A DNA stretch of 64,000 nucleotides from Escallonia rubra (Eukaryota; Streptophyta; Magnoliopsida; Escalloniales; Escalloniaceae): positions 1-64,000 of the forward strand of contig JAVXUO010003069.1 in assembly GCA_033065855.1 (NCBI GenBank), in the 5' to 3' direction. The notes beneath the pieces are model-generated. The model was not told the DNA's origin and made no database searches. It was given only the letters and a program-made list of their open reading frames with translations. Positions 1 through 64,000 of this stretch are shown piece after piece (positions within the stretch are counted from its first letter, which is position 1; every line of letters begins with the position of its first letter). The position numbers were made by a program, and so were the translations under genes.

Positions 1-890
1 AGAGAGAACAAGTTGCAGCTTACCCGCATAATTGAGTTGTTTTGCAGTCCAACTTTGCGCCCTTTGTAATCATGTTGGTCAAAGCAGTTCAGTCTTCCCT
101 CTTTAGTCTAGTATTAATCGAGGGTACAGTTGAATACCTGTCAGGTAGAGAACCAAGACGGATACCAATATTTTGAGCAAGGCTTTGCTTAACATCATCT
201 AGGAAAATAGTGCTCCTTTGTAGATTCACCTTAAGACCAGAGAGAGCAGAGAACTCATCCAGGGCTTGCTCAACAATATCTAGAGATTGAGAATCAGCTC
301 CAGCCAAGATGAAAAGATAGTCAGCAAACATTAGGTGATTAATAGCTAGCTCAGCACATTTGGGATGAAATGTGAAACCAGGTAGAGCTGTGTATTTGTC
401 CATAATCCTGGAAATTGCTCCCATGACTAGAATGAACAAATAAGGGGAGAGTGGGTCACCTTGTCTCAATCCCCTCTTGCTAGGAAAACAACCTTTGCAT
501 TTGACCATCAATGATTGAAGAGAACATCATGGAAATGCATTCTCTGATCCGATGTACCATTTGTTCAGGGAAGTCCATATGTTCGAGGACAACAATTAGA
601 AATTGCCAGTTAATGGTGTCGTAAGCCTCCGAGACAAGAATTGGAAATGCATTCTCTGGACTATGATCTTAGAAAGGATCTTGTAAGTTGTATTGCAACA
701 GGCTATAGGCCTAAAATCCCTCGTAGTGTTAGAAGATTGAACTTTAGCGATTAGGCTTAGGAAAGTAGAGTTCCATTCCTTTAAGATTCTCCTATCAAGT
801 TTCATGAAAAAAACCAGCAGAGTAGCTATCAGGTCCAGGAGCTTTGTTTTTGCTAATGGAAAAAACAGCTTGATAAATTTCCATGCCAAT
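1..890 (-). pseudogene. LINE reverse transcriptase domain, broken
   Basis: Reverse transcriptase of the LINE, which copies element RNA at the nicked target. The fingers part reads LIAKVQSSNTTRDFRPIACC and follows a KAPGPDSY stretch (about 600-890). The palm part (89-511) has GLRQGDPLSPYLF. The catalytic box reads FADYLFIL where L1 enzymes have FADD, so the second aspartate is gone. The thumb side continues to the window edge in another frame as SWTAKQLNYAGKLQLVLS (positions 1-54). Frame changes between these blocks and the loss of the aspartate show it cannot work. Confidence 0.9.
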
Positions 891-896
891 GATAGG

Positions 897-1102
897 TCGC
901 TGCGGGCTCCCCATTTGGCCCGTCTTGAAACACGGACCAAGGAGTCTGACATGTGAGCGAGTCGACGGGTTATCAAACCCGCAAGGCAAAAGGAAGCTGA
1001 TTGGCGGAACCCCCCTCGCAGGGTGCACCGCCGGCCGACCTTGATCTTCTGAGAAGGGTTCGAGTGCGAACTTACCTTTCAGGACCCGAAAGATGGCGAA
1101 CC
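897..1102 (+). rRNA. 25S rRNA fragment (about 200 nt) inserted in the LINE
   Basis: The plus strand reads as the conserved plant 25S core: CCCGTCTTGAAACACGGACC, then AAGGAGTCTGACATGTG, then CTTGATCTTCTGAGAAGGG and CAGGACCCGAAAGATGG. This is a short internal piece of the large-subunit rRNA. It lies opposite to the LINE's coding strand and breaks the stretch between the linker and the KAPGPD motif. Several changes from the conserved rRNA show it is an old, non-functional copy. Ends are approximate because LINE and rRNA sequence blur at both junctions. Confidence 0.88.
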
Positions 1103-1126
1103 GAACAAGATCACTTGCCTCAGCTA

Positions 1127-1296
1127 TTGTTAATTTCCTTATGATAGTGGACAGAATGTTACTAGTGGACTGATGCTCAGTTCCCAAGAACTTAGAGAAA
1201 GATCTCACAGCTTGTTAATTTCCTTATGATAGTGGACAGAATGTTACTAGTGGACTGATGCTCAGTTCCCAAGAACTTAGAGAAAGATCTCACAGC
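1127..1296. repeat. 85-bp tandem duplication in the LINE linker
   Basis: Two adjacent, essentially identical 85-bp copies, 1,127-1,211 and 1,212-1,296, each beginning TTGTTAATTTCCTTATGATA. Both encode the same minus-strand peptide containing SFSKFLGTEHQSTSN. The near identity of the copies, against the decayed LINE around them, suggests a later event. It lies about 25 bp from the rRNA fragment, so both may stem from one break-repair episode (inference). Confidence 0.92.
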
Positions 1297-2465
1297 TTCC
1301 TGTTGCACCAGCCCCTCACCCACCAAATTTTCACCACTTTCATTGTGGACGAATAGAACTTTGGCTCTAGCGTGATGAGCATTCATCTTTTTGTGAAAAT
1401 ATCTGGTATTCATATCGGAAAGAAGCTTTCCTCAGGTAGGGCGTAGGGCCAACTCCAACTAGTCTTGAGAGCATTCCTCATTTGACTCCTGAGCTGTGAG
1501 TTCTTCGAGTCCTCAGCTAATTTAGCTTTGCATTCCAATAGTAAATTCTTAGCTTGATGAGCCCTTCGAGAAATGCTGCTATACAATTTACTGTTTAGCT
1601 TTTTGAGGCAAGGTTTCAACCTTCGGAGTTTGAGAGCAAGTCTAAGCATAAGACTATGGTTGTTGCCAGGATCCTTCAGAGTGGGCTTAGATTGGCTACG
1701 CTTCATCCAGTAGTTGAAAATTTTGAAAGGAAGCTTCCTTTGATAAACACATGGCTCAATGCTGGTAATAATAGGACTATAGTCAGATATATCAGGGTAT
1801 ACAGCCTCAGCAGCAGTTCCATGACACAATTGCAGCGAAGGATCGTTAAGGAAAAGCCTATCCAATTTGCTCTGGATATTTGGACCTTCATCTGATTGGT
1901 TGTCTGAAGTGAAATAGAAACCAACAGTGTTAGCTTCCGCCATCTAGAGAAGATTCAGGCAATTAGCAAAATCCATCATAGCCGTACCATTAACAGGTTC
2001 TCCCCTTGCCTCTCACTAGCTTCCCTTACAATATTAGAGTCTCCCATTATCAGCCGGGCTTGGTTTCGGATGAGAGAGTAAAGATAGTTGAGGTCGTGCC
2101 ACAACTCAGTTCTTTCATCATAATTGTACCCATAAACTCCAGTCATATAGAAAGACTTGCCAGTAGCGAAGTGAGTGAAAGAGCTAGTCATCACTGGATT
2201 AAAAGACCAAAACAGGGTACATGTAAGTACAAATGGATTCCAACTAAGCCCGGCTCTCCCTACACTGTCGCCACGCTAATTATGAAGCAGCTCCCACTAA
2301 GGTAAACAAAATTCAGCCACCTTTTTTTTTTTTATCTGATTCTGTCTAACTCTGTTCTCCTCTAGGCAAAGCTAAGATAGTTTTTACCGTCTAACTAGGT
2401 TTTTAACGGCCTTTTGCTTAAGAATGAAATCTGAACTTCTAATATTACGTACTCCAAAGTACAGC
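1192..2465 (-). pseudogene. LINE endonuclease and linker, broken
   Basis: The endonuclease nicks target DNA. From the N-terminal side: a worn start near 2,460-2,340 with a QKAVKNL-like stretch, then GVYGYNYDERTELWHDLN and LIMGDSNIV (2,194-1,976; the usual form is GDFNIV), then SKLDRLFLND and SDYSPI (1,943-1,750), the last matching the usual SDHSPI box. The linker begins NTRYFHKKMNAHHARAKV (1,413 downward), the conserved block before the reverse transcriptase. The pieces lie in different frames, so the domain is not functional. Confidence 0.85.
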
Positions 2466-3770
2466 ATTGATCATTTTATGGAATGAGTACCTCTAGTAGA
2501 GGTAGTTGATTTGGTCCCTTGAATAGTAGGAGTTTTCTTATCCCTTGCTTTTCTACCGGCCACCATCTTAAAATCATGAGCTTGTTCAGCTATAGCTAGA
2601 TTAGATTTCAGGAGTCCTTCAAGCTGCTGAGGGAGTTCAAAAGCATTGGGAGATTGTACAATAGGCTCAATGATACCACTAAAAGCCCCTTCCCATTCCA
2701 GCACCCTTCCAGGACTGTGATCCAATTCATTAATAAGTGGCACCAGTACGTAACTGGGGCTCTGTTTGTCCACCTGAAGCTGTTTTGCTATCTCTGTCTA
2801 TGTTGTGAGCTGATTCTAGTAGCTGCAATGGCATAGATTCTCTATTGGCTTCAACGTTTTGTTTAAATGCTTTGGAATCCATTCCTGACGTGCCTGCTTT
2901 CTTTGGCGTTTAGAGATAGCATCATTCTGGCCAAAGACTTCGCAGTGTCTACAGCGATAAGGCAACCATTCATACTCCGCTTGCTGCATATAAGTTGACT
3001 CGTGAGGACCAGTGATAGGAATTTCTTTAGGCAATGAAGCTCTAGCCTTAATTTCAACAAAGACTCTAGCATAAGTCATGCGTTCTTTGGTTGCAGTCAT
3101 TCAAAGTGGCTTCCCAATGGCACTAGCGATTTTACTCAGTAAGTGTGTGGACCATAAATGTAGCTGGAGACTAGAAAGCCTCACCCACACGAGAACAGTT
3201 GTCACTCCTCTTTCAGAACGAGGGGTTTATTGTAAGAGACCAAGGACCTTGCTCTCCAAAGCTTGGGCTCTCGATCAAATCAGAATTTTCTAACATAAAG
3301 ATGAAAACCCCAGTTTCAAGCAAACTAAGCTTAACAGTTCCAAATGATTTCCGTTTTCGTTCTATGAAACGCTGCATGATCTGAAAAGAGGGCCTAAATC
3401 CCAGGACATAACCAACTGCTGCATATTCCCATTGCTTAAGTTCTTCTACGGCTTCCTCCTCTGTGCATGAGACTGTTTATTCCTTGCTCACTTACAGGTT
3501 CTACGTAGTAGAGTTGAGCCCGAGGTTTTATCTCGGTTGGGAGCTTACAACTTTTGCCCGAGTACGGGCAGAAGGGCTTGATTTTTTTGCGTGTTTTGAC
3601 TGTAGAGGGGGAAAGTCGCTCTCTTCATATGAATCAGAGCGCTGACCATTTTGCTGATGTGGCAACTCATGCTGATATGGATCATCTTGCTTAGTACTTT
3701 GCTGACGTGTATGAGTTTGACGTGTCATCAAAGGTGGGGCACCACCCCCTAGCTGAAGGGTGCTTCCAAG

Positions 3771-4580
3771 AAGGAGCGGAGCCAGGATTTCATCCGAGAG
3801 GGGGCTAAATATATATCGAAATTAATAATTATTTTTATTAGTAAAATAGCAACAACAAAAAAATGCATTTTTCGACAAAACACAAATTAATACGAAAAAA
3901 CATCCAAAAAGTCATATTTAAAGTTTGGAAGTTGGAACATACTTGTCACTGAGTCGCCGGTCGCCGGAGTTTTGGCCGCCGGTCGCCGGAGTTTAGCCGC
4001 CGGTGAACTGTTGGAGTGAAGGCAGTACAACCGAAGTCGCCGACTCGCCGTCGGCGTAGATCCGAGGTCACTGGGTCCTTGCCGCCGGCGGTGGACCGTT
4101 GGAGTGAAGACTGAAGACTCTCCGTCGCCGACTCTCCGTCGCCGACTTGCCGTCGCCGTAGATCCGGGGTCAGTGGGTGCAGTTGCCGAGTCGCCGTCGC
4201 CCGTCGCCGACCGTCGGCGTAGTCGCGTAGATGAAGATCTAGAAAACGAGCCCGTGAGTCCGTGACCGTGAGGCGCCGTCGCCCGTCGCGCCGAAGTACG
4301 TTCGTCGTGGGTGGGTGCCGCCGTGCCGGAGGACGGGAGGAGTGAGCCGGAGTGAGGCGCCGGCCGCCGGTCGGTGTCTCGGTTGCCGGTCGGTGACTGC
4401 CGACTGGTGAGAACTGAGAAGAGGCTTGGTCGCCGGAGAGAGAGAGAGAGCCGAAGAGAGAGAGAGAGAGAAACGAAAAAGTGTGAAAAAAAACTATATA
4501 TATATATATATATTTTTTTTTTTTTCAAAATCTGACAGGGGGCTATAGCCCCCTCTCGTACATACGTAGCTCCGCCGGTG
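3771..4580. repeat. Non-autonomous hAT-like element, copy 1
   Basis: Begins AAGGAGCGGAGCCAGG and ends CGTAGCTCCGCCGGTG. The subterminal inverted matches extend through AGAGGGGGCTA on the left and TAGCCCCCTCT on the right. The interior is unusually GC-rich, made of many GTCGCCG / GCCGGTCGCC motifs, followed by a GA microsatellite and a TA microsatellite near the right end. The 236-codon minus-strand frame across it is low-complexity and shows no known domain. Confidence 0.85.
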
Positions 4581-4947
4581 CATGGAGGGGCTGACATGAG
4601 GATTTAATTTCTGGGTTCATGTGAGTGTTTGGGAAGGTTTATAGGTGTGTAATGAAGGGAGGAGAAGGCCTACAAATAGCCATGAAAGAAGGACAGCAAG
4701 TGTGTGTTTTTGTTGGTGGAACAAGTGCGTAGGGTCTGTGTTTGAGGAGAAGAAGAGGCTGCCAACACAGCCCATATAAAAACTGTGTATGTGTGTGTAC
4801 AAACAGCGTGGGTATGTGAAGGATGAATATGTGTAGATGTGTGAGTGATATGAGAAGCTGAGCCTGTTGTGAGGTTTGTGTATATATTTTTGTGGGTGTA
4901 TGGTGCATAGATGAGTGTATATATGTTTCATTTATGTGAGGGAGTGT
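4581..4947. other. Captured 367-bp genomic segment inside the composite hAT unit
   Basis: This segment is the reverse complement of 8,489-8,855 with only a few differences (for example TTTCATTTATG against TATCATTTATG). It belongs to the AC-rich repeat DNA seen at 7,931-8,870. It has no transposon ends of its own and no recognisable gene. The 104-codon frame shared by both copies is AC-driven low complexity. Confidence 0.9.
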
Positions 4948-5750
4948 CAGGGGCGGAGCCAGGATTTCATCCGAGAGGGGGCTAAATATATATCGAAATT
5001 AATAATTATTTTTATAAGTAAAATAGCAACAACAAAAAAATGCATTTTTCGACAAAACACAAATTAATACGAAAAAACATCCAAAAAGTCATATTTAAAG
5101 TTTGGAAGTTGGAACATACTTGTCACTGAGTCGCCGGTCGCCGGAGTTTTGGCCGCCGGTCGCCGGAGTTTAGCCGCCGGTGAACTGTTGGAGTGAAGGC
5201 AGTACAACCGAAGTCGCCGACTCGCCGTCGGCGTAGATCCGAGGTCACTGGGTCCTTGCCGCCGGCGGTGGACCGTTGGAGTGAAGACTGAAGACTCTCC
5301 GTCGCCGACTCTCCGTCGCCGACTTGCCGTCGCCGTAGATCCGGGGTCAGTGGGTGCAGTTGCCGAGTCGCCGTCGCCCGTCGCCGACCGTCGGCGTAGT
5401 CGCGTAGATGAAGATCTAGAAAACGAGCCCGTGAGTCCGTGACCGTGAGGCGCCGTCGCCCGTCGCGCCGAAGTACGTTCGTCGTGGGTGGGTGCCGCCG
5501 TGCCGGAGGACGGGAGGAGTGAGCCGGAGTGAGGCGCCGGCCGCCGGTCGGTGTCTCGGTTGCCGGTCGGTGACTGCCGACTGGTGAGAACTGAGAAGAG
5601 GCTTGGTCGCCGGAGAGAGAGAGAGAGCCGAAGAGAGAGAGAGAGAACCGAAAAAGTGTGAAAAAATACTATATATATATATATATTTTTTTTTTCAAAA
5701 TCTGACAGGGGGCTATAGCCCCCTCTCGTACATACGTAGCTCCGCCGGTG
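4948..5750. repeat. Non-autonomous hAT-like element, copy 2
   Basis: Same sequence and orientation as copy 1, with single-base differences and small length changes in the homopolymer and dinucleotide tracts. It begins CAGGGGCGGAGCCAGG, probably the intact terminus, and ends GCTCCGCCGGTG. The near identity of the copies suggests they came from one recent parent. Confidence 0.87.
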
Positions 5751-6117
5751 CTTCCAAGAACGATAGAGTCTGGTTCATCTTTCTCGAAACAGACATCCTT
5801 TTCTCGCGCTGCACCTAGCATAGCGAGTTCACGCGCCCCCAAATCTCCATGTTCTTCAAGCCTCTGAGCTTGTTCTTTTTTCTGAGCGATCAGCTGGTTG
5901 TTAGGTTTTAGATTTGGCCTGTTTAAAATAATGTAAGTTAATGCTCAGATAATTAATGATTTGAAAGGATTGGCGCATTATAGGCTATAGTACCGACTTA
6001 GATTTTATGGACCAAGGCATTATCGGTTATAAGTCATTGCAAGCTGTAAGAAAACATTCTTGATATTGATTTATCTTAATCTTCGGTTCTTAGTGAATAC
6101 AGACGCCTATAAAAATA

Positions 6118-6465
6118 ATTACAGATGCCTTTAAGTGCGCCTCTTTCCGCATCACAGAGAATCGACAAAGTACTGTTCCACTAGTTACAGAAAACTTGAA
6201 GTGCATTTGCTCCTGCTGCGCAAAGAAAGAACTTACAGGCAGCTTTAACAAGAGTCACAGACTAGGGTAAAAGCGTATGTCTCTGCTGCGCACGAAAAGA
6301 CGTCGCAGACTTCTGTACGAATAGTTACAGACGAATTCAAGTTCGTTTGATTCTGATTTGCAAACAAAGAACGTGCAGAGGACCGTATTACTTGTTACAG
6401 AAGGCTGCAAGTGTGCTGGCTCTGCTCCGCATGAACACAAATTGCAGATGTCTGCATGTGTTACA
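6118..6465. repeat. Diverged tandem repeat, about 70 bp, five units
   Basis: Units start with (G)TTACAGA at about 6,118, 6,184, 6,254, 6,324 and 6,394, with a last start at 6,460. Spacings are 66, 70, 70, 70 and 66 bp. Each unit has AAGT or AAGC, then a CTGCTGCGCA-like core, then a GCAGA or ACAGG stretch. The units differ at many places, so the array is old. It lies about 170 bp beyond the N-terminal end of LINE ORF1, on the side where the LINE's 5' untranslated region would be. Confidence 0.75.
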
Positions 6466-7930
6466 GACTGTAATTGAGGTTAGGCACCTATTCTATCCTA
6501 CTTAAGGAAGTGGTTTACGGGAGAAATTATTCACGACTAAATCCATTTTGGTTTGAGTTCAAGCATCCAGGGTTGAATTGCACAAGTATGCCTACGAAAG
6601 CCCTCCTTTCAGCTCCTAAGATAGTGGCTGTTTTTCCTATTTGTTTTGGGCTTGCTTTACCCAGGTACTACTACGTTCTTGCCTTAGGCTACTGCGCCTA
6701 ACTAGATTTGACTAACCTTTATGTCCGCGGGTGTGGGTATCTTCTTCTACTAGTGATCTTCTTGTAGTGGACAAAGTGGCTTAATTGAACATATTGAGTT
6801 TAAGGGACACTGGCTTCATTCCTGTCCCAACAGCAAGGTAGGTGGGATCCTCTTCTAATGCTTAACTAGATGCAACAGACTATTTTGAATCAAAATTATC
6901 GTAATTCGAGGAATCCTAAGGGTGAGGTTTAGGATTTGATCCTGAAGTTAGAACTGAAAATCCCTGGTGATAAAAAAGATTGGTGTTGAACGAAGGATGC
7001 GATTGTTGGCTCTCCAATCCTCTAAGTTATGAAACTGAACTAGCATTATATTCTTTTTCTCTCTCGACGATGACATGACAAAAAGTTTTGTAATCAACCC
7101 TTATTTGAGAATCGATGAAAGCCTTGATAAGTTTTTTTAAAATTTTTTTTTTTTGTTGATAAAAATGAATCCAAGTTCGATGTTTCCAACAATTAAGCTG
7201 ATAATACAAATGCTTCAATATTGTTTTGTAGAAAATTCAAGCCCAAAGAGCAAAGCATAGACATAGAGGTAGGGCCAAGAACGAGGGCAGCAACTTAAAA
7301 GATGCCTTTTGAAACCAAAGTTGAGAACTCATTAACTTGTTCTTAATTGAAAATCACGTATGCTCCTTAATGCGTAACGATATCCAAAAATTCATAATAA
7401 ATTACAACAAAACACTTTTATTGCTTCAAATCTTATAAAAGTCAAAAATATTAATTTTCTGAAATTTTGAATATTTTTGAATTAAAATAATTTCTTTAAA
7501 TGCAAGAAAACCCATAAATAGCCATAATTACGTCCAGTTGCAAAATAAGTCCCATAATTTTTGTAATAGATTTCAAATATGTATAAAAATTATAGAAATT
7601 TAAATTAGAATTTAAAAGGCACTAAAATTATTTTTAAATTATTCATTTTGTTGAAACTAATGCGATACAGAAACTATAGCATATCAACTCTAAAAATCGT
7701 CAAACTTAATCTGGGACTTTTTTATATTATAAAAACATTAATCTAATTTTTACAAAACATTTTCATGAGTTTAAAGGCTCAAAAGAATTTTATAAATCTG
7801 AAATTTTAGAAAATATAACAAATACATACGTCATCAAAAAAATATGAAAATTTAACAAATTTCTAGTATTACCCTACGACTCTTGCCGTAAAGTTTCAAC
7901 ATTTTTTTAACTAGCGTACAATACCCAACA
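6466..7930. other. AT-rich stretch without recognised genes
   Basis: No frame here resembles a known protein. 6,466-6,990 is mixed sequence. 7,380-7,880 is strongly AT-rich with many runs of A and T and resembles worn LTR or intergenic repeat DNA. Confidence 0.5.
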
Positions 7931-8870
7931 GTCATGTGCACAGTGCTCATCACCTTCATCTCTTCTTTCAGCTTTTGTCCAAAAAATCCGGAACACTCAC
8001 TCTCTCTCTCTCTCATGGAAGCTCCCTTTTCTCCTTTTTTTTTTTATTTTTCAACTCACTCTAATACAATCAAAGCACTCTCTCATCACCCACAAACACT
8101 CAAACTATTTACACTCATAGCAAAACCCCATTTATAGTGCACTTCACATTTCAGCAGACACTGCACTCACACCCACATGCACAACACAACACATGCACTC
8201 ATCTTTTCCACATACCCACTGCCGTCTTCCAGTTCATTTACCTGCACACCTCACCAACCACTTTCACATTCACCTCCTGTATTCCCATAAAACCCATCAC
8301 ACACTCATGCACACACCCTCATTCTATATCTATCTCCCATGCCCACTGCCGTGCCGTGAAGCAGTGGTCTTGCTCCCTTTTCTCTCTCTCTTTTTTTTTA
8401 CATCTACTCTACACTTGAACCCTTCCCCCTCCTTTCACACAATAGAGCTACTGCTTCCCTTTTGCTCTCTCTTCTCCTTCTTTACATCACACTCCCTCAC
8501 ATAAATGATACATATATACACTCATCTATGCACCATACACCCACAAAAATATATACACAAACCTCACAACAGGCTCAGCTTCTCATATCACTCACACATC
8601 TACACATATTCATCCTTCACATACCCACGCTGTTTGTACACACACATACACAGTTTTTATATGGGCTGTGTTGGCAGCCTCTTCTTCTCCTCAAACACAG
8701 ACCCTACGCACTTGTTCCACCAACAAAAACACACACTTGCTGTCCTTCTTTCATGGCTATTTGTAGGCCTTCTCCTCCCTTCATTACACACCTATAAACC
8801 TTCCCAAACACTCACATGAACCCAGAAATTAAATCCTCATGTCAGCCCCTCTATGGTTGTCCTCTCTCTC
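7931..8870. repeat. AC-rich repeat DNA with GGCAGCC motifs
   Basis: Strongly strand-biased: C, A and T dominate the plus strand, with many CACA, CTCT and ACCCAC runs. It includes the twin (8,489-8,855) of the segment captured in the composite hAT unit. The motif TTGGCAGCCTC occurs here (about 8,669) and in similar AC-rich DNA at 48,118-48,490 and 50,640-51,500. The overlapping frames of 60-110 codons in it are products of base bias, not genes. The repeat family is unknown; it could be the untranslated leader or LTR of a retroelement. Confidence 0.55.
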
Positions 8871-8913
8871 TCTCTAAGCCCCTATACACATGTCTATGAG
8901 CACATAGTGGCTG

Positions 8914-10235
8914 TGACGACCCATGTCGTCAATCACCCAATTCAATATTTTCAAACAAAATCACAATGCAATTCCAATCAGATTACAAGACCCAAGTGGC
9001 TTATATTATATCATCAACACAATTACAAGACCCAAGTGGCTTATATTATATCATCAACAAAATTACAACAGTCTCCCATTAGATTACAAATATTTCAAAA
9101 ACTCCAAAACTGCAAGTCCCGCTCACATCCCTGCTTGCATGTGCTCATCTAATTAATCATCTGCATTGGAAGGGTAAATGATGGGGAGTGAGCTGGGTAG
9201 CCCAGTAAGTGGAATAATCATAGCACCATAAGATCAGAATCAAACACGCTAAACAATTAGACATCAGTCAATATATTTGACGGTCAAACCGTCAACACAA
9301 CCGTGACTTAGTACCCCAAACAATTAGTAAACTAATTCAATATTCAGGTTGAACATAACACTTCAGCATCTTGCTTCTGGTATCCTCAAAGGGATTCGCC
9401 AAAGCTTAGTTGTATCATAACATATCATGCACATACACAAATCACCGGAGCACTGTCATTGATCAAAAGTACTTAAGCCACGTCCCGCAAACGTATTTCA
9501 AAAACAAGATATTTATCAGCATCCAAAACAAAGTATTCGAGCAAGATTTCAGAACAATAGTGTTTAGGAGTACGAGGAACGTTAAGAAATAAATATCCAC
9601 GTGGCATACAAGAATAGTGATATGGAATTCCCCATACCTAATTCACGAAGAATCCACTTATACAATTGCCACAATCAGGCCCTATGATTCCTTTTTCATA
9701 AGCGCATCTAATCTTCTTCTCTCATTCTTTAGGTGTCTATATACTGAAGAAATTCAAGGATAACTTAAATAATTTGAAAAGATCAAAGGCCTATTTATAA
9801 AAATTTCTAAGAAGCACGAGGTGGAAAGAAACACGATGTGGTGAGACAAGGCTATGCCACCAAGCAAGCACAACAATGCTAACCAAAGCACGACAAGAAA
9901 TTCACTGCTTAAAATTCATTAAATGAGCACCAACATGAATTCAAATAACAGAACAATAAGTTTTCCATAACAAATAAGCATACTGATATAATTCATCACT
10001 CAGAATTCCACAATAGCCACAAAGAAATAGCCAAAACAATTACAAACAGTTATAGAATCTAGGCATAACAATTCAGAAAAAATAATGCAAACAATTGTTG
10101 AATTTGCTCAACATGCAATAACAGGTAAGCATCGATAGATTTCAAAATAACCGATTTAGATTCAATATTGGGGTTTTCTTGGCAATAGCATGCTGATATC
10201 AATGCATAATTCAATGTTCGACAATAGCCATAAGT
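8914..10235 (+). mobile_element. LTR-like fragment beginning TGTGACGACCC, decayed
   Basis: Starts TGTGACGACCC, a common start of plant Ty3/gypsy LTRs. Its right part (about 9,890-10,235) is a diverged direct repeat of 61,480-61,820, sharing for example ACTGATATAATTCATCACTC and GAATCTAGGCATAACAATTC. No coding region is seen. It is an old, broken fossil whose end is covered by the next insert. Confidence 0.5.
8982..9061. repeat. 40-bp tandem duplication
   Basis: Two adjacent 40-bp copies beginning ATTACAAGACCCAAGTGGCT at 8,982 and 9,022, with the start of a third at 9,062. The copies are nearly identical. Confidence 0.9.
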
Positions 10236-10526
10236 TGTCACGACCCCAACCCACAGCTGGGCCCGTGAGCTAGGTCTGTGACTGGTCATAGACCCACTGG
10301 ACTCCAACCAAGGGCTCTGCTAAGCCTTACACACTAAAACTAATATGAACAGCAGCGGAAATTAAACCTTTACAACTTTAAATAAAAATCTACTATTTGA
10401 ATGTCAATTACAATACTTCTCACAAGAACACATATACTAGAACTCAACTCGTCTAAAAGCAATGTTCGGTGCTCCGCCCTAAAGTTCTGATTCCCATATT
10501 CATCGCCATCACCTTACCTTCAAGAT
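10236..10526 (+). mobile_element. LTR-like fragment beginning TGTCACGACCC
   Basis: A second LTR-type start, TGTCACGACCCCAACCCAC, interrupts the repeat that ends at 10,235 and is itself cut by the copia element at 10,527. It has no coding content. The DNA right of the copia element (17,377-18,245) has the look of the same class of LTR and may be its continuation (inference). Confidence 0.4.
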
Positions 10527-11761
10527 TGAAATTAAAACAAAAAAGATAACCCTAGAGAGGGGGTGAATAGGGTTTTAAGACTACTTTAAAAGTTAACAAG
10601 TAAATGATACAAACTTAGAGAGGATATGAATGACACTTGAAAAAGCAACAAACAACAAACCCCAATCTCAATAACTTAAGTAATCAAACTAACCAATCTC
10701 AACACAAATGTAAAACAATAATGTAAAGAGAGAAGGGTTTAGAGATACTTGACAAGGAGATTTAAATGGTTCGGCTTGATATACCCTCAAGCCTACGTCC
10801 ACCCCTTCAAGGAAGTCCCTTGAAAGGCCCTAGAATCCACTAGTATGATCTTCCTTACGGGTCAAGATCGAACCTCTTACAATCCATTGATGCTATGCCC
10901 ACATCAAGAACAAGCTTTGACAATCCCAAAGCTCCAAAACTTGACAACCCCGAGCTTTGATACAAGAAACTTTAGATGAAGAAATGTGTACAAGATTTCA
11001 CTCTCAAGAAGTAGATTAATACAAGTTTAAGCACGAGAACAAGAGAGATGAGTGTATGATGACTTATGAAAGTGTATATCTCTCAAATGTAAGCTCACAA
11101 TAAATGCTCTCTTGAAATGGATGAGAAATCAATGAAAAACAAGAGAGATTGAACAATTGCTTTGATCTTTGAGTATATGAAAGATAAGAAAGCTTTGAAT
11201 GCAATTGATGAATCAAAACTATGCCCAAGATGAGTATTTATAAAGTTGGGAATTAATATGACCATTTGGAGTTAGGTGGAGCATTAAATGCGCCAAACGG
11301 TAAATACAGTCGACTGTAATGTGCCATTGCAGTCGACTTCATTCCAATGCAGTCGACTGTAATACCTCACTGCCTAACTTGCAGTCGACTGCATTCCAAT
11401 GCAGTCGACTGCATTCCAGAAAATGCAGTTTCCTTGTTTTCAAAGAATAAAAAAAATTTATGCATGCAAGGGAAACCTATGGGCAAGTTCTAGGTATACA
11501 GTCATCGTAACAATCATCTCTCTATATCTAGTTTACAAAGAAGGAAATAAAAACATTGAAAAATTCAATCGACAAATTCTTTCTTTGATGCGTTTCGTTG
11601 AGAGTCTTTGACCGTGTTGCTTGTTTAATAGTCCGTTTGCATGAGTATAAGATTGTTCCTATTGCTTCATCAACTCAATGCGTGTTAGACAACATAAACA
11701 TCAATGTTGGTTATCATCAAAACCAAATATAATCCTAGGTTAAATAACCGTAGGGTTAACA
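10527..11761 (-). repeat. Copia LTR (1.2 kb)
   Basis: On the minus strand it begins TGTTAACCCTACGGTTATT at 11,761. At 10,527 it has the TG/CA boundary seen beside the primer-binding site at 17,327; both ends then share AAAAAGATAACCCTAGAG and GGGGGTGAATAGGGTTTTA. It contains a cluster of palindromes at 11,307-11,411. Confidence 0.8.
11307..11411. repeat. Cluster of five CAGTCGACTG palindromes in the copia LTR
   Basis: CAGTCGACTG or a one-base variant at 11,307, 11,330, 11,350, 11,382 and 11,402. Several extend to the palindrome GCAGTCGACTGC and are separated by ATTCCAAT-like spacers. They may be a protein-binding or RNA-structure array in the LTR; function is not known from the sequence. Confidence 0.9.
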
Positions 11762-12351
11762 ATATTTTCCTTTTTGACGATGGCAAACATTGATTCAAAT
11801 AATATGAGATATATAAGATAATAAACGCAAAGAAGCATGACAATCTCAATTATAAACCATAGGGGATTTAAAAGAAGAATCATGACGATAAGCTTCCCCT
11901 TTCTTAAGCAATATAGGCTCCCCCTATCTCAAAATAATATATGCTCATATCAAATCCACACAAGTATGAATCAACAATATTTTCTCCCCCTTTTGACATC
12001 ATTGAAAAAGATCAAGGGTGTGTGTGAAAGTGATCAACTTATGTATCCATCCATGGATAATCAATATAGCCAACAAGGGCATTCAAACAAGAAAACATAA
12101 GTACTTGAATACCCATCAAAAGGTGTACCAAACACATTTTACAAAAATAGCACATAAAAAAGAAGTGTAAAGAATTTAGAAATATAAGTGTGTGCAAATC
12201 AATAAAGACAAATGAGATTAAATGAATATCAACAAAATCAATAATTTTGGAAAGAGAAAAATCAACCAAAGCATGCTATAAGCATATGAAATAATGCTCA
12301 AGCATGTGAAGTGCAACTTGCATGATTATGCACAAGAGATATAACTTTTAG
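11762..12351 (-). other. Copia 3' untranslated region with purine tracts
   Basis: Lies between the RNase H end and the LTR. On the minus strand it has purine tracts such as AAAAGGGGGAGAA (11,982-11,994) and others near 11,900-11,930, plus AAAAAGGAAAA next to the LTR start. These are candidate polypurine plus-strand primers. No gene is seen. Confidence 0.6.
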
Positions 12352-14550
12352 TTACATAGGTGAAGACATGCCAAGTTCTCTTTTAAGAGCGGTAAACCTC
12401 TTTGAATCTAAAGGTTTAGTGAAGATATCCGCTAATTGGTGATTTGTGTCCACGAAATCTAGAACAATATCACCTTTTTGCACATGATCACGGATAAAAT
12501 GGTGTTTGATTTCTATGTGCTTAGTGCGTGAATGTTGGATGGAATTTTTGCTCAAGTCAATTGCACTAGTGTTATCGCATAAGATAGGTATGTGATCATA
12601 CTTGAGTCCAAAATCCAAAAGGGTTTGTTTCATCCAAAGAATTTGTGCACAACAAGTACCAACCGCCATATATTCAGCTTCGATGGTAGAGAGTGCAACT
12701 GAGTTTTGCTTTTTGAAACTCCAAGAAACAAGAGAGTGACCTAGGAATTGGCAACCTCCACTGGTACTTTTCCGCTCGGTTTTACAACTGGCATAGTCGG
12801 CGTCGGAGTAACCAATTAGGTAAAAAAAAGATGTGTTTCTAGGAAACCATAACCCTAAATCGTGAGTGCCCTTAAGATATCTAAGGATTCTCTTGACGGC
12901 AACCAAATGAGATTCCTTAGGACAAGCTTGAAATCTAGCACATAAACAAACACTAAACATTATATCGGGTCTACTTGCGGTAAGGTAAAGGAGTGATCCG
13001 ATCTTACCTCGATAGCGCTTAATATCAACACCCTTACCCTTTTCATCTTTATCAAGCTTTAATGAAGAGCTCATTGGAGTGTCAAAAGCATTTGATGCTT
13101 CCATGTCAAATCTTTTAAGTAGCTCTTTGGTGTACTTGGCTTGGTTGATAAAGATTTCATCCTTGCTTTGTTTGATTTGCAATCCAAGGAAGAAGGTGAG
13201 TTCTCCCATCATGCTAATTTCAAACTCCTTACTCATACAAGAAGCAAACTCTTCGCACAAGGATTCATTAGTAGCATCAAATATAATATCATCAACATAA
13301 ATTTGTACCAACAATAAGTCCTTGCCCTTAGATTTTATAAAAAGAGTGGTGTCAAGTTTTCCTCTTGAAAAACCATTTGCTAAAAGAAAACTACTTAGCC
13401 TTTCATACTAAGCTCTAGGAGCTTGTTTTAAACCATAAAGAGCTTTGCTAAGCTTGAAAACATGGTTTGGAAATTTTTCATGTTCAAAGCCAAGAGGTTG
13501 AGCCACATAAACCTCTTCTGAAATAAAACCATTTAGAAAAGCACTATTGACATCCATTTGAAAGAGTTTAAAATCTCTATAGCAAGCAAAAGCTAATAGC
13601 ATTCTAATAGATTCAAGTCTAGCTACCGGTGCATAGGTCTCATCAAAATCAATTCCTTTCTCTTGGTTATAACCTTGGGCCACTAATCTAGCCTTATTTC
13701 TAACCACGACTCCGGATTCATCAAGTTTGTTTCTAAAAATCCATTTTGTGCCTATAATCATAAAGTTTTGAGGTTTAGGCACAAGGGTCCAAACTTGATT
13801 TCTTTCAAATTGAACTAGCTCTTCTTGCATAGCAAGCATCCAAGATTCATGATGTAGAGCTTCAGAGAAGTTCTTCGGTTCAATTTGGGAAAGAAACGCT
13901 AAATTAACATGTTGTTGAAGAGAGCGTCGAGTTCTTACCCCACTCGAAGGATTACCTAAGATTTGATCGCTTGGATGATCCTTTTTGTAAGTCCAATCTT
14001 TTGGTAATGCTTGAGAGTTATCCGAGTTTGAAACATCATTGCTTGCTTCCTTGTCTTCCTCTTGAGAGCTTGATTGTTGCTCTTCTTGAACAATTTCTTT
14101 GGGGTTGTCTTGTAGTGTTTCACTTATATCCAAAGTTCTCATGTCATTGTCCACATCATCTACATTAGCAATGTTAGTCTTCCGAAGAAAAGGATTAGTC
14201 TCATCAAAAGTAACATTAATGGATTCTTCAACAACCAAAGTACTTTTATTATAGACTCTATATGTCATACTATTATTAGAATAACCAAGAAAAATACCCT
14301 CAAAGGTTTTTGAATCAAATTTGCTAAGGTGATCCTTAGTACTTAAAATAAAGCATTTGCAACCAAAGACTCTAAAAAAGCTCACCTTAGGTTTCTTATC
14401 ATTAAAAAGCTCATAGGGATTTTTTAACAAAAATTTTCGCAAGATAACTCTATTGAGAACAAAACAAGCACAATTGACCGCCTCCGCCCAAAAGTACTTA
14501 GGTAAACCATATTCGTTAAGCATTGTTCTTGCCGCTTCTTGCAAAGACAT
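12352..14550 (-). pseudogene. Copia integrase C-terminal part, reverse transcriptase and RNase H, broken
   Basis: The block from 14,550 to 13,408 holds the integrase end (EAARTMLNEYGLPKYFWAEA) and the first part of the reverse transcriptase (NQVWTLVPKPQNFMIIGTKW, then KARLVAQGYNQEKGIDFDET). The block from 13,314 to 12,352 has the catalytic YVDDIIF, then the RNase H region with SDADYASC, STIEAEYMAV and the closing LADIFTKPLD. These are the polymerase parts of a Ty1/copia polyprotein. Fossil, broken. Confidence 0.92.
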
Positions 14551-15430
14551 ATTCTTTCTTTCGGCAACACCATTTTGTTGAGGAGTTCAAGGAGCCGAAA
14601 AATTATGTGAAATCCCAAAGTCATCACACAAGGCTCCTATTTTTGAATTTTCAAATTCTCTACCATGATCACTTCGAATGTTGGTTATCAAATATCCTTT
14701 TTATTTTGAACACGTTTTGCAAATGAAGTGAACACAATAAGAGATTCATCTTTGGTAGCCAAAAATAAAGTCCAAGTATAGCGATAATAGTCATCAACAA
14801 TAACAAAACAATATGATTTACCACCAAGACTAGTAGTTGGGATTGGTCCAAACAAATCCATGTGAAGTAATTGCAGGGGTCTAGAAGTAGATACCATTTT
14901 CTTCGGTTTGTGAGAGACTTTATTTTGCTTACCCATTTGACAAGCATCACATATTTTATCTTTCTCAAACTTGATTTTCGGGAGACCCCTCACAAGTTCT
15001 TTGCTTGAAATATCCTCAAATGCTCCATGTGCATGTGACCAAGTCTTCGATGCCAAAGCCAAGATGTTTCACTAATAGCACTAAGACACTTGACATCTTG
15101 GTTAGCTAAATCATTTAATTGAATGGAGTAAACATTATTATCTCTACTACCTACCAAAATAGTTTCATTGTTCTTTAAGGATAGTATAGTGCAATGAGAA
15201 GCCTCAAAGATAACTTTAAAACCTTTATCACTAAATTGACTAATACTTAGCAAATTATGCTTCAATCCTTCAACATATAACACATTCTCAATTGAATGTG
15301 GTTGCTTACCAATAGTTCCTTTACCTTTGATTTTTTCTTGAGAATTGTCACCAAAAGTCACATTTCCTCCTTCTTTAAGATCAATCGAGGTGAAAAGAGA
15401 CATGTTGCCGGTCATATGTCTTGAGCATCC
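14551..15430 (-). pseudogene. Copia protease end and integrase N-terminal part, broken
   Basis: The protease active-site block ILDSGCSRHMTG lies near 15,410-15,445. Next come the pre-integrase block WLWHRRLGHMHMEHL, the zinc-binding partner CDACQMGKQNK, and the start of the integrase core LLHMDLFGPIPTTSLGGKSY. These parts cut the polyprotein and insert the DNA copy. Fossil, broken. Confidence 0.9.
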
Positions 15431-15530
15431 ACTATCAAGAATTCACTTCTTGCTACTAGATTTTGTTTTGAGACATACCTATAAACACAAATCAAGTAGT
15501 TACTTTTGGTACCCAAATTTTCTTGGATCC

Positions 15531-17180
15531 TTAGGTGTTAGTCTTGCATTTGTATTCTTGACATTTCACAATCCACATTTTCCTTCTACATCTTACATAA
15601 ACAATTCTACAAGGACAATAATTAGTCGTATGCCCTTTCTTGTTGCACCAACAACAATGTGTAAATGGTGTGCAATAGTTCTTTGATTGTTTTGAATGAA
15701 TGTTCAACCTAGCTTGTTGTTGAAGGATTTTAGGAGGCAAGGCCAAGGGATCTAATCCAAGACCACCTTTGTTTAGGCCAATTCTTTGGCGTCCAAGCAT
15801 GACATCCAAATTGTTTTGACCATCAACAAATTTTTCAAGACATTTTTTCAAATCACAAATATCAACTTTTAAATCTTCATTTTGTTTTTCTAAAGCCAAT
15901 GTTTTGGAAGAGATTTGCTTTGAGCTAGGAGTGTTAACAAATAATTCAACCAAATCGTTATTCACATATTTCACATATAAATGGTTAGAAATGCATTCAT
16001 TCTTGACATGCAACTTATTATTTTCCATTTTTAACTTCTCAATTTGCTTATTAGCTTCAAGGAATTTCTTTGACAAAATAATATTTTTCTTGAAAATTTT
16101 CTTGGATTCCTCATATAAGCTATCATAAGCATCTTCAAAACTTTCATTATCACTATCACTACCGAAAGAAGAGCTTACCTCATCATTTGCCATGAAGCAT
16201 ACATTTGCTTGATCATTCTTCTCATTGTCTTCATCACTTGAATCAAAGTCACTCCATGTTAGAGTATGTTCGGCATTCATTGCTCTTTCCTTCTCCTTGT
16301 TCTTTTTCTTAGAGAATTGTCTTCTTTTAGCTCTTTCCCATACATCTCTTCTTTCTTTCTTCTCCTTTTTGTAGATAGGATAATCCATCTTCATGTGTCC
16401 CGACTTGTGGCATTTGTAGCAAAGCTTCTCTTCGTTGCTAGCATTTTGTTACCTTCTCCCATCATTCCTTCTAAATCTTAAGAACTTCTTGAAGTTCTTT
16501 GCAACCATTGCAATATCTTCTTCATCATATTCTTCGTCATCATCACTTGACTCAAGGTTTAAAGATGAAGCTTTAAGAGCAATTGATGTAGGCTTCTTCT
16601 TGACGTCATCTTGATCGAAAAATTTAAGTTGCATTTCGTACGTCATAAGTGAGCACATCAATTCATCAAGAGGAAAGATATTAAGATTCTTCGATTCTTG
16701 GATGGCGGTGATCTTTGCATCCCAAGCTCTTGGTAAGGACCTAATCATTTTTCTTACGAGATCACCATTAGTGAATTCCTTGCCCAATTGCTTCAAAGGG
16801 TTCACAATGTTAGTAAAACGAGTATTCATATCCGTAACGGATTCATTTGGAAGCATACGGAATAACTCATAATCTCTAAACAATAAGTTCATCTTGGAAT
16901 CTCTAAGAAGAGAAGTCCCTTCATGAGTGACTTGAAGAGTATCCCAAATACTCTTAGCGGAATTACACATAATGACTTTATTGAGTTCATTAGTGTCTAA
17001 AGCACAAACAAGACAATTTTTCGCTCTAGCATTCATACAAATCATCTTCTTATCATGATCACTATACTCCGATTTGGATTTAGGCTCTTCAACCTTATCA
17101 ACCACCTTTATCGGAACGAATGGGCAATTCTCAACAATATCCCACATCTCATAGTCTTGAGACTCTAAGTAGATTTTCAT
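15531..17180 (-). pseudogene. Copia gag (UBN2 type) with CCHC knuckle
   Basis: The nucleocapsid part of the element. The N-terminal block (17,180-16,449) starts MKIYLESQDYEMWDIVENCP and has the UBN2-type helices with SIWDTLQVTHEGT. The C-terminal block (16,394-15,531) is lysine-rich, then acidic and coiled, and ends in a zinc knuckle CCWCNKKGHTTNYC (CX2CX4HX4C). Fossil, broken. Confidence 0.9.
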
Positions 17181-17310
17181 CTTAACTTTTCACACACTAT
17201 AATTGGTCCCATTAAACAATGGAGGCCTAGTGGTAGAACTACCCTCCATACCCCCAACGTAAGCCATGATCGATTAACTCTCTTGGCGTTACCCAAAATA
17301 ATAAGAGTCG

Positions 17311-17327
17311 AGGCTCTGATACCACTT
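17311..17327 (-). other. Copia primer-binding site (initiator-Met tRNA type)
   Basis: The minus strand reads TGGTATCAGAGCCT, the standard complement of the initiator-Met tRNA 3' end used by copia elements. It lies next to the LTR terminus at 17,327 and upstream of gag, which fixes the element's orientation. Confidence 0.92.
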
Positions 17328-17376
17328 GAAACCAAAAAGATAACCCTAGAGGGGGTGAATAGGGTTTTAACCCTAA

Positions 17377-18245
17377 ACTGCTAATTAAATTGAGCGTTAA
17401 TGTTCATGATCCAAATATATATCAAACGGCACCGGAATGCCACGAAATTTTAGACACTTAAGCCTCTCGGTATCTTTAGGTCACTGAAAATTATAGGCTA
17501 AAAATAATATTTTTTACTATGTTAAATAATTCAAAAACTTGTTTGAAAAATAAAATTGTTCGAGACATTTCCATTGCCCAGAAAATTTCCAGAAAATTTC
17601 ACGTCAAAGGTTTCGTAAAAATAAAGGGGATTTTAGTTTGGTACTTTGTCTAAATCAGTTTCTAAATGGCTTTTAAAATTCAAAGTAGGGGCTACCCGCT
17701 AAAAATTTACTCTACATCATCTTCTTCCTCAAGAAACTCTAACCCTGACCCTAATTGGTACTATATCTTTTCTTCCTCATCAGATATAGCCACCACTCGT
17801 TCATGGAACACACAAAAATACCAAACCCATGCACGATGTCACACTTAAAACACCAACAAGGCTGAATTCGAGAGAAAAGGGTAAGGATTATACCTAAAAG
17901 AAAATCTGTCCGAGTAGAAAACTGATATTTTTGGCCTGAATACAATCTTAAACGAACTCAACTCCTTCTATAAAAGTGTAGATATCGAAAATATACATGA
18001 TTTAGGCTTTTGAATGACCTAAATCGGATATCAAATGAGAACGTTAGGGCTAGTCGAAAACCTAGACAGGAAATCTGTCCGTTTTTGCGAAAACATTGTT
18101 TTGGACCTGAAGATGATCTAAAATGGATTCAACTTCTTCTACAAAGTTTTAGATCTTGAAAAGCTACATGATTAGGCTTTTGAAGCGTCTAAATCAGGTA
18201 TCTTATCAGCAGATTATGGCTATTAAAAAATCTGGGTGTATGCAC
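17377..18245. repeat. LTR-like DNA with a diverged 169-bp tandem repeat
   Basis: No gene. From about 17,902 a unit beginning AAATCTGTCC recurs at 18,071 (spacing 169 bp), and a third start is seen at 18,228. The units share an AACTCCTTCTATAAAAG / AACTTCTTCTACAAAG stretch, a TACATGAT(T)TAGGCTTTTGAA block and other motifs. The style matches LTRs of the TGTNACGACCC class. Confidence 0.55.
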
Positions 18246-19434
18246 TGTTGTGGATGAAATCCGGAACTTGATTCGTGAATAGACATGTGCAACAAAGAGA
18301 CAACACCGGTGACTCACTGGAGAGATTTCCGGCGGGAAATCTCCGATGCTTAAGTTAGAGTAAACTCAAGATGGATTTAATCTGCCTGTAATTGTAAATC
18401 ACTTACCATTCTTCATTCCCGCATTTTCCTTTTATAGGGTCTCCCATTAGTGGTTAGTTAATTCCTTCCTAATTGGGGAGTTATCAGATTAATGGGAGGT
18501 TACCTATGTTAATGAATAATTACTCCTCTTGAATTGGTGGTTACCACCATAATGGATCGTGGAAACAATGGGGAAGATGAATAGCCTCAACTTCTCATTT
18601 GTTCATGACAGGTTCTGATGTTATCAGATGATGACATGTGTTACCATCTTATGGGTAATACTTTTTACCCATATCATTTGCCCCCCATATCATTTTCTTT
18701 TTCGAAGAAGAATGTGGAATTATAGTATAGATATCGGATTGCTTCGGTTTTGGAATCGTGGTTCTTCATGGCCGAGTAAAGACCTCATGAGGCTCGTCTA
18801 CTAGAATAAATAGAGTAGAGGCTCTTCAAGGGATTGCCTCCTCGGCTTGGCCGAGTAGAGGCCTACAAGGGGCTCGTCTACTCGGCTAGGCCGAGTAGAG
18901 GCCTTTCAAGGGTTCGTCTCCTCGGGCTGGCCGAGTAGAGGCCTACAAGGGGCTCGTCTACTCGGCTTAGCGGAGTATGGGAATGAGCTGTTTGTCTATT
19001 CGGCTTGGCCGAGTAGAGGCATGCGATGTGCTCGTATACTCGGCCTAGCCAAGTAGAGGCATGATGAGTTGCTCATCTACTCGGCCTGGCCGAGCAGATG
19101 CATGAGGAGTAGCTCGTCTATTCGGCTTAACCGAGTATAGGCATGATGAGTAGCTCGTCTACTCGGCCTGGCCGAGCAGAGGGATGAGGAGTAGCTCGTC
19201 TACTTGGTTTAGCCGAGTAGAGGCATGATGAGTTACTCGTCTACTCGGCCTGGCGGAGTAGAGATGTGTCAACGTGCTCGTCTACTAGGCCTGGATGAGT
19301 AGAGGCGTGCCAACGTGCTCGTCTACTCGGCCTGGCCGAGTAGAGGCGTGCCAACGTGCTCGTCTACTCGGCCTGGCCGAGTAGAGGCGTGCCAACGTGC
19401 TCGTCTACTCGGCCTGGCCGAGTAGAGGCGTATC
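18246..19434 (-). repeat. Tat LTR A, expanded by a minisatellite
   Basis: The first about 415 bp match LTRs B and C (about 11 differences from C by eye). After that it has a short AT-rich stretch, then a long minisatellite up to the junction with the internal region. LTR B has about four units of the same array, so A is much longer. Confidence 0.85.
18767..19434. repeat. Hairpin-forming 41-bp minisatellite
   Basis: About 16 units containing CTCGTCTACTCGGCCTGG followed by CCGAGTAGAGG. The period is 41 bp at the right end and variable to the left. Each unit holds the 9-bp inverted arms CTACTCGGC and GCCGAGTAG around a CTG loop. Units become uniform towards 19,434 and more varied to the left, as in recent expansion at one end. 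Confidence 0.92.
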
Positions 19435-22400
19435 AAGACTCTGGTCTGTCGGTGAGCACAGTTATTGTGTGAGACTGAAAATACGGCCAAAGCTTTCTTG
19501 CGGCGGTTAGCAGGCCAAATGCCAACTTCTCCGCATTAGGATACCGTTGCTCGGCTCCCTGAAGAACCTTGCTCACATAGTAGACGGGGAGCTGCTGACC
19601 ATCTTGTTCTCGGACTAGGACCGCGCTGACCGCAGATTCAGCAACGGCCAAGTAGAGGAAAAGATCTTCTCCCATGACAGGTTTGGAGAGAAGTGGCGGC
19701 GATGCTAGGTATTCCTTCAATATATCAAATCAGGTTTGACACTCAGCCGTCCATTCAAAAAATTTTATATTCTTTAATGCCTTGAAGAATGGCAAGCAGC
19801 GTTCGGCAGATTTAGAGAGAAACCTGCTAAGGGCAGCAATTCGTCCTGTCAGGATCTGTATTTCCTTGACACGCCTTGGTGCGATCATTTCCTGGATGGC
19901 TTTAATTTTCTCAGGGTTAGCTTCAATTCTCCTTTTCTGAGACCATAAACCCGAGAAATTTGCCAGTTGAGACCCCAAAGGCACACTTAGTGGAATTAAG
20001 GCGCATACAAAATTCTCGAAGGAGATTAAAGCATTGCTGAAGGTCTACTATGTGCTCTTCAGCTCGAAGGCTTTTGACGAGCATGTCATCTACATAGACT
20101 TCCATGCTTCTCCCTACGAGGGGTTTGAAGATTTTGTCGACCAACCTTTTGTAAGTAGCACCCGCATTTTTTAATCCGAAGGGCATGACCTGATAGCAGA
20201 ACAGGCCTTGATCTGTGATGAAAGCTGTCTTGGCTATGTCGTCTTCGTGCATGCGAATTTGGTTGTAGCCGGAGAATGTATCCATGAAGCTGAGGAGTTG
20301 ATGACCTGACGTGGCATCAATCAGCGTGTCGATGCGCGTCAGCGGGTAACTATCTTTTGGGCAGGCTCTATTCAGATCGGTGTAGTCGATACAAATCCTC
20401 CACTTGCCCGTTCCGCCCTTTGGCTCCATGACGACGTTGGCTACCCAGTCGGGGTAGTCAATTTCTTGGATGAAGCCAGCATCTAGGAGTTTATCAACCT
20501 CCTTCTTGATTATCAGTTGTCACTCTGGTGCGAAGGGTCGCTTCTTCTGCTTAACGGGTTTGCACGCGGGATTGGCTGAAAGTTGATGTGTGATCACGGA
20601 TGAGTCTATACCTGGCATGTCTGCCGCACTCCACGTGAAGATGTCCATGTTGGATCGAAGAAAATAGATTAACCGTTCTCGAATTGTTGGCTCTAGCATA
20701 GAGCTAATCCTTACTTGTCGTTCAGTATCTCCTACGAGTGGTATAGATATAAGAGCTTCTACAGGCTCTGCGCGCCTTAATGCCTTCTCATCGCGCTAAT
20801 CATCGATCGACAGGGTCTTTTTAGCTCTGCAAGAGGCTACGTAGCACCTTCGAGCAAGGTTCTGATCGCCTTTTACGAAGCCAATCCCTACTGGGGTGGG
20901 AAATTTCATGACAAGGTGGTAGGTTGAAGCTACTGCTTGTAGCTTGTTAAGACCTGTGCGGCCCAAAATCCCGTTATACGACGACTTGACCTTGGCAATG
21001 AGGAAATCAAGTGTAGGTACTGCCTGTCGAGGTGCTTCCCCTACGATGATAGTGAGAGAAGCGATTCCTCTCACTGGAGCAGAGGCACCTGTAAAGCCAT
21101 ACAAAGGAGAAGATATTGGCTTTATCCTATCGTCAGAAATCCCCATCTAATTGAATGCATCTTCAAAGATAATATCGTTTGAACTTCCTGTGTCGACCAA
21201 GATGCGCTTAACTTGGAAAGCATCTATGCGCAGAGTGATGACTAGAGCATCATCGTGCGGTAGGCTTATTCCGTCGAGATCTACGTCGTTGAACTCCAAA
21301 AAGGTGGATGCTCTCGGCCGCTTGGCTGGTCCTTGCATTAAATTAACTTGCCGAGCGTAGGCCTTTCGGGAAGAGCTAGACAGTCCTCCAGCGCTCGGTC
21401 CTCCGGAAATGGTGTTTATTACTGGGGGATCCTTCCGCAGCGTCTCCTCTGTTCTCCGCTGATTTCTTATTCCATTTATTTGTCGATCATTGTTTTTGAT
21501 GAATTGTTTGAGATGCCCTTTGGCTATGAGATTTTCAATCTCTCGCTGAAGCACCTTGCATTCATCGGTTGTATGCCCGTGATCTTTATGGAAGTGACAA
21601 TATAGTTGGGAGCCTCTATTTTCGGCCGGTCCACTCATAGGTTTTGGCCATTTGAGGATGCTTTGGCTCTTGATCTAGTTTAGGATGTGCCCCCGAGAAG
21701 TATTGAGTGGGGTAAACGACTTGGGGAGCGCTGCTGTCGAGCGTTTGGCTTCGTTTGGATTCCCCCCTTTAGGACGATCTTGTCTTTTGTGCCCAGCGTG
21801 CGCTTCTTCGTGCTGCGAGGTTATTGAATCTTCTTCGGCCTGAAGATACTTTTCCACCCTGTTAAGGAGGTCCGACATGTTTTCTGGCAGACGCTTGTCT
21901 AGCGAGAAACGTAAGGGTGTGCTTGGTCTCACTCCTCTAGCCATTGCTGTAAACGTTACTCCTGGATCTAAGTGGTCAATGAGGAGTTTTTCAGAGTTGA
22001 AGCGAGCGTAGTAGGATTTCAAGGACTCCTTGGGTCCTTGAACGATACGAAAAAGGGCCGAAGAGTTTTTCCTTTGTATCCGACTTGTTAAGAAGTTGCT
22101 GCGGAAGGATTCTGCCAACTGGGCCCAACATGAGATAGAGCGGGATGCGAGATGTTGAAACCATACGTGCGCAGCTCCTTTCAGGGTTACCGGGAATGCT
22201 CGGCACATAATTTGATCAGGGACTAAGTGCAGGTTCATGCCATAAGTGAAACGAGCTAAGTGCTCCATTGGGTCTCCAGTGCCATCGTATGATTCACAAT
22301 GAGGCATCTTGAAGCTCTGCAGCGTAGGAAAGTGATCAACCTCTTCTGTGAATGGTCGTCCAACGATGACTGGGGCGCTGGTGCATTGTTCGGCACGATG

Positions 22401-23089
22401 CTCACCAGGGTTATAATAAGAGTCCCTCTTGGTAGAATGAGCTTCATAAGAGCTTTCTTCTTGTCTCCTAGATCTCGGGTTGCGCCGTTCATCGTCGGAT
22501 GGACCATATTCTACTTGTATTCGCTCCGGAGTCTTTGAGGTTCCTGGTTCTTCATGGAAATTCAATCGGTGTTTAACTGGCTGCCTCCGCGCACCAGTTA
22601 CATGTTGCTCGTTTGGAGGTTCTGATTGCGGAGGTGGATTGCCCACAGCGGCTTGTAACCGTTCGATGGACTGTTGCATAGCCCGAAGAACGGCCATCAA
22701 GTCGGCTTGGCTGCTCATGACTGGTAACGCTGTGGTAGGTGCGGATATGTTGACAACTAGGAGCGGAGGAAGGACATTGTTTACGGAGGGAGGAACGATT
22801 GTCACAGCGGGCGGAGTTACAGTTACGGGTGCTGACGCTGTCGTGACGGCATTCGATATTACTGCAGGAATTACAGGTGCTGCAACTGTGGTGGTTCGTG
22901 CTACAGTAGTAGCTGTTGCGACCTTTTTGCCGCGACTAGAGGATGGAGATACAGCTCCCCCACGAAGTGGATCGCGGATTGGTGGCAAGGGTAAAATTGG
23001 TGGAATTGCCCCACCTTGCTGAGCCGGTGGTGTGGGAGTTTGAGACATGGTCTATTCACAAATTTTGCGTCCCACGGATGGCGCCAAAA
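19435..23089 (-). pseudogene. Tat unit 1 internal region: gag, protease, part of reverse transcriptase
   Basis: Gag (23,048-21,675) starts MSQTPTPPAQQGGAIPP, proline-rich, with a capsid-like region HLARFTYGMNLHLVPDQIMC. A CX2H-type knuckle block LYCHFHKDHGHTTDECK follows, then protease with LVDTGSSNDIIF (about 21,160) and reverse transcriptase with YVDDMLVKS and the first RNase H start (20,429-19,433). PBS TGGCGCC lies at 23,080-23,086. Fossil, broken. Confidence 0.9.
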
Positions 23090-23709
23090 TGTTGTGGATA
23101 AAATCCGGAACTTGATTCGTGAATAGACCTGCGCAACAAAGAGACAACACCGGTGACTCGCCGGAGAGATTTCCGGCGGGAAATCTCCGATGCTTAAGTT
23201 AGAGTAAACTCAAGATGGATTTAATCTGCTTGTAATTGTAAATCACTTACCATTCTTCATTCCCGCATTTTCCTTTTATAGGGTCTCCCATTAGTGGTTA
23301 GTTAATTCCCTCCTAATTGGGGAGTTATCAGATTAATGGGAGGTTACCTATGTTAATGAATAATTACTCATCTTGAATTGGGGGTTACCGCCATAATGGA
23401 TGGTGGAAACAATGGGGAAGATGAATAGCCCAAACTACTCATTTATTCATGACTGGTTCTGATGTTATCAGATGATGACATGTGTTACCATTTTATGGGT
23501 AGTGCTCGTCTACTCGGCCTGGCCGAGTAGAGGCGTGCCAACGTGCTCGTCTACTCGGCCTGGCCGAGTAGAGGCGTATCAACGTGCTCGTCTACTCAGC
23601 TTGGCCAAGTAGAGGCGTACGGTCCAATGCGCTCGTCTGCTCGGCAGAGGCCAGGACCAAAGTAGCTCGTCCATTCGGCTATGTTGTAGTCACCGTCGTG
23701 GGGTAATCA
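23090..23709 (-). repeat. Tat LTR B (620 bp), shared by both units
   Basis: Bounded by TG at 23,090 and CA at 23,709. It lies beside the primer-binding site of unit 1 and, at the other end, a purine tract of unit 2 (minus strand GAGGGGAAAAATTACC). One LTR therefore serves as the 5' LTR of unit 1 and the 3' LTR of unit 2. It contains about four minisatellite units. Confidence 0.85.
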
Positions 23710-23808
23710 GGTAATTTTTCCCCTCAGTTTTATTTACTGGATCCTGCCACGTGTCTAGGGTAAATCAACCGTCGTGAAATCTCGTCCGTTGGATGAGACT
23801 CTAGTTTC

Positions 23809-23817
23809 TATATAAGG
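23809..23817 (+). promoter_or_regulatory. Candidate TATA box of the antisense block
   Basis: TATATAAGG on the plus strand, about 190 bp before the ATG at 24,003 and about 100 bp outside LTR B. It is followed by a CT-rich leader. It would drive transcription opposite to the element's genomic RNA. Confidence 0.5.
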
Positions 23818-24002
23818 GGGGAAACCTTTTACCCTTTTCACAACTTCTCATTTCTTCAAAGTGTTGTTGAGAGAGGGTGAGGTTACTTGGAGGCTTTGTT
23901 CAAGGGAGAATTTCCAAAGAGTTCGAAGGTTCTTCTTTTCCAAGTAAGCTTCAAACTTGTTTTCAAATTTTCTTTTGAGATCTCTTGTTTTGATCTAAAA
24001 TT

Positions 24003-26053
24003 ATGTCCAACATGGATGAAGAAACTGTTTCTGAGCATAATGTACAAGGTGTTAGGATAGAGCCTACCTTTGATCCTTTGTTTTTAGAAACCGGAGTTCC
24101 TTTGGTTCCTTTCCAAGAGTCAAGGGGGGTTCCGCTAGGGAAGTCTTAAGGGAAAGTGCTCAGTCTCCTAAGCCCTTTGACGCGCACACTCTTAGAAGCA
24201 AGCTGAATAGTTACGACTTGAAGCTTCTGCGTGAGCGCTGCGAAATTCCGCCGACTATAAAACTTAGGCTCCCCGATGAGAATGAATCAGCCAACATGAC
24301 TACACTAGACGAGATTGGTGTTTATTGGGACATGCTTATCAATGGCTTTAGAGTTCCCCTTCCCTTTCTTTATCAGAGTCTTGAAAGTCTACGGCCTTGC
24401 GCCCGGCCAATTTTCTCCTCACGCATGGCATTTTATGAGTTTCTTTATCTATCAGTGCGATAAGCTAGGTTTAAACCCTAGGGTTAGAGTATTTAAATGG
24501 TTTTTTATTATCTGTACGATAACTAAGCAAGTAGGTTGGTACTTTTTGAGTCGGCGCTCAAAGGCCGAAGCCAACCTATTTCCGCATCCTCCATCATCCA
24601 ATCACCATTGGAAGGAAAGATTTTTGTTCGTTAAATTACCTAAGTCTCAAAGGAGTGAAGTCAATAATGTATGGCTCCCTGAGTGCGAGACTAGAGCCTG
24701 TAACAAATTAAAAGAGATGGATTTGATGGAGACTAACCTTGAACACATTGGGAAGCTTAAGGGAGCTGAGCCTTTAGAGTCCAAGTATTCTTTGAGTAAT
24801 GATCAGCTCCGCGAGTGCGGTATCATCTACTCTCCTGAGCCCCAAGATCTTATTGATGAGGAAGATGAAGAGGAAGAGGGCGAAAATGATCCTGGTAAAG
24901 CTCTTACCAAATCTTGAGTTTGTCTAATCGTGAATGGTAATCTTACTTTTGTTTTATATGCAGAAAACATGTCGTCACGAGCGCAAGGAGATCCACCACT
25001 ATTCAACGCCCAAGGAATTTTGGGGAATATAATCCCTGACGAGCTAGCTTCGATTCATGGGGTCGAGGAGGAGGAGATGCAGGATCTGGACTTTGGTGTT
25101 TTGATTTCTGGATCTCAGCCGAAGGTGACGGAGACTCAAACTGAGAACTTTTTCTTGGGTTTGAGTTCCGTGGACAAGTCTAAGGAGGCTTCCAAGAAGC
25201 GAACATCATCCTCTGTTCGTCCTGATACTCCGCATCGTCCTGCCTTGGGAGTATCCATTTATGAGTCTGTGTTCAAGTGTCCCCGAACGGCATGGGATTG
25301 GTCTAGCCATGCAATCATTCCCATGGATAGGAAGACGTTGTCTGGCTATGGAGTCACGGAGACGGCTAATGGGATGGTCCAGTTAATGTCACATGTTTAC
25401 TTCTTCTCTCTTCTTTCTTTTTGAGAGTTTTGCGTTTTCATTCGAACTCTTTGTTGTATATAGGCTATGGCGCAAGTGCAGATCGGCGCCGAGAAGCTAA
25501 TTGCTACAGACCAGGTTTTGGACGAGGAGAAGAAGAAAGTAGCAATTGAGAACAATTTTCGCAGGGAGGCTGAGAAGAAAGTTGAAGACTTGAGTAAGAA
25601 GGTAGAGCGTTTGGAACTGTCCAACACCGGGCTTACTACTAGGATTGGGGACTTGGGGAGGCTGAGAAGTCCACTGTGGGATTTTAGGCTGTGCAACTGT
25701 TCAAGAGGTCCAAGGTTTTTCTGGATCAGCGTCTCCGCGACTCCAAAGGGGCGCTTGTGCACGACTACAACGAGTGCAAGAATGATGTCTCTAAGGATTA
25801 TCTTGACCTTGACATGAGCATTTATGAGTACAAGTTTGCCCGAGAGGTTGCTTCAGAGACCGAGCGTCGGGCCGAAGAGGTTGAACGCAAGAAAGCTGCC
25901 AGTTCCCGCGCGCTCACTAGCCCTTCTGTGAGTCGCAGTGTAGGTGCTTCGGGGTCGGCGTCTATGGCTGTTTCAAGGCCGCAACTGCCTCTGGCTGAAG
26001 GTTGCTCCCAAGAGGTGGAAGTACCCAGAGATGTCGCTGAGCAGGATGATTAG
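24003..26053 (+). pseudogene. Antisense ORF block of the Tat element (Transposase_28-like), broken
   Basis: A plus-strand coding block between integrase and LTR B, opposite to the element's own genes. It starts MSNMDEETVSEHNVQGVR at 24,003, has a globular part (24,218-24,917) with YDLKLLRERCEIP and CDKLGLNPRVRVFKWFF, then an acidic stretch, and later coiled-coil blocks (25,467-26,053) with many KK, EE and R residues. The globular part resembles the family called putative gypsy-type transposon protein (PF04195). Open blocks are separated by stretches ending in intron-like acceptors (TTTTATATGCAG at about 24,962; TTGTATATAG at about 25,464). Tat elements are known to carry such extra antisense ORFs; their job is not known. 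Broken here. Confidence 0.72.
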
Positions 26054-26454
26054 ATTTAGGCTTTGCTTTGTCTATTAGATTTAGTCTTTGTATTTTCTTT
26101 TGAGATCCATTTTGCTGCCTCCAGGCTTTCATGTGTAAACTCAACTTCTTTTATCCCAACATCGAGGTTCTATTTTTGTGTTTTGGCATTCTTGCTTGCA
26201 AAAGTGTGAAATCTTTTTCCATTTATGATGAAGAAAGATATATTAATGGCTGAGCCAAGTCCAAGAAAATGGAAAAGAACTTTGGGCTGCTAGGCTGCAC
26301 AAAGCCGTAGAGCCGACTTAGAAAAGAACAAACTAAAACTAATGGGCTGTGTAAAGCCGTAGAGTCTCAAACTCTTAAAAATGAACAATCTAAAGCATGA
26401 GCAAGATCTAATAAACAAGAGCGAAAGCAATCAGAGGCGGTAAGGGCTCAAGTT

Positions 26455-27590
26455 CATGCATAATAGCGCCTCAAGTTTGCTGCATTCCACGTGCGCGGTA
26501 TGGCTCTTCCATCGATGTGCTCTAAGTGATAGGCGCCCGGGCCTGTGAGCTTGATCACTCTATAAGGACCTTCCCAGTTTGGTGCTAACTTGCCAACCGC
26601 CTCACGTGGAGCTGAAGCTTTGATACGGCACAAGACGAGGTCGCCTACTCGGAATGCGCGATGTCAGACTCTTTGGTCATAAAATTTGGATACCCGATGT
26701 TTGTAGGCTACAAGGCGCACTGCTGCTTGTTCATGACGCTCGTCAAGGAGGTCAAGGCTAGCTCGAAGATCTTCCTCATTTTGGACAGGGTCGTGGGTTG
26801 TTAGCCGAAGGGACGGTAATCCTACCTCAACGGGAATGAGGGCGTCTGTCCCAAATGATAAACTGAAAGGAGTCTCGCCCGTAGAGGTTCTTGTCGTCGT
26901 ATTGTAAGCCCAGAGGATTTTGGGTAATTCGTCTACCCATAGTCCTTTGGCTCCATCCAGCTTTTTCTTTATCCCTTGAAGAAGAGTACGATTCGTAACT
27001 TCAGTCTGCCCATTCGTTTGTAGGTGAGCCACAGAAGTAAAGCGTTGCCCAATGCTTAAGTTGGCACAAAACGTCCGAAATGTGGGGTTGTCGAACTGTT
27101 TCCCATTGTCAGTGACAAGCACGCGCGGGATTCCAAAGCGACAAACCACGGTGCGCCCAAAGAAATCTTCACATTTCTTTTCAGAGATTGTAGCCAGGGC
27201 CTCGGCTTCAACCCACTTAGTGAAGTAGTCCACTGCCACAATTACAAATCGGCGTTGAGCTGTAGCCGGAGGGAAAGGGCCCATGATGTCCATTCCCCAC
27301 ATTGCAAATGGTGTGGGCCTGCTTAACGATGAGATGGGACTAGGTGACTGCCTGGGGATCGAGGAGAAACGTTGGCAAGCATCGCACTTTTTCGTATAGT
27401 CCAAGGCATCGCGGTATATGGTCAGCCAGTAATATCCTTGGCGGAGAATTTTGTGCGCTAGTGCACGTCCTCCTAAGTGTTGTCCGCATATGCCTTCGTG
27501 GACTTCCCGTAGGGCATAGTCGGACTCCGTCGGGGTGAGACAATGAAGGTAAGGAAGAGTGAAAGATCGTTTGTATAATACATCCTCCAC
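26455..27590 (-). pseudogene. Tat unit 2 integrase, broken
   Basis: The HHCC region is seen as GICGQHLGGRALAHKILRQG and CDACQRFSS. The core has WGMDIMGPFPPATAQRR, LVTDNGKQFDNPTF and QTNGQTEVTNRTLLQGIKKK, giving the D, D and E of the DDE triad. The C-terminal end continues to about 26,455 with the usual basic tail. It inserts the DNA copy into the genome. Fossil, broken. Confidence 0.93.
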
Positions 27591-28513
27591 AATGGCGTAC
27601 CGAGCCGAGCGATGGATGATGCTCCTGGCTTGCTTCTGATCGGCAGGTAATGTGTCGTCTTGAAGGTAGGCCTTGATGGGTCAATCCATGATTGCTCATG
27701 CTCGGTTTGCATGACTTCCTTTACAGCGATGCTCGGTTCATGCAAGAGTTCCAGATGGATTGTGCGGCCGAAACTTGACGGGTCAAGAGAGGCCAACCTT
27801 GAGAGTGCGTCTGTGGAAGTATTGTCTTCTCTGCGAATTTGTGTAATCTTGAATAGGGTGAACGTTTTCACAATCTCTTTCGCTTTATGCAAGTAATCGG
27901 CCATCTTTGGGTCTGTTGCTTCATATTTGCCTGACATTTGCTCCACGACGAGCGCAGAGTCGCTGAAAGCATGGAGAGACGCTGCGCGCATTGCACGTGC
28001 CAGATGCATGCCTGCTACCAAGGATTCATATTCTGCTTCATTGTTGGAAGCCTGAAAGTCGAAGCGAAGAGCATACTCTATGATTAGGCCATCCGGCCCA
28101 TTGAGGATCAGCCCAGCTCCACTTCCGCTTGCATTTGACGATCCATCAACATAAAGCGTCCATGTAAACAGCCCAGTTTGGGCGGGGAGGAGATGCTCTT
28201 TGACCTCAAGGAGAAGCTCTTCGGCTTCAATGGGAAGTGTACACTCGACGATGAAATCGGCCAAGGCTTGCCCTTTGATTGAAGGTCGAGGTCTATAGTA
28301 TATGTCGAACTCGCCTAACTCGACCGACCCGGGAACAAGACGACCGAAAAGGTCTGGTATGTGTAATATCCATCTAAGCGATTTGTCGGTGAGCACAGTT
28401 ATTGTGTGAGACTGAAAATACGGCCGAAGCTTTCTTGCGGCGGTTAGCAGGGCAAATGCCAACTTCTCCGCATTAGGATACCGTTGCTCGGCTCCTTGAA
28501 GAACCTTGCTCAC
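27473..28513 (-). pseudogene. Tat unit 2 RNase H and second (archaeal-type) RNase H, broken
   Basis: The first RNase H runs from the reverse transcriptase end through YPNAEKLAFALLTAARKLRP and ADFIVECTLP. A second RNase H domain follows: LYVDGSSNASGSGAGLIL, NNEAEYESLVAG, FSDSALVVEQMSG and REDNTSTDALSRLAS, holding the expected D, E, D and D residues. A doubled RNase H is the mark of the Tat lineage. Confidence 0.92.
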
Positions 28514-28528
28514 ATAGTAGACAGGGAG

Positions 28529-29635
28529 TTACTGACCATCTTGTTCTCGGACTAGGACCGCGCTTACCGTAGATTCAGCAACGGCCAAGTAGAGGAAAAG
28601 ATCTTCTCCCATGACAGGTTTGGAGAGAAGTGGCGGCGATGCTAGGTATTCCTTCAATATATCAAAGCAGGTTTGACACTCAGCCGTCCATTCAAAAATT
28701 TTTAAATTCTTTAATGCCTTAAAGAATGGCAAGCAGCGTTCGGCAGATTTAGAGAGAAACCTGCTAAGGGTAGCAATTCGTCCTGTCAGGATCTGTATTT
28801 CCTTGACACGCCTTGGTGCAATCATTTCCTGGATGGCTTTAATTTTCTCAGGGTTAGCTTCAATTCCGCTTTCTGAGACCATAAACCCAAGAAATTTGCC
28901 AGATGAGACCCCAAAGGCGCACTTAGTGGGATTAAGGCGCATACAAAATTCTCGAAGGAGATTAAAGCATTGCTGAAGGTCGACTATGTGCTCTTCAGCT
29001 TGAAGGCTTTTGACAAGCATGTCGTCTACATAGACTTCCATGCTTCTCCCTATGAGGGGTTTGAAGATTTTGTCGACCAACCTTTGGTAAGTAGCGCCCG
29101 TATTTTTTAATCCGAAGGGCATGACCTGATAGCAGAACAGGCCTTGATCTATGACGAAAGCTGTCTTGGCTATGTCGTCTTTGTGCATGCGAATTTGGTT
29201 GTAGCCGGAGAATGCATCCATGAAGATGAGGAGTTGATGACCTGACGTGGCATCAATCAGCGTGTCGATGCGCGTCAGCGGGTAACTATCTTTCGGGCAG
29301 GCTCTGTTCAGATCGGTGTAGTCGATACAAATCCTCCACTTGCCCGTTCCGCCCTTTGGCACCATGACGACATTGGCTACCCAGTCGGGGTAGTCGATTT
29401 CTTGGATGAAGCCAGCATCTAGGAGTTTATCAACCTCCTTCTTGATTATCACTTGCCGCTCCGGTGCGAAGGGTCGCTTCTTCTCCTTAACGGGTTTACA
29501 CGCGGAATTGGCTGAAAGTCGATGTGTGATCACGGATGGGTCTATACCTGGCATGTCTGTCGCACTCCACGCGAAGATGTCCATGTTGGATCGAAGGAAA
29601 GAGATTAACCGTTCTCGAATTATTGGCTCTAGCAT
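28529..29635 (-). pseudogene. Tat unit 2 reverse transcriptase, broken polyprotein
   Basis: Starts within the pro-pol linker (DIFAWSATDMPGIDPSVITH). It then shows the reverse transcriptase blocks KWRICIDYTDLNRACPKD, MDAFSGYNQIRM, FCYQVMPFGLKNTGATYQRL and the catalytic EVYVDDMLVKS, and the start of RNase H (TAECQTCFDILKEYLASPP). The matching region of unit 1 (20,429-19,433) is almost the same. Confidence 0.93.
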
Positions 29636-29920
29636 AGAGCCAATCCTTACTTGTCGTTCAGTATCTCCTTCTACGAGTGGTATACAGATAAGAGCTTCTA
29701 CAGGCTCTGCGCGCCTTAGTGCCTTCTCATCGCGCTAATCATCGATCGACAGGGTCTCTTCAGCTCTGCAAGAGGCTACGTAGCACCTTCGAGCAAGGGT
29801 CTGATCGCCTTTTACGAAGCCAATCCCTACTGGGGTGGGAAATTTCATGACAAGGTGGTAGGTTGAAGCTACTGCTTGTAGCTTGTTAAGACCTGTGCGG
29901 ACCAAAATCCCGTTATACGA

Positions 29921-31987
29921 CTACTCGACCTTAGCAATGAGGAAATCAAGTGTAGGTACTGCCTGTCGAGGTGCTTCCCCTACGACGACAGTGAGAGAAG
30001 CGATTCCTCTCACTGGAGCAGAGGCACCTGTAAAGCCATATAAAGGAGAAGATATTGGCTTTATCCTATCGTCAGAAATCCCCATCTGATTGAATGCATC
30101 TTCGAAGATAATATCGGCTAAACTTCCTGTGTCGACTAAGATGCGCTTAACTTGGAAAGCATCTATGCGCTTAGTGATGACTAGAGCATCATCGTGCGGC
30201 AGGCTTATTCCGTCGAGATCTGCGCCGTTGAACTCCAAAGAGGTGGATGCTCTCGGCCGCTTGGCTGGTCCTTGCGTTAAATTAACTTGCCGAGCGTAGG
30301 CCTTTTGGGAAGAGCTAGACAGTCCTCCAGCGCTTGGTCCTCCGGAAATGGTGTTTATCACTGGGGGATCCTTCGGCAGCGTCTCCTCTGTTCTCCACTG
30401 ATTTCTTCTTCCATTTTGTTGTCGATCATTGTTTTTGATGAATTGTTTGAGATGCCATTTGGCTATGAGATTTTCAATATCTCGCTGAAGCACCTTGCAT
30501 TCATCGGTTGTATGTCCGTGATCTTTATGGAAGTGACAATATAGTTGGGAGCCTCTATTTTCGGCCGGTCCTCTCATAGGTTTTGGCCATTTGAGGATGC
30601 TTTGGCTCTTGATCTGGTTTAGGATGTGCCCCCGAGAAGTATTGAGTGGGGTAAACGACTTGGCGAGCGTTGCTCTCGAGCGTTTGGCTTCGTTTGGATT
30701 CCCCCCTTCAGGACGATCTTGTCTTTTGTGCCCAGAGTGCGCTTCTTCGTGCTGCGAGGTTATTGAATCTTCTTCGGCCCGAAGATGTTTTTCCACCCTG
30801 TTAAGGAGGTCCGACATGTTTTTTGGCGGACGCTTGTTTAGCGAGAAACGTAAGGGTGTGCTTGGTCTCACTCCTCTAGCCATTGTTGCAAACGTTACTC
30901 CTAGATCTAAGTGGTCAATGAGGAGTTTTTCGGAGTTGAAGCGAGCGTAGTAGGATTTCAAAGACTCTTTGGGTCCTTGAACGATACGGAAAAGGGCCGA
31001 AGAGTTTTTCCTTTGTATCCGACTTGTTAAGAAGTTGGTGCGGAAGGATTCTGCCAAATGGGCCCAACAGGAGATAGAGCGGGGTGCGAGATGTTGAAAC
31101 CATACGTGCGTAGCTCTTTTCAGGGTTACCGGGAATGCTCGGCACATAATTTGATCAGGGACTAAGTGCAGGTTCATGCCAGAAGTGAAACGAGCTAAGT
31201 GCTTCATTGGGTCTCCAGTGCCATCGTATGATTCACAGGGAGCCATCTTGAAGCTCTGCGGCGTAGGAAAGTGATCAACCTCTTCTGTGAATGGTCATCC
31301 AACGATGACTGGGGCGCTGGTGTATTGTTCGGTACGATGCTCACCAGGGTTATAATAATAGTCCCTCCTGGTAGAATGAGCTTCAAAAGAGCTTTCTTCT
31401 TGTCTCCTAGATCTCGGGTTGCGCCGTTCATCGTTGGATGGACCATCTTCTACTTGTATTCGCTCCGGAGTCTTTGAGGTTCCTGGTTCTTGATGGAAAT
31501 TCAATCGGTGTTTAACTGGCTGCCTCCGCGCACCAGTTACATGTTGCTCGTTTGGAGGTTCTGATTGCGGAGGTGGATTGCCCACAGCGGCTTGTAACCG
31601 TTCGATGGACTGTTGCATAGCCCGAAGAATGGCCATCAAGTCGGCTTGGCTGCTCATGACTGGTAACGCTGTGGTAGGTGCGGATATGTTGACAGCTTGG
31701 AGCGGAGGAAGGACAATGTGTACGGAGGGAGGAGCGATTGTCACAGCGGGCAGAGTTACCGTTACGGGTGCTGACGCTGTCGTGACGGCATCCGATATTA
31801 CTGCAGGAATTACAGGTGCTGCAACTGTGGTGGTTCGTGCTACGATAGTAGCTGTTGTGACCTTTTTGTCGCGACTAGAGGATGGAGATGCAGCTCCCCC
31901 ACGAAGTGGATCGCGGATTGGTGGCAAGGGTAATATTGGTGGAGTTGCCCCACCTTGCTGAGCCGGTGGTGTGGGAGTTTGAGACAT
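29921..31987 (-). pseudogene. Tat unit 2 gag and protease, broken
   Basis: Gag starts MSQTPTPPAQQGGATPP at 31,987, 41 bp from LTR C and beside the primer site TGGCGCC. It carries a capsid-like region (DQIMCRAFPVTLKRATHVWF), a basic linker (GHKRQDRPEGGNPNEAKRS), a histidine/cysteine block LYCHFHKDHGHTTDECK and the protease motif LVDTGSLADIIF. Gag packages the RNA and protease matures the polyprotein. Fossil, broken. Confidence 0.92.
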
Positions 31988-32028
31988 GGTCTATTCACGA
32001 ATTTTGCGTCCCACGGATGGCGCCAAAA

Positions 32029-32440
32029 TGTTGTGGATGAAATCCGGAACTTGATTCGTGAATAGACCTGTGCAACAAAGAGACCACACCGGTGACTCGC
32101 CGGAGAGATTTCCGGCGGGAAATCTCTGATGCTTAAGTTAGAGTAAACTCAAGATGGATTTAATCTGCTTGTAATTGTAAATCACTTACCATTCTTCATT
32201 CCCGCATTTTCCTTTTATAGGGTCTCCCATTAGTGGTTAGTTAATTCCCTCCTAATTGGGGAGTTATCAGATTAATGGGAGGTTACCTATGTTAATGAAT
32301 AATTACTCCTCTTGAATTGGGGGTTACCACCATAATGGATGGTGGAAACAATGGGGAAGATGAATAGCCTCAACTTCTCATTTATTCATGACTGGTTCTG
32401 ATGTTATCAGATGATGACATGTGTTACCATCTTATGGGTG
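32029..32440 (-). repeat. Tat LTR C, partial
   Basis: About 410 bp matching LTRs A and B from TGTTGTGGATGAAATCC. Similarity stops at about 32,440, where a 16-bp direct repeat GTGTTACCATCTTATG (32,421 and 32,438) marks the junction with unrelated DNA. Confidence 0.85.
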
Positions 32441-33093
32441 TTACCATCTTATGAGGCCCCCTTAAATTAGACCCATATCCGGGCCGACCCATATTTTTCA
32501 GTTCGGTCTGATTCGGGTACAGGTTAGCTAGGTATACCCGTAAATCTCACCTATATATACATGTATGGGCCATTCTCCTCATTTAGCCTAGCCCTTTTTG
32601 TTTTAGGTTTTGGTTTGGGGACTCTGTCGTCTCTTGCCCTGTCCTTCCTTTCTTCCTCCCTTTCTTTCTCAGAGTTTCATACCACAGACTCGTCTCTCTC
32701 TCTCTCTCTCTCACTCACTCACAGATCCACTCCACTACAAATGATCAATTCCACTCCACCGTGGATTCACTCAATCATAGCCTACGACAGATCTGTCGAT
32801 ACTTACTTATCCGCCTCTCTCTATCTCACTCATAGAACCACCACCACCACCATGGATCTGCCGATTGTCATGGCAACTATTACCGTTTCTACCGTTGGTC
32901 TCTCACTCACTCATAGATCCATCCTCGGTGGACATGGCAACTACCACCATTTCTGCCGTCGACTTCCACTTCCACCGTCACCATCGAATCTATGGTTATG
33001 CTTTGATGCTACTGTTGAACACTTGAAGTGTTGATTCTATTATTGTCTTTTGCTTGATTTTGTTATGCATTTCAATCATTTGGTATTTGTTAT
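32441..33093. other. Unassigned stretch with promoter-like and CT-rich sequence
   Basis: Holds CTATATATAC (about 32,551), a CT microsatellite (about 32,695-32,711) and a 157-codon plus-strand frame (32,561-33,034) that is Ser/Leu/Thr-rich and matches nothing I recognise. It could be the edge of an older repeat or a gene leader; no product is claimed. Confidence 0.35.
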
Positions 33094-33908
33094 TGTTGGC
33101 ACCAAAGTTTTGACAAAGGATGTTGCTAAAACAAAGCCCAAATTTTGGTATTCTTTTAAAGTCCAATAAATATTGAATTGGGTTGACTATGGCCCAATTG
33201 GGATAAAGGTGGCCATATCCATAGATGGAGTCAAATTCTCAACAAAAAAAAAGAATTGGATAAAGTTATATTCTATTTGGAGATAAATGATAGCAATTCA
33301 TAAAGATATGCTTGATTTTATCAACACATGGGATTAACTTGAAGAGACGTTCCATTCAAAAGAAGGAGACTTCAACCATTTAAGGAGTTCTCTCGGCAGA
33401 ACTGAGTGGGCAGAAAAGAGGTAGAGAAAAAGTCAGAGGAAGATCAAGAGTGATCAAGAGAAAAGGAGAAGGAAAAACTGAAACAAAAGGAGAGAAAGGA
33501 CAAAGGGAGATAAGTCAACAGAAGACTCAACAAAGCAAAGGAAAAAGATAAGAGAGATACTGTTGCGGCAGAAAGGAAATAAGAAAAGAAGGAAAAAAAA
33601 AGAGGGAAGTATGGGATCAAGGTGAATCCCATTTCTTTTTTTATTTCTAAACTTTTCGTTACTTCATGTAAGATCTCATGATGTATTAATGAAGGTTTCA
33701 TATATATTTTTGTTTGTCATTTATGTTGGATTTGATATTTGTGTTTCTTTAATCGGAGGTGGTCATTGACGTAATTAACAGTTGGCTTTTTAACCATCCG
33801 GGAATATGAATTCACTATATAAAATAGTAAACGTCATTATATACATACGACAGGATTTTGTGACGCAAGATTCGACGCTAATCAATAGCGTCGAAAAATG
33901 TGTCATCA
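33094..33908 (+). repeat. Putative 5' LTR of the plus-strand Tat-type element
   Basis: Begins TGTTGGCACCAAAG and ends GTGTCATCA, the TG...CA form, 815 bp. The sequence directly after, TTTTGGTACGCCCAGTGGGA (33,910-33,929), is a primer-binding-site type common before gag in plant gypsy elements. Gag-like coding follows. No second copy exists in the window, so the left boundary rests on the TG and the length only. Confidence 0.6.
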
Positions 33909-34800
33909 AATTTTGGTACGCCCAGTGGGACATGTTCCTCCTTCCATCTTTAGAAATGCATTTTTTTATATATTGTTGCCGAGGAAAGATGGTTCGCATG
34001 CCACGTGAGGTGCCACAAAGGATGCAGTCTGCGTTGGCTTCCAAGTAGACAAAATGGGAGACAGCAAGGATGGAGTAAGGGCTGAGAGCAAGGCTCCCCA
34101 GACAGGTCGCGAGGGCTGGCAGCGCCGCGCAGGCAGGGTGACGACGAACAGGGCTAGCGGTCGACAGTCCGTGTCAAGGGTGCAGAGTCAAGAGTCCGAT
34201 GTCAGGGGTCCAAATGTGTTTATCTCACTAGAGCTCCAGAGAGAATGGGTTTTAGAGAGAGAAAGTGAAATGTGGAAATGAGGGAGAAGTCCTTGAATAA
34301 GCTCCAGAATCCACTATATATAGGCACAAATATGCACGTGTCATCAGCCGACACGTGTCAGGGGGTCCCATTGTATTGATTGTCCGTCGAATTGCCGGTC
34401 ACCGAGTTCGTGTCGTCCTGCCCTTGCAGCGTCCCTCTGCCTGTCTGAGGAGACTGACCACACTGCGGTAGCATGGTCAGAGTAGCCCGTTGCCTCAGCC
34501 TCCAGTCCAAGCCCTTACTGAATCCCACGAGATGCGTCAAGAGACGCGCGGAGATCCTGACAGCGACGAGGGTTGCCCCTGCAGCCAACTGCCAGGCGGA
34601 CTAGGCGCGATGCCCTCCGAGGACCTGCTCCCGTCCCGGAGTGACCCGGGGGTCATTGCCCTGGCGGTGTCGATGATCAATGGTAACATGAGCTCGATAC
34701 CCAGAGTCCGTGGCGGGGGGTCCTCGTGCAGGAGTACTACGAGCGGAGCCCCCGGAAGCCCGTCGGTTGATTGTGCAGGCGAGGGCCGGAGCCCCCGGTT

Positions 34801-35135
34801 GATTGAGCCGGCGAGGGCATTAGGGTTGCGAGCACGTCCCGCGGCGAGGGCCGGAGCCTTGTGAGTTGATTGAGCCGGCGAGGGCTTCATGGTCGCGAGC
34901 CCGTCCCACCGCGAGGGCCGGAGCCCCGTCAGTTTGATTGAGTCGGCGAGGGCTTCATGGTTGCGAGCCCGTCCCGCCGCGAGGGCCGGAGCCCTGTCAG
35001 TTGATTGAGCCGGCGAGGGCTTTAGGGTTGTGAGCCCATCCCGCCGCGAGGGCCGGAGCCCTGTCAGTTGATTGAGCCGGCGAGGGCTTCATGGTTGCGA
35101 GCCCGTCCCGCCGCGAGTTTGATTGAGCCGGCGAC
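34801..35135. repeat. 67-bp GC-rich minisatellite
   Basis: Units start with GATTGAGCCGGCG at 34,801, 34,868, 34,936, 35,003, 35,070 and 35,121 (spacings 67, 68, 67, 67, 51). Each has GAGGGCCGGAGCC and GCGAGCCCGTCCCGC-like parts. Confidence 0.93.
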
Positions 35136-35235
35136 AATGAGCGTCGCGCTACTGAAGATAGCGGGGGTGTGTTGTTGGAGCGAGAAGCCAGTGCCGTGCA
35201 GCAGGTTCCCCCCCAAGGACAAGGGAGGCCGACCC

Positions 35236-35340
35236 ATTTACAAAGTGGGTGGCCGACCCCCTGCTTAGGGGGGTGGCTGACCCCCTTACAAAGTGGGTGG
35301 CCGACCCCCTTCTCAGGGGAGTGGCCGACCCCTCGGGGGG
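35236..35340. repeat. Short GTGGCCGACCCC tandem repeat
   Basis: Four units containing GTGG(C/T)(C/T)GACCCC with spacers of alternating length (TTACAAAG, CTGCTTAGG). It forms a C-rich and G-rich stretch just right of the 67-bp minisatellite. Confidence 0.85.
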
Positions 35341-35899
35341 GAAATGCACTTTCGATCGCCGTCTGAATGCTTAAGGCGCGGAACGCTTTGACCGAGCAAC
35401 GATGTTTGAGCATCGGAGCGCTTTGACCGAGCAATGATGTTGAGCATGTTTGACTGCCGAGCGGGTGACGTGTCGTGCCACTGGGGTCTTTTAGCGGGCC
35501 CTGGGGTGCGGTCCGGATAGGTTATGAACATATATATATATATCCATATTTTCGACAAAAAAAAGGTACTTTCTGCTTTTTTATTTGCTGTTCATTTTTC
35601 TGTGCCAGCCATATTTGTTTTGGTTGATTACTATTGCAACAGGAATAAAATTGCTATAGCAAAAAGGACAAAAAAGGGGCGCATCACTTCTGCTATCGAG
35701 GAGTCTTGACCCCTGGATATCATGGTGGTTAATGAACGGCCATACTAGTTGGCCTCGTTGCATCTTCTGTTGTTCATAGAGAAACATAAATATAAAATGG
35801 GATGTAGCGCTGTGGGCCAAATCAACTAAACTCAAAAATTGTTTACTGAATAGGCCTTGCAAGAACAAGAATATCTATTGATCTGGACAATAACCTGAT

Positions 35900-36260
35900 G
35901 AATCAAAATAGAACAATCATTCAGATGAGGCAAATAATAAGGGCACCATACCCAGCCTGGGTAGATCAAGACCTTATCCCTTAGGATACATTATTCCTTA
36001 CTTTCATCTATATAGAGGATCTGATTGTCCTAGGAAACACCTTGTTTTGTTTCTCGCTATATGTGGCGGCACAGCACGAAGTCAAGCACTCCTGTTAAGG
36101 CAGTTCCCGTTGTCTTTAGAGGGTATGGCCCTCTCTTGGTATTTGAACCTCCTCCCAGAATCTATCCCTGACTGGGATACACTGGCTGATAGGTTCTATA
36201 GAAAGTTTTATGTATCTTCTCCATTACAAATGGGGTACGATGATGTAGAAGATTGACCAA
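35900..36260 (+). pseudogene. Gag fragment of the plus-strand Tat-type element
   Basis: The reading YPAWVDQDLIP near 35,950 followed by LLLRQFPLSLEGMALSWYLN and PDWDTLADRFYRKFY (36,090-36,220) matches the retrotransposon gag capsid region. Fossil, broken. Confidence 0.75.
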
Positions 36261-37109
36261 GTCTTTGTGTAAGATTATTCCTTCTCAAAAATTTTGGCCA
36301 AATATCTGCTTAACGTAACATTGGAGTTCGCTAGGGCCAGGGATACGAAGGTCTCATTGCCTCGAGATTTGTACCCACCTAAAGTAGGGCGAGTCTAGTT
36401 CCTTGAAGGATATAAACTCCCTAACTTCATTAAATATAAGGGCTTCGAATCCCCTAACAGTCATGTTGAACGGTCCTTGTAACAATGCGGACCTACGGCG
36501 CGAAACTCTGCTCTATGTCTTAAGCAATTTCCCCTATCTCTTAAAGGTATTGCCTTTGATTGGTAATATTCTTTGGCTGGATTGTGTATATCCTCATGGG
36601 ATCAAATGAAAAAGATATTTCTATGGGAGCAAAATATATACCGTAATGATCCTCTATATTTTAGAGAAAGGGCCATTAATCGAACATTAAACCAATTGGG
36701 TCATCACCCCCAAATCCAGGAAATGGGAGATGACGAGTCATCAGTTGCTTCCACTAACATGGTCCAAATTTTTTAGTCGCCCCAAGCTATTTATGAAAGC
36801 GATCAACGGGGTAAAGAAGAACATAGAGAGGTCCAAGAGGCTAATATTGTCCACGGACACAAGAAAATTTTGGTCGATATCTTGGTGCAAGAGGACACCA
36901 CAACAGGAGACAATGCGAACTGTGATGTCCTAGCTCATTTAAAAAGGATCCATTCGATGTTGAGTGTATACGATGCTCTTCTCTTATCTGATGAGCTACG
37001 AATGTCTCTAGTCCTTGCTTTGACAAAACCCGAGGACTTTTGTAAAGAATTGAGTCCCTAGGAATCACCATCAAAACATCGGCGGGTTGCTTCAAAGAGA
37101 CTATGTGCA

Positions 37110-37637
37110 TTGACAATATTGACTTTCACAAAAGAAGATATGCAAATCGATGATCGAAGTCACAACAGACCCCTCTACATTACTGGTAAAGTAAATGAGG
37201 TGACAATATCCCGAGTGTTAGTAGATGGGGGATCGGCGGTGAATCTGCTACCAAAAAGAGCCCTATCCGTCTTGGGGGTTCGTCTTTCGAGACTTCAGCC
37301 AAGCAAGGTAGTAATCCAAGGTTTTAATCAAAATGAGCAAAGACTAGTAGGAAAAATTAAATTGAGCACCAGGTTTGAAGACATAAAATATGATACCGAA
37401 TTCTTGGTGATAGATGCCGACACCTCATATGATGTCTTTTTGGGAAGGTCCTGGGTCCACTCCAATGGGATCGTCCCGTCTACCCTACATCAGTGCCTAA
37501 AATATGCATTGAGGGATGATGAGAAAAAAGACGGGTGCATTGTAGCAGATAAAGCTCCTTTTCATGGCGTGGAAGCCTATTATGCAGATGCACGCTTTTA
37601 TGAACATGAGTCAATAGGTGGAAGCATGGGAAAATAA
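37110..37637 (+). pseudogene. Aspartic protease region of the plus-strand Tat-type element
   Basis: Has the retropepsin-type block VLVDGGSAVNLLPKRALSVL and the second-strand block YDVFLGRSWVHSNG. The DGGSAVN form is typical of Tat-type elements. It would cut the polyprotein. Fossil. Confidence 0.8.
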
Positions 37638-38257
37638 AGGCAAAAAAAGAGCAAGCCTCCAAAGAAAACCTTTTTCTACGTCCCAAAATCACAAAGAAGG
37701 TTGGGTGCGTAGGGATCAGGATCCTCAAGCACGTTGAAAGCATTCAAGGATGAACTTGTGTTGCCATTAAGGAAAACAAATTGCTCATATGTCGAGACTT
37801 ATCAACACTTCGTTGTCCTTCCATAGAAAAGGGGATCAAATCCTATCAAGTTTCATGGGTTGGGGAATTTGCATAATACACATACACAACCCCAGAGGAG
37901 GCAAGTCAAGCTAAAGGGAACTATTCAGAAAACCACTTATAGTCCAAAGATGGCGAAGATGTTGCAAAAGTTTGGCTTGGATTGTACCTCAACCCACAAT
38001 CCTCCTCCATTTGAAACAATGATGAATGAAGAACAAGCTGATGCTCTACTCACTGGAAGAACACTGAAGCAGTCTAGAAGAGGCCTCGGATGTCGATATT
38101 CAAAGTCTTTTGTAAAGAAAACAGTGAACATGACATCCTATGTAACCGAATGTGAAGATTCTTCTCCGGCTCTATCAGAATACGAAGAAAGGGTCAAGCC
38201 ACTATTGACGAGCTCAGGGAAGTTAATCTCGAAACCGAAGAGGACCCGAGGCCAACC

Positions 38258-39548
38258 ATGGTCAGCACCTTGATGTCTGAAGAGGAAGTCCAACAGTATA
38301 CCAATTTTCTCAAAGAATATCGGGATGTATTTGCCTGGTCATATACAGAGATGCCTGGACTTGACCCAAAGGTTGTTGTTCATAGGCTAGCCATTCGTCA
38401 TGGAAATAGGCCTTTTAAACAGCCACAAAAGGAAGTTTCAGCCTGAATTAGTGGCACAGATCGAAGCAGAAATTACCAAGCTCATCAAGGCGGGCTTTAT
38501 TAGGGAAATCCCGTATCCTACCTGGTTGGCAAATATCGTACCAGTTAAAAAGAAGAATGGTCAAATCAGGGTGTGCATTGACTTTCGAGACTTGAATCAA
38601 GCTTGCCCCAAAGATGACTTTCCTCTCCCCATCACATAACTCCTTATGGGCGCCACTATGGGATTTGAGGTCTTGTCCTTTATGGATGGATATTCTGGAT
38701 ACAACCAAATACGTATGGCTCCGAAAGATGAAGCTCTTACAGCCTTTCGAACCCCCATAGGGGTCTTCTGCTATAAAGTAATGCCTTTCGGGCTTAAAAA
38801 TGCTGGGGCAACATATCAAAGAGCCACGGCAGTCATCTTTGGTGATATACTCCGTAACACCATAGAATGCTATGTGGATGACTTGGTAGTGAAGTCCAAA
38901 ACTCGTCTTAACCATCTTAAAGATTTGAAGGTCATTTTTGAAAGGCTCAGAAAATACTAGTTAAAGATGAACCCCCTAAAGTGTGCGTTTGGGGTTTCTT
39001 CTGAAACGTTTTTAGGCTTTGTGGTTCGTCACAGGAGAATTAAGGTTGATCCCGTCAAAATAAAGGCTATTCTAGCGATGCCGCCCCCTAGGAATCTAAA
39101 AGAACTCAAGAGCCTACAAGAGAAACTCGAGTACATCAGAAGATTCATCTCTAATCTTGCAGGGCGTTGTCAGCCTTTCTCACGCCTTATGAAAAAAGAC
39201 ACCCCATTTGTTTGGGATCAAGTTTGTCAAGAGGCGTTTGACAGAATCAAAGACTACTTGATGAAACTGCCAGTATTGATGGCTCCTGTGAAAGGTAAAC
39301 CCATGGTCCTGTACACAGCAGCAATGGATACCTCTCTAAGAGCTCTGTTGGCTCAACATAATGATCAGGGAAAAGAAAATGCCTTGTACTATTTGAGTCT
39401 GACATTAGTTGGAGCCGAACTAAGGTATACGGCTATGGAAAATGTATGCCTTGCGTTGGTGTTCGCTCTCCAAAAATTAAAGCATTATCTGGGAGAACAC
39501 AAAATCCATTTAATATCTAGAGCTGATCTTTTAAAGTACATTCTATGA
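38258..39548 (+). pseudogene. Reverse transcriptase and first RNase H of the plus-strand element, broken
   Basis: Pro-pol linker DVFAWSYTEMPGLDPKVVVH, then reverse transcriptase blocks IRVCIDFRDLNQACPKDDFP, MDGYSGYNQIRMAPKDE and VMPFGLKNAGATYQRA, catalytic CYVDDLVVKSK, then KCAFGVSSETFLGFVVRHR and the RNase H region with TAMDTSLRALLAQHN. Fossil, broken. Confidence 0.9.
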
Positions 39549-39749
39549 AGACCGGTATTAACGGGATGACTAGCAAGATGGGCAATTATTCTCCATCAGT
39601 TTAATATTGAATATGTTCCACAAAAAACAGTCAAAGGACAAGCCCTTGCAGATTTTCTAGCTGCCCACCCCGTTCCAAATGATTCTTCGCTGATGTTGGA
39701 TCTCCCTGATGAAGAGGTCATGCAGACATAGATTAAAAAAGGGTGGGAA

Positions 39750-40166
39750 ATGTACTTTGATGGTGCTTCGAAGAATCCTGATGGTGAAAAACAAAATGAT
39801 CAAAAGAATAACCAATCTGGCATTGGGATAGTCTTCGTTACACAAAAAGGGGGCATAATCCTCTATTCTTTCTCTTTAACAAAGGGTTGTTCGAATGATG
39901 AAGCCGAATATGAGGCCATAATTATGGGGCTCGAGCTGTCCTTGAAAGTTTCGATAGACGATCTGACAATTTATGGAGATTCAGAATTGATCATAAAGCA
40001 AGTAAAGGGTGAATACCAAATCAGAAAGCCCAACATCTTGCCTTATTACGAGAGGGCAGACTATCTGTTATCAAAATTCCCAAAGCTCCAGATCCGACCT
40101 GTTCGTAGAGAGGTAAATAGTAGGGCCGATGCTTTGGCTAGCCTCGCTGACTCTTTAGGCCTTTAA
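39750..40166 (+). pseudogene. Second (archaeal-type) RNase H of the plus-strand element
   Basis: MYFDGASKNPDGEKQNDQ, NDEAEYEAIIMGLELS, YGDSELIIKQVKGEY and EVNSRADALASLADSL hold the D, E, D and D catalytic set of the extra RNase H in Tat elements. Confidence 0.88.
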
Positions 40167-40178
40167 AAAAATGAGGAA

Positions 40179-41100
40179 ATGATAATAACAGTGGGGGCAC
40201 GAAGAATACTACAGCCTTATGAAAAGGTCTCTGTGGACATACAAACAGATAAGGGGCTTACAACGTCAGAAAGGGTAAAGGGACAAGATAACCAGTTAGA
40301 CTGGCGTCAACCATTCATGGAATACTTGCAACACGGGAGGTTACCTGATGACTGTGCCAAACGAGTCGAGGTTCGAAGGCGTTCCGTACAGTTTGTAATG
40401 TGGAAAGATACTCTCTATAAAAGATCTCTGGATGGAATGCTCTCGAGGTGTATCGCTAAAGATGAAGTTGAGGAAGTCATGAAAGAAGTCCATTCAGGAA
40501 CCTGTAGAGCCCACCAGTCGGGTCCTAAGCTACAAATACAGATAAAACGGTTAGGATACTATTGGCCAACTATGATAGCTGATTGTATTGGTTTTGTCAA
40601 AAGGTGAGGCATGCCAATTTCATGGTGATTTCACTCACAGCCCCCCAGAACCTCTGTATTTCACTACATGCTCGTGGCCATTTGCCGCTTGGGGAATGGA
40701 TGTCATAGGACCATTCACACCACCATCATCTAGAGGTCACCGATACGTTTTAGCGGTAACCGATTACTTCTCGAAATAGGCCGAAGCAATTGCCTTAAAA
40801 GACGTTAAGCAGGAAACTGGCGCAGACTTCATCAAAACCCACATAATTTATAGATTTGGGGTTCCCGAGTCCATCATTGCCGACAATGCAAAGTACTTTA
40901 AGGAAGGGGCATTGTATAAACTCTATGCCAAATACAACATAAAGTATAACCACCATGCTCTGGCGAATGGATTGGCAGAAGCTTTTAATAAAACTTTTTG
41001 TAAGATTCTCAAAAAAATGGTTGACAAAAACAAAAGAAGTTGGAATGAAAAGATTTTTGAGGCCTTGTGGGCATATCAAACCACATTTAGAACTTCAACC
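40179..41100 (+). pseudogene. Integrase of the plus-strand element, broken
   Basis: The N-terminal zinc region is seen as EVHSGTCRAHQSGPKLQIQI. The core has AAWGMDVIGPFTPPSSRGHR, VPESIIADNAKYF and NGLAEAFNKTFCKILKKMVD. Recognisable sequence ends near 41,100. Fossil, broken. Confidence 0.85.
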
Positions 41101-41329
41101 CGAGCCTTCTGTCTTGTTTGCACTCCTTCTTCCTTTTCTTTTTCAATTGCACAAGCCATTCTAAGGAAGATTAAACAGGCATCTGCCTTAGCCCTGTCTC
41201 CCTCCCTAGCTAATTCTTTCTACTCGTCTTCTTGCGCCTTCTACAATTGTTTTAGTAGAATAAATTCTCAATTCTCTCTCCTTTTTTGGGGAGGGGGCAG
41301 AGCAGTACAACATCCACCCTAATCTTATG

Positions 41330-42900
41330 GATATTTACCGTTGGAGGCCTTTGAGTTCCAGTCTCAGCAGTGGTCTTCCCTATATGTACCGAGGAGTAGT
41401 TAGTTGCGAGTGTCAGAAAAAAGTGCTTTGATCCAGCCGAGCATGTTCCTTTCACGACATCTAGTGTTTTTACTCAACTAAAAAGAAAGCGGAGGATCAT
41501 GGACTAAAAACCATACTGGGAATCTACGGGTTTTTAAGATTTTCAATACCCATGTTTCCCGAAGCGACACTTTGTTCCACTCCTTTCATTTATACTTTAA
41601 GCGTGATTGCTATAATATATACTTCCTCGACCACTTTACGACAGATCGATCTTAAGAAGATCATTGCTTACTCCCCAGTAGCCCATATGAATCTGGTGAC
41701 TATTGGTATGTTTAGTCGGGCGGTGGCCGTTACGTCACCTATTTTGAGTTATGGACTCTAGTAGAGTCCCATCCAGGAAAGAGGGAACTACTATCTCGAT
41801 AACCCCGTATTTCGCTTGGCTCACAAAGGTTAGAAAGACCAAGATCTCCTACACCACAAGCACTGTTACCGAATGATCCAATGTATTTTTCGCACACACC
41901 AAGTCTATCCTCGACTATTAGCAACTAATGAAAGCCTTCTTTTTGGCTCTCGTGTGAGGGTTATCCTAACTGGTGTCTATCTGCGGTTAAATGGCACCCG
42001 CCCTTATTAATTTTAACATGCGACGTGGCATAGAAGGCTTGTCTCACCTCTTTCCTCTGACAGTCCTCACTCGACGGATGCTCCTATTACACTCGTAGTA
42101 TCTAAAGGATGAGAACCAACTATGTAGCGTCTACACCGAGAATTCAAGTATTGTATACGTCATTAGTCAGAAGTAGGATCAAACTGAGAGTTAGCAGCAT
42201 AAACAAAGCAGAGCGCAGAGATGGCTTGAAATGAGTCTTCTCTGAACTCCGGAAATTTGTGTTACCCTAAAGAAGCCTTTCAACATTCCTCCAAAGCAAA
42301 ATGAAAAAAAAAAGTAGAACAACTTGGTTTTTTGGCTACTTGAGTGAGGCTGATGATCCCGCTCTTGCTCCCCACTGAGAGGTCCACTAGAGATCAGAAA
42401 TTGTTGAAGAAACAACAAGATCTTTCTTTTGTCCTTTCCAGGGGAAACGGCCGATCCTGTGGGAAAACCTCGCTTCTGTGGCTGACAATCTGAAACAGCA
42501 GCCTTGAGTTGCAGCTGGGAACTTCAATGACTACGCCGGCGCCTCAGCGAGAAGAAGTTTTAGGCGAGTACCTGACCTCCTTCAGGCCTATGGCTAAACT
42601 AAATAAGGCTTGCTCAATCGGGCCTCTTTGCTGTGCTGAGCGAGTGTGGAATTCATTGGAAGGTGCGGGGATGGATTTGGCACTTGTTCATGCGTCTGTC
42701 GCCGTTGCACCTAAAATAACGGAGGAAGGAGTAAGGTAAGGGTGGGGTGCTACCGAGATGTCGGATTTCGTCCCGAAACTAGAAGAGGATCGCTTCGGGG
42801 GTCACTGTGGTGTGACTGAATGAAGAGCGCCCTATCTTACTAATAATAATAAAGGGCTTTGATCAGTAGATTATTTAGAACTTCGGAAGATGGTCAAAGT
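41330..42900 (+). other. Nuclear insert of mitochondrial DNA (NUMT), nad4 region
   Basis: A piece of plant mitochondrial DNA in a nuclear context, with a nad4 exon 2 fragment at 41,525-41,717. The following sequence (GGGCGGTGGCCGTTACG onward) begins exactly at the known exon 2/intron 2 boundary and so is probably nad4 intron 2. It is non-coding, balanced in base content and unlike the AT-rich surroundings. The outer limits are estimates. It separates the retroelement from the INTS9-like exons. Confidence 0.75.
41525..41717 (+). pseudogene. nad4: nad4 exon 2 fragment (NADH dehydrogenase subunit 4)
   Basis: Encodes YGFLRFSIPMFPEATLC, then TPFIYTLSVIAIIYTSS and TLRQIDLKKIIAYSPVAHMN, ending VTIGMFS. 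This is the membrane-embedded core of complex I subunit 4. The fragment ends after codon 325, one base into the next codon, where plant nad4 exon 2 ends. Upstream exon 2 sequence is lost or unrecognisable. Differences from the conserved protein (for example S-to-P in AYSSVAH) and the missing rest show it is not functional. Confidence 0.9.
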
Positions 42901-43237
42901 AGCTTTATTGCGAGCCAAAAACCTTGTTAGAGGAAGTTGGTGCAGTTCCTCTCTTTCCTGTCTCGCCCTTGAGTGTAGTTTTAATAAAAGCAATGCTGCA
43001 GAAAAACAAGATTTGTTGCAATGTAGCTCCATAAGAACCATAAATAGAAACGCGTCAATTGGTTCAGGCTCTGCAATGCAAGTAAACAACTGGCCTTAAC
43101 TGGATCTCCAACCTATGGGAAGTAATATAGCATATACGAATAAGAAAGCTGCTTTTATTTTTCATTTGCAGGTTACAGACTTCAACACATGATAGTGAAC
43201 TTTTGTGTTTGTGTATGTAACAAAAGATGTTTTTCAG

Positions 43238-46113
43238 TGCAGCTGATGTGAAAAGTTGCATGCAGAGAGTTCAGGTTCTTAAATACGCTGAAGAAGCATG
43301 CTACAATGGCAGTATTACCATAAAGGCCTTCAGCTCTGGTTTGGAAATAGGAAGTTGCAATTGGACCATTAGCAGTCCAAAAGCAAATATTGGACATGTT
43401 TCAAGCTCTATATTTCAATCTGAAACTGCAATGGATTTTAATTACCACGCTCTTCAGGGATGTGACGCGATTCTATATTCTGATAACTCGGCGCGAAATA
43501 TTCTAGGCAACGTGGAGGATGAAAATTGTCATTTTGCTTCTGTCAATAGTGATCTATCAATTAAGAGGTACTTTCTTTTGCACATTCCTGACAGTATCTC
43601 TATTTTGATTCTTTACTTGATTTTTGAGTTTAAGAATTAGAGATCTCCAGATTATCCTTTCCAACCCCCAGAGAAGCGCAATAGTAAAATTTTCATAATC
43701 ATGTCGCAGTGACACAGATAATAGCTGGGAAGTTATTGGCGAAGCCTTGCTTAATGCTGATGAGAGGTCTGAGGAAATGGAGAAATTGGCTTTTATAATC
43801 TCCTGTGCTGTAGATTCTGTTGAAGCTGGAGGTTCAGTCCTAGTTCCTATTGGAAGACTTGGAATTGTTTTGCAGCTTTTGGAACAGCTCTCTCTTTCTC
43901 TCAAATCTTCAAATTTAAAGGTGCATTTTTCTACTTTAATTTCACCTGCTTTGTACATTGTCTGATCTTAATCCTAATCGACCAGCCCACACTCAAGGGA
44001 TCTCTATTAGCCACATATATTATCTTAAAAAGAGAACAGACGAAATCTCCTCTCTCTCTCTCTCTCTCTCTCAATGCCACCCCTTCCATCCGTATGACCA
44101 CCATTTGTATTCCACCGCCTTGCGCTTACCGCGACTCAAAGGTAATTACCCAGCTCCAGCACTTAATCCATGTATGCAGGAGAAAATAGAGTTCTATTTA
44201 CTCCTGAGTATATATGCCTGTGAGCGAGCGTGTATGTATTGGGTTGTTGGTTAGCGCTTTTAGTAGACATTTTTTAGAAAGTCATGCTTCCTTAAAATCT
44301 AAATTTTCTTCCATATATAGGTTCCCATATATGTAATTTCTACCATAGCAGAAGAGCTAATGGCGTTCACAAATATCATACCAGAATGGTTATGCAAGCT
44401 TCGGCAAGAAAAGGTACTTACATTCTTAGAGTTATCAGGAGAAATTAATCAGCTTATATAGTGGAGTGGTACAAGTTTAAGCAGCTAATGTACTTTTCTA
44501 AAAATTGGGCTTGCAGCTGTATTCTGGTGAGCCACTGTTTGCCCACGTAGAGCTCACAAGGGAGAAAAGGCTTCATACGTTTCCTGCAGTCCATTCACTT
44601 GAATTATTGTAAGACACTTCTTTCTTTCAGAATTGCAAATATCTCCTGCTACGGTAGTTTTGTAATTAGGTCTTCAGAGAAGAGTGAATTGTTTTCTTAT
44701 TTAGGGAGACATAACTAGTTAGAGCATTAAATAGAAAAAAAAGCGCCTGCAGAATTTTCCTACGTGGTATTTCTTGGAGTTCTATGTTCTGTGGTCAAGT
44801 CACTTTGCTCTTTGCTTCAATTTGGGAGCTGATATAATGGGCACAGAAAAATTTGGCAGGAACCATGCATAGTGTTTTGTCCTCACTGGAGTCTGCGGCT
44901 TGGACCTGTTGTTCATTTGCTTCGGCGTTGGTGCAGGGATCAAAATTCATTACTTGTTATGGAGGTTTGGTTTCTTCTTGTTTGGTTCAACTATCTAAAT
45001 GTACTACATTGTTGCAATCATCCTTGTTTTGTTTGACCTGTTATATATGCTTGCCTGACTTCGGATCTTCTACTAAACAGGAAGGCGTGGATGCTGAATT
45101 AGCTCTTTTACCGTTCAAACCAATGGCAATGAAGGCCCTACAGTGTTCATTTCTTTCTGGAATAAAGTAAGGAATACCTCTTCCCCCCCGCCCCCCAACA
45201 CACACACACACACACACACAACATCTTTCCATCTCTCTATAACTCACTCGTGTGGTTATAGGTACGTAATCATGTATTGAGATATACGGCTTGCCCTTCT
45301 CTTGATATTCTTTAATCTTATTAGACTTTTGACAGGAAGTAGCTTTTATATAATATTTTCAGGCTTTCTTCTGCCCACTTATTTCTTTTACTATTCAATA
45401 ATGGTGTCTTATGGTTTCATCTTTTGTTCTGTAGGTTGCAGAAGGTTCAACCTTTGCTGAAGATATTGCAGCCAGACTTTGTTGTAGTAATAACCTTCGA
45501 CCTCACTAACCTCCACTCCTACCCCCCTTCTAATGCTTATACAAATATAATTAGTTTTTGCATCTCCTGTTGTTTCTTTGTTTTTTGCTGCAAGCAGTTT
45601 CCCGAGTATTTGAGGAGGCATATTGGTCCTCCAAACAGTTCATCATCATTCCTTGGTTACTCTGAAAATCAGACATTGCGGATACCAAACAGGAAGGAAT
45701 TGCCCGAGCTGTATATTTCGATGGACTTGGCAACACAGCTCAGTTGGACAAAGTTGGATCACATGGACACGAGTATTGCAAGACTGAAGGGAGAACTTGT
45801 TATGGAGCACGGCAAACATCTTTTACTCCCGGGTAACGAGCAAGCAATTTCTTCGGACACTAGACCGTTGCTGCATTGGGGTGCGATGGATTTGGAAAGT
45901 CTTCTGGCCGCTTTGCAGAAGATGGGAATCAAGGGATCTGTAGAACAAGGCATGAGCGATGCTGGATCGGAAATTGCTTCTGTTTTGCATATTTTTGAGC
46001 CTAGCAAGGCCTTGATAGAAGTCAAAGCAACAACTACTGTTATTAGTGCTTCGGATGAGAGTCTAGCCTCTCTCATTTCTGAAGCAGTCAATACCATCTT
46101 GAATAGCATTTGA
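43238..46113 (+). CDS. Integrator complex subunit 9 (INTS9)-like, 3' eight exons
   Basis: Homologous to plant INTS9, the partner of the INTS11 endonuclease in the nuclear Integrator complex that processes small nuclear RNA 3' ends. Exons read from splice sites: 43,238-43,567; 43,710-43,920; 44,321-44,413; 44,517-44,608; 44,847-44,964; 45,081-45,166; 45,435-45,486; 45,598-46,113 (TGA). All have GT/AG borders and keep frame, giving about 498 codons. Landmarks: VQVLKYAEEACYNGSITIKA, EEMEKLAFIISCAVDS, IWQEPCIVFCPHWSLRLGP, ALQCSFLSGIK, LLHWGAMDLES, MGIKGSVEQG. The beta-CASP and C-terminal parts are present; about 200 N-terminal residues, including the start of the metallo-beta-lactamase fold, are absent from the window. 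It is either the 3' part of a gene with a huge intron or a truncated copy; intact frames favour the first only weakly. Confidence 0.85.
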
Positions 46114-47071
46114 CAAATATAAGATCTTGTCCTTTATTTTTGTGCACATCTTATTTTCTTCTATGTTAAGACGTTATAAAATCACTCTCAGTGTAACACC
46201 AAATGGGTAATACACCAAAAATTAGAAAAATATGTTATCATTATAAATAGTATAGATATAAATAGTATAGATTAATTTTTAATACTAAAGATCAGACTTT
46301 TAGAGAATAAAATAAAAGTGTGTATTAACATGAGTAGCCAAATAACTATACTTTATAGTAAAAATAAGATATATTACTCCCTTATTAGTCTTTCGGAAAG
46401 GCCGGAATGCTATCCATAAATTTTAAAAACTGACGTGATGTTTAGGCGGGCTCTAAACCAAAATCAAAGTTTATTTATAATTTTTGTCAAAACAATGTGC
46501 AGTTACACAAATTCAATGTCAATTTCTTGAAAGCACTTGTTGTTTTTGCATAAGTCACATCTCCTTTGGAAAGGAGACGAAATAATGTTCATTTGAGAAA
46601 TTATAGTGCATCCATAATAAATAGATACGGGTATACTTGGTTTTTATCAACCAGACTATAAGAGTTTTTATTTGTTGAGTTAAAAAATAATTTGTATGGT
46701 TTCTCTCCGTAGGTTCGTAATACCTTCAAAAAAGTTCTCTCTCAAACAATTTGTTCCGTTATAGTCAGCATGTTGTTTCATCAATTCAGCAAGAGATGTT
46801 TATGGAGGTGCATCATCAAAGAATCTAATTGTTTAGGCTCATTGGATGTTGTAATGTTTAGAAAGCCGTACAAGTCTTCCCACAACACTGTTCTTATTGA
46901 CTTTTAGCGACTAAATAAAAATCCGTAGCTAAAAATAATTCTTTTTTATACCCAAACCTGTAATTCAAATCCAATCACATTATATAATCCACAACGAATC
47001 AACATTCATCTACAAAAAATTCTCAATCCACATTATGGATCGACAATTATATAAACCTAAAACATAAAATA
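46114..47071. other. INTS9-like 3' flank and intergenic DNA
   Basis: AT-rich. The first about 150 bp probably hold the 3' untranslated region; AATAAA-like signals are weak (AATAAAATAAAAG at about 46,308). No gene is recognised. Confidence 0.5.
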
Positions 47072-47600
47072 CACTACAAGAAAAATAACAATTAGCGACG
47101 GAATTTTTCCATCGCTAAATATGCAAATTCCGTCGCTAAATCCTTTAGCGACGGAAATTCCGTCGGTAAAGTTCCGTCGCCTAAACCCTCGTCACTAAAG
47201 GTTTTACCGACAGAATTGGTGTTCCATCAGTAATGCCTTAGTCTTTAGCGACAGACTTGGTCATCCTTTAGCGACGGAAATTCCGTCGCTAAAACTATTT
47301 TGCAATTTTCAGAAAATTAACTTTTTTAAAAATAAATAAATGAAATATAAATATAATTTTAAAATTTATTTTTAAAAAATCATTAGCGACGGATATTTTG
47401 TCGCCAATTCCGTCGCCAAATTTTGTAGAAGACAAATTTTCCATCGCCAATTCCGTCGCAAAACCATATATTGGAGCTAATATTTTTCCATCGCTAAAGG
47501 AAAATATTCCGTCGCTAATTCCGTCTCAAAAATCATATTTCTAGGTGCTAATTAATTTTTTCCGTCGCTAATTCCATCGCAAAAATCATATTTAAGAGCT
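47072..47600. repeat. CACTA left end with subterminal repeats
   Basis: Inverted end CACTACAAGAAAAAT followed by about a dozen copies of TTAGCGACGGAA or TTCCGTCGCTAA, many lying as inverted pairs, mixed with variants such as CCATCGCTAA. These would bind the element's regulatory protein and can pair into hairpins. Confidence 0.9.
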
Positions 47601-48117
47601 AAAACTTTTGAAAATAAAAATCATTAAATATGCATATACTATTCTTAATTAATGCAACAACTATTGACAATAATAATCCCTCATTAAATAATCCAACGTC
47701 AACATCCGATAATGAACTGAAGATAACAAATATTCAACATTTGTTGAATACCACCAAAAGTGAACAATAATACATCTAAATCAACCAGTTGCTTGGTTAC
47801 CAAAATGAACAAATATCCCAACAAACGTTATGTCAAATCTGGTCACATAAGGCAATCATCCACCTAGCTCGTCGAATGTTTCATCATTGCCATCCTCAGT
47901 AGCATCAGTCGCGCTAACTTCGACCTGTAACAAAGCAATTAAAGGCATGTTAAAGGATGTATTTGGTGCAGATATTAATGAAAAATTTCCTGCCATGGTA
48001 TTCTTGCTTGAGGATTATTGAATTGGTGTATCAAATAGAAATTTTGGCATCTTTAACAGTAATAGTGAAAATGTATGACGCATAGCACCACAAGTCCCAA
48101 CTGATTTTAATAAGGCC

Positions 48118-48490
48118 CGATGCAGCCTCTCTCTCTCTCCACCACTTCAAGCCACTACCAAGCTCTAGCCCTAATTCTCTTTCTCTCTTTCCCTCTCTAC
48201 AATCCAATCGCACCACCCTACCATGGCTGCCCTTGGCAGCCTCTCCCTCTCCTATTTTCCTCCTTTACATCCATCTAAACATCACAACAACTCACGCACA
48301 ATGACCCCAACACAGCTGCCCACTCGGCAGCCCTTCCTCTTCCCTCTTTTTCCTCAATCACACACACAAAACACACTACACAACAGTTCTCCCTTCCTTT
48401 TACACTTTTACACACACAAAAACACCATAGAACCTCACATAGCTGCTACCCTTTGGCAGCCCCATTACAGCAGGTTTCCCCCTTCCTTTT
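48118..48490. repeat. AC/CT-rich repeat inside the CACTA element
   Basis: CT-rich then AC-rich DNA with CTTGGCAGCC (48,231) and TTGGCAGCC (48,454), like the DNA at 7,931-8,870 and 50,640-51,500. The 126-codon plus-strand frame (48,223-48,603) follows the base bias and is not a recognised protein. Confidence 0.45.
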
Positions 48491-48950
48491 TAACAATTTC
48501 ATTCAAATTAATGCAAGAGAATCACTATGATGCATCAAAGAAAAGAGTACATGAGATTAAAGTACCACAACTGGAGCAGAAGACATATTTCCAACAGGGA
48601 TAACCACTAAGTCTCCTAAATTCAATTGCACTTTTTAGTGTATATATAACCACTAAGCCAAATGAACTATTACTGTGAACTGTTGAAAAAAAGGGCTTGG
48701 CATTAAGCCAAATGAACCTTTAAATAATAACAGTCATTTACGTTTAGTTCCATTCTTAGTATATAAATGTGAACTGTTGAAAAATGATTTCAGTATTCCC
48801 TATGAAAGAAAGATTCATGACACAGAAAGACCACAACTAAATCTTTAAAAACCTAAGGAAAGGAAACAGAAATGCTTAAGAAAGTAACCACATTACTTGA
48901 GGATTCAGTTCCATTAAAACACTAGGGCAGAATGCATAATAGGAAATTTA

Positions 48951-49917
48951 TCAACAAGAAAGTAACCACATTACCTGCTGCATGTCCTTCTCTTTCATCC
49001 GTTTTTCCACCTCAATCTCTACAAGCTTAGCAATTTCAATCTCTTTCATCTTCTGCACCTCAAGTTGCACAATCTTAGCAATTTCATCTTTCCAATTTTC
49101 GGAGGATGGAAGCTGGTCCAGTGACATGTGCATCGATGCCCTGGCATCTCGTGCGGTTTCGCGAGTACCACGTATACGTCCTTTCTTGTCGCGAACCCCA
49201 GGCGTTTGTCGCCACAATTCTGCTGCATCATAATCTATCAAGGAAGAGCTGGGCTCCTGAGAACTAATTTCATCAAATCTCACAGCATATGCGTCTTGTA
49301 ACTCATGCAAAATGCAAGTCGAGTTAGAGATTCATCAAACAAAATAGATGAAAAATCAGCTGCAAAAACAAACTTACGCGGATGGCCTTTGCCTTCTTTA
49401 AGACATATGGACGGTCTTGCTCTTCCAATGGCTGACCATTAGAATCATGTTTAAGTTTATGTGTTAATTCGTACACCTCTAGGTTCAGCTTTGCGTCGCT
49501 AATATCTGGCATCTTCTCTTTTAATTCAACTCCAATAACATCATGCGGCACAGAACCACCTGTGTGAGATGGCTCATCATTTACAGATCGATTTGTCTTT
49601 GCACATCTGGATTTTTCCTGCCATTTAGTGCTTGCCCATACATCCACCATCTTCTGCCAAATATCATTGCGGATCCATTCCGGGGGATGGTTCCTCCATA
49701 ATTCTGGATGTGCATCTTCTCCTACCTTGCTAATGGCAAATTTCCTCGCTCCTTCCATCCACATTGTATAGTTAGTAGAAATGTGATGGAAAAAAGCAAC
49801 TCTTCCCGCTGCTTCCGGCTCAAGAGACTCAAAGTCAAAGTACCCATGCCACATTAAACATAATACTGTAAAGATGCCAACGAGAACCCAATGGCAGCGC
49901 CATACTAATAACATCAA
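48951..49917 (-). CDS. Transposase_24-type protein of the CACTA element (TNPA-like role)
   Basis: The first block (about 49,850-49,376) has FFHHISTNYTMWMEGARKFA, PPEWIRNDIWQKMVDVWAST, a CAKTNRS step and THTGG-like HTGGSVPHDVIG, the layout of the plant transposase Ptta/En/Spm family (PF03004). The frame reaches a GTAAGT donor (ATCCGCGTAAGT). The second block (49,310-48,951) starts MHELQDAYAVRFDE and ends in a charged coiled coil (MKEIEIAKLVEIEVEKRMKE). Its likely role is binding the subterminal repeats. A candidate 5' exon lies at 52,952-52,707 (SAPVGGGHSGSNSSSERSV). The exon chain between is not resolved. Confidence 0.7.
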
Positions 49918-50640
49918 TCAAGTGTTGTCTCATCAATCAAGTGTTACTATAAGATTTATCAACAACTAATAACCAGTTTCATTACTCGAGGAAACAAACT
50001 TCTGTATGTCAAACCAACTTCCATAAGGTGGAGCAAAAAAGAACCAACTTCCAAGAAAGATGTAAATGGTTAGCTTCGATGAAGGTGAAGTTTACAGATA
50101 ATAAAGGCAGCTATTATGTCCATATTGGATACATCATACATCAAATCAAAGAAGGCTTTGATTTGAGACCACGGAAATGATTCTCTGAACCGACTAATAA
50201 TAATTTGAAGAAACTAACACCTAATCAAGATGCTGGGAGCTTGATCCACCTGAAGAAACCACCCACCTCCCAAGTCATAGTAGAGCATCTAAATCTCAAT
50301 CTCAACACATAGAAGTTGGCTCAGAAAAAGTGAAAGTGAAAGCTAAAGTAATAATTACATCCACACTGTCCACCCAACAGGAACAAATGGAACAGATATT
50401 GGCCCCCCAAGAAAAAAAAAAGGCCTACTACTTGGGGATTCAGAGAGATAAAAGAGAAAAATGAAAAGTTACTTCTTCATGAAAGAAGATTGGAGGCTCG
50501 GATCAATAATAAACAATAAAAACGTATTGATAAACTGTTCGTGCATAAGTAGGTTTTATGTATTTGGCATGAATTGAACCACCAGATTCACAAGAAACCA
50601 ATCAGATAAGACAACAGTTGGCATGAATTGATTTCTTCTT
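49918..50640. other. CACTA internal non-coding stretch
   Basis: Likely intron or spacer of the minus-strand gene. AT-rich, no recognised coding. Confidence 0.45.
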
Positions 50641-51500
50641 CCCCTTCTCAGCATCCTCTAGCCATTGTACTCCCAAACCCACTTTAAAACCCAAAACAGG
50701 CACCCTTTACCTTCACCTCACCACCCAAACATGTACTGCACACCATACACAGATTACATATATATTACTTCCCGATACACACATATACATATCACACAAA
50801 CACTTTCCATCTTCCACCCTTTCCTTCTCCATGCGCACAGCATATACAAAACCCAAACAACCCACCTTACACCAGTATCCACGCACCCAACTCCAACCAT
50901 GCATGCTGCACCCAGTTTTCACACACTATACTCATGCACATAGCACACACAAACACACACTCTCAGTACACACGCACACACACAGCACATAAAAACTGTC
51001 CTTGGCAGCCTCACCACGCACACACATACACTTTGCTTGCACATACCACTCACACGGCACATATCACTCACACATGTTGTACACCCACACGCAACCCATC
51101 TAGGATATGCCTTCTCCATCAATCTCCCAATAAAATTTCATCCACCATTCATTCGCACATCACAAACACTCTTCCTGCCTTGCTGCTTATACCCATTCAC
51201 AAACACATTATACATACACAACACACCCACATCAAACACTACACACGGCAGCCTCTCCTTCTCACTTGCACCCATCATTTCTCTCTTGCACATCCCATGG
51301 TTTCTCCCTTTCTCTTTTTTATTTACAACTCATTTCTCACACACAATTGAGCACCCACTAACACATGGCTCCAAACAATACACACACCACACTATATCCT
51401 ACAGTGCGTTTCTTGCTGTCCAAACCCTGGCCCGATACACCCACACAATACACAGAACGACACTCACGGCTACGATACTATCAAAACCCATAACCCGTAT
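50641..51500. repeat. AC-rich repeat DNA next to the inverted-repeat element
   Basis: Dense ACAC and CACC runs on the plus strand, with CTTGGCAGCCTC (51,001) and CGGCAGCCTC (51,246). Long frames on both strands arise from the base bias. Same style as 7,931-8,870. Confidence 0.5.
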
Positions 51501-51502
51501 AT

Positions 51503-52294
51503 GCTATGTTACATGGACTCGGTGTCGGTGTCCGGATCGGGTACGTGTCCGAGTGTCGGACTCGCCTATTTTCAAAATTTTAGGATACGGGGACACCGTC
51601 CAAAAGTTGGACACGGGTACGGGGACACGGCTAAAATATTTAAGATACATAAAATATTTTAAATGAGATTGAGTATTAAATATTTTTTTTACAGGTATTT
51701 ATAAATTTTACATAAATTATATATAATTATTGTCCAAAATAAATAAATTCCTTCATTTTTGGTTGGATAATATACATTTTACTTCGGTTTAGATATTTTT
51801 GTTCCTTTTTTATAAGTTAAAGCTAAAAAGTTGGGGAAAATAAAAGAAAAGGAAAAAAAGCAAAAGAAAGGCTGTAAAAGAGGCTGTCAAAAAGCAGACA
51901 GCATACCAAAAAGCAGACAGATCCACTCACCCACGTGACCACCAGCAGAAGAAGCAAAAGGTACTCTCTCTCTCACTCTCTCTTCTTCTTCTTCCTCTTC
52001 TTCTTCTTTTCTTCCTCTTCTCTTCTTTCTCGGAGGTCGATGGCCATATCTTTCTTCTCTTTTCTCTTTTTCTCTCTTCAAAGCATCAGAGATCTTCTTC
52101 TTCTCTCTCTTAAAAACCTTCAGAGCTTCTTCTTTCTTCGATCCTTAATTTCGCTCTCTTGCCGGAACGTCGACGTGGCGTATCCGTCCGGCAAATGACG
52201 GATCCGACACGGCTCCCGTACCCATGTCGGCGTCGTGTCGTGTCGTGTCGACACCGCCCCTTCACCCCAAAGTGAAGGGTCCATGTAACATAGC
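51503..52294. mobile_element. Inverted-repeat element (792 bp) nested in the CACTA element
   Basis: Ends GCTATGTTACATGGAC at 51,503 and its exact complement GTCCATGTAACATAGC at 52,294. The flanks share GTATAT (51,497-51,502 and 52,295-52,300). Subterminal DNA on both sides is rich in GTGTCGG / CCGACAC. The interior holds a CT-rich stretch like a gene leader. No transposase is encoded. It resembles the widespread plant CTATGTTGCxCGGACTC group; superfamily is uncertain. Confidence 0.75.
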
Positions 52295-52299
52295 GTATA

Positions 52300-53050
52300 T
52301 GTATATGCACTGAAAAATAAACGTAACTTACCAAAAATTTTTGCCAAAGCATTTATTTCCTTTCAGGGTACTTCTTCTAGCTTGACCACACCACGAAAGG
52401 AAAATCCATATTCGCCCTAAAGATAGCTCCTATTGTACTCCGTGCCTCGTCCTCAATGAAGCTAATGCATAAAAATTAAGTGTTACACTAAAGTAGAATG
52501 GAAAACAATGATATTATACAACTGGAAAATAAGCACTACAACTTACACTTTCTTATGAACATGGATTCTCTTTTTGGAGCCTGGTGGAAGCTTTCTTATG
52601 ATTCCCCGTGTTGCACCTCTGGTACGAAGAGAAGCTGCAAAAAAGCATATCAAGAATAACACATGACATTGCAAAGTACTATAATTATTCAAACAAAAAA
52701 CAACTATCACCCATTATTCCTTAAAGTACCACTAGTTGAAGCTATTGACGATTCCACTTGCACAGACCGCTCTGAAGATGAGTTACTTCCACTGTGACCT
52801 CCACCGACGGGAGCAGATACAACACAACTACGACCTCGAGTGGCCTGGAAACGTTGCATAACTGCAAAAGATACTATATAGCAAAAATTGTTTATGTAAC
52901 GAAAACTAAATATGGAAACACATAATATTTTACCACAATAGTTACTAAACACAAGTTAAAAAAAAAACCTTTCACTCAACAAGTTAATGCCAAATCCAAA
53001 CACCAAATCATGTTAAACTAAGTTAAATTAAACTAAAAGAAAGAATTAGG
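52300..53050 (-). other. CACTA second-gene 5' exon region
   Basis: Minus-strand frame 52,952-52,707 includes MQRFQATRGRSCVVSAPV, basic then Ser/Gly-rich. Further short blocks lie at 52,630-52,390. This fits the N-terminal exons of the Transposase_24-type gene, but the joins cannot be fixed by eye. Confidence 0.45.
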
Positions 53051-53055
53051 AGTTA

Positions 53056-56000
53056 TTAATCATTATCACTACTGGACACGTCTACTTCTTCATCATCGTC
53101 TTTTTCTTCTTCTTCTTCATTATCATCAGCATCGTCCTCCTCCTCCTCGTCCTCGTCCTCGTCCTCTTCCTCTTCCTCTCCCTCTTCCTCTCCCATTACT
53201 TCATCGGGCATACCTACTGCTTGAAGAGGTATGTCATCCGTGTCGTCATCAACTGGAATAGGTACCACAACAGGAGTAGCATCCTCTTGATAAGTCTCGG
53301 GCACATCTTCTTGGTAGTTGCCAACTGCTAATTTTTTGGTCTTGATAATTGTACACCAATTAGAATTCTTTTTCGATACACTTTCTGCATAAAATACCTG
53401 TGAAGCTTGATTAGCAAACACAAAAGGTTCATTTGATCCGAGTCTTGACTTGAGATTAACGTCTACTATCCCATGTCGACTAACACGAACACCAGCTCTA
53501 GATGTGATATCAAACCAATGACATTTGAACATTGCCAATTGATTTCTACTACCCATATAATCTAACTCAACAACCTCATCCAATCGCCCATAGAAATCAA
53601 GGCAATTGTCGTTATAACAATCGCCATTGACCAAAACTCCGTTATTTTGAGTTTGCTTGGTCAAGTCAATATCTACCGTGTTAAACCTAAAGCCATTGAC
53701 AATGTAACCTTTGTAGCATCTAACCAATCTACTAGGGCCACAAGCAAGTTCTTTGAAACGAGTATCCACCGCTTGATCAACCTTGTCAACCTATCGCAAT
53801 AACATCCAATAAAGTAATATTATGTTAGTAATGTAATAGTAGTAATTGCACAACTATGATTTACTTTTCAAACTTACATGTTGCTTGAACCACGTAAGGA
53901 ACTCGTTGTTACGCAACTCTTCAAGTTCCTTATCAGAGATTGCAGAATTGGCAACTCGTGCTTCATTATCGAATTCACTGTAGATAAGCTAAGTGAGTTA
54001 TTTTATTAAGCAACATATTAAAAAAGGCATTATGCATAACTACTTACTCGATAAAAGGGATGACCTCTTTACAATTGAGAAGGACGTATAACGATGCGGC
54101 ATCATATTCCTCGTCACTCAACCACCGAGTAATGTAAGATCCAAAAGGCCGGTCGGAATGTGTGAATATGGATAAACGTCATTCTGAATCTGTGTCAACA
54201 ACATCCTCGTTTCTATATAATCGATTTATCCTTGTTTCAACTTCCGACTCAAAATAAAGTGAAGAAAAGTTCACAAGTTCCTCTATTATGTAGGCCTCTG
54301 CTATTGAACCTTCTACTCGAGCTTTATTGCGAACCTTTTTCTTTAGTCCAAACATAAACCTAAAAGATATCGAATGAGTTTTAGAATCAAAGTATATTCA
54401 AAATATTATAAGGTACACTAGACTAGATCTAATAAATATCACCTCTCGAATGGATACATCCATCGATACTGCACTAGTCCACTAACCCTAGCTTCGTAGG
54501 CCAAGTGAATGGGTAAATGTTCCATCGAATCAAAAAAGGACGGAGGAAAGATCTTCTCGAGCTTGCATATTGTTTCTACGATACTTTTCTCAAGAATTTT
54601 CATGTCAGTCTCCCGAAGTGCTACTGAACAAAGATCCCGAAAGAAATGACAAAGTTCAGTCAAGGCATCCATTACCGCCTTAGGAAAAAAGTCGCGAAAA
54701 GCAATAGGAATGAGCCTTTGCATAAACACATGACAGTCATGACTCTTCATCCCATAAAACTTGCACTCTGAAAGGTTACAACAACGGGATATGTTTGATG
54801 CATAACCATCTGGGAGCTTCAACTTTTTAACCCACTCACATACTTGTTGTATTTGCTTCTTGTCCAAGGTGTAGGATGCTTTTGGCAATATCATCTTACC
54901 GTGGATCAGTTTTGGATGTAATTCAGGCCGTATACCCATTTTCTGTAGATCCTTCCTTGCCTTTAAATGATCTTTGGATTTACCCTTTACATTCATCACT
55001 GTGTTGAATATATTGTCAAACACGTTTTTCTCAATGTGCATTACATCTAAAGTATGGCGTACTAGGAGTGTCTTCCAATAAGATAATTCCCAAAAGATAC
55101 TCTGTTTCGTCCAATTGTGAGTCTTTCCGAACCCAGGAATCTTTTGATTAGCAAAACCTTTACCAAAAGGTATAGCATCATGCTTATTCACGTTCTCCCA
55201 CACTTCATCGCCAGACATACGATCTTGCTTACTCATGTTCTCTCACACTTCATTCGTTTTGTCAAACTTGTCCCTCTGTTTTCGAAAGGGATGATCCTCT
55301 GGCAACATTTTTCTATGACATCAAAAAAATGAGACCTTACCTCCATATTTCAATGTGAAACCCTGGTTCATGTGCATACAACACGGGCACGCTAGCTTAC
55401 CATGTGTGCTCCACCCTGCAAATATTCCGTACGCAGGAAAGTCGTTGACAGTCCACATCACCGCAGCTCGCATTTGAAAATTTTGTCTTTTAAACACATC
55501 GAAAATGGAAACACCAGTATCCCAAAGCATTTTGAGCTCGTCAATCAATGGCCTCAAATACACATCTATGTTCCTCCCGGGGCTTTTTGGACCAGGAATA
55601 AGAAGTGACATAAACGTATAAGGTTGTTTCATGCACATGTTAGGAGGGAGATTATAGGGAACAACAATAACGGGCCATGTGGAGTAGGGGGTGCTGGAGT
55701 GACCAAATGGATTGAAACCATCAGTCGCCAACCCCAATCTAACATTTCGAACTTCTTGGGCAAAGTCTGGGTGTTTCAGATCAAAGTGCTTCCATGCCTC
55801 TCCGTCAGAGGGGTGTCTCATCACACCATCTTCTTTGGAACGAGTGTTATAGTATGTCATATATTCGGCTGTCTTTGTTGAGTAATACAATCTCTGAAGC
55901 CTCGGTGTTATCGAAAAGTATCTCAATGTCTTCCAAGCCACGTTTTTCTTACTCCCCTTTCTTGTTTTGTACCTCGAATGATCACAAATCGGACACTTCA

Positions 56001-56706
56001 ACTTATCCTTGTTTTCCTTCCAAAATAACACGCATTCATTGCTACACGCATCTATCTTCTCATAACCCAACCCGAGTTTCATCATCATTTTCTTTGTGTC
56101 ATAGTACGAACCTGGAAACTTCTCACTATCTGGTAAGAACTCTTTAATAAAAGTTAAAAAACCATTAAATCCTTTATCACTTAACCCATGTTCTGACTTC
56201 AAGTCTAATAGTCGTGTCACGGCAGACAACCTGGTGTGCTTCTTTGCACCATCCCATAGCGGCTCGTCGGCGTCCCTTAATAGCTCATAAAACTTTTGAG
56301 CTTTCAAGTTAGGCTCTTCTGGAATAGCCACATCAGGATCGTCAAGGTAATCATCTATGTCAAACTCTGCATGCCCAGCATCTATTACTATGTTACGGTA
56401 TTCTGAAGCATTATCTTGCGCAATCACGGAGGATGAAAAATCAATCGACTCCCCATGTTGAGTCCATATTGTGCAGTTACGCATAAATCCTTTGCGAAAA
56501 AGATGCAATTTCACCTCATCAGCCTCTCCCCAGCGCAATAAATTACAGTCTCTACATGGACACTTTATCCTTTGATTATCTACAAATGCTTCGTTCTTAA
56601 AAGCATATTCAATAAATACTCTCACTCCGTCTCGAAACTCATCACTTAGCCCCCTGCGATCATCCAATCTTTTTTCCATCCAACTACGATCAACCGACAT
56701 TCTCAA
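53056..56706 (-). pseudogene. TNP2-type CACTA transposase, broken
   Basis: Catalytic transposase of the CACTA element. Exon 1 (56,706-about 54,440) starts MRMSVDRSWMEKRLDDRRGL (Transposase-associated domain, with CPCRDCN zinc-type residues). It then has the Transposase_21 core (KCPICDHSRY, DGFNPFGHSSTPYSTWP, ACPCCMHMNQGFTLKYGGK, HTLDVMHIEKNVFDNI) and DUF4218 (LTELCHFFRDLCS, HLPIHLAYEARVSGLVQYRW). Next exons: 54,358-about 54,050 (FGLKKKVRNKARVEGS), 53,980-53,880 (ELEELRNNEFLTWF), and the DUF4216 exon 53,790-53,056 with a long acidic tail. Lesions: a frame change in the T run near 55,322, a stop near 55,236 (NEV*ENMSK) and a stop near 54,180 (DTDSE*RLSIF). Confidence 0.92.
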
Positions 56707-56709
56707 AAC

Positions 56710-59380
56710 TCATGGGGTTGGTCCTGGAGTGTAAATAAGAGATTAGAAAGAAAAAAAATACAATGCAAAGGGTAAAAAGCACTGTACCAATAGCATACAT
56801 AGAACCACAGGAAAAAAAAATCAGAAGATATCATTTTTCTAATTTGGAAAAGTAGTCGATACAGCGTGGCTAGTCTGATGGATTCACTTGAGGCCAAGAT
56901 GCCCTTGCAAATAATACTTAAATCTCAGCATTCTTCTTGGAACATTGCCTTAGGTGAACTCATCAATGGTGCAACTATGTGCACTTCTAGGCATCAGTAA
57001 TTCAAGTTTGTGTTTTCTTGGGCATGCCATATCCAAGAAACAGCAAAAGAATTCATTTGAGTAGCTAATAATGTTCAAACACATGTTCCTCATGGCCAAC
57101 TTCCACGTAGTTTCATATTACACTATATGCCCCATTCCAATCACGCATAGGTTATAAATCGCACCACCATTTGACCTCCTAGAAAATAGAAACTAAAGCA
57201 TCCAACAATCCTCAACTCATAATATAATAATAAGAATAAAAAAAGCACTGAAATTGACTTTCTTCTTATGGAATGACTGAGAAATTTGGGTACTGATAAA
57301 CAAATGTAAGTAAACACCTAATCCCATTAAACAAATAGTCTCAAGTAAGTTACATACACAGAATCAGTCTTCAAAGCCACTGGTTATTTTTTATCTCGGT
57401 TCAGGAAGGTTGAACTTAAGAATTATGTCAGGCAGTCAGGCAATCGGAGCAGGTTGTGAGATATGAACATTTTGTCCTCCGCTGATCCCCTTATTTCCCT
57501 ACCTGTTATGCTTGTTCACTTCCCCCTTCTCCTGTGTTTTGTGCCATTCCTACGACAGGTCCAACCGTGTTCTCAAGGTACATGCGCAGAGAGAAATCTC
57601 AAGGTATACGGCCAAAGAGCAAATATTACTGTGACATAAACGTAGAAGAAGAAATAAGCCAATACCATTTCATGCTACGGGAAGGTTTAGTTGACAAGAA
57701 TGCTACACCTAAAATTTCACCACAATAAGGAGAGGTATACTTGACTAACCAAGACACATGACATTCCAGTACTTGCATAAGGTGACAAACAGTGTGACTG
57801 TCCAAAGGTGGGGGCTATTTAACTAATGAAGTAGCCAAAAATGTTCCAGCTTTTTAATATCTAGAATGTCAAAACGAGCAAGTGGATATTGGCACGAGCC
57901 CAGGAATGCAAAAGATTTGGATTATTTAATCAGTTAAGCTATTAAAAGAACAAGTAATAGCATGACCAGATTCTTGGCCACCAAAAGAAACAAGTGAGAG
58001 TGTAGCAGGTTCTTTGACTAACAACAAGTTGAAAACAAAAGAATGCCAAAGGATTGGAATGAATTGCAAAATGAAAACTACCTACTGTTATTTGCCCACT
58101 AGTATAGCTTGAATATCAGTTCAGCTAAGTGGGTAGAAAGATTGACGATTGAATAGAGAATATAAGCATATATAATACAAGATTCCATGGCAAAAGCATT
58201 ACAGGAACAGTTCATGAAGTAATCAACTTCAATTGCTGGAAGCAAAACAGGTGGATGCTGGCCATTAAATTGAAATACGAACATGTGATGGTGGATGGAT
58301 TAGAGGCAAGTAAATTCTTTATAAAACCAAAGAAATTGTTTTTGCAGCTGTCTGAAAATTACACCAACTGCTGGAAGCAAAACAGGTGGATGCTGCCATT
58401 AAATTGAAATACGAACATGTGATGGTTCTCTTATCCATGGCAAAAGCATTACATGAACAGTTCATGAAATTGTTTTTGCAGCTGTCTCAAAGAAGCCAAA
58501 GAAAAAGTAGGGGTCTTGAATGAGTTTAATGCTAACTATTAACTTTTTAATGCACCTCCTTATTTATACGAGAAAATTTTCAGTATACTGACAATAAACA
58601 TGACAGAATGTAACATAAATACAAGATCTAATAACGTAAAAGGATCCCTAGGGTCAAGCTGGTTTGGGACAAAGATCGAGTAAAAGTCAATTGAAGCAGC
58701 TAACATGGTTCGTATCAAGGTAAGTTTTAATTTTCAGCTCCTGTGACTAAAGTAAACCTTCAGCGCAAAAATAATAAGATGATCCGAATACTGGGACAAG
58801 AGTTTCAAACAATACAGACTTCCTATCTATAAAAATGAAGAGTACTATGGATATTCTATCAATATGTTACAACAACAAAAACAAGCACCGGTCCAAAAAA
58901 TTGCAAGATTTTGTATAAATAATTGCCTCGCTGCTGTGTATACACTGTACAGATCCCCCCACTAGAAGTTTATAGAGGAGACGTGAGAGTGAGAGGAAGA
59001 AATTACCTGGCAAGAAGATGAGACTCAGAGGAAGATCGGAAGATTGAAGACCCAAATGTATTGAAATAAGAACCCTAATTTGATTATACCAAAAATCAAA
59101 CCGTAACAATTAGTGACCCAAACGTACAAAAAACTTCTATCAGTTGGAAGGAGGCTTCACACAAACTTTCAGAGTGGGAGTGACGGTGGCGCACAAGAGG
59201 GGTTGCTCCACAACGACGACGGGGGTGGGCGGGACGGTGGCATCGCTCTCCTGTTCTGTTCTTCGCACAAACCCTCAGACCCAAATACTCTTTTGTTTTG
59301 TTTTTTTTTTTTTGTTATTATATGTTATTTTTATATTTTCAATAATGAGTAAAAATATATTTCTCTTTTAAAAAATTAAA
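56710..59380. other. CACTA 5' flank of the transposase gene
   Basis: About 2.7 kb between the transposase start and the right subterminal repeats. Mostly AT-rich, probably leader and intron sequence. It contains the shuffled duplications at 58,184-58,487. Frames at 57,534 and 59,113 match nothing I recognise. Confidence 0.45.
58184..58487. repeat. Shuffled local duplications
   Basis: Three pieces each occur twice in the order 1-2-3-2-1-3. Piece 1: TCCATGGCAAAAGCATTACA (58,184 and 58,434). Piece 2: GCTGGAAGCAAAACAGGTGG (58,230-58,291 and 58,365-58,425). Piece 3: GAAATTGTTTTTGCAGCTGT (58,332 and 58,466). The copies are nearly identical. Confidence 0.9.
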
Positions 59381-59389
59381 ATAATACCT

Positions 59390-59620
59390 TTACCGATGTA
59401 AAAACTTCCGTCGGTGAAATCCGTCACTAAATTTCGTTGCTAAATCATTTGTGACAAAAACTTCCGTCGCCTATTTTCCTTCCCGCGCATTTTTTCCCTC
59501 TAGTGTTTTTAGTGATTGAACATAATTCCATCGCCTAATTCCGTCGGCAAAGGTGGCTTTTAGCGACGGAACACGTTCCATCGCTAAATTCCGTCGCTAA
59601 AAGACATTTTTCTTGTAGTG
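59390..59620. repeat. CACTA right end with subterminal repeats
   Basis: Copies of TTAGCGACGGAA / TTCCGTCGCTAA and variants (TTCCGTCGGTG, CCATCGCTAA), ending ATTTTTCTTGTAGTG, the complement of the left end. Confidence 0.92.
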
Positions 59621-59829
59621 ATATATATTCACATTATATTATAATTGTACACATTTTATTATAATTGTACACAAAATATATACTATGTTGTCCAGCTATG
59701 AACTAAATATAACAAGAGGCGGGGACAAGAGCGGGAAGGGAATAAAAATAGGGGAGGGGAGAGGAGCATAATTCCAGGAGGGCAAGGGAGGGAAAAAAGG
59801 AAAAGGCTCAGGGCTCGTCAAGACCGGGA

Positions 59830-60900
59830 TCTCGACCCTACTCGTCATCATCTACGGGGGTGTCATCCGGATCCGACTCGGATAGGGACGCAATAATGTC
59901 CAACATTAAAAGCATGCAAGCATTCTTGTTAGTGATTGTATATTGTGTTTATTCATGTATATTGACTTCATAAAATAACCGTTTTGTACCTCATCCTCCC
60001 TGATCATCCTGACCACCTCTCGAGCAATGCGACGAACATCCTCTAGGTGTAACTGTCACTCTGTGACCCGTGTCAGTGTCTATGGAGGGGCAGTAGGGGG
60101 TGGGGACTCTCCATCACGACACGTGCAGTCACGCTGGGCAGTCCGTTACATGCAATTTCCTGCTATCAATGACCCCCGGTATCCAACCATCGCTTCAATC
60201 CCTTGGTACTCGTACTCATAGACGTTGATGGCTGACTAGACTGCTGCCCAGACATCCTAATATGTCCATATGTTCGATGACATCAACGCAATAGACATTG
60301 AAGACATTATCAAAATTTTAACTATAGACAAGTTAATTTGTAACTTATAACGATCTTTTGAGCAACTTTGGAAACGAACTCCTCCGCCGGATGTGTATCA
60401 TCCTTATCCACCTTTCGGATGTGCATCTAAAAGTACGTTATAACACATGCCTCATCCTTCTCCAAGTGCAGGTGCCCCTTCGCATTCTTATGTCAGATGA
60501 CATCGTGCGGCACCGACCCAGCCGCGTGCGTAGTTACCTGATCCTTTCTGTTAGCCCTCCCACTCCTATGCTTCAGCTCCCAAGATGGATCAGTCATCCA
60601 CTTATCAACCAGCTGTCCCCATACAAATAGTGAGATCGAATTAAGGGGATACCTCTTCCACTCCTCCATCAGTGCCCCCTACGCCACCAACTTCTGGCTC
60701 GCTCCCGTACGCGGTGTAGCCAACACCGGTAATTTTTGCTATATACGCAAAATGAAGGCCATCCTCCCCAATGCCCACTGCTCAGGCGACTTAGACTCGA
60801 ACCCCTTCTGTAATGCATCAAATTACACAATCAACAATTGATTTAAGTATAAGGTACTATTTTAACAAATATTAGCTAACACTTTATCAAACCATGCCAG
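59830..60900 (-). pseudogene. Worn Transposase_24-like sequence of a second CACTA element
   Basis: On the minus strand, pieces resemble the PF03004 family: a block near 60,820-60,740 (FESKSPEQWALGRMAFILRI), then ASQKLVA and MEEWKRYPLNSISLFVWGQL (60,700-60,620), WELKHRSGRANRKDQVTTHA (60,590-60,530) and AAGSVPHDV (about 60,520-60,500). Stops interrupt it throughout. It lies outside the CACTA right end at 59,620 and is GC-richer and older, so it is a separate element. No ends were found. Confidence 0.6.
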
Positions 60901-60957
60901 CCACTCTTCCCATAGGGCCTCCCTCCTCTCGGAATCCCAGTCCTTCCAGTACAGCAG

Positions 60958-62540
60958 TGTAACATCCTGGAAATCTGGAGCTTTGTCATCCCGAACTCCT
61001 GGGTGTTAACCTACCACATCACATCAAACCTATCAAATCCTGTTTACTAACACATACTTTAAAGCATCTAATCCGACGTTCACTCACATTCTTCCAAATA
61101 CAAGATTACAAACTGCTTAAAGTCATCATTTTAAAAATAGAAAGATGATTTTCCAAAGAGTGTCAAAACGAACACATATATTTCAAGGGAAATAGGGGAA
61201 GGGTTTCGTACAAACACAAACGGTTTAATCACGGTATGGGGAAGAGTTTCAACTCAATCCCCTCAGTTAGGTAACAATACCTTCATTTGAACATCGTTTT
61301 CGAAAACAGTCATTGTAAGATACAGTGTAAGCAATTCAAAGACTTTAATCCTTGGCAGATGCAATGCCATTAAGGCAATGCGCAGATGTACACATGTACA
61401 ATATACAATAATAACTAGCCATCTTTATCAATCAAGGAAGCAGTAACAAACTAGCCTTAACAGTCACAAAACCAACAAGAAATTCACTGCTTAATATGCA
61501 ATATAATGATCCCCAACCTAAATGCACATAACTAGAACAATTAAAGTGTCAATAACCATTAAACATACTGATATAATTCATCACTCAGAATTTCAGAATA
61601 ATTACAAGCATATAGCAAGAAAGATTGTGAACAGTTATCGAATCTAGGCATAACAATTCCGAAGAAGAGTGCAAACAATTATCGAATTTGCTCAACATGC
61701 AATAACAAGCGAGCATCGATAAGATTTTCAAATAATCGAAAAAATGTTAGGGTTTCTTTGGCAATAACATGTTGATATCAATGCATAGTTCAGTGTTTGA
61801 CAATAGCCATAAGTAAAATTGAAAGAATACTTCTGAGTACAAGTTATTGAAATTAGGGTTCGGATAAAAATCCTTACCTGGGGTTCAGACAGAAAGCCAT
61901 ACCTGGATCCGTAACTAAGCTCTCTAACCGAAAAGTCAGTTGTTTGAACCTAAACGGAATAATCAAATCATTAGAGCATAGACTACAATACAATATTATA
62001 ACTTAATATGGACTCACGCATACTCTCAAAATGAACCTCCCTCACCGGGTATGTGAAATTACCAAAATATCCTTAGGTGTAAAATTACAAAATGCCCATC
62101 TAGGACTTAAATCACCAAAACGGCCTTCCCGTAAGTAGAATCATTAAAATAACCTTACTGTATGTAAATTTATCCAAAAATACCTTTTACAGGAAAATTA
62201 CCAAAATATCCTATTGGGGTTCCCGACACCGAAAAATTTCCAAAAATACTTTAGAAATTTTTGCCCAAAAATCTCGAACCGATGTCTGGACCGAGTGCTC
62301 AGAAGCCGGTTCTGATAAAAATATATACCGGTCGTGGAATGGCACAAAATTTTGGATAATGAAATATCTCAGTAAAATAAAAAATTTCAGATTAAAATAA
62401 CTTGGTTTGCAATATGAAATAAATCTAGAATTTTCTTTAATCGAAACCCTAATTTAGCATCCTTGGCGGACACCGAAAATTTTCAGAGCGTACATCACAT
62501 AACTATTTATTAGAAATCATATAAAACTCCCTAAATAACC
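60958..62540 (+). mobile_element. LTR-like fragment beginning TGTAACATCC, decayed
   Basis: Starts TGTAACATCCTGG. The section 61,480-61,820 is a diverged direct repeat of 9,890-10,235. Later parts (62,200-62,500) have CGACACCGAAAA and CCAAAATATCC motifs, a style also seen at 17,400-17,640. No coding. Fossil, broken, end unsure. Confidence 0.45.
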
Positions 62541-62620
62541 CCCCCCCCCCCCCCCCCCGCACACACACACGTCTTAGTGAAAAAACAAGTACTATTCACA
62601 CACACACACACACACACATA
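62540..62620. repeat. Poly-C run and AC microsatellites
   Basis: A run of about 19 C, then GCACACACACAC, then a second AC array near 62,597-62,620. The exact C count may be a sequencing uncertainty. Confidence 0.9.
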
Positions 62621-64000
62621 CACATAATTACATCTTAACATAGCTATGTGTTGCATACCTACGATTTTACATACTTGTGTGTTGCACTTTTCAACAAAAG
62701 TTTAAGGTTCTAATTTATCACATCACTTCTAATTCACAGTCACATTATTTACAAAATCTTATAGCCTTATCCTTCGATCATCTATTTCAGTTAAACATTT
62801 TGAATCCTTCAGTTCTAAAAGCAAGTAACATGGGGTCTACTGTTGCATAATCAACAAAAATCTCAATCTTATATCGAACTATCAAATAGATTGACCAAAT
62901 CTAATCCACGTTCTTAGAGTCTACTCTCACTCACAGATTATCTGAGGCTTAGAAATCTACCCAATCTCATATCAGGGCAAATGAAGCCCTACAGATCCTA
63001 ATGTTAGGTCAAAATACATGTGCATAACATATTGTCAGTTTCAAAATCATTTGAGAATAGAACACAACAAAACTCTGATAACCAGATTAGTTACAAGCAA
63101 CAATTATAACATGTTACCATTTTGGAACATATTAGACAAACACCAATCACAAATAACTAGTGGTAACTATAAAACAAAACATCATATATTAATCACAACA
63201 AACAATGATCTCAGTCAAGCATTAAGGGACCAAATCGTAACAATAGTCACACTGGGCGATCAAAATGCAAATATTTTTTTTAACAAAACCATACCTATTG
63301 GCTCTCAAGATTCTCAATGCAAATATGTGATATTCTAGAAAAGTGACGAGTACAGAAATAATGGTATAGGTCTATTGAAAAAAAGTTAACCCAATGACTC
63401 GAAGCAATTACAATCAGTAAAGGTTATTGGTCCTTAATAGGGTTCGTAACTTTCCCATAGCCAGTGGGTCAGTTACTATCCCATCAATTGCAGATATATT
63501 TGAAAGAAACAGATAAATATCTTAGAAAAGGAATAAGAGGACTCAGTATGAATGACATAATTTTCGACGTCTCGGAGTGGATTAACATTTAATTAAGTCG
63601 CTATTGAATTTAATGTACAAAAGAATGAACGAGAAGACAAAGTAGGATTTCAAATTTTTTATCGTACTCTCAAACCAAACTTTCAGACTTAATACTCGTC
63701 ATTCTTCAACAACACCATTCTTATTCATAAATCAAATCGCTAACTTAACTACTATCCAAACCTTACAAACTTTCAAACATTATTATGGTTTACCCTGACA
63801 ATACACGGATGCGTGATTAATGATTCACCAATTCTTACCTACTATCAAAATCCTAAACAACAAATCAGATGAGATCCACCAGGAAGACCTCTATCTGCAA
63901 CATGGACTGTGTAATCATAGAGAACCATAGAATAGTCAAATACTCTCCCAACGGAATGCCTATCACAAGATTAGCTCATAAAGGATGTGTTCTCACCCTC
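62621..64000. other. AT-rich stretch without recognised genes
   Basis: One plus-strand frame of 106 codons (63,018-63,338) is present but matches no family I know and has AT-driven composition. Nothing else is seen. Confidence 0.5.

Follow-up and report, generated by a model that had tools for sequence, protein, structure and literature searches.

In this study, we analysed a stretch of 64,000 nucleotides of contig JAVXUO010003069.1 from Escallonia rubra (hereafter the window) and found two full-length hAT copies in the same orientation, which flank exactly 367 bp of other DNA at positions 3771–5750. We propose that this unit is a macrotransposon, i.e. a composite hAT insertion that was mobilised through the left end of copy 1 and the right end of copy 2, and assign this reading a probability of roughly 0.84. 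The earlier note on this DNA had suggested that transposase used the left end of one copy and the right end of the other and moved the whole block, and this view is supported by a target duplication that is found at the outer edges only, by empty sites and by collinear cargo. The outer-only duplication and the empty sites are the most direct support for insertion as one unit; the structure of the donor and the choice of ends we infer from the product.

Architecture of the unit

The description of two near-identical, same-orientation copies around 367 bp proved correct to the base (Table 1). Copies 1 and 2 differ by few substitutions (0 to 1 in 615 sites) and in microsatellite lengths, and the whole unit measures about 1.97 kb. 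An exact 8-bp duplication at the outer flanks and unmatched inner flanks had also been described, and both are borne out: the two outer flanks read CTTCCAAG, while the inner 8-mers CATGGAGG and GGGAGTGT mismatch at 6 of 8 bases when compared by eye. Neither copy has a target duplication of its own: the 8-mers flanking copy 1 disagree at 4 of 8 bases and those flanking copy 2 at all 8. The pattern of a composite, with direct-orientation elements around DNA and a duplication outside only, is present. An exact 8-mer match arises by chance in 1 of 65,536 cases by simple arithmetic and an empty locus in contig C997 carries exactly one CTTCCAAG at the predicted place, so that chance is a poor explanation of the outer pair.

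Table 1. Coordinates of the composite unit and associated features in the window
Feature	Position	Strand	Remark
Left target-site duplication CTTCCAAG	3763..3770		Single copy at empty sites
hAT copy 1, 810 bp	3771..4580	+	Left terminus decayed to AAGGAGCGG; CAGGGGCGG in C3157
Inner 8-mer CATGGAGG, right of copy 1	4581..4588		Part of captured segment
Captured 367-bp segment	4581..4947	-	Inverted relative to nearest relative 8489–8855
Inner 8-mer GGGAGTGT, left of copy 2	4940..4947		Part of captured segment
hAT copy 2, 803 bp	4948..5750	+	Both termini canonical
Right target-site duplication CTTCCAAG	5751..5758		Matches left duplication
Close relative of captured segment	8489..8855	-	365/367 identical; hAT at neither edge
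RVT_1 reverse transcriptase fragment of host LINE	92..526	-	Pfam, E 1e-10

A lone element of this family normally shows a duplication, since 17 of 21 other elements carry their own with at most one mismatch (14 exact, 3 with one mismatch, the other 4 with two to five), whereas here only the pair does. This control comprised elements with both ends readable. It excluded rows from composites and repeat views of a single element (L049, L083) and took the outermost ends for C1913 and C2709 (by eye for C2709); seven loci at which no more than one end was recognisable (C2637, C2121, C685, C3038, C504, C1010 and C1358) were not countable.

The left terminus in the window is a decayed end, AAGGAGCGG. 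In the second copy of the unit, at C3157:48253–50227, the left terminus is CAGGGGCGGAGCC, identical to that of copy 2, and all four element termini are canonical; judged by this comparison, the change in C3156, the contig of the window, is decay after insertion. At least 55 exact 28-base left ends of the CAGGGGCGGAGCC kind occur among the genome matches listed. The right terminus GCTCCGCCGGTG is typical of the subfamily, with 20 of the 22 places within two mismatches of a 19-base pattern ending in GCCGGTG (the reversed pattern, used as a control, gave 3 matches), while elements of a sister subfamily end in GCCCATG instead. The terminal inverted repeats are short: CAGGGGCGGAGC and the reverse complement of GCTCCGCCGGTG match at 10 of 12 positions by eye.

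Target site and genomic context

The target was searched with the flanks of the window joined without the unit, and all 6 candidates were scored. This yielded four loci, two of them filled (C3156 and C3157) and two empty with one CTTCCAAG each, so that the empty target for which the earlier note had proposed a search is present at two homologous loci. One of these, C997:99313–99641, is identical around the site; the other, C3156:122319–122671 (L033), shows no length change there. The empty sites lack the 367 bp. At the latter locus, 4 of the 6 differences from the joined flanks are substitutions within the ten bases just outside the 8-mer. A single hAT copy at CTTCCAAG, which had been named as a finding that would speak against composite insertion, was found at none of the four loci among the 6 of 6 candidates scored.

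The block had further been described as lying in a LINE, and this holds in so far as an RVT_1 match is present in the window (Table 1). A second RVT_1 match at 599–1078 stays below threshold (E 0.005), and Pfam gave no match for the frame at 1413–1943 nor for five frames nearer the insertion. It is likely that the insertion point itself is inside the LINE.

Both C3156 and C3157 contain the filled unit, and over 3763–5758 their copies are separated by 7 mismatches and 7 gapped bases. With an end overlap of 99.0% over 14.26 kb, we take the two contigs as alleles or a recent duplicate on the strength of their alignment. Between C3156 and C3157 the left flank (1300–3762) shows 2 differences in 2462 sites, against 22 in 2463 between either of them and the empty C997; the right flank (5760–7340) shows 7 in 1580 between C3156 and C3157. 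This comparison left out C3156b in the block 1300–3762 and C997 in the block 5760–7340, where aligned pieces lay too far apart. Since the filled loci are closer to each other than to C997 in the left flank, the insertion appears, judged near the unit, to postdate the split from C997. The relations change farther to the right: over 7341–8480, C3156 differs from C3157 at 25 of 1131 sites and from C997 at 22 of 1140, and over 8860–12300, C3157 differs from C997 at 27 of 3419 sites and from C3156 at 36 of 3420. As C3157 is there nearer to C997 than to C3156, the history of the loci is, as far as these divergences tell, a mosaic. The divergences of these two blocks partly contradict a treatment of C997 as a simple outgroup or allele. 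Farther out, simple collinearity of C997 with the window or C3157 was found in 0 of 6 spot checks, which gave repeat-like matches only.

Two further features of these loci were seen. About 0.2 kb from its empty target, C997 holds a 3.8-kb insertion (C997:95420–99252, corresponding to window 5989–5994) with a DUF4371 frame that contains one internal stop; its ends read CAGGG.../...CCCCTG and its flanks, compared by eye, share only the 5 bp AGTAC. At 1127–1296 the window contains an exact 85-bp tandem duplication, the unit of which, as the alignments suggest, is present once in C997 and in the copy at C3156:114000–130000 and twice in C3157.

Origin of the captured DNA

The 367 bp belong to a dispersed multi-copy sequence with at least 42 matches among 40 of 63 candidates scored, counting partial matches and the unit itself. 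The closest relatives, at 99%, lie in the window itself at 8489–8855 (inverted, 2.7 kb away), at C997:92525–92891 and at C3157:52960–53326, the latter two being positional counterparts of the first; C368 and C1994 follow with 94 and 93% over 365 bp. In these five near-complete relatives, of which three align over 367 bp and two over 365 bp, the sequence continues past both edges and is free of hAT, whereas in the unit the captured DNA ends, left and right, precisely at the termini of the hAT copies. These hAT-free relatives elsewhere, together with junctions exactly at the termini of both copies, support the interpretation given in the earlier note, which had called the enclosed DNA unrelated. 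No breakpoint exists inside the segment, as it aligns without gaps at all 367 positions to the three nearest relatives and is collinear with C368 and C1994.

The segment at 8489–8855 and its counterparts in C997 and C3157 have in common a derived A (CATAGAGG), where the captured copy has G, the state in the more distant relatives C368, C1994 and C2107; at one other position the captured copy has a base of its own. The local copy at 8489–8855 was considered as donor and is probably not the source, since it carries the derived A that the captured copy lacks. Because the captured copy keeps G where the three closest relatives share the A, a sister lineage of these three appears the more likely source.

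A donor locus with two hAT copies around the same 367 bp had been predicted and was not found in the assembly: among 40 of 63 candidates scored, no donor with hAT at an edge of the 367 bp was seen, the five near-complete relatives being hAT-free there. An excision scar was sought with a query in which the two flanks of a donor relative were joined through both inner 8-mers; among 40 of 137 candidates scored, no listed match crosses the joint. Possibly the donor has been lost or excised, or it resides in another haplotype.

Proposed mechanism and competing explanations

As a possible source of transposase, a longer element in C2847 has the same left end and carries DUF4371 by Pfam, a domain which we take to be a mark of hAT transposases. 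Among 150 of 488 candidates scored, at least 16 of the 55 exact left ends have a DUF4371 domain on the other strand at a distance of 1507–1512 bp; for 9 of the 16, the frame listed is open over 825–826 aa and has no stop within the DUF4371 match. For this pairing 24 of the 150 listed DUF4371 places were used, namely those on contigs with a left end, minus one far-off place in C1698. Since DUF4371 frames occur in elements with the same left end, it is plausible that such coding relatives supplied the transposase in trans.

We propose a model in which one hAT copy was present in a relative of the 8489–8855 segment and a second copy then came to lie 367 bp away in the same orientation, perhaps by a local hop. 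Transposase acting in trans, probably from DUF4371-coding relatives, would have brought together the left end of copy 1 and the right end of copy 2. The whole block of about 1.97 kb then inserted into the probable LINE and gave rise to the 8-bp duplication CTTCCAAG, a step shown by the empty sites and by the duplication at the outer edges only. Today both C3156 and C3157 carry the unit, the left end of which has decayed in C3156. Copies 1 and 2 perhaps derive from a local hop but may also be independent insertions from an active family; C2637 and C2121 are likewise within 1 substitution in 473 sites of copies 1 and 2.

The main rival assumes that a single hAT inserted first at CTTCCAAG and was later converted to the copy–367 bp–copy structure by gene conversion or gap repair from a two-hAT donor. 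It predicts an identical final structure, and the two copies, with 0 to 1 substitution in 615 sites, are similar enough to allow such recombination. However, it needs the same two-hAT donor as the composite insertion and an extra event in addition, and the four loci holding the site include no single-copy locus, so that we consider it unlikely. A local tandem duplication or an assembly error that doubled one hAT after insertion would also produce near-identical copies, and the unit does resemble 1.7 repeats of hAT plus 367 bp. Yet a tandem duplication requires the 367 bp beside the hAT at the target, and the absence of this DNA from the empty sites speaks against a local duplication after insertion, the other finding that the earlier note had set against its own proposal. 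One assembly error is unlikely as well, because the unit is present in two contigs that differ at the bases given above, and we regard this explanation as very improbable.

It is similarly hard to credit that the unit arose by reversed-ends transposition with re-replication, which in maize yields composite insertions whose inter-element DNA consists of two outer flanks joined end to end. Such insertions, as described in PMC4270019, likewise have captured DNA between two hAT ends and show an 8-bp duplication. In that reaction the inter-element segment is circularised and the outer flanks are joined (PMC4270019), therefore a breakpoint is expected inside the captured DNA, whereas the 367 bp are collinear with their relatives throughout. 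Composite insertion by the outer ends of copies 1 and 2 thus stays our preferred reading.

Relation to known systems

The earlier note had considered composite transposition seldom documented for plant hAT elements of this kind, which is too strong, since it has been studied in maize Ac/Ds and proposed for Pack-TYPE elements including hAT. Macrotransposons of maize Ac/Ds were reported by Huang and Dooner (2008) and Wang et al. (2022), as cited in PMC3260210, PMC9319602 and PMC9910405, and the reaction has been followed with Ac/Ds (PMC3260210, PMC9910405). In these accounts, as in our unit, the outer ends of two near elements of the hAT superfamily are used, the DNA between them is carried along and an 8-bp duplication results. 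The macrotransposons described there, traced in maize stocks, are large, with sizes of 10.3 kb, 28 kb and up to 100 kb, in contrast to the natural unit of about 2 kb found here, in which both 0.8-kb copies are non-autonomous and belong to a DUF4371-associated family.

Ds-l4-483, a natural compound element of maize, resembles the unit in that foreign DNA separates a regular hAT-like element from a second copy and that the far end bears a copy of the duplication (PMC3260210). As described in that source, its second copy is truncated, its trapped DNA of about 5.5 kb stems from two sources and its first copy is flanked by the duplication, whereas here both copies are full length, copy 1 is without its own duplication and the cargo is one collinear piece. 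The Pack-TYPE model, formulated for all DNA superfamilies and with hAT examples, has host DNA captured by mobilisation of neighbouring insertions (PMC8903248), and the recognition of two close same-family insertions as a single element, as presented there, corresponds to what we propose; among local hAT pairs in maize, 12 of 15 are in the same orientation (PMC8903248). The figure of that model depicts internal ends as deleted or mutated (PMC8903248). In contrast, all four ends are still canonical in C3157, which marks the unit as an early stage. Macrotransposition has been suggested for a P-element MITE in mosquito as well (PMC1562414).

The reaction as such is therefore already known, and the route by which small transposons shuffle host DNA has already been described in plants. 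The unit is a clean, early natural example, since both copies, the four ends, the empty target and the relatives of the cargo are all readable. In the published Pack-TYPE examples, as presented in PMC8903248, capture is deduced from families of products in which the host DNA is already fused. With pre-insertion target, four ends and hAT-free cargo relatives readable in the present case, the succession of steps can be reasoned through base by base, and the unit could be used for testing the choice of a hAT transposase between inner and outer ends. Tentatively, it might represent the first step of Pack-hAT formation, in which outer ends move while inner ends are intact and competent, no prior inner decay is needed and the donor chromosome has lost the segment; we hold this to be possible rather than probable.

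Further elements in the genome

Among 40 of 1574 candidates scored, a query with the whole unit found two places only. There are 402 left ends with at most 3 mismatches (100 listed), and we checked 117 of them, 55 exact ones by script and 62 exact ends of the sister variant by eye, for neighbouring left ends in the same orientation within 10 kb. The other two-copy units for which a search had been suggested did not appear: among these 117 of 402 left ends, a range in which composites with decayed or other ends could be missed, the C3156/C3157 unit is the only composite. Two candidates were rejected, a pair in C1395, in which two 3.9-kb elements have their own duplications (one exact, one 7 of 8), and tandem left ends in C2709 that lie inside one element.

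Several further structures were noted. At C1395:1602700–1614887, two DUF4371-bearing elements of 3.9 kb each share their orientation and are separated by 4.4 kb; by its arrangement this pair is a potential macrotransposon in waiting. At C2709:152721–155031 (L081), one hAT element contains three tandem 500-bp units inside one 8-bp duplication, CATTTGGA; each unit starts with an exact left end, and 494 positions are identical between any two. The 4.2-kb DUF4371-bearing element at C1913:153459–157645 (L079, L080) has a duplicated right end, and the duplication GCTGTCGG is found at the outer right end, not at the inner one. At C2121:241998–242572 (L004, L012), 575 bp of element interior with 1 substitution in 473 sites relative to copy 1 are present without recognisable family ends. 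In the window, finally, an open frame of 351 aa on the minus strand at 12352–13407 presumably resembles Copia reverse transcriptase and RNase H.
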